21,958 nt of DNA from a virus. This document shows, piece by piece, positions 1-21,958 of the stretch. A program made the position numbers and the translations under genes. How positions within the stretch are numbered: the stretch's first letter is position 1; every line of letters starts with the position of its first letter. The stretch lies in the IMG/VR virus record IMGVR_UViG_3300042991_000757, positions 1-21,958 of that record; one strand, written 5' to 3'. The notes beneath the pieces are model-generated. The model saw only the letters and a program-made list of their open reading frames with translations. It made no database searches and was not told the DNA's origin.

Positions 1-641
1 GTGGTGAATTGGATAGTTTCATTAGCAATATTGCTTTGATGCCAATGACTATGAGTGAGCATTGGATTCAAAACGTGCAAGCATTGGGAATGCTTACAGA
101 TGAGGAATGGAATAGTTTTGATGATGAAGGGAATTATAAAACTAATTTAGAACCTATTTCAAATAAAAGAATAATTGAAATAGAACAAAAGGTAAGAAGA
201 AGTCAAGGTAAAGGCTATCAACCGACAGACCAAAGGATGATACAAATGTATAGTTGGGGAGAAGCAATAATGCAATTCAATAGATTTTTACCTACAATGT
301 TTTGGGATAGATTTGCAAAAGAAGATGTAGATATTTATGGTAGAGAACATATTGGTACATTAAGAGCAGTGGGAAATGGTTTAAGAGAAGCAGTAGGTAA
401 AATGAGTCCAAAGGAATTTATTAATTATAGAAATTCATTAAGTCCGGAACTACAAAAGCAATTTGATAGTGGGTTAAAAGGAATAGGATTGAGTACAGTT
501 GCTTTAATGCTTGGCTATGGATTAAATAGTGAAATATCAAAAGAGCTATATTGGGATGCCAATTATTATGCTAATGCAGAGGGACTTTTATATAAAGGAG
601 TGCCGTCAGTATTACGCACCGGAATAGAAACATTTAATTAA
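1..641 (+). CDS. C-terminal part of a large (probably virion/polyvalent) protein, 5'-truncated
   Basis: The only convincing plus-strand gene. The reading frame is open from base 3 (codons GGT GAA TTG) and no ATG precedes it, so the gene enters from the left of the window and ends at TAA 639-641. About 212 residues are visible. They are rich in Trp, Tyr and Met, with a helical segment (GLSTVALMLGYGL, roughly residues 158-170 of the visible part) that could be a membrane or amphipathic helix. No catalytic motif is visible. Composition and position, converging on a minus-strand replication block, resemble the C-terminal end of the giant virion-cargo proteins of crAss-like phages; that assignment is inference. 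It ends 30 bp before the tRNA-like gene on the other strand. Confident as coding, weak on function. Confidence 0.7.
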   Translation, partial: GELDSFISNIALMPMTMSEHWIQNVQALGMLTDEEWNSFDDEGNYKTNLEPISNKRIIEIEQKVRRSQGKGYQPTDQRMIQMYSWGEAIMQFNRFLPTMFWDRFAKEDVDIYGREHIGTLRAVGNGLREAVGKMSPKEFINYRNSLSPELQKQFDSGLKGIGLSTVALMLGYGLNSEISKELYWDANYYANAEGLLYKGVPSVLRTGIETFN

Positions 642-670
642 AAAAAAACTTCATAATTTTAATTATTTTG

Positions 671-813
671 TAGTCAGGGCAGGACTCGAACCTGTAGATG
701 CGTTACTATTATTCACAACATTCATTTGGTTATTATTAGGCTTTTTATGAGTTTCGCTTCTCGCGTTAAACTATTTTACCCAAATAGCGTCTTCCAATTT
801 TCGCCACCTGACT
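671..813 (-). tRNA. tRNA-Leu-like gene with surplus sequence between D and T arms
   Basis: On the minus strand, 813-807 (AGTCAGG) pairs perfectly with 678-672 (CCTGACT) as a 7-bp acceptor stem with discriminator A at 671; CCA is not encoded. Next comes TG plus a D arm typical of class II (Leu) tRNAs: GCG stem, AAATTGG loop, GACGC. The T arm has a TTCGAGT loop at 690-684 and four of five stem pairs. The total is 143 nt against about 85 for tRNA-Leu, so about 55-60 nt are extra. The anticodon arm is ambiguous: CTATT/AATAG gives a 7-nt loop TGGGTAA without U33, while TATTTGG (786-780) pairs with CCAAATG (729-723) around a large insert. The insert holds its own hairpin (AGTTT...AAACT around a CGC/GCG stem). 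GTA/TAC just before the T arm could be a variable arm. Anticodon not assignable. Confidence 0.6.
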
Positions 814-828
814 TTGTTTTAATTATTT

Positions 829-1020
829 TTATAATAAATCTTCATCCACGTACACTAAAACCTCTGTGTTTTGCTTGACCGCCTCTAAACAAATCTCATC
901 AGTTTGATTCTTAACATATCTTAGAGCATTACCATTTCGGTTAACTGCTTTTAAAGATTCAGTTTCAGTAAAATACGTGTAACTACTTTCTTTTAGTTTG
1001 ATTAATCCTTGAATTGTCAT
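829..1020 (-). CDS. Short DUF4116-like repeat protein (tandem paralogue)
   Basis: 63 residues from the ATG at 1020. Residues 1-26 are nearly identical to the start of the next gene upstream, so this ATG is preferred over an in-frame ATG at 1047 that lies inside that neighbour. It has one complete and one partial copy of a 22-residue unit (core TDEICLEAVKQ followed by ALRYVKNQ). Units of this pattern match the DUF4116 type of short helical repeats, seen in large DNA viruses and some bacterial proteins; a role in binding partner proteins is usually supposed but not known. It is the last protein gene of the minus-strand run before the tRNA-like gene. It looks like a shortened duplicate of its neighbour. 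Confidence 0.75.
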   Translation of the reverse strand: MTIQGLIKLKESSYTYFTETESLKAVNRNGNALRYVKNQTDEICLEAVKQNTEVLVYVDEDLL

Positions 1021-1486
1021 AATATTAGTGTTTAAGTAATTTTTCATTTACATATTTTAAAGCTTCACTATTTCGTTTAACCGCTTTTATACAAATAGCT
1101 TCTGTTTGATTCTTTACATATTTTAAAGCTAATCCATCTTGGTTAACTGCAGCTAAGCAAATCTCGTCTGTTTGATTATTAACATATTGTAAAGCATTAC
1201 CATCTCCTTTAACTGCAGCTAAGCAAATAGCTTTCGTTTGATTCTTAACATATTGTAATGCTAATCCATTTTGTTTGACAGTTTTTAAACAAATATCTTC
1301 TGTTTGATTATTTACAAGTGATAAAGCAAAGCTAATTTGTTTAACTGCTTCTAAGCAAATTTCATCAGTTTGATTCTTTACGAATCGTAAAGCTAAACCA
1401 CTTTCTCTAACTGCTTTTAAAGATTCAGTTTCAGTAAAATACGTGTAACTACTTTCTTTTAGTTTAATTAAGTCTTGAATTGTCAT
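942..1486. repeat. 79-bp direct repeat at 942-1020 and 1408-1486
   Basis: The two copies lie 466 bp apart and differ at three positions. Each covers the 5' end of one repeat-protein gene (first 26 codons), with both copies ending exactly at the ATG. This shows a tandem gene duplication, with the rest of the downstream copy mostly lost. Confidence 0.9.
1025..1486 (-). CDS. DUF4116-like helical repeat protein
   Basis: 153 residues. After a 26-residue N-terminal segment (MTIQDLIKLKESSYTYF...) come a first degenerate unit and then five 22-residue units, each reading approximately T(D/E)(E/A)IC(L/I)xAVxxxxxAL(x)YVxNQ. Cys at position 5, Ala-Val at 8-9 and the NQ end are almost invariant. The 66-bp DNA period is visible directly. 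The pattern fits DUF4116-type repeats, which fold as stacked helices and probably present a protein-binding surface; the partner is unknown. The stop is 4 nt before the start of the short paralogue, so the two are likely co-translated. Near identity between units suggests recent expansion or ongoing recombination. Confidence 0.8.
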   Translation of the reverse strand: MTIQDLIKLKESSYTYFTETESLKAVRESGLALRFVKNQTDEICLEAVKQISFALSLVNNQTEDICLKTVKQNGLALQYVKNQTKAICLAAVKGDGNALQYVNNQTDEICLAAVNQDGLALKYVKNQTEAICIKAVKRNSEALKYVNEKLLKH

Positions 1487-1525
1487 TGTTTGTGTTTAAA
1501 AGTTAAAAAAATTATAGATTCCTTA

Positions 1526-2194
1526 TTAAATTAATTTCATTAAATAAAAATTTGATTTATTAATATATTCATTACGAATAAATAAAAAATCATTAATGGT
1601 TCTAATTTTAAATTTTATATTTCTAACACTACTACCACCGTCAGTAAATAAAAATCTATTCGGTGTAAATGTATTTGGGAATAAAGCAATAGCATTGCCG
1701 GATCCGGAAACAGGTATAGGCACTAACTTCATTGTATATATCCCATGTTTTTCAAAGATAATACTTTGATTTAATGGAAATGTAGCATAAGAATTAAAAG
1801 AACCTGAAAATTTTGCTGCAATAGCTGGTGGTTTAACATCTACAAAAGTAAAAGTATCACCATCTTTTTCTTGTGCTAAAAAGAAAGCATTATAAACTAA
1901 TGGTTTATCTTTATCTATTAATTCATAAAAAATATCTTTTGCTTTTTTAGCCCAATAAATTAAAAAATCAGGCTTGTAAGTATGTTTACCTACAAGTTTT
2001 AAATTAGAATAAATAGGTTTACCGGATTTACGAAATTCTTTAATACGTGGTATATATACTTCATTATTAAAGTCAAAGGGAGTTATATCTTTTTCTTTTT
2101 TATAAGAAAGAATAAAACCTTTATCTTTAAGTTCTTGAAGATACCATTCAAAATAATCTTCAAAAGTGGGTTTATTAGGATTTGCTTTTGACAT
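1526..2194 (-). CDS. PD-(D/E)XK family nuclease
   Basis: 222 residues. Residues 70-121 hold a plausible PD-(D/E)XK core: HTYKPDFLIYW (Pro75-Asp76) followed about 40 residues later by the strand TFVDVKPP (Asp119 and Lys121). The N-terminal 60 residues contain acidic helical sequence (Glu12, Glu16, Glu21) that could supply the first metal-binding acid. Related small nucleases are conserved in the replication blocks of crAss-like phages and related Bacteroidota phages, where they may resolve or trim branched DNA or degrade host DNA; the substrate is not known here. The long spacing between PD and DVK and the C-terminal 90 residues, which I do not recognise, limit certainty. Start at ATG 2194, preceded by an A/T leader. 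Confidence 0.7.
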   Translation of the reverse strand: MSKANPNKPTFEDYFEWYLQELKDKGFILSYKKEKDITPFDFNNEVYIPRIKEFRKSGKPIYSNLKLVGKHTYKPDFLIYWAKKAKDIFYELIDKDKPLVYNAFFLAQEKDGDTFTFVDVKPPAIAAKFSGSFNSYATFPLNQSIIFEKHGIYTMKLVPIPVSGSGNAIALFPNTFTPNRFLFTDGGSSVRNIKFKIRTINDFLFIRNEYINKSNFYLMKLI

Positions 2195-2225
2195 AATTAA
2201 AAAATATATTTATTTATTTGATTTA

Positions 2226-2414
2226 TTATATTTCTAAAACGAACGCCCAATTATTCCATCCCATTCTATCTATCAATTCTTGCGCTTCTTCAAGACTTTC
2301 AAATTTCATAGCACTATCTGGATCGCCTGTATTTTCAAAACTTTCAGCTATATATGGTTTTCTATTTGCAGAATTATCGTAAATAACATATTGCGTTTCA
2401 TTTGTTGTTTTCAT
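2226..2414 (-). CDS. Small hypothetical protein with MKTT start
   Basis: 62 residues, acidic and soluble, with aromatic pairs near the C-terminus (MGWNNWAFVLEI). The segment FESLEEAQELIDRMGW resembles small phage and mobile-element proteins in which a helix is followed by a W-rich strand, but I recognise no named family. The start reads ATGAAAACAACA, shared with three other genes of the window. It lies just downstream of the structured element at 2447-2517, which may be its 5' leader. Confidence 0.7.
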   Translation of the reverse strand: MKTTNETQYVIYDNSANRKPYIAESFENTGDPDSAMKFESLEEAQELIDRMGWNNWAFVLEI

Positions 2415-2446
2415 TTTATTTGATTTAATAATTAATTTATTTAAAA

Positions 2447-2517
2447 ATTTTGCGGATGTACGATCTCATCCTCTCAACTTGTCCTCGCCGGTGATGGAGT
2501 GTCACCATCCGCAAAAT
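2447..2517. ncRNA. G+C-rich structured element, candidate structured RNA or terminator
   Basis: A perfect 12-bp inverted repeat (ATTTTGCGGATG 2447-2458; CATCCGCAAAAT 2506-2517) encloses 47 nt. The part 2452-2512 holds 35 G+C of 61, far above its surroundings. Inside, GTGA 2491-2494 pairs with TCAC 2502-2505 and stacks on the outer stem. GGATG at 2454-2458 can instead pair with CATCC at 2467-2471, which would open the outer stem. On the minus strand the outer stem is followed by a five-T run, so it could end transcription after the 206-residue gene; it is also the leader of the 62-residue gene. Strand and role are undecided. Confidence 0.5.
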
Positions 2518-2537
2518 ATTATCATAATTATTTAAAA

Positions 2538-3158
2538 TTAAAAAGTATTTAAATGTTCTTGAACGGTCATTGTTTCCATTTCTTCATTCATAGAAATAAA
2601 ACAATATACATTGTGCTTTAAAGATGATATAAGAGCATTTCTCTCTCTAAGTTCTATCTTTATATCATCAACCTTTAAAACATTACTAAAAGCACTTATA
2701 AATCGTTTTACATTATCAAAACTCATGTAATAATTTACATTTTCTTTTTGACCAATTTGTTTAACATTACAAGCGTTTAAAATATTAATAACATCTAATT
2801 TATTAAAATCCCCTAAATGATTATTTAATTCTTTACTATAACCATTTCCTTTGATATAAATAGTATCACTTTTCTCATCTAAACCTACAAGTTGTTTTTT
2901 TGTAAGTTCAGACCAATAAGACGCCGGAAATACTTTGCCATTCATATAATCTAAAATAGAATTTATTTTTTCTATTTTAACAATATCATCTTCATCAGAT
3001 AAAAATAAATCTTCTAAATCACAAACAGCAATAAGATTTGATGTAATAATTATTGCTGATTTATTTAATACTAATACACCCTTTTTATAATTAAGATTTT
3101 GATCAATAGATGTAGGCAATAAAAGTTTTTCAATTTTGGGAAATTGTAATGTAACCAT
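2538..3158 (-). CDS. Hypothetical protein, possible clamp-like fold
   Basis: 206 residues, acidic, with alternating hydrophobic strands. I do not recognise a named family. Two stretches read loosely like parts of a sliding-clamp domain: GVLVLNKSAIIITSNLIAVCD (residues 27-47, a strand-turn-strand) and the C-terminal part from residue 145 (helix FDNVKRFISAFSNVL, then DDIKIELRERNALISSL and YCFISMNEE). That resemblance is weak inference. The gene stands alone in the run: about 75 bp of A/T-rich sequence separate it from its upstream neighbour and the structured element follows its stop, so it may be its own transcript. Confidence 0.7.
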   Translation of the reverse strand: MVTLQFPKIEKLLLPTSIDQNLNYKKGVLVLNKSAIIITSNLIAVCDLEDLFLSDEDDIVKIEKINSILDYMNGKVFPASYWSELTKKQLVGLDEKSDTIYIKGNGYSKELNNHLGDFNKLDVINILNACNVKQIGQKENVNYYMSFDNVKRFISAFSNVLKVDDIKIELRERNALISSLKHNVYCFISMNEEMETMTVQEHLNTF

Positions 3159-3232
3159 TTTGTTTTAAATTTAAAATTAATAACGCAAAAGTAATAAATA
3201 TATTAGAATAATATATCACATCTAAAAATATT

Positions 3233-3697
3233 TTAAAGTTTAATTTTATTTAATTGGTTTTGATACCAAACATACAACTTACTAAGCCCCACTAAAAAAC
3301 TGTCAATCGTAAGTACATAAAAGTTAGTTTTAAGCGATCCTTTATATATTTCAATATATTTTATTAAATCTTCAAATTGCTTTAATATAGATGCTATTAT
3401 ATCATTTTCTGTAATAGGTTTAATATCTATCGGATTAGAAATATTATATTCTTGTAAGAATTTAATTCTTTCTTCAAGCAATACTAAAATTTTATTATTA
3501 GCCTCTTTAAAAAGTTCTTGTAGCTCCATTGCTTCTTCGTTTGTTAAATCATTAAAATCTTCTAATGAATTTAAATTATAAAGCAGTACATATTTTTTTT
3601 GAAGAAGATCATCGAGTTTTGCTATTTTAAGAAACTCAACAATTTCTTCAAATTTATCTGTATTATACTGCTTCATAATATTAAAACTATTGGTCAT
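3233..3697 (-). CDS. Hypothetical helical protein
   Basis: 154 residues, predicted mostly helical with many Leu/Ile/Glu/Lys heptad-like stretches (for example residues 55-85). No motif or family recognised. Its ATG overlaps the dUTPase stop in the form TAATG, so translation is probably coupled to dUTPase and the two are likely expressed together. The C-terminus is basic and aromatic (WYQNQLNKIKL). Confidence 0.7.
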   Translation of the reverse strand: MTNSFNIMKQYNTDKFEEIVEFLKIAKLDDLLQKKYVLLYNLNSLEDFNDLTNEEAMELQELFKEANNKILVLLEERIKFLQEYNISNPIDIKPITENDIIASILKQFEDLIKYIEIYKGSLKTNFYVLTIDSFLVGLSKLYVWYQNQLNKIKL

Positions 3698-4113
3698 TAT
3701 TTTCCGGTTGAACCATAACCATCCGTTCCTCTTACAGAATTAGATAATTCTCTTACGGGAATAAAATTAATACTTGGATAAGGTATTATGATAATTTGTG
3801 CTGCTCTATCTCCAATCTTATAACATTCTTCTGTTGTGCCAATCATTATGGCACTTATTTCGCCACGATAACCACTATCAATAACTCCAACAGAATTACT
3901 CAATATCTGTCTTTGTTTATATATACTGCTTCTTGCAAAAACTAATCCTACATAACCAACAGGAATTTCAATGGCAATACCAAAACCATATTTAATATGT
4001 TCGCTATCTAATAATTCTTTACTTGTTATTGTTAAGTCCATTCCGGCGTCACCGAGTTTACTGTAACTTGGTATTACAGCATTCTCTACTAATTTTTTAA
4101 TTTTTATATCCAT
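3697..4113 (-). CDS. dut: dUTP diphosphatase (trimeric dUTPase)
   Basis: 138 residues, the usual length of a homotrimeric dUTPase, which hydrolyses dUTP to dUMP and pyrophosphate and so keeps uracil out of new DNA while supplying dUMP for thymidylate synthesis. All five conserved motifs are present in order: GDAGMDL (21-27), ARSS (60-63), GVIDSGYRGE (76-85, with the catalytic Asp), GDRAAQ (101-106) and the glycine-rich flexible tail RGTDGYGSTG (128-137), so the enzyme should be active. The gene sits between two unrecognised genes in a tightly packed run, 3 nt after the preceding stop and overlapping the next start. Confidence 0.97.
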   Translation of the reverse strand: MDIKIKKLVENAVIPSYSKLGDAGMDLTITSKELLDSEHIKYGFGIAIEIPVGYVGLVFARSSIYKQRQILSNSVGVIDSGYRGEISAIMIGTTEECYKIGDRAAQIIIIPYPSINFIPVRELSNSVRGTDGYGSTGK

Positions 4114-4116
4114 TTC

Positions 4117-4461
4117 TTAATAATTAAAGTTATTGTTAATATTGTTAATAATTTTTTTATTTTGATAAGCTCTTTCGTGTTTATCATCAGCAAGTTCTTT
4201 ATGATTATCAGGATAAGAAAGTATTTCACAATTAGGATATATATTTCTTCCTTTACGCATAATCTTACTGCCAACAGCAATATCATTATCATCACTTTCT
4301 TCGATTAATATAGTGAAAGTATGTTGTCCTTTTTTGTCACCATAAGAATCTCTAATTATAGTGCCAACAATATTTCTGTAATGTGAAAAGTAAGCATTAG
4401 GATATACTCCTACAAAAACAGCATCTTTTAATTTAATCTTTGTATTTACAGTTAAGTCCAT
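4117..4461 (-). CDS. Hypothetical protein upstream of dUTPase
   Basis: 114 residues. The first 90 look like a small beta-rich domain (VFVGVYPNAYF, HTFTILIEE, IAVGSKIMRKGRNIYPN); the last 20 are Asn/Lys-rich and probably disordered (NKKIINNINNNFNY). No family recognised. It begins inside the end of the small membrane protein gene 4433-4597 (29-nt overlap) and ends 3 nt before dUTPase, so it belongs to the same transcript. A second open frame at 4104-4295 on the same strand is judged a shadow of this one. Confidence 0.7.
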   Translation of the reverse strand: MDLTVNTKIKLKDAVFVGVYPNAYFSHYRNIVGTIIRDSYGDKKGQHTFTILIEESDDNDIAVGSKIMRKGRNIYPNCEILSYPDNHKELADDKHERAYQNKKIINNINNNFNY

Positions 4462-4597
4462 AATAAATTAAAAAAGTAAAAATTATCGAAAAAAGTTGAG
4501 CAAATAAAATATACATTTCATTTTTTAAAAGAATAAAAATAAATATTCCAAGTGAAATTGAAACAAATATTTTAAATAAAAAATTTATTTTTTTCAT
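4433..4597 (-). CDS. Small two-helix membrane protein (54 aa)
   Basis: Found by hand translation. ATG at 4597 and TAA at 4435-4433 give 54 residues. Two hydrophobic segments, about residues 5-24 (FLFKIFVSISLGIFIFILL) and 29-46 (YILFAQLFSIIFTFLIYY), are separated by a short KNEM turn and flanked by Lys at both ends, a typical small hairpin membrane protein. The start lies 2 nt after the stop of the 5' nuclease gene and the end overlaps the next gene by 29 nt, the same spacing as real genes here. Function unknown; small membrane proteins of this kind in phages include superinfection-exclusion and lysis-timing proteins, but nothing points to either. Confidence 0.6.
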   Translation of the reverse strand: MKKINFLFKIFVSISLGIFIFILLKNEMYILFAQLFSIIFTFLIYYGLNCKYKD

Positions 4598-4599
4598 CT

Positions 4600-5415
4600 T
4601 TAAAATTGATTAATAAAATGGAATAATTCTTTATATTTTTCTTTATAACATCCCTCTCTATTGGTTCTTGTTTTTAAAAGCATCCAATTTTCACAAAACC
4701 TATCATACCCTTCAATAATTCCAAATCGTTTAACGTATTCTGTTAATACGGTGGGAAAATAATTTTCAGGTACAGAAATATTATCAAGTATCATTTTTCC
4801 ATTTACATGACCTATACCTGGAATACCCTCAATATTATCTGTTGAATCACCAATAAGTAATTGATATGATAATTTAAGCATTGCTTCATTTTCATCTATT
4901 AGATGATATTGATTTGATTTAAAATCATAATGTAAACCTACTATTTGCAAAAGATCTTTATCGTCTGAAATAACAAATGTTTTAGAATTAGAAACCATAG
5001 ATATTAAATCATCTGCCTCAATATCATCATATTTAAAAACAAAACCATGTTTTTTAAAAGCATCAGGTATTGCTTTTAAATCTTCAAATTTTCCATCATA
5101 AATATAAGGATCCTGTTTATTATTTCTATTACCTTTATATTTTCTGGTAAAGCCAATAAAAGTTCTATAAGTATTTTCGGAATTACCGGAAAAGAAAAAT
5201 ACTAATTTTTTATATTTAAGAGTATTATTAATTTCATTTATGATATTATCAACATAATCTTCAATAGTTTTTCTATCATTAGTATCTTTAAGTTCTTTAT
5301 AAATACGATAAGTAATAATATACTTATATTTATCCGCATCAACTAAAGCGATCATATCGCTTGTATCATACATTTCCTCAATAGAGGTGCCGGGTATCAT
5401 TGATTTAGTTTCCAT
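4600..5415 (-). CDS. 5'-3' exonuclease / flap endonuclease (Pol I N-domain type)
   Basis: 271 residues from ATG 5415 (METKSM...). A further in-frame ATG at 5478 would add 21 hydrophobic residues overlapping the preceding gene and is less likely. Metal-ligand acids of the FEN/Pol I 5' nuclease family are in order: VDAD (25-28), the RKYKGNR clamp (91-97), EADD (133-136), ISDDKD (149-154) and GDSTDN (189-194), followed by the helix-hairpin-helix-like H3TH region GIPGIG (197-202). It lacks a polymerase domain, like phage T5 D15 and T4 RNase H. Expected role: removal of RNA primers and 5' flaps on lagging strands, acting with the sliding clamp encoded just upstream. Confidence 0.9.
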   Translation of the reverse strand: METKSMIPGTSIEEMYDTSDMIALVDADKYKYIITYRIYKELKDTNDRKTIEDYVDNIINEINNTLKYKKLVFFFSGNSENTYRTFIGFTRKYKGNRNNKQDPYIYDGKFEDLKAIPDAFKKHGFVFKYDDIEADDLISMVSNSKTFVISDDKDLLQIVGLHYDFKSNQYHLIDENEAMLKLSYQLLIGDSTDNIEGIPGIGHVNGKMILDNISVPENYFPTVLTEYVKRFGIIEGYDRFCENWMLLKTRTNREGCYKEKYKELFHFINQF

Positions 5416-5647
5416 TTCTAATTTGTGTAAAATTAAATGTTTCAAAAATATAATACATAAAATTAATATTTGCTTCATTATTTAATTCATAAAGCATATA
5501 TTTAATTAAAGATAATTCACTTGTAAAACCAATTTGTTCTAAAGAACTTTCTTTCCCAAAATTTTCTGTCATTTCTTGTAAAGCTTTAAAACTAACTTCA
5601 TAGTTATCAAAATCATTTATAAATAATTTAAAAATATAATATTTCAT
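5405..5647 (-). CDS. Small hypothetical protein between clamp and 5' nuclease
   Basis: 80 residues, acidic and mainly helical with aromatic residues at both ends. No family recognised. It starts 2 nt after the clamp stop and overlaps the probable start of the 5' nuclease by 11 nt, so it is embedded in the replication run and probably co-translated. The context suggests, without proving, an accessory role in replication. Confidence 0.65.
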   Translation of the reverse strand: MKYYIFKLFINDFDNYEVSFKALQEMTENFGKESSLEQIGFTSELSLIKYMLYELNNEANINFMYYIFETFNFTQIRNGN

Positions 5648-5649
5648 AA

Positions 5650-6777
5650 TTAATTAATATTAGGCATTAATAAAAATATAGATTGTTCATCATCATCCGA
5701 ATTTAAATAACAAGGTCTTAAACCACTTGTAATATTCAAATTTAAATTAATTGATTCAATTCCTTTTATACAATTAATCATATATTTATGATTAAATCGT
5801 TTATCCATTTTTTCTCCTATTGTAAGAATATGATTACATTTAACAGAAGCCCCCTTAGAAAATTCTATATTATTTGTAATAAATAAAATATTATTATCTT
5901 CAGTATGTAATAAATTAAAACTACCGGAATTATCAAGAGCCCAATGTATTTGAGATAATGAATTTAAAAATTCTTGTTTTTCAAATTTGATTTGATAATC
6001 AAATGTATCAGGAATAACAGATACGTAATTAGGATAAGAACCAATTAATAAACGTATAAATATACTAATACCGGCTGTTTCTATTTTTAAATGTGATTCA
6101 TTAAAATCAATAATAATATTATCAATACCTTTTTCAAAAATATTTAAAATAGAACTAAATGATGTATTGGGAATTGTTAATTTAAAATCAACATTACCAC
6201 AATTAATATTATATTTTTTTTTAAATAAAATACGTGAATTTGTAGAAACAAAATCCATTGATTCAAATTTACTAGAATAATTGATATGCAATCCTGCCAT
6301 CATAGGTATTAAATCATCATTACTTGAAAATAATGATGATAATTGAATACTTTTTTCAAACACATTTAAAGGAATTACAAAACCTTGTTTCATTATAAAT
6401 TCTGGTTCCTTTGGATAATTGGAATAATCCATTAACCCAATTTCAAAAGTTCCTTTTAAATGCTTAATTATTAAAACTTTATCATCCTTTAAATAAAAAG
6501 ATAATTCTTCATTTTTAATTAAAGAAACTCCTTTTTCGATTAATTCATAATTAACAAGAAAATCAAATCTACCTGTTTCAGAATCTATTAATTTAAGTAC
6601 ATCTAATGGCACTAAAATATCAATTTCTAAGTCTGTACGTCTAATAATTAATTTATCATCAATAATTTTTAAATAAATGCCATTAAGATATTCAAAAACC
6701 CTACTAACTTTTATTTTATTTACTTTTTTTAATGCTTTTAATAAAGTTTCAGAATTTATATTAAATAAATGTTTCAT
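5650..6777 (-). CDS. dnaN: DNA polymerase sliding clamp (DnaN/beta-like)
   Basis: 375 residues, the length of a bacterial beta clamp with three similar domains, two protomers of which encircle DNA and tether the polymerase. Supporting sequence: N-terminal MKHLFNINSETLLKALKKV as in domain 1; the domain-end signature NYPKEPEF near 120-127; its counterpart GSYPNYVSVIP at 246-256, highly characteristic of DnaN; and the C-terminal end FLLMPNIN, corresponding to the MPM(R/K) end of beta clamps. Phages more often carry T4-type clamps or borrow the host clamp, so a full DnaN-type gene is notable. It is packed between the SF1 helicase and the 5' nuclease, both expected users. Confidence 0.9.
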   Translation of the reverse strand: MKHLFNINSETLLKALKKVNKIKVSRVFEYLNGIYLKIIDDKLIIRRTDLEIDILVPLDVLKLIDSETGRFDFLVNYELIEKGVSLIKNEELSFYLKDDKVLIIKHLKGTFEIGLMDYSNYPKEPEFIMKQGFVIPLNVFEKSIQLSSLFSSNDDLIPMMAGLHINYSSKFESMDFVSTNSRILFKKKYNINCGNVDFKLTIPNTSFSSILNIFEKGIDNIIIDFNESHLKIETAGISIFIRLLIGSYPNYVSVIPDTFDYQIKFEKQEFLNSLSQIHWALDNSGSFNLLHTEDNNILFITNNIEFSKGASVKCNHILTIGEKMDKRFNHKYMINCIKGIESINLNLNITSGLRPCYLNSDDDEQSIFLLMPNIN

Positions 6778-6786
6778 TTTTTTTAA

Positions 6787-9114
6787 TTATTTTAAAATAT
6801 ACACATTAAATTTTGCTCTTGTTAAAGCGGTATAAAGAGATTGTAATCTCCTTTTAGGACTAATAGGAATATGTTCTGACAACATATCATCAATGTCTAT
6901 ATAAACATTATTATAAGTACTTCCTTGTGATTTATAAGATGTAATAGCAAATGATGATGATATATTAGCAAATAAAGATTTAAATTTCCAATATTTATTA
7001 AATTTTTTATCTGAATAATACATATCACAAATAGTTTCATAAGTTATTTGACCTTTATCAGATGGAATTGGAAAACGTTTTTTATTACCATCTTCATCAG
7101 TAATATATATCATATAACTATCAACATCACTTATTTTATTATTGAGTATTTTTTCAATAATAAATTCACTACTATTTTGAATTACTACTCCCTCTGATTC
7201 ATTAAAATAAGTTTCATTAAAAAATATAACCTCTCCTTCAATAAATTTGTTATTAGGATAATTATATATTAAATTCCTTAAAGTATTGTTGTGAGAGTCA
7301 ATAATTGCGTTTCTATAACCAATTATTTTATTATTCAATAAATCATTTTTATGATGCTTGATATAATGAAATGGAAATGTGAATTTATCAAGCAAATGAA
7401 TTCCTTTATCATTAATAACATTTTCAGTTTTTAACAAATTCATTATTTTTTGAATATTACAATTATCTTGTATTTCTTTTGCTATTTCATTAGCAACAAA
7501 TACAATAGGATTATCAGCCTCTTGTCTTACAACTTCAGTAAGTTCTTGTGAAAGTTCTTCCGGTAAATTCCAATAAAAAACAGGACTATCTTTATTATTA
7601 TCTTTTATTGAAAGTATTGGTGGTAATTGGTTTTTATCTCCAACAAATATAATTTTAGTAAATATATTTGTTTCATTAAATACAATGTCTAACATTTCTT
7701 GTGAAAACATAGAACATTCGTCAATTACAAAACAAAGATTATCATATTTACAAATTGCATCTTTAATTTTATAAAGATTAGGCTCAAATGTTTTAGCTCC
7801 ATTTGATAATATCTTTTCTTTGTATCCGTAAGCAGATGCAAAAGTTGTAACATTAGGAATAGAACGAGCTAACACATTTTTTGCTTTATGCGAAACTGTA
7901 ATTCCAATAATATCATTTGACTTTGGAAATTCTTTTTTAAAATCATTAAAAGCGGTTTTAATCATCGTGGTATTATGTGTAACAGTATAATCATTAGTTA
8001 CATATAAATGCCTATCATCATCAACTAATAAACATTGACCATCCATATAACCAATAAAATTAGCAGAAATAATTTTCTTTTTAAATTTATAATAAAATTT
8101 ATGTTTTTCAAAAACATCTTTTCTATTGCTTATTTTAAAAGGATTAAATTTTGTTCTCAACGAAATATTATATTCAATCCCTTTGTCTTTTCTGTAAAAT
8201 TCTCTTAAAACAGCATAAGAACCTAAACTTCTTGCTAAATTTAAAAAATCATTTGCAAGAACATTAGAAATAGTAGAATAAGATAATTTCATTTTTGTTT
8301 TAAAATCAATAATAGAACCATCTGAATCCATCAAACCCTTTAATAATTCAATTCTATTTTCTATCGAATTATAAAGATAAGAATGTGGAATAAATTTTTC
8401 TTTTGATTTAACCCCCAATAATAAATAATGATCAAGATATTTTCTTAATCCAACATTAAAAGTTATTACACCTGTATTTGTATTTTTTTTTTTTAATTCA
8501 GATAATTTAACAATAACATCAAAAGGAACTATATTTTTAATTAAATCAAAAGTTTCTTGTATTCTATCAGAATTCATTGTTAATGTATATCCTCTATTAA
8601 TGGGAAAATATCCATTTCCTATTAATAAACCCATAAGATAGGGATGTAAAAATAAATCACTCGTTTTAAATTCAATTGGCTCTACTAAATCAACTGAATA
8701 ATAATAATTGGATTTAATATTTTTTGTTTTATTAATATTAGGTAATATTTCTTTTAATGAAAAAACAGAATATTTATTTTTTTCTATTTGTTTTTTTGTT
8801 TGAACTTCCCATAAATGATCTATACAACATCTTGTGGTTGATCCATCAGAAAAAGTAAGTTTATATATTTCTAAATTTTCTCCTTTAAAAGTTTCTAAAA
8901 CTTTTATTTGTTTTCCATACTTATTAATAACAAAACTTCCTTTTTTAATATTCCTCATTTCAGTATATCCATAAGGAGTTAAAATTGGTTCGTCATAAGG
9001 CTGTAATTTTCCGTGTCCGGCAGCGCCGGTAATTCTCATTACTCGGTGCTGGCTGGACAAGAAATTAATGATTTTATTTTTACCAACTTCTTGTGATGGT
9101 GTTAAAACTATCAT
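6787..9114 (-). CDS. SF1 DNA helicase (Dda/RecD-like) interrupted by an intein
   Basis: 775 residues; without the intein (37-381) the helicase is 430 residues, the size of T4 Dda. It unwinds DNA using ATP, probably 5' to 3' as for Dda/RecD2. Motifs: Q-like start LTPSQ; Walker A GAAGHGK|TT, split by the intein exactly between Lys36 and Thr382; Walker B FVIDECSM (462-469); motif III GDKNQLPP (492-499); motif V/SH3-side SYKSQGSTY (726-734); motif VI ALTRAK (763-768). All are intact. Until the intein is spliced out the P-loop cannot form, so helicase activity should depend on splicing. The stop is 9 nt before the clamp start; the start abuts the coiled-coil gene (stop at 9115). Confidence 0.93.
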   Translation of the reverse strand: MIVLTPSQEVGKNKIINFLSSQHRVMRITGAAGHGKLQPYDEPILTPYGYTEMRNIKKGSFVINKYGKQIKVLETFKGENLEIYKLTFSDGSTTRCCIDHLWEVQTKKQIEKNKYSVFSLKEILPNINKTKNIKSNYYYSVDLVEPIEFKTSDLFLHPYLMGLLIGNGYFPINRGYTLTMNSDRIQETFDLIKNIVPFDVIVKLSELKKKNTNTGVITFNVGLRKYLDHYLLLGVKSKEKFIPHSYLYNSIENRIELLKGLMDSDGSIIDFKTKMKLSYSTISNVLANDFLNLARSLGSYAVLREFYRKDKGIEYNISLRTKFNPFKISNRKDVFEKHKFYYKFKKKIISANFIGYMDGQCLLVDDDRHLYVTNDYTVTHNTTMIKTAFNDFKKEFPKSNDIIGITVSHKAKNVLARSIPNVTTFASAYGYKEKILSNGAKTFEPNLYKIKDAICKYDNLCFVIDECSMFSQEMLDIVFNETNIFTKIIFVGDKNQLPPILSIKDNNKDSPVFYWNLPEELSQELTEVVRQEADNPIVFVANEIAKEIQDNCNIQKIMNLLKTENVINDKGIHLLDKFTFPFHYIKHHKNDLLNNKIIGYRNAIIDSHNNTLRNLIYNYPNNKFIEGEVIFFNETYFNESEGVVIQNSSEFIIEKILNNKISDVDSYMIYITDEDGNKKRFPIPSDKGQITYETICDMYYSDKKFNKYWKFKSLFANISSSFAITSYKSQGSTYNNVYIDIDDMLSEHIPISPKRRLQSLYTALTRAKFNVYILK
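7972..9006 (-). mobile_element. Class 3-type intein with LAGLIDADG endonuclease domain in helicase Walker A loop
   Basis: 345 residues in frame (helicase residues 37-381). The C-terminal junction is canonical: VTHN|T. The N-terminal residue is Leu, not Cys/Ser/Ala. The sequence instead carries the class 3 triad: Trp in block B (IDHLWEV, two residues after the block-B His), Cys at block F position 4 (GQCLLVDDD, residue 361) and Thr just before the His-Asn in block G. In class 3 inteins the block-F Cys makes the first branched intermediate, so Leu1 is not a defect. Two LAGLIDADG helices follow: YLMGLLIGNGYF (159-170) and LLKGLMDSDGSI (257-268). The first has Asn where the catalytic Asp is expected. 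Splicing residues look intact, endonuclease activity doubtful. Confidence 0.88.
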
Positions 9115-10047
9115 TTATTTTATTTTATTGATTTGTTGTTCTAACCACGCTATAACTTTTGTGTTCATAGATTTTAAACCAATCTGAACTTCTTTTCCAA
9201 ATGGTGTATCAAAAGTCATATTGTTTAATGCTAATAAACGCTCTTTGTACTCGTTTAAAACAACTTTATCCTTTTGTAAAGGGTCAACTACATTTGCCAC
9301 CTTTTCTTTTAATGTAGCCCCTGTTTTGACTTTCATTTCAACAATTTCATCATCTTTTAATTGCTTCGCAGAAATACATTGTGATAATAGTAATTGAAAT
9401 TGTTCTTCCGTACTTTGTAAACTTAAACCGGAAATATCAGTAAAAGATGAATAAGGCAATAATTGACGTTCACGTTGATCATAAATATTTTGTTTATGTA
9501 AACGATCTTCTTTTTCTTTTTCTTGTTTTAGATTATCTTCAGAAACAAGTTTAACCATTTTTTTTAAATTCTGATAATCTTCTTCTGAAATAACTCCTAA
9601 ATTAACACCCAAAAGATTTGGATTGTATTGTTCAATTTCTTTAAATCTTTTTTCTTTTAATGTATCTTGTTGTTTCTTTAATTGAATGGCTTTAAAATTT
9701 TCTATTTCAGAAAGGTTTATTTCCATTATTTCCGTTTGACTACTTATAATTTTTGCTGTTGCATCAATAAATTGTCCCGCTTTTAAATGATAATCTTTTA
9801 AACTCTTACGAATTTTATCTGTATTTGTACGCACTTTAACAAGTTTCTTTCTTAACTCAGATGATTGAATAGAAATTTCATCTGTAATTTCTGAATTTAT
9901 TAAAAGATTATAAACTTCTAAATATCCCTTTAATTCTAACTCAGTAACATTAAAGGATTGTCTTAATTGAATACCTTGATTTTCATCTAAATTATAATCT
10001 TTTGGATTAATTATTATTACGTCCGTATTTATTTTTGTTGTGTTCAT
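9115..10047 (-). CDS. Coiled-coil protein of the replication block
   Basis: 310 residues. Residues about 60-200 are rich in Glu/Lys/Gln with long heptad stretches (for example KAIQLKKQQDTLKEKRFKEI and LKQEKEKEDRLHKQ), so a long coiled coil is expected. The C-terminal third is a mixed domain ending WLEQQINKIK. No named family is recognised with certainty; similar coiled-coil proteins lie next to recombination or ssDNA-binding genes in many phages (DUF1351-like), which is context only. It overlaps the upstream membrane protein by 4 nt (ATGA) and abuts the helicase start, so it is co-translated with replication proteins. Confidence 0.8.
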   Translation of the reverse strand: MNTTKINTDVIIINPKDYNLDENQGIQLRQSFNVTELELKGYLEVYNLLINSEITDEISIQSSELRKKLVKVRTNTDKIRKSLKDYHLKAGQFIDATAKIISSQTEIMEINLSEIENFKAIQLKKQQDTLKEKRFKEIEQYNPNLLGVNLGVISEEDYQNLKKMVKLVSEDNLKQEKEKEDRLHKQNIYDQRERQLLPYSSFTDISGLSLQSTEEQFQLLLSQCISAKQLKDDEIVEMKVKTGATLKEKVANVVDPLQKDKVVLNEYKERLLALNNMTFDTPFGKEVQIGLKSMNTKVIAWLEQQINKIK

Positions 10048-10238
10048 ATTGTTATTCTAAATTTTGGTTTTTTAATCGTTGGATTAAACTTATTTTTATC
10101 TTTTTTTATTTGTGAAGATACATAGTAACCTGTGAAACCTGCTACAACAAGAGTTTGAAATATCTGTCGTGTTAGTTTTTTTTTAGCCCATATAGTTACT
10201 ACTCTACCTACCGCAACCATTCCTATCCAAGCATACAT
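10044..10238 (-). CDS. Small membrane protein
   Basis: 64 residues. A first hydrophobic segment (YAWIGMVAVGRVVTIWA, residues 2-18) and a second (IFQTLVVAGFTGYYV, 26-40) are separated by a basic loop (KKKLTRQ) and followed by a Lys/Pro-rich tail. One or two membrane passes are likely. Overlaps: TAATG with the upstream gene stop, ATGA with the downstream coiled-coil gene. Function unknown. Confidence 0.7.
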   Translation of the reverse strand: MYAWIGMVAVGRVVTIWAKKKLTRQIFQTLVVAGFTGYYVSSQIKKDKNKFNPTIKKPKFRITI

Positions 10239-10666
10239 TATTTTATAATTATTCTTGTTATATTATTAATATAATCTAATTGCATGTTAATGCCGAAAAA
10301 TTCTTTTGCTTCTCTTAAAACTTCATTTAAAAAAATTTCAAATTCATATTGCATTAAACTTTCAAAAGAAAGAGTATATAATTCTTCTGAATTATCTAAT
10401 GCAGTTCCTTTAAATTCTTTTGGTAAAAACTTTTTAAAATGAGTGTCAACTTCCGAAAAATCACTACCTGTATCTTCTGATATACGTGTTACAATTGCTG
10501 AATACAATGCTTTTTGCTTATCGGTAATAGTATTACGATCTTCTTCTAAATATAAATTAAATATATGCCCTTTATCAGAAATTTTATTTAAAAAAGAATT
10601 TAACTTTTTTGCTTGAACGTCATTAATAGGTCTAATTTCTTTATTTTCTATAAATATTTTAAACAT
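10238..10666 (-). CDS. Hypothetical protein, weakly NinB-like
   Basis: 142 residues from ATG 10666; an upstream TTG at 10702 is less likely because it would place 12 hydrophobic residues inside a terminator-like hairpin. The order 'TDKQKALYSAIVTRIS', 'VDTHFKKFLP', 'LSFESLMQYEFEIFLNEVL' resembles NinB-type phage recombination proteins (pattern: polar lead, aromatic helix, H-x-x-x-K-x-x-F, then a final helix), but identity is too low to name it. It lies next to SSB, a common place for recombination mediators. Gene call firm, function tentative. Confidence 0.75.
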   Translation of the reverse strand: MFKIFIENKEIRPINDVQAKKLNSFLNKISDKGHIFNLYLEEDRNTITDKQKALYSAIVTRISEDTGSDFSEVDTHFKKFLPKEFKGTALDNSEELYTLSFESLMQYEFEIFLNEVLREAKEFFGINMQLDYINNITRIIIK

Positions 10667-10692
10667 AAATAATAAATTAATAATTAATAAAA

Positions 10693-10721
10693 TAGGGTGC
10701 AACGATAAACGCTACACCCTA
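10693..10721 (-). terminator. Hairpin, probable terminator after SSB gene
   Basis: TAGGGTG (10693-10699) pairs with CACCCTA (10715-10721); further pairs inside leave a 5-nt loop (10705-10709). On the minus strand it follows the SSB stop by about 30 nt and is followed by TTTTATTAATTATTAATTTATT, a weak T-rich tail. It may end or attenuate transcription between SSB and the 142-residue gene. Confidence 0.45.
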
Positions 10722-10751
10722 CAAATTTGGTTTAACGCTTTTTTTAATTAA

Positions 10752-11570
10752 TTAAAATGGCAAATCATCTGGTGCTAAATTTGAAACAATTTCATTATTT
10801 GGGACTTGTTCAAAATCTGATTTTGTCGGATTATTTTGTTGAACTTTTTGTTCAAATGATTGAATAGCATCTGTATTTGTTTTAATAGATTCGGATGAAG
10901 ATTGATCTTTATCTTGCATTTTATTGTTTATATATTTTGCAAATTGACCACCTTTTGAGGCGTGTAATTTACCCTCTACACTTTCTTTAATTTTGTTTTG
11001 TACCCAAGGATAAATACCTGCAAAGTTTTCACTTTCAAAACCAAAATTAATATCAAACAATATTAAATCATTTGTTCTTACAAATTTATCTTCTCTACCG
11101 GTAATAAACATTGGACTTAAAACACCAAGGCTTTCTATATTTGCATAAGTTTTTCCATCTTTTCCCAAATTGTGAATTACATTAACAATACAAGGCATTC
11201 CAATGATTTTTGATAAATCAACTTCTTTTGGTTTAGTAATATCAATATTAAAACCGGTTTTTAATCTTAAAGCCAATTTTGAATATTGTTGCTTTTCCGA
11301 ATTAAATGAGATAAGATAATTCATGTTTTCAGATAAAACCATTACCTTAGGGTCTTTATCTTCTTGATAAATAATTTGTTTTTCAAAAGGAAATTCAAAA
11401 AATAACATAACTTCTGGTTTAATACCAAACTTTGTTTCATGTGAACCTGTACCTACAATTCCATAAAGATAAGCGGGATGATAACCTGCTGAAATTAATT
11501 TTAGATTAGGATTTTTTTCTTTTTTTGATCCTCCTAATGGAGGTGTCATTGATTGTGAATTAGAATTCAT
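10752..11570 (-). CDS. Single-stranded DNA-binding protein with acidic C-terminal tip
   Basis: 272 residues. Residues 25-185 look like a beta-rich OB-type domain of phage SSB type (ISAGYHPAYLYGIVGTGSH, VMLFFEFPFEKQ, IGMPCIVNVIHNLGKDGKTYANIESLGVL). A disordered, Ser/Gln/Asn-rich linker (about 210-262) leads to the tip APDDLPF, which matches the conserved acidic end of bacterial SSBs (DDDIPF) that recruits partner proteins. Expected role: coating ssDNA at the phage fork and recruiting the helicase and recombination proteins. It lies between the IHF-like genes and a hairpin, consistent with the end of a transcription unit. Confidence 0.83.
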   Translation of the reverse strand: MNSNSQSMTPPLGGSKKEKNPNLKLISAGYHPAYLYGIVGTGSHETKFGIKPEVMLFFEFPFEKQIIYQEDKDPKVMVLSENMNYLISFNSEKQQYSKLALRLKTGFNIDITKPKEVDLSKIIGMPCIVNVIHNLGKDGKTYANIESLGVLSPMFITGREDKFVRTNDLILFDINFGFESENFAGIYPWVQNKIKESVEGKLHASKGGQFAKYINNKMQDKDQSSSESIKTNTDAIQSFEQKVQQNNPTKSDFEQVPNNEIVSNLAPDDLPF

Positions 11571-11601
11571 TTTTAAAAAAATTTAAGATTAATAATTTAT
11601 T

Positions 11602-11958
11602 TTACTTTTCTTCTTCTTTATCATAGTTTTCTTTAAAAAGACTATTAAAATTTTCTCCTCTTTTAATAATTAAGATAAAATATTTAAAATCGAATTTTTT
11701 ATAAACTACATCCATAAACCCATCCATAAATTTTAAATAAGTTTCTAAAAATAATTTAATGACTTTTTCGATTACATCTATATCGATATTTAAACTTTTA
11801 GATACCTCAATTAAATGTTGTTTAAATTGCTCGTTATCATAAACATCGTAAGCAAGTTTATCTTTCCAATAGTTTTTAAACTCTGCTAATGCTTTTGCTT
11901 TATAACGATAATTTTTTTTATCATTAACCGGTTTATTGTATCTTTTAAATTCATTCAC
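11602..11958 (-). CDS. IHF/HU-like DNA-binding subunit, divergent
   Basis: 118 residues from a GTG codon at 11958; no in-frame ATG is available upstream and the GTG sits within GTGAATGA, overlapping the preceding stop. Residues 40-100 follow the HU/IHF N-terminal pattern: helix QHLIEVSKSLN, IDIDVIEKVIKLFLETYLKFM and the strand YKKFDFKYFILI where HU has its GxFxxxxR strand. The DNA-embracing arm is shortened and the NPRTG motif is missing, so this copy may be a structural partner of the next gene rather than an independent DNA binder. A 30-residue basic N-terminal extension precedes the fold. Tandem IHF-like genes are characteristic of crAss-like phages. Confidence 0.65.
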   Translation of the reverse strand: MNEFKRYNKPVNDKKNYRYKAKALAEFKNYWKDKLAYDVYDNEQFKQHLIEVSKSLNIDIDVIEKVIKLFLETYLKFMDGFMDVVYKKFDFKYFILIIKRGENFNSLFKENYDKEEEK

Positions 11959-12247
11959 CTTTATAAATTTTTTTCTTATCTAAATCTTTTTTAAAAGAAT
12001 TAAATATAGACATTTTAATTTTGAAGTAATTATCCTTATGGATTTTTTCTCCATTACGTGGATTAATTACAATTTTTGCAGGCATAATTTCTTTTCTTAA
12101 AGAAAGTATATTATGCAAGTAAACAATCTTTCCATTCAATAAATCTTCACGAAGTATTGCTAAGTATGTTTTAATTACATTAGTAACAAAAATTTTATCT
12201 TTACTTTTAATATTAAGTTTCTTGCTTATTTCATTTATGTATTTCAT
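11951..12247 (-). CDS. IHF/HU-like DNA-binding protein
   Basis: 98 residues from ATG 12247; an upstream TTG at 12295 would add 16 residues outside the fold. It has the size and order of HU/IHF: N-terminal helix pair (YINEISKKLNIKSKDKIFV, VIKTYLAILREDLLNG), strand KIVYLHNILSLRKE, and the arm INPRNGEKI (61-69) with the Pro that intercalates DNA, then the C-terminal helix FNSFKKDL. Expected to bend DNA, possibly as a heterodimer with the downstream gene, which overlaps by 8 nt. It follows DnaB, so a role at the replication origin or in genome compaction is plausible. Confidence 0.85.
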   Translation of the reverse strand: MKYINEISKKLNIKSKDKIFVTNVIKTYLAILREDLLNGKIVYLHNILSLRKEIMPAKIVINPRNGEKIHKDNYFKIKMSIFNSFKKDLDKKKIYKGE

Positions 12248-12326
12248 TTTTAAAAAGTGTTTATAATGTGATAGTTTTTTATATAACTTCTGCAAAGATA
12301 AACACTTTTTTTAATTAAACAAATAA

Positions 12327-13685
12327 TTATTTTATTTTCAAACTATTTATATCAATAATAAAATTCATATCAGATAGTTCCCCTTCTCTCTTTTTTGCTA
12401 CAATCAGGGTAGTATTAAAAAGTTCATCATTCGGAATTTCTATTCCGGGATTAGCTTGTTTTTTATAATATCCTTCTCGAAACAAAAAATAAACATCGTC
12501 AGCATCTTGCTCTATATTCCCACTTTCCCTTAAATCAGATAATTTAGGAATAGGTGGTACACGAAATTCAACACTTCTACCTAATTGTGCTAACGCTATA
12601 ATAGGAATATTATATTTTACAGCCAATTCCTTTAAGGTAGAAGTTATATAACCAATTTCTAAATCTCTGGTCCCATGTTTTTGTTTTGATCTTATTAATT
12701 GCAGATAATCAATTACAGCCCATTTAAGCAATCCTTGATTATAAAGTAACTCAAACTTCATTTTAATCTGTTCAATTGATTTTAAGCCGTCTGTAACATC
12801 AAATATTTGAAGATTTGATTTGTCTAATAATTCTGAATTTAATAATATTTGATCAACTTCATAATCAGTTAAATCACCTTTTTTTATTCGATTATAATTA
12901 ATATTTGTTTGAGCAGATATTAATTGGGATTTTACTTTTGATTTTGAAACTTCAAGAGTTATAAAACAACCGGCTCCTTTATCAGACATTTTTAAAGATA
13001 ATGCTTTCCCTAATAAAGATTTTCCCATTGAAGGTCTTGCAGCAATAATTATTAAATCAGTAGGATAAACACCGTCATAAATTTTATCATAGTGTTTAAT
13101 ACCTGTTTCAATAAAAACTTTTATATTATTTCGATAATTGTTTACTAATATTTCTAATTCTGTTTTATAATGAGTTTCTGTTTTTTTTAATTTATTAGTA
13201 ATTTCATTTAAAAGAGAATTATAATTATTTATAACATTATCTCCAAATTCAAAAACATCTTTACCAATAGAAGAAAAATTTTCATTTCTTAATGGTAATG
13301 TTTTCCAATAATCCCAAAGTACAAATTCTTTTAATTGAAATATATAATAATATAAATCAACACTATTTGAAATAATAAAATATTTTTGTTTTAAATTAAT
13401 AAGATACCATTCAGAATCTTCATTATCAAATGGCATATCATCAATTAAAATATTAAATCTTCTGAAATTATTTTCCATTTCTACTTTTAACCAAGTAGTA
13501 GTAAATATTTTATTTTCATTATAAATATTTACTAATGCTTCATAAATAATTTGATTACGTTCATCATTAAAATGCCACGGTTGTAAATCTAAATCTACAG
13601 CTGTTTTATAAGCATCAGTATATGATGTAAGTAAAACAATTATTCTATCTTCAATTTCTTTTCTTAATTTAATATCATAAAACAT
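12327..13685 (-). CDS. dnaB: Replicative DNA helicase, DnaB family
   Basis: 452 residues from ATG 13685; a TTG three codons upstream is less likely. Ring helicase that moves 5' to 3' on the lagging strand. N-terminal domain (about 1-110, LQPWHFNDERNQIIYEAL as in DnaB), linker, and RecA-like C-domain with Walker A ARPSMGKS (216-223), Walker B VIDYLQL (324-330), DnaB motif H4 SDLRESGNIEQDAD (383-396) and an Arg-containing end. All are intact. No primase domain is fused and no primase is in the window. It overlaps the preceding small gene by 11 nt and leads into the IHF-like pair. Confidence 0.95.
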   Translation of the reverse strand: MFYDIKLRKEIEDRIIVLLTSYTDAYKTAVDLDLQPWHFNDERNQIIYEALVNIYNENKIFTTTWLKVEMENNFRRFNILIDDMPFDNEDSEWYLINLKQKYFIISNSVDLYYYIFQLKEFVLWDYWKTLPLRNENFSSIGKDVFEFGDNVINNYNSLLNEITNKLKKTETHYKTELEILVNNYRNNIKVFIETGIKHYDKIYDGVYPTDLIIIAARPSMGKSLLGKALSLKMSDKGAGCFITLEVSKSKVKSQLISAQTNINYNRIKKGDLTDYEVDQILLNSELLDKSNLQIFDVTDGLKSIEQIKMKFELLYNQGLLKWAVIDYLQLIRSKQKHGTRDLEIGYITSTLKELAVKYNIPIIALAQLGRSVEFRVPPIPKLSDLRESGNIEQDADDVYFLFREGYYKKQANPGIEIPNDELFNTTLIVAKKREGELSDMNFIIDINSLKIK

Positions 13686-13923
13686 GTTTTTCAATTAATT
13701 TTAATGCGTTATTATAAGCGGATATTTGACCGATATCAAAATTTTGATTTTCTCTATCTTCAAAATCCCAATTATTTTTATTCATTAATTTATCAAATTC
13801 AGAAACATTATAATAATCTAAATTAAATTTATCATTATTTATAAGAATTCTTTGTTTAATTATATCTTCTATATCTTTTATTTCTTTTTTTAATAAATTG
13901 ATTAAATATTTTTTTTTTGTCAT
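13675..13923 (-). CDS. Small hypothetical protein upstream of DnaB
   Basis: 82 residues, mostly helical and Lys/Asp/Asn-rich. The N-terminal part (KKKYLINLLKKEIKDIEDIIKQ) is strongly amphipathic, and the C-terminal part (FDIGQISAYNNALKLIEKHV) is helical. No family recognised. It starts 3 nt after the DUF932 gene and overlaps the dnaB start, so it is coupled to both. A helicase-loader role would be context-only speculation. Confidence 0.7.
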   Translation of the reverse strand: MTKKKYLINLLKKEIKDIEDIIKQRILINNDKFNLDYYNVSEFDKLMNKNNWDFEDRENQNFDIGQISAYNNALKLIEKHVL

Positions 13924-13925
13924 TT

Positions 13926-14900
13926 TTATAAGGATTTTATAATTAAATTAAATGATTCTTGAAGTTTATTTTTTTCTGTTAGATAAAGATTTTTAAATTT
14001 ACTTTCATTAGAATTATAATTTTTATGTGATAAGTAAAAACTAATCCCATTAAATAAACCATAGGCAGTACCTGTAATTTTTTCTTGACCTATTCCTATT
14101 TGATATGATTTCCAAACATCTTCACGAATATTTTTAATACGTGTGCTATCTATTTTTTCACTTTTAAATACTTGCTCAATAAGTTTTTTAGCAACATTGT
14201 CTGGTATATAAGTTTTATTCATTTTATTGAAAATAATATTCATATTTTCAATATAAAGATTAGTAATACCCATAAGTTTATGTGCTTCTTTTAAAGAATT
14301 TTTAGCATTAATAGTATGTCTAATACTTACTTTATTTTTGATCCCCCCTAATGCTACATTAAGTGTATTATTACAAACAACACGAATAGGTGTAATACCG
14401 GCAACAATAGAACCGGAACCATCGTGTGAAGATGTAAGCAAAATATATATTTCAGTAGGATCATTATATCCTTTAATTTCAATATGATGTGGCATTTTTG
14501 CTGATATAAATATTTTTTCTCCATTTCCTAATGCTCCAGCTGTTTCAAACACAGCATCATCATCATCAATAACATTATCAAAAAATGAAAATACATCTGT
14601 ATTTTGAATTACCTTATAACGTTTTTTTACTATACCTAACGCTTGCATTGTATCAGTTCTAACAGTAGCATAATTATCTGTTATTAGTTTTGGCATTAAT
14701 GAATCTTGTTCATTAAATGCCGCTTCTTTATCAAAATAAATAGGTTTTAATTGTACTTCATAATCAAGATGCGCTAACTTAATTGCTTCTTCTGATGTTT
14801 TCGCACCATTTACTATTTGTCCTAAATCGTGCCATGCTTTTTCTGTTGAGAAAAATGACCATTCTTGTCGTTGTTCATTAAAGTTTAAATTGTGTGCCAT
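13926..14900 (-). CDS. DUF932 family protein
   Basis: 324 residues matching the phage/plasmid-like DUF932 (TIGR03299) pattern: AWHDLGQIV (22-30), YATVRTDTMQALGIV and YKVIQNTDVFSFFDNVI, IFISAKMP, then LLTSSHDGSGSIVAGITPIRVVCNNTL, the most characteristic stretch, and a C-terminal helical region. The biochemical function of the family is not established; members are widespread on phages, plasmids and integrative elements and are usually found near replication genes, as here. It opens the dense replication stretch that continues with DnaB. Confidence 0.93.
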   Translation of the reverse strand: MAHNLNFNEQRQEWSFFSTEKAWHDLGQIVNGAKTSEEAIKLAHLDYEVQLKPIYFDKEAAFNEQDSLMPKLITDNYATVRTDTMQALGIVKKRYKVIQNTDVFSFFDNVIDDDDAVFETAGALGNGEKIFISAKMPHHIEIKGYNDPTEIYILLTSSHDGSGSIVAGITPIRVVCNNTLNVALGGIKNKVSIRHTINAKNSLKEAHKLMGITNLYIENMNIIFNKMNKTYIPDNVAKKLIEQVFKSEKIDSTRIKNIREDVWKSYQIGIGQEKITGTAYGLFNGISFYLSHKNYNSNESKFKNLYLTEKNKLQESFNLIIKSL

Positions 14901-14953
14901 TGTGTTTAAATTTAAAATTATTTAATTATTGTAAAATTGATATAAATTATAAC

Positions 14954-15262
14954 TTATTTAGAATTATCTTTAAAATCATCTATTGAAAAATATCCAACGC
15001 CAATAAAATGAATAGAATTTGGATCTCCAAAACCATAATCATATTGGCATCTAATAGATAAACTTCCATCTTTTAATTTAAAAAAATTATTAAATTTACT
15101 AAATCCTTTAATGTATTTTTTTAAAATTTCAGATATTTCATCTATTTGTTTTTTATATTTTTCATTAATTTCAAGACTTAGGTATTCATAACCGTCATTT
15201 TGAAATATAAGTTCCGGATAATCTTTTTGAAATGTTATTAATTTCTTATAATCTATGTTCAT
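14954..15262 (-). CDS. Hypothetical protein
   Basis: 102 residues, acidic. An N-terminal helix-strand region (residues 1-55) is followed by strands containing SLSIRCQYDYGFG and FIGVGYFSIDDF. No family or motif recognised. It stands alone with an A/T-rich spacer of about 50 bp before the DUF932 gene; codon use and composition match its neighbours. Confidence 0.65.
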   Translation of the reverse strand: MNIDYKKLITFQKDYPELIFQNDGYEYLSLEINEKYKKQIDEISEILKKYIKGFSKFNNFFKLKDGSLSIRCQYDYGFGDPNSIHFIGVGYFSIDDFKDNSK

Positions 15263-15276
15263 AATATTTATATTTT

Positions 15277-15552
15277 TTATTTAAAAAGTTTACTTGAATC
15301 AAAATAAATACTGACAAAATTATTTTCTCTTACCGATGTGTAATGAAATGCACTTCGTGAAATGCCACTTAAAAAAGTTTCTTCTCCCAACATCTCTATT
15401 GCTTTATCTTTTGTTATAAAGCCTTTATTTTCTCCCTTTACTTCCAATTTAAAAGTGGATATATTAATAGCTCTATTTAATTGCAATAAATCTTTTACTG
15501 GATGCCCAATCGATAAAAAATATTCTTTTTGTTTTTTTGATAATCTTTTCAT
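15277..15552 (-). CDS. Hypothetical protein of a common Bacteroidota mobile-element type
   Basis: 91 residues. The central and C-terminal part (ITKDKAIEMLGEETFLSGISRSAFHYT followed by SVRENNFVSIYFDSS) is a pattern I recall from small proteins encoded on Bacteroidota phages and integrative elements, without known function. It begins with a basic helix (MKRLSKKQKEYFL). The leader AAATTTAAATATA precedes the ATG, as in several neighbouring genes. A plus-strand frame at 15362-15574 is judged a shadow of this gene. Confidence 0.7.
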   Translation of the reverse strand: MKRLSKKQKEYFLSIGHPVKDLLQLNRAINISTFKLEVKGENKGFITKDKAIEMLGEETFLSGISRSAFHYTSVRENNFVSIYFDSSKLFK

Positions 15553-15610
15553 TATATTTAAATTTAAAAGTTAGTTTTTTTATGATACTAAAATTTTTAT
15601 AATTCTTGAT

Positions 15611-15970
15611 TTAAAAATTAAATTTTTTTGTTATCCCCAAAAAAGACACTTGTGATTTATCTCCAAGATATACTAATCTTGAAAATACACATACTTTAAT
15701 CAAAGATTCTAAATTTTCTGATTGTTGTGTAAAAGAAATACTTCCAATATTGAATTTTAATGTAAAAACATAAGCATGGTTATAATTATCATATTCTTTA
15801 TTTATTAATTTTTTAGAGAATTTAATATTTTCTTTTAAAAAATATTGCTTTATATCCCCATTAAAATCAAGGGTTTTTTTGCCAAAATTCCACCAATAAA
15901 TATTTAAATTAGAATTTAATATTTTGTTTGTTTTTGTATTTAAATTTTTTATAGTTTCTGTTGTTTTCAT
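15611..15970 (-). CDS. Hypothetical protein with MKTT start
   Basis: 119 residues. Basic, aromatic-rich; the middle has NIYWWNFGKKTLDFNG and the end has strands with FVFTLKFNIGSISFT-like alternation. No family recognised. Its first codons (ATGAAAACAACAGAAAC) and A/T leader match those of the PcfK-like gene although the proteins differ. Confidence 0.65.
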   Translation of the reverse strand: MKTTETIKNLNTKTNKILNSNLNIYWWNFGKKTLDFNGDIKQYFLKENIKFSKKLINKEYDNYNHAYVFTLKFNIGSISFTQQSENLESLIKVCVFSRLVYLGDKSQVSFLGITKKFNF

Positions 15971-15993
15971 TATATTTAAATTTTTTATTATTT

Positions 15994-16233
15994 TTATTTT
16001 TTTAATTGTTTAAATAATTCATACTTATTTCCTGTAAAAATTAAATTACCATTTTCAAAAATTTCTATTAATGACATTTCTCTTTGTTTATAAGTTTCTC
16101 CATATCCTTTAAAATCATCAACACAAATATAATCTTCTGAATTTCTTAAAAATGTTGTAACAAATCCTAAATTTGTTTTATAAATAAATTTATTTCCTCT
16201 TTTATTTTGTGTTTTTACTGTTAAATATTTCAT
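15994..16233 (-). CDS. Small hypothetical protein
   Basis: 79 residues, predicted all-beta with a C-terminal helix (ENGNLIFTGNKYELFKQLKK). Short strands such as FIYKTNLGFVTTF and DYICVDDFKGYG suggest a small barrel. No family recognised. It follows the 89-residue gene by 8 nt. Confidence 0.6.
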   Translation of the reverse strand: MKYLTVKTQNKRGNKFIYKTNLGFVTTFLRNSEDYICVDDFKGYGETYKQREMSLIEIFENGNLIFTGNKYELFKQLKK

Positions 16234-16241
16234 AATTGTTG

Positions 16242-16511
16242 TTAATTTTTAAGTTTAAAAATATAATCTATTGCCGAATGTGTAATATGTAAATATCGTC
16301 CATATTCATTAAATAAAACTCCTGTAATAATTTCAGTTTCATCTGCCCATGGATTTCTTAAATTTAATGCAAGCTCATTATAAAAATTAAAATCAAATTC
16401 TTTAATTTTTTTAACTGCATTCTTATAAGAAACTAAACGTCCTTTTTTCTCTACAAATTTTCCTATTTCAATATCAACACAGGTGCCTACAAAAAAATCT
16501 ATTGAATACAT
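16242..16511 (-). CDS. Small hypothetical protein downstream of PcfJ-like gene
   Basis: 89 residues. Notable sequence: SIDFFVGTCVDIEIGKFVEKKGRLVSYKN, then a helix and LNLRNPWADE. No family recognised. Its start overlaps the end of the PcfJ-like gene by 13 nt, so the two are probably co-translated; a role with PcfJ/PcfK is possible but unproven. Confidence 0.65.
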   Translation of the reverse strand: MYSIDFFVGTCVDIEIGKFVEKKGRLVSYKNAVKKIKEFDFNFYNELALNLRNPWADETEIITGVLFNEYGRYLHITHSAIDYIFKLKN

Positions 16512-17782
16512 AATTTTTTGATTTTATTCATATTACTTTTGACTAATGAAACAATTTGAGAATTCCATTCTGTTGGCTTATTAAACATACCACGCGATTG
16601 TTTTACTGTAAAATCTATCAATGATACTTCAACAGTTTCTATTCTCTTATTGCCAATACGTGCAGAAAGAATAAGAGAATTATTTTTATTGTAATAAGCA
16701 TTAGTAAAAACACAATGACTAAAAGTATCACCCTCAATAAGAAATTCTTTAACAGATTGTAAAGGTTGAATTACTAAATCGTTTTCTTGAAATTTAAGAT
16801 TTAAAAATTTATTTTTTTTTTGTTTATAAATCTTATTATTTTCTTTAATCTCAATTTTCTGTTTTTTAATCTTTTGATCAGTAAAAAATATTCTTTTTTT
16901 TTCTACATATTTATCATGAGCTTCTTTAATATCATTAGGACAGACATATTTTTTATCAAGAAGATTTTTTCCAAAAAACGTTAACATTTCAAGATAGTCA
17001 AGATAATCTTTTATAATATTTATTGGAACATCATAATTTAATTTATAAAGCAATAATATTGTTTTGTAATACTTTGATATTCTATTATCATAATAGTATC
17101 GCAAAAATGAAAATTGCCCTAATTTATAAAGAGTTTCAAACTGATTATCCGTTATAAGTGACATAACATACCAAACAAGATAATAATTATCTTTGGAAAT
17201 ATCAAAACCATTTCTTTTTAAAATTGGTATTAAGTTATACTTTGGATATATTGGACCATCATAATTATCCATTCTTGATTGCTCTTTGGAATATTTACGA
17301 ATTTCTAAGGCAGAACCTTTGAAATTGTTTCTATTATATCCAGATTTATCAATTTTTCCAATTGAAATCTTTTTACCGGTTTCATCAATGAAATGTCTTG
17401 CTATTTCATTGTGTAAGTAACGTGCCGGTTCCATTTTGTGAACATACTTCCTTACGTTTACAATTCTTATAACCTGATAGTTATCAATGGTATCAAGAAT
17501 AGAATAATATTGTTCATCAAAACAATCATATGAATTATAATTTTCAAATGGAATGAGTTTTTTTTTACATGAATGGCATTGTTGTACTTTGGTTTTTTGG
17601 TTGTCAAACTTTACTCCACATTCTAAACAATAAGCTGTTTTACTATTTTGGTTTTTAAAATGTAAAATATAGTAATTATCAAATATTGTTTTCTCTGCCC
17701 ACCTCTTTTGTGTGTTGGTAATAGGTTTAAATTTAGAGGATAATTCTACAATTTTGGTTTCTAATTTATTACGTGGTTTCAT
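16499..17782 (-). CDS. pcfJ: PcfJ-like protein with zinc ribbon
   Basis: 427 residues. An N-terminal zinc ribbon has Cys52-x2-Cys55 and Cys69-x2-Cys72 (YCLECG, CHSCKKK). The middle (100-310) is helical and Lys/Tyr-rich. The C-terminal PcfJ-type domain (about 345-425) contains EGDTFSHCV (350-358), LILSARIGNKRIETVEV and VKQSRGMFNKP, the most typical PcfJ residues (His-Cys pair, Arg, Gln-x-Arg-Gly). PcfJ was first described on the enterococcal conjugative plasmid pCF10 and is frequent on Bacteroidota elements and phages; its activity is unknown. The start overlaps the PcfK-like stop as TAATG, keeping the usual pcfK-pcfJ order. Confidence 0.85.
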   Translation of the reverse strand: MKPRNKLETKIVELSSKFKPITNTQKRWAEKTIFDNYYILHFKNQNSKTAYCLECGVKFDNQKTKVQQCHSCKKKLIPFENYNSYDCFDEQYYSILDTIDNYQVIRIVNVRKYVHKMEPARYLHNEIARHFIDETGKKISIGKIDKSGYNRNNFKGSALEIRKYSKEQSRMDNYDGPIYPKYNLIPILKRNGFDISKDNYYLVWYVMSLITDNQFETLYKLGQFSFLRYYYDNRISKYYKTILLLYKLNYDVPINIIKDYLDYLEMLTFFGKNLLDKKYVCPNDIKEAHDKYVEKKRIFFTDQKIKKQKIEIKENNKIYKQKKNKFLNLKFQENDLVIQPLQSVKEFLIEGDTFSHCVFTNAYYNKNNSLILSARIGNKRIETVEVSLIDFTVKQSRGMFNKPTEWNSQIVSLVKSNMNKIKKLCIQ

Positions 17783-18189
17783 TAAAATAAACTAAATTGA
17801 TCTTCTGATATTTGAACTTTTGGTTTTTTTTCGACCTTTTTTAATAATTTATTTTTTTCTTCACGAACAATTTCATCGAGAGCTTTTTGTTTTTGTGCTT
17901 GAATATCTTCTTCAGATAATTCAATATGATGATTTACTACTACTCTCATACTTATATCCCCTACCGGTTCAACGTTTTGTTCATCATAATAATGATTTGC
18001 CATTCCGTAAATTTCGGCATCTGTAAAGCCATTACATTGGCTTTTTTTAACAGTATTGAGAATGTACCTAATACAATCATCAATATTTTTATTCGGATTT
18101 TGTAATTTTATTGCAAATACAGTATCTAACTGAGCCATATTTTGCAAATGAGTTTCAATTACTTTTTGAAAATTTTCTGTTGTTTTCAT
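17782..18189 (-). CDS. pcfK: PcfK-like protein
   Basis: 135 residues. The N-terminal 85 residues match the PcfK-like pattern: F-x-K-V-I-E-T-H-L at 8-16, DTVFAIKLQNPNKNIDDCIRYIL with the K-N-I-x-x-C, then GFTDAEIYGMANHYYDE, the family signature. The C-terminal part is a charged helix (SEEDIQAQKQKALDEIVREE) ending in SEDQFSLF, a possible short interaction tail. Function unknown; always reported beside PcfJ, as here, with a 1-nt overlap. The ATG codons ATGAAAACAACAGAAAA repeat the MKTT start. Confidence 0.85.
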   Translation of the reverse strand: MKTTENFQKVIETHLQNMAQLDTVFAIKLQNPNKNIDDCIRYILNTVKKSQCNGFTDAEIYGMANHYYDEQNVEPVGDISMRVVVNHHIELSEEDIQAQKQKALDEIVREEKNKLLKKVEKKPKVQISEDQFSLF

Positions 18190-18208
18190 TTTGTTTGTGT
18201 TTATTTGT

Positions 18209-18421
18209 TTATTTGTGTTTATATAATTTATTTAAAAATTCGTTAAATACTGTTATTTTGTCATCCATTTGCTTAAATTCATCTTCCATTTCCTTGAATT
18301 GCTCATCCATTTCCTTAAATATATCTCCTAATGTTTTACCTGTTGGAGCGACGTTTGCGAACCCGCTAACATCTTTAACTTCAATATTTTTAGAACCGTT
18401 GGTTTTTTTTGTTGTTTTCAT
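18209..18421 (-). CDS. Small coiled-coil protein with MKTT start
   Basis: 70 residues. Residues 30-66 form a regular Met/Phe heptad coil (EMDEQFKEMEDEFKQMDDK), probably a dimer or trimer. The N-terminal 28 residues are polar and basic. No family recognised. It shares the ATGAAAACAACA start with the next gene downstream (PcfK-like). Overlapping plus-strand frames at 17820 and 18111 are shadows. Confidence 0.7.
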   Translation of the reverse strand: MKTTKKTNGSKNIEVKDVSGFANVAPTGKTLGDIFKEMDEQFKEMEDEFKQMDDKITVFNEFLNKLYKHK

Positions 18422-18426
18422 AATGT

Positions 18427-18624
18427 TTAAGTTAAATCTATTTCTGAATAAGGAATATTATACTTTTCTAATATATTTCTTGTATTAAAATTTAAATATT
18501 TAATATTAAATAATAACATAAATTCTGTTAATGATAATCTTTTATTATCATAAACAAATTTATAAAAACGTCCATTTTTTTCATTAACAATAGCGTAATT
18601 AAATTTAGATATATCAAAAATCAT
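18427..18624 (-). CDS. Small hypothetical protein
   Basis: 65 residues from ATG 18624, which forms an ATGA overlap with the upstream stop and is preferred to ATG 18639. Acidic and basic residues mixed, aromatic-rich (KFNYAIVNEKNGRFYKFVYD, then helix LTEFMLLF). No family recognised. Confidence 0.65.
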   Translation of the reverse strand: MIFDISKFNYAIVNEKNGRFYKFVYDNKRLSLTEFMLLFNIKYLNFNTRNILEKYNIPYSEIDLT

Positions 18625-18839
18625 TCTGTAAATACACATTTGTAATTATAATAATTTTTACCAGTATAACCAACATTTTTATCCATAATAAACCATATAT
18701 CATAATTATAATACATTAAATGAATAGCATGTACACCGCCCTGTTGTTGACCATATCTTAATAATTGTGAATCTCCTTTATTGGTGTTAATATATTTATC
18801 AGAATATATTTCTCCAATTATAAATACTGATTGTTTCAT
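18621..18839 (-). CDS. Small hypothetical protein
   Basis: 72 residues with strands SVFIIGEIYSD and YNYDIWFIMDKNVGY, and a polar loop rich in Gly/Gln (RYGQQQGGVH). No family recognised. It is followed by an ATGA-coupled gene and lies 7 nt after the 59-residue gene stop (18847). Confidence 0.65.
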   Translation of the reverse strand: MKQSVFIIGEIYSDKYINTNKGDSQLLRYGQQQGGVHAIHLMYYNYDIWFIMDKNVGYTGKNYYNYKCVFTE

Positions 18840-18846
18840 TTATAAA

Positions 18847-19026
18847 TTATTTAATTAAATTGTTAAAATTAATTTTAAGTTCATCGACAACCATCCATTC
18901 ACAATTGGATGCTTTATGTTCTGTTTTTTCAACAATGAATTTTTCAGGTTCATTATAATATTCTTTATTAAGAGAATAAACAAATGCTTCTCCGCAACTA
19001 AGATCTAAAATTATTATTTTTTTCAT
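18847..19026 (-). CDS. Small hypothetical protein, 59 aa
   Basis: Found by hand translation. ATG at 19026, TAA at 18849-18847, 59 residues. It starts MKKIIILDLSCGEAFVYSLN, followed by a charged middle and NCEWMVVDELKI near the end. The start overlaps the preceding stop as ATGA and it fills an otherwise empty 183-bp interval, so it is very probably real. The opening (hydrophobic strand, then D-L-S-x-G-E) and the N-C-E-W motif resemble small proteins I recall from Bacteroidota phages, with no known function. Confidence 0.75.
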   Translation of the reverse strand: MKKIIILDLSCGEAFVYSLNKEYYNEPEKFIVEKTEHKASNCEWMVVDELKINFNNLIK

Positions 19027-19292
19027 AAAATTATAATATTGGCGTTTTCAAGTTTTAAAAGTTCTTTTAAGTGTTGCATTTCAAATTCAGTAAATATTGC
19101 TTTACCTTCAACTATATTCATATTGCCACGAATAAGTTTAAGTAATGGTTGGTCAGGATTAGAAGTATATAAATCACTTCTTTCTTTTTTAAATATTACT
19201 GTGTAATATTCTTGTTCTTCTTGTTCTTTTTTTAATAAATCAAAATCGATATTTCGAGGAAATGTATAAAAAAAATTTTTTGTTAAAGACAT
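19023..19292 (-). CDS. Small hypothetical protein
   Basis: 89 residues, charged, with a polar helix (LLKKEQEEQEYYTVIFKKERSD) and a C-terminal helix (TEFEMQHLKELLKLENANIIIL). No family recognised. The stop overlaps the ATG of the 59-residue gene (ATGA). Confidence 0.65.
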   Translation of the reverse strand: MSLTKNFFYTFPRNIDFDLLKKEQEEQEYYTVIFKKERSDLYTSNPDQPLLKLIRGNMNIVEGKAIFTEFEMQHLKELLKLENANIIIL

Positions 19293-19312
19293 AATTAATT
19301 AATTTATATTTT

Positions 19313-19825
19313 TTAATTGTTTAAATTCATTTCTTTTTTTTTGTGCAAAATATACATTTTACGTTTTTCTTTATAATATAAAGATTTACATATATCTATA
19401 TATTTTTCATCTTCAAGATCAATTTTTTCACATTTATTTACAAAATTCCAAAATTCATTTATTTTATCAATAATTTTTATTGCGGCTTTGTAAAATTTGT
19501 TATTAATAAGATTATTATTAACAGCATTTTCAAATGCCGTTTTTGTTTGATTTTCAAATAAATTTACTAACATTATAAATTTATCATCAAATTTATCAAG
19601 AAATCTATTATCATAAGATAATATAATTTCTTCGTATGATCCAAGTTCATGATAAGATGTTTCAATATAGAAATCACACATTTTTTTAAAGTGTTTAGGT
19701 CTAATAGGTATAAGTTCTATATCTATAATTTGTTGAAGTACTATAACTTCAATTTGTTCTTTTGCAAAATAATCAGGTGTGCACATCTGTGCAAATCCTA
19801 TTGAGCCAATAGTTATATATTCCAT
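19313..19825 (-). CDS. Hypothetical helical protein
   Basis: 170 residues, mainly helical with Phe/Lys/Asn-rich sequence and a basic end (YKEKRKMYILHKKKEMNLNN). The N-terminus (GSIGFAQMCTPDYFAKEQIEVIVLQQI) carries one Cys and no recognisable motif. No family recognised. It starts 2 nt after the 64-residue gene stop. Confidence 0.65.
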   Translation of the reverse strand: MEYITIGSIGFAQMCTPDYFAKEQIEVIVLQQIIDIELIPIRPKHFKKMCDFYIETSYHELGSYEEIILSYDNRFLDKFDDKFIMLVNLFENQTKTAFENAVNNNLINNKFYKAAIKIIDKINEFWNFVNKCEKIDLEDEKYIDICKSLYYKEKRKMYILHKKKEMNLNN

Positions 19826-19827
19826 AA

Positions 19828-20022
19828 TTAAAGAGTATTAAAAAATTCGGGTTCTGATGTACAATTATAAATATATTCTCCACAGCGTAATAACAAGGCT
19901 TTCTTGCCATAATATTTTTCTCGCATACCTTTTATACTGCCTGAACGATGAAAGTTCGGGAAACGGTCTAAATTTAGTTTTTCTGATTGTCCTGCTGAAA
20001 TTTCTTTATATATTTTTTGCAT
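19828..20022 (-). CDS. Small hypothetical protein
   Basis: 64 residues, basic (RFPNFHRSGSIKGMREKYYGKKALLLRCGEYIYNC). The second half resembles a short beta-hairpin ending in Cys. No family recognised. Its start overlaps the end of the 75-residue gene by 17 nt. Confidence 0.6.
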   Translation of the reverse strand: MQKIYKEISAGQSEKLNLDRFPNFHRSGSIKGMREKYYGKKALLLRCGEYIYNCTSEPEFFNTL

Positions 20023-20233
20023 AATTATTTTTTAAAAAATTAATTTCAATACCTATATTTTCTCCTTTTTCAAAAGCATGTAATAATTCTTTTTTATTAG
20101 TGATTAAACTTTCACTATCGTCATTATGTAAAATGAATAATTCAACTAATCCTGTTTTAAATAATTCAATGGCTTGTTTTTTGTTAAGTTCAAGCCAAAT
20201 AAAATTATCTTTTGTTTTTTTAATTCCTTGCAT
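20006..20233 (-). CDS. Small hypothetical protein
   Basis: 75 residues with a helix (NKKQAIELFKTGLVELFIL) and a second (NKKELLHAFEKG). The segment 'DNFIWLELNKKQAIELF' followed by 'DDSESLITNKKEL' is reminiscent of small phage proteins with an aromatic strand and a substrate-like loop; no family is claimed. It lies 6 nt after the antirepressor stop. Confidence 0.6.
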   Translation of the reverse strand: MQGIKKTKDNFIWLELNKKQAIELFKTGLVELFILHNDDSESLITNKKELLHAFEKGENIGIEINFLKNNYAKNI

Positions 20234-20239
20234 AATTAT

Positions 20240-20980
20240 TTAATGTATTAATTGTTTAATTTTTTCAGCAAAATAAACTTGTCCTTTGCCGGTTATTTTC
20301 GTTGTTTTAGTAGTAAATGTATTGGCACTACTGCCTACACTTCGGGTTATTACTTCAAATAATCCTTGTGCTACATATTTTTGATATGGTTCATTATCTT
20401 TATTTATATATTCATTTTCTCTAAACCAATCAAATAATCTATTTTGTCCTATTTCAAAATTAGGATCACAAAGATCTTTTGCAAACTTACGTATAAGAAT
20501 GCTATTAGAGCTGCCCGTAACGCTTTCAGCGAATAATACTTTCGGCTTGTCAGTATCTATCTTTTGAGTGGCATTTTTCAGTTCTATAAGAGCGTTTTCT
20601 TCACGTTCTTTGGAATCTGCTAATTGCCGTAATGCCTCACTAAATGTTTGCGGAAGTAAATACCTATTTTCTTTTAATTGCTTTTCACAAGCAATGAAAT
20701 ATTCCCTTGCTTGTTTTCCCTTTATGCTTCTTTGTATCATCGCTATCTCTTTTGCACAATCCAAAGTTAAAGCATAATCTGTTTTATTAGTACCACCTAT
20801 TCCATTTGAAGCGTCAACAAAAATGTTTATCGCCTGATAATCAGTGTTCTGGGTGAAGCCATAATCAAACATTCTTGTTATCCATTTAGGAAAGTTTTCT
20901 TTGATTTCTAAAAAATCAAATAACTCACGTGCAGATACTACTCTATCACCATTATTTTCTTGAATTTTAATTAATTCCAT
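20240..20980 (-). CDS. Phage antirepressor (AntA/AntB plus KilAC)
   Basis: 246 residues. N-terminal AntA/AntB domain (about 10-95): VVSARELFDFLEIKENFPKW, then DYALTLDCAKEIAMIQRS and GKQAREYFI, a well-known signature. C-terminal KilAC domain (about 150-240): FAESVTGSSNSILIRKFAKDL, IGQNRLFDWFRENEYI, and the helix FAEKIKQLI. Antirepressors of this type bind and inactivate phage repressors and so favour lytic genes, so a lysogeny-type switch or another repressor target may exist outside the window; no repressor is visible here. It is among the first genes of the minus-strand run, consistent with early expression. Confidence 0.93.
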   Translation of the reverse strand: MELIKIQENNGDRVVSARELFDFLEIKENFPKWITRMFDYGFTQNTDYQAINIFVDASNGIGGTNKTDYALTLDCAKEIAMIQRSIKGKQAREYFIACEKQLKENRYLLPQTFSEALRQLADSKEREENALIELKNATQKIDTDKPKVLFAESVTGSSNSILIRKFAKDLCDPNFEIGQNRLFDWFRENEYINKDNEPYQKYVAQGLFEVITRSVGSSANTFTTKTTKITGKGQVYFAEKIKQLIH

Positions 20981-20999
20981 TATTTATTTATTTTATGAA

Positions 21000-21443
21000 T
21001 TATAAAAATCCTTCATCTTGAAATGATAAATAATCATCTCCGGCTATTATTAAATGATCTATTATTTGTATATCAAATAAATTCATCGCTTCTTTTATTT
21101 TATCCGTACTCTCTATATCCTGTTTACTTTGTCGTTTATTTCTTGATGGATGATTATGAAATAAAATATAATTTGTACAGTTATTATTAATTAAAAATTT
21201 TGCTATATGTCTTATTTCAATTACTGTTTGATTAATACCACCCTCGCTTATTTTTATATATCCATTAGTATATTTATTATTATTAAGCCCTATTACATAA
21301 AAATGTTCTTTTACAAATATATCTATTCTCTCCTGATCTATGATATGTCTTATATGTTTATTCGCCAGATCTGATGATGTAATTCTTGCTGAATAAAAAT
21401 TAGTCATCTCTGATACTATTAAAAATCTTCTCTCTAATTCCAT
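21000..21443 (-). CDS. RadC-like JAMM/MPN domain protein
   Basis: 147 residues, close to the isolated RadC (DUF2466) domain without the helix-hairpin-helix part. JAMM metal motif intact: Glu46 (KEHFYVIGL), His96-x-His98-Pro-Ser (FHNHPSRNKRQSKQD) and Asp109, then DHLIIAGDDYLSFQDEG, typical of the C-terminal end. Similar short RadC proteins are common on phages and genomic islands and are of debated function, possibly in recombination or deubiquitinase-like peptide cleavage. It is the first gene after the long non-coding region, so it is likely promoter-proximal. The Gly of the usual HxHPSG is Arg here. Confidence 0.9.
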   Translation of the reverse strand: MELERRFLIVSEMTNFYSARITSSDLANKHIRHIIDQERIDIFVKEHFYVIGLNNNKYTNGYIKISEGGINQTVIEIRHIAKFLINNNCTNYILFHNHPSRNKRQSKQDIESTDKIKEAMNLFDIQIIDHLIIAGDDYLSFQDEGFL

Positions 21444-21652
21444 TTTATCTTATTTGTATTTATTCCTTAACTTTATTTAAAATCTTCTTAATATAACCCC
21501 TCAACTGCTGAAAATCAGTAAATTAAAAAATACACAACCCCGTATATATATATATTATTTCTAATATATTTCCCCAAAATTTTATAATAATATTGTCGCA
21601 ATCTCGAAACGTAAGGTTCGCAAAAATTTTACGAAAATTTGACAAAAGTATT

Positions 21653-21681
21653 ATATAAAACGAGCGAAGCGAGTTTTATAT
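21653..21681. repeat. 9-bp inverted repeat with an 11-nt loop
   Basis: ATATAAAAC (21653-21661) pairs with GTTTTATAT (21673-21681), with a G+C-richer loop GAGCGAAGCGA between. With the following G, the loop reads the same backwards. It could be a terminator or a protein-binding dyad. Confidence 0.6.
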
Positions 21682-21726
21682 TTAATTAATATTATATATA
21701 TATTTTTTTTTTTTTTTTTTTTTTAT

Positions 21727-21770
21727 TTTATATTTAGTTATTTTACGTAAGTAAAATAATTAAATATAAA
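21727..21770. repeat. 20-bp hairpin with GTAA loop
   Basis: 21727-21746 and 21751-21770 pair over 20 bases with one G-T wobble and a 4-nt loop GTAA. It follows the 22-T run on the plus strand. Such a long, near-perfect A/T hairpin is a candidate origin, terminator or binding site. Confidence 0.8.
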
Positions 21771-21774
21771 TTAT

Positions 21775-21882
21775 TATCTAATTATTATATTATATATATA
21801 TATATATACGTGCGTGCGTGCGGGAATACAGTTTTTTTTTTTTTATATATATATATATATTATATAATATAATAATTAGATA
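21775..21882. repeat. 22-bp perfect inverted repeat flanking GC and poly-T tracts
   Basis: Arms 21775-21796 and 21861-21882 are exact reverse complements (22 bp, core AATTATTATATT). The 64-nt interval holds TA repeats, GTGCGTGCGTGC, GCGGGAATAC and a 13-T run. The 10-mer GCGGGAATAC occurs again at 21924-21933 after a second alternating tract. Confidence 0.8.
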
Positions 21883-21958
21883 TTAATTAGATACTAAGCG
21901 TGCGTGTGCGTGCACGTGTACGCGCGGGAATACCGAACTGATTTAATTATCCGTTTAC

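Follow-up and report, generated by a model that had tools for sequence, protein, structure and literature searches.

The window, a virus record of 21,958 bases (24.4% G+C) with phage replication genes, carries on its minus strand at 813-671 a 143-nt tRNA-Leu-shaped RNA gene that has no anticodon arm. Our best explanation, held at about even confidence from sequence comparison, is that this gene encodes a non-decoding phage small RNA that would serve as a natural tRNA scaffold carrying a cargo insert. The comparison shows that selection keeps the tertiary core of a tRNA-Leu together with its acceptor stem and its D and T arms, while a lineage-specific insert replaces the anticodon and variable arms; in other members the insert is kept as a unit between phages whose DNA is otherwise unrelated.

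The window element is one member of what is apparently a large, undescribed family of non-decoding tRNA-shaped RNAs in many phages, and the claim to newness is made for the family as a whole. We found no description of the family in the literature searched; preprints and many journals lay outside the search, so an earlier description may exist.

Structure and position of the window element

The element has the layout AGTCAGG-TGGCGAAAATTGGAAGACGC-(91 nt)-ACAGGTTCGAGTCCTGC-CCTGACT-A. The stem of its Leu-type D arm (TGGCGAAAATTGGAAGACGC) is fully paired (3/3; G10-C25, C11-G24, G12-C23), and the T arm pairs at four of five positions, with A49-C65 as a mismatch. U8, A14, A15, G18G19, U48 (A15-U48) and A73 are all present. 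A preliminary description had proposed the seven-pair acceptor stem, the Leu-type D arm, the T arm, the 143-nt end-to-end distance and a hairpin within the insert, all of which are confirmed here, on the minus strand. The features are as follows.

671-813, minus strand: whole tRNA-Leu-like RNA, predicted mature unit of 143 nt, CCA not encoded
807-813, minus strand: acceptor stem 5' strand AGTCAGG, 7/7 pairs with 672-678
787-806, minus strand: U8 and Leu-type D arm (A14, A15, G18G19), leucine identity elements in PMC9976931
696-786, minus strand: 91-nt hypervariable insert between the D and T arms where anticodon and variable arms would lie, with U48 as its last base
780-786, minus strand: possible long-range helix, 5' side TATTTGG, read from the sequence
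750-772, minus strand: internal hairpin AGTTT-aa-CGC-GAGAA-GCG-AAACT, pair probabilities 0.66-0.97 in a constrained fold
723-729, minus strand: possible long-range helix, 3' side CCAAATG, read from the sequence
679-695, minus strand: T arm ACAGG-TTCGAGT-CCTGC (family consensus ACAGGTTCGAATCCTGT)
672-678, minus strand: acceptor stem 3' strand CCTGACT
671, minus strand: discriminator A73 (next bases CAA)
640-668, minus strand: A/T-rich inverted repeat followed by a T run, a possible terminator read from the sequence

The DNA unit shared by related phages has nearly the same ends as the predicted unit of the window element. The possible terminator at 640-668 was not detected by a G+C-based scan. 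The element fills the gap between convergent ORFs at 9-641 (plus strand) and 829-1047 (minus strand, DUF4116 repeats). Its placement at a junction of converging genes, pointed out in the preliminary description, is true of the window element and not general, as family members commonly lie within tRNA arrays. Two DUF4116-repeat ORFs (829-1486, minus strand) end the leftward gene block and adjoin the RNA gene. Elsewhere in the window, the Dda-like helicase ORF at 6787-9114 (minus strand) matches LAGLIDADG_3/Hom_end at residues 242-315 and terminase-like PHROGs over residues 8-388; an intein or embedded homing endonuclease is possible.

The anticodon arm is absent

The window element has the 7-bp acceptor stem, Leu D arm, T arm and A73 of a canonical tRNA-Leu and lacks the decoding part: no anticodon stem of 5 bp with a 7-nt loop and U33 was found, and no Leu anticodon. 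ARAGORN called no tRNA at the element under default settings, and neither ARAGORN nor Rfam gave a tmRNA match. With the -i option ARAGORN reported a 'tRNA-Val(aac) with 47-nt intron' whose anticodon stem contains two wobbles and a mismatch; low-threshold ARAGORN runs yielded over 100 spurious matches. The covariance-model check suggested earlier for an ordinary tRNA or tmRNA came back empty, as Rfam has no match to the element at E<=1, and no RF00005 match was found in its own record either. Some relatives do match RF00005, at 36-45 bits.

The alternative anticodon stems noted in the preliminary description exist, namely TATTTGG/CCAAATG (7 bp, by reading) and TTGGGT/GCCTAA (6 bp, constrained fold). 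Across the family, the share of inserts that admit a canonical anticodon arm (at least 4 pairs, 7-nt loop) is 20%, no higher than the 20% obtained after shuffling. A helix of at least 6 bp at the anticodon position, with any loop, occurs in 39/177 inserts versus 30±4.8 after shuffling, and one of at least 7 bp in 16/177 versus 9.7, so that the long-range helix 780-786/723-729 is weakly backed. Minimal members of 70-72 nt, with inserts of 17-24 nt, contain little beyond a small hairpin in this region.

An intron-bearing or a decaying tRNA is an unlikely reading of the window element. The first of these, a tRNA from which an intron of degenerate group I or bulge-helix-bulge type is removed to leave a normal tRNA, draws on the ARAGORN -i call and on the few relatives whose insert is closed by a good anticodon-stem-like helix (L298; L293/L294). 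The shuffled-rate frequency of canonical arms, the minimal members, which hold no splicable sequence, and the lack of any intron family match in Rfam make it scarcely credible. Exons joining to a legal anticodon arm were not found by ARAGORN, the shuffle test or inspection of the minimal members. Among the three options offered earlier, the degenerate intron is not supported, given the shuffled-rate arms and the 70-72-nt members, which leave nothing to splice. The enlarged arm fits some members only, with helices at the anticodon position barely above the shuffled level, and the tRNA-shaped regulatory or decoy RNA comes closest.

A family of tRNA-Leu-shaped RNAs in viral contigs

Pattern scans were run on nearly only viral contigs; their counts are lower bounds from a metagenome-biased sample and do not amount to a census. 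Scan 1 used the 5' half only (acceptor and D arm) and returned at least 120 contigs. Among the matches listed, 124 of 136 elements had a matching 3' half within 500 nt although this half was outside the pattern, and because these 5'-half relatives carry it, the frame of the window element is more than chance. The T arm consensus of the listed scan 1 matches was ACAGGTTCGAATCCTGT, A73 was present in 87% of groups, and the D-to-T stretch ranged from 17 to 140 nt (121 elements in 99 groups, with insert groups made by shared 6-mers). Scan 2 used a pattern without any acceptor, and 118 matches, among those listed, were analysed. A perfect 7-bp acceptor stem, again outside the pattern, was present in 67 of the 79 listed matches not of the AGTCAGG class, compared with 1% when 5' and 3' acceptor strands were exchanged between elements. 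The listed non-AGTCAGG matches have 69 distinct acceptor 5' sequences.

Together the two scans gave at least 228 elements without a canonical anticodon arm, in at least 183 insert groups, with the same tRNA-Leu core throughout and inserts of 17 to about 150 nt among the matches listed. In L036, L040, L108, L053 and L133 there is one extra base, which would bulge, in the acceptor or T-stem 3' strand. Relatives were also sought through a neighbouring protein (L002-L007), and the element was present in none of these loci.

Decay of a tRNA-Leu gene would account for the A49-C65 mismatch in the T stem of the window element and for its lack of a canonical anticodon arm. Decay would be expected to hit the acceptor stem and T arm too, and both stay paired family-wide; the inserts, moreover, are conserved. 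We give a pseudogene very little credence.

The retained core matches the needs of a leucine acceptor

Because the search patterns fix parts of the frame, core conservation inside them is no evidence; A14 and A15 are partly fixed in this way, and U48 and A73 are not. Among the groups listed, A15-U48 is found in 168/183 and A73 in 150/183, and A14, A15-U48 and A73 occur together in 138/183. Outside the AGTCAGG class, A73 is present in only 47/71 listed groups, so leucylation may not be general. The E. coli leucyl-tRNA synthetase (LeuRS) needs A73, A15-U48, G18G19, A20a and D/T-loop contacts, and it still charges tRNA-Leu variants from which the anticodon and variable arms are missing (PMC9976931). 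The window element was compared with these requirements and has the bases for A73, A14, A15-U48, G18G19 and the D/T-loop contacts. Taken with the counts of A15-U48 and A73, the published requirements indicate that the kept core matches what a leucine acceptor needs and lacks what decoding needs. RNAs of the window type are probably leucine-chargeable, judging from these bases.

Inserts as probable conserved cargo

In pairs of elements from different phages, insert identity is 80-98%, while the 150-nt flanks are at about 0.50, the background of unrelated DNA. Five pairs of loci (L042/L129, L052/L065, L026/L070, L069/L136 and L134/L214), compared over 1.6-14 kb, have a single block of 86-117 nt in common and are otherwise without detectable DNA similarity; the block lies within the RNA or differs from it in extent by a few bases. 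With this unit of ~86-117 nt as the sole DNA common to some pairs of phage loci, the insert looks like conserved cargo. In L134/L214 and L143/L270, 95-97% of the insert is kept and the acceptor stem is exchanged on both strands. Compensatory changes within inserts are few: GATAAC/GTTATC to GGTAAC/GTTACC, CCAT/ATGG to CCAC/GTGG and, in Klebsiella phages, CCTGG/CCAGG to CTCGG/CCGAG. The isolated shared blocks could reflect selection or recent horizontal transfer, both of which fit the alignments.

The mean folding z of the inserts is -0.64±0.11, so they are modestly structured. The window insert is not unusually stable (MFE z only -0.28), and a search with a 17-mer from its hairpin found no relative; the case for cargo in the window element therefore comes from the family. 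Four 17-mer matches to the window insert lacked a tRNA frame and were rejected as apparently chance. We found no common motif in the inserts, a k-mer search giving mostly leftover T-arm sequence, and no excess of antisense complementarity to the own locus (10.08 versus 10.00 nt).

The strongest rival explanation, which we regard as unlikely, makes the core the effector: a leucine-accepting or EF-Tu/LeuRS-binding RNA would tie up LeuRS, leucine or EF-Tu while the phage infects, and the insert would merely abolish decoding. The core does match the minimal LeuRS substrate (PMC9976931), U48 and A73 are retained, and the ~71-nt members L084, L125, L102 and L120 have almost no insert. Such a role would leave unexplained why inserts are conserved between phages with unrelated flanks, why they show compensatory changes and why one genome holds several copies with different inserts.

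Alternatively, the conserved ends could permit insert exchange in a selfish or recombining DNA cassette that has no function as RNA. The isolated shared blocks in unrelated loci and the near-constant frame of the AGTCAGG class are compatible with a cassette. The acceptor, D-stem and T-stem sequences vary with compensation, however, and inserts persist where both strands of the acceptor stem have been replaced, which makes this alternative very improbable.

Distribution in phages and cellular genomes

Cultured relatives were found in 63 INPHARED records, from T4-like phages of Klebsiella, Enterobacter, Edwardsiella and others, where the elements are annotated as nothing, hypothetical protein, tRNA-Ser, tRNA-Thr or tRNA-OTHER. 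A single phage record often has two to four copies whose inserts differ. In 84,980 bacterial and archaeal genomes the AGTCAGG class was present in only 7 contigs, each a single contig of a metagenome-assembled genome and probably binned phage DNA. The general class was found in 4/395 genomes of one phylum; one of these four elements lies beside a Sak4-like phage gene, and another adjoins a gene for an NYN/LOTUS protein. Two tRNA-Leu-like genes of cellular genomes, in L293 (about 1490-1600, minus strand; an NYN/LOTUS-domain protein gene is next door) and L294 (150-259, plus strand), have a long strong hairpin as anticodon arm.

Restriction to phages and hypervariability would also fit a decoy or substitute against host defences that attack tRNAs, in which an arms race would drive the variation of the inserts; evasion of such defences by phage tRNAs is known (PMC10264068, PMC11555353). 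Known effectors, however, often cleave the anticodon or variable loop, neither of which these RNAs have, and no neighbour gene of a defence or counter-defence kind recurs. We consider a decoy decidedly unlikely. No constant neighbour gene or protein partner was found; a terminase-like family (identified by eye) is near 13/182 loci.

As an isotype control, a Ser-type pattern returned only 12 contigs, of which about 7 lack a canonical anticodon arm, compared with at least 120 for Leu. SerRS, too, does not read the anticodon. Long inserts that lack a canonical anticodon arm thus also occur in Ser-type frames (L296, L298, L299, L300, L304 and L307), less often than in those of the Leu type. Long tRNA-like genes of other isotypes are rare in the loci at hand, which were picked by Leu patterns. 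A separate set of class II tRNA-like genes (L183, L185, L206, L207, L208, L210, L240, L255 and L267) combines a perfect anticodon arm (U33; anticodon GTC or GTT) with discriminator G and a long variable arm; it forms an odd family that, by its anticodons, would read Asp/Asn codons.

Comparison with known RNAs

The nearest known kind is the set of RNAs from the tRNA clusters of T4-like phages, T4 RNAC and RNAD (species 1 and 2 RNA) included. These are stable RNAs of ~120-140 nt encoded beside phage tRNA genes, as here; they are expressed late from the T4 tRNA cluster, and their function is not known (PMC9697503, PMC3014915). T4 RNAC shares with the family only the layout of a 3' T arm and acceptor-like strand; a Leu-type D arm is missing from it, and only 5/7 positions pair between its two ends by inspection. 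We count as family members the elements of Klebsiella, Enterobacter and Edwardsiella T4-like phages, which have a Leu-type D arm, a T arm, a length of ~124-129 nt and a conserved insert with a compensatory hairpin change, and whose acceptors and insert differ from those of the window element. A short GAGTAAGG motif ending GAGUAAGG is common, by eye, to T4 rnaD (L017, 554-672, minus strand) and a Klebsiella element (L018, 1495-1622).

Among RNAs outside the T4-like phages, tmRNA has tRNA-like ends and no anticodon arm, as in the family. It lacks a Leu-type D arm, and the 17-24-nt inserts of the minimal members leave little room for a tag reading frame. The tRNA-like structures of plant viruses resemble the family as viral mimics of tRNA, open to aminoacylation; they are 3' ends of RNA genomes, whereas the family consists of free small RNAs of DNA phages. 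For bacterial Y RNA (YrlA), no TROVE match was found among the window proteins scanned.

Engineered RNAs come close in layout. Minimal E. coli tRNA-Leu constructs (Larkin et al. 2002, as described in PMC9976931) consist of acceptor, D and T arms without anticodon or variable arms and are still charged; unlike the family, they carry no insert. The tRNA scaffold of PMC3753655 has the same layout as the family, with acceptor, D and T arms kept and the RNA of interest placed at the anticodon stem-loop; unlike the family, it is man-made and based on tRNA-Lys.

A proposed natural tRNA scaffold

In the scaffold explanation that we favor, the host would mature the RNA like a tRNA, by RNase P, 3' processing and CCA addition, and the tRNA fold would protect it. 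LeuRS may charge it, since this enzyme ignores the anticodon and variable arms. The insert would do the work, as a structured RNA that affects, in trans, some target in the host or a competitor. Somewhat short of even confidence, we propose more broadly that DNA phages widely encode leucine-chargeable, non-decoding tRNA-shaped RNAs with exchangeable, fast-diversifying cargo, a natural counterpart of the laboratory tRNA scaffold.

If this is true, hundreds of phage loci that are unannotated or filed as odd tRNAs would belong to a single class of non-coding RNA that tRNA finders overlook because they look for an anticodon arm. Phages would then exploit a synthetase that ignores the anticodon, and the RNAs would offer natural modules for stable RNA expression. 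The role of phage tRNA-like RNAs, open since T4 RNAC and RNAD, would become testable in cultured phages.

Follow-up and report, generated by a model that had tools for sequence, protein, structure and literature searches.

Gene organization and class assignment

A Dda-like accessory helicase gene of a low-GC tailed phage is very probably interrupted, between the Lys and Thr of its Walker A motif, by a full-length class 3 intein, for which a splicing pathway and a route of arrival are proposed below. The gene lies in the window (the whole 21,958 nt stretch of DNA that was analysed) and is a single minus-strand frame of 775 aa (6787..9114) that encodes the precursor of a Dda-like SF1B helicase. 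It matches the phrog_325 Dda-like helicase profile (E 4e-62) as well as AAA_19, AAA_30 and UvrD_C_2, and it carries the SF1B motifs. All features of the gene are on this strand, which the initial annotation had left out while giving the coordinates and residues of the insert correctly.

The N-extein (9007..9114; 36 aa) ends in the Walker A sequence GAAGHGK at precursor residues 30-36, the intein (7972..9006; 345 aa) occupies residues 37-381, and the C-extein (6787..7971; 394 aa plus stop) begins with Thr+1 in TTMIK at residues 382-386. The motif is therefore split after Lys, as GAAGHGK/LQPYDEP...VTHN/TTMIK. Five Dda-like helicases without an intein, those of Carjivirus, Delmidovirus (cr11_1), Flavobacterium phage Fpv1, Erwinia phage Kaldavass and Klebsiella phage KP15, could be aligned with the joined exteins over the junction, their GxxGxGK[ST] lying opposite GAAGHGKTT. 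The C-extein retains the helicase motifs DECSM, GDKNQLPP, YKSQGST and TALTR intact.

Class 3 inteins are defined by Trp at B12, Cys at F4 and Thr at G5, the WCT triad (PMC3196547). A 10-row alignment places Trp66 (B12), Cys325 (F4) and Thr343 (G5) of the helicase intein in the columns of this triad. Block B (8809..8829) reads CCIDHLW and holds Cys60, Cys61 and His64 (B10) in addition to Trp66; Cys325 (TGT; 8032..8034) is the predicted initiating nucleophile, and Thr343-His344-Asn345 (7972..7980) form G5-G7. Position 1 of block A is Leu1 (TTA; 9004..9006), which is neither Ser, Thr nor Cys and offers no nucleophile; the junction was set by the extein and fold alignments. The features of inteins in general are also present, namely a HINT fold (Z 18), His64, His344, Asn345 and Thr+1, and the Pfam Intein_splicing model gave no match to the helicase intein. 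The residues earlier named, in precursor numbering, as Cys361 and Asn381 are the right ones and correspond to Cys325 and Asn345 of the intein.

In a phylogenetic tree, all class 3-like rows, including the helicase intein and the published DnaB type, stand apart from six class 1 inteins with support of 99/93, a split that is weak as sole evidence because the outgroup comprises these six inteins and no class 2 member. The tree does not resolve the position of the helicase intein within the class 3 clade. The assignment made in the initial annotation, a class 3 intein in a helicase P-loop, is borne out by the agreement of alignment, tree, fold and empty sites, and the block-F Cys and block-B Trp are not displaced from F4 and B12.

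Fold of the intein

An AlphaFold2 model built from 78 rows had a pLDDT of 91.6 and a pTM of 0.92. Modelling, a step that the initial annotation had suggested, gave a HINT fold with class 3 structures first among the mini-inteins. The best HINT-only matches were the class 3 structures 6riy, 6bs8 and 6rix (Z 18.3-18.7, rmsd 1.5-1.9, 123-128 residues); other HINT-only inteins scored 17.6 or less, and class 1 mini-inteins trail by about 1 Z unit, so class is not decided by fold alone. Model residues 8..352, equivalent to intein residues 1..345, align with DnaBi1 1..139, placing Leu1 on Ala1 and Asn345 on Asn139.

The matched structures, DnaBi1 of M. smegmatis (6bs8) and MchDnaB1 (6rix, 6riy), share with the helicase intein the WCT triad, a non-nucleophilic residue 1, insertion after the GK of a helicase P-loop and a HINT fold that superposes at 1.5-1.9 Å. 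They differ in being mini-inteins of the replicative DnaB with Ala1, Cys48 and a DxxH block B, whereas the helicase intein has Leu1, Ile47, CxxH, a LAGLIDADG domain and a Dda-like host. The whole intein model matches PI-SceI, the VMA intein, with a Z of 28.4 over 335 residues, the likeness of HINT and LAGLIDADG domains extending along the full length; PI-SceI, however, is a class 1 intein with Cys1 and both catalytic Asp residues.

Relatives and insertion sites

Relatives in phage records were aligned, and the alignment then served to collect a further 160 from viral and genome contigs, giving 167 distinct inteins. Trp B12 was found in 164, Cys F4 in 166, Thr G5 in 165 and the full triad in 163, and the insertion site was GK/[ST] in 139; as the sample was drawn by the family's own profile, these counts hold for this family and should not be read as an unbiased survey of inteins. 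Class 3 inteins of this type are common across phages, usually at GK/[ST]. A phage origin of the class has reportedly been proposed before. With 1701 class 3 inteins already listed (PMC7891396), one further example is by itself no news.

No relative above about 39 % identity was found. Single-sequence searches of viral contigs with the intein gave no relative, with the C-extein a single match (37 %), and with the protein encoded at 13926-14900 no match.

The initial annotation had asked whether the site is empty in some related phages; it is, as in the five helicases aligned over the junction. Among 81 helicase loci examined in viral contigs, Walker A was uninterrupted in every one in which it could be recognized; in seven it could not, mostly where the contig or the match begins too late. 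An IMG/VR contig (L043) encodes a phrog_325 helicase in which a class 3 intein occupies the identical K/T junction, and RecD-like helicases of Opitutaceae and kin also carry a class 3 intein there. From these comparisons, the P-loop K/T site appears to be occupied at times and mostly vacant. The L043 intein shares host family and junction with the helicase intein but differs in Glu1, in Gly at B7 and in having only 30 % intein identity, and it probably represents a separate invasion. The P-loop of Dda-like helicases is a site that exists both empty and occupied, in the latter case by two or more dissimilar class 3 inteins. In the literature searched, no Dda-like helicase was reported to carry a class 3 intein, which does not prove absence elsewhere.

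The phage 'AQP...' class 3-type inteins (for example, those of Vibrio phage 1.161.O, Acinetobacter phage MD-2021a and Klebsiella phage KP13-16) resemble the helicase intein in length, block pattern, block-B Cys and GK/T site, at 30-34 % identity. Unlike it, they mostly have Ala1 and mostly reside in other host proteins (terminase, other helicases, RNA ligase).

Several annotations and loci were noted in passing. Among the RefSeq phage proteins that match the intein-containing query, several are annotated as 'DarB-like antirestriction' (e.g. NC_028972, NC_028999, NC_048709, NC_070998), and the intein itself is hit by PHROG terminase profiles; both are probable cases of annotation carry-over via shared intein sequence. 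In Staphylococcus phage CF5 (L013), a class 3-like intein with the F4 Cys and G5 Thr, and Ile at B12, lies at the GK/T of a gene annotated as RNA ligase. Three bacterial dnaB genes (L259, L262, L265) carry a class 3 intein in the P-loop and, farther along the gene, one of class 1.

Variation at position 1

Position 1 is Ala in 113 of the 167 inteins, the rest having 13 other residue types, and Ser1 occurs in five of the 163 with the full triad; in natural class 3 inteins this position is almost free. Leu is found there in nine of the 167, two of which, from Bacteroidaceae contigs, begin LQPYSEP. That Leu1 is an oddity or a sequencing error was considered and rejected. As Leu1 rows are scattered over several places in the tree, the residue is a natural variant without special meaning. 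The initial annotation had allowed for a Cys codon hidden at the N-terminal junction; TTA requires two base changes to encode Cys, so a single sequencing error could not mask Cys1. One change would give TCA (Ser), and since Ser1 occurs in WCT inteins, this would leave the class call unaltered.

Predicted splicing and alternative readings

The class 3 splicing pathway is established (PMC3196547, PMC5222942), and by analogy with it we infer splicing itself, its chemistry and the need of the helicase for it, and propose, likewise by inference, an arrival route. Cys325 would attack the Lys(-1)/Leu1 peptide bond, giving a branched thioester at block F; the N-extein would then pass to Thr+1 by transesterification, and cyclization of Asn345, assisted by His344, would release the intein. 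An O-to-N shift would finally link GAAGHGK to TTMIK, so that GAAGHGKTT, and with it ATPase activity, is regained. Until then the P-loop insert would be predicted to block the helicase ATPase, for which the P-loop RadA intein is a precedent (cited in PMC6195587). Constitutive splicing is the expected default.

That the element instead belongs to class 1 or class 2, and has W, C and T by coincidence, can hardly be credited. The class 1 intein gp41-1 shares block B and THN features with it and is the best PDB sequence match, although the top row, 6riz, is an engineered WCT variant of gp41-1. Against a class 1 or 2 assignment, Leu1 cannot act as a nucleophile, Cys is present at F4 in all 90 phage-group relatives while position 1 spans 14 residue types, and the class 1 rows stand apart in the tree. 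A second reading, judged very unlikely, is of a degenerate class 3 intein that has lost splicing, with the helicase gene reduced to a pseudogene or its work left to other helicases of the phage. The Asp to Asn131 substitution in the endonuclease domain (see below) could be taken as a sign of degeneration, the DnaB-like helicase encoded by the same phage could cover for the loss, and Arth_1007 provides an earlier case of a class 3 intein that is inactive (PMC3196547). However, the splicing-site residues are all intact, including the F4 Cys and B10 His that are both lost in the Arth_1007 pseudogene, and no helicase motif is lost from either extein, the frame being open in both. A class 3 intein with its splicing site preserved is the preferred reading.

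Redox or metal gating

The initial annotation further proposed that the intein gates fork activity by redox state or metal, and the anatomy does not support this proposal as stated. The phage encodes a separate DnaB-like replicative helicase (12327-13694) with an uninterrupted Walker A motif, so fork gating through the Dda-like helicase, which is not obviously a fork motor, is doubtful. In addition, the redox switch of DnaBi1 is a Cys48-Cys118 disulfide (PMC6195587), and the Cys48 column is occupied by Ile47 in the helicase intein, which thus departs from the DnaBi1-type switch. Cys was found at this position in none of the 90 phage-group inteins sampled; 66 of the 90 have Cys at B6 and 43 at B7. 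Block B of the helicase intein is CxxH, whereas published class 3 inteins have DxxH.

Redox sensitivity of another kind is possible by analogy, since H2O2 oxidizes the catalytic Cys of a class 3 intein and inhibits N-cleavage (PMC7664689). Oxidation might pair Cys325 with Cys61 or Cys60 and so hold the helicase as an inactive precursor until reducing conditions return, a counterpart of the DnaBi1 switch that uses a different partner Cys, but this is an unlikely reading. The intein has only these three Cys residues, and B7, the site of Cys61, corresponds to Asp62 of DnaBi1, described as near Ala1 (PMC6195587). Among the 167 inteins, Cys is present at B7 in 59 and at the Cys48 position in 32, and never at both in one intein; as each type is shared within clades, this exclusion may reflect common history and is not independent evidence. 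The replacement of the published partner by Ile47 counts against such pairing, Cys61 could have a structural role, and the Dda-like helicase is not the sole helicase of the phage. The broader idea that phage class 3 inteins use a block-B Cys (CxxH) beside the N-terminal splice site with the block-F Cys as a redox brake of their own, replacing Cys48-Cys118 of mycobacterial DnaB, is improbable to the same degree. If true, helicase activity would be restrained in oxidized cells through the block-B/block-F pair. The phage group, without the published partner and often with a block-B Cys, would allow a clear-cut test of how general redox control is.

Endonuclease domain, mobility and the GC3 island

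A LAGLIDADG domain is indicated by the fold match and by a match to Pfam LAGLIDADG_3. Only one of the two catalytic Asp residues is kept: motif E, LKGLMDSDG (8317..8343), has Asp229 (PI-SceI D326), while motif C, YLMGLLIGNG (8611..8640), carries Asn131 at the position of PI-SceI D218. Asn occupies this motif C position in 13 of the 167 inteins, the helicase intein among them. In LAGLIDADG enzymes, loss of a catalytic Asp should impair cleavage; judged by the Asn131 substitution, the endonuclease may be impaired and homing perhaps lost. Homing or gene conversion would have brought the intein in, and it is best regarded as a selfish element.

A possible trace of a homing event lies in the codons that adjoin the intein. 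GC3 is 12/23 (52 %) over codons 19-36 and 382-388 of the precursor, made up of 9/17 in the 18 codons on the N side (9007..9060) and 3/6 in the seven on the C side (7951..7971); the other genes have 10.8 % and the intein 7 %. The binomial P of 1e-6 is uncorrected and applies to a region chosen after looking. The flank-minus-extein difference in GC3, 0.44, is the largest of 162 intein loci (mean 0.00, sd 0.11). A general coding feature of P-loops was rejected as the explanation, as GC3 is 1/24 in the P-loop of the DnaB of the same phage and at most 0.28 in nine AT-rich empty-site helicases. The island suggests the footprint of co-conversion or patch transfer in homing, in which case the AT-rich intein would derive from a donor in which intein and exteins differed; alternatively, a GC-rich patch was there before the intein and created the target. 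Phage records and viral contigs yielded no DNA donor of the island.

Other features of the window

The region 870-1503 encodes a DUF4116 repeat protein (1025-1486) with 66 nt repeats and includes a further, diverged 168 nt copy at 870-1037. Genes for PcfJ-like and PcfK-like proteins adjoin each other in this phage contig (16499-18189). Near the right end, next to a RadC-like gene, there are AT-rich nested inverted repeats (21769-21888) of 26-28 nt that are up to 96 % complementary.
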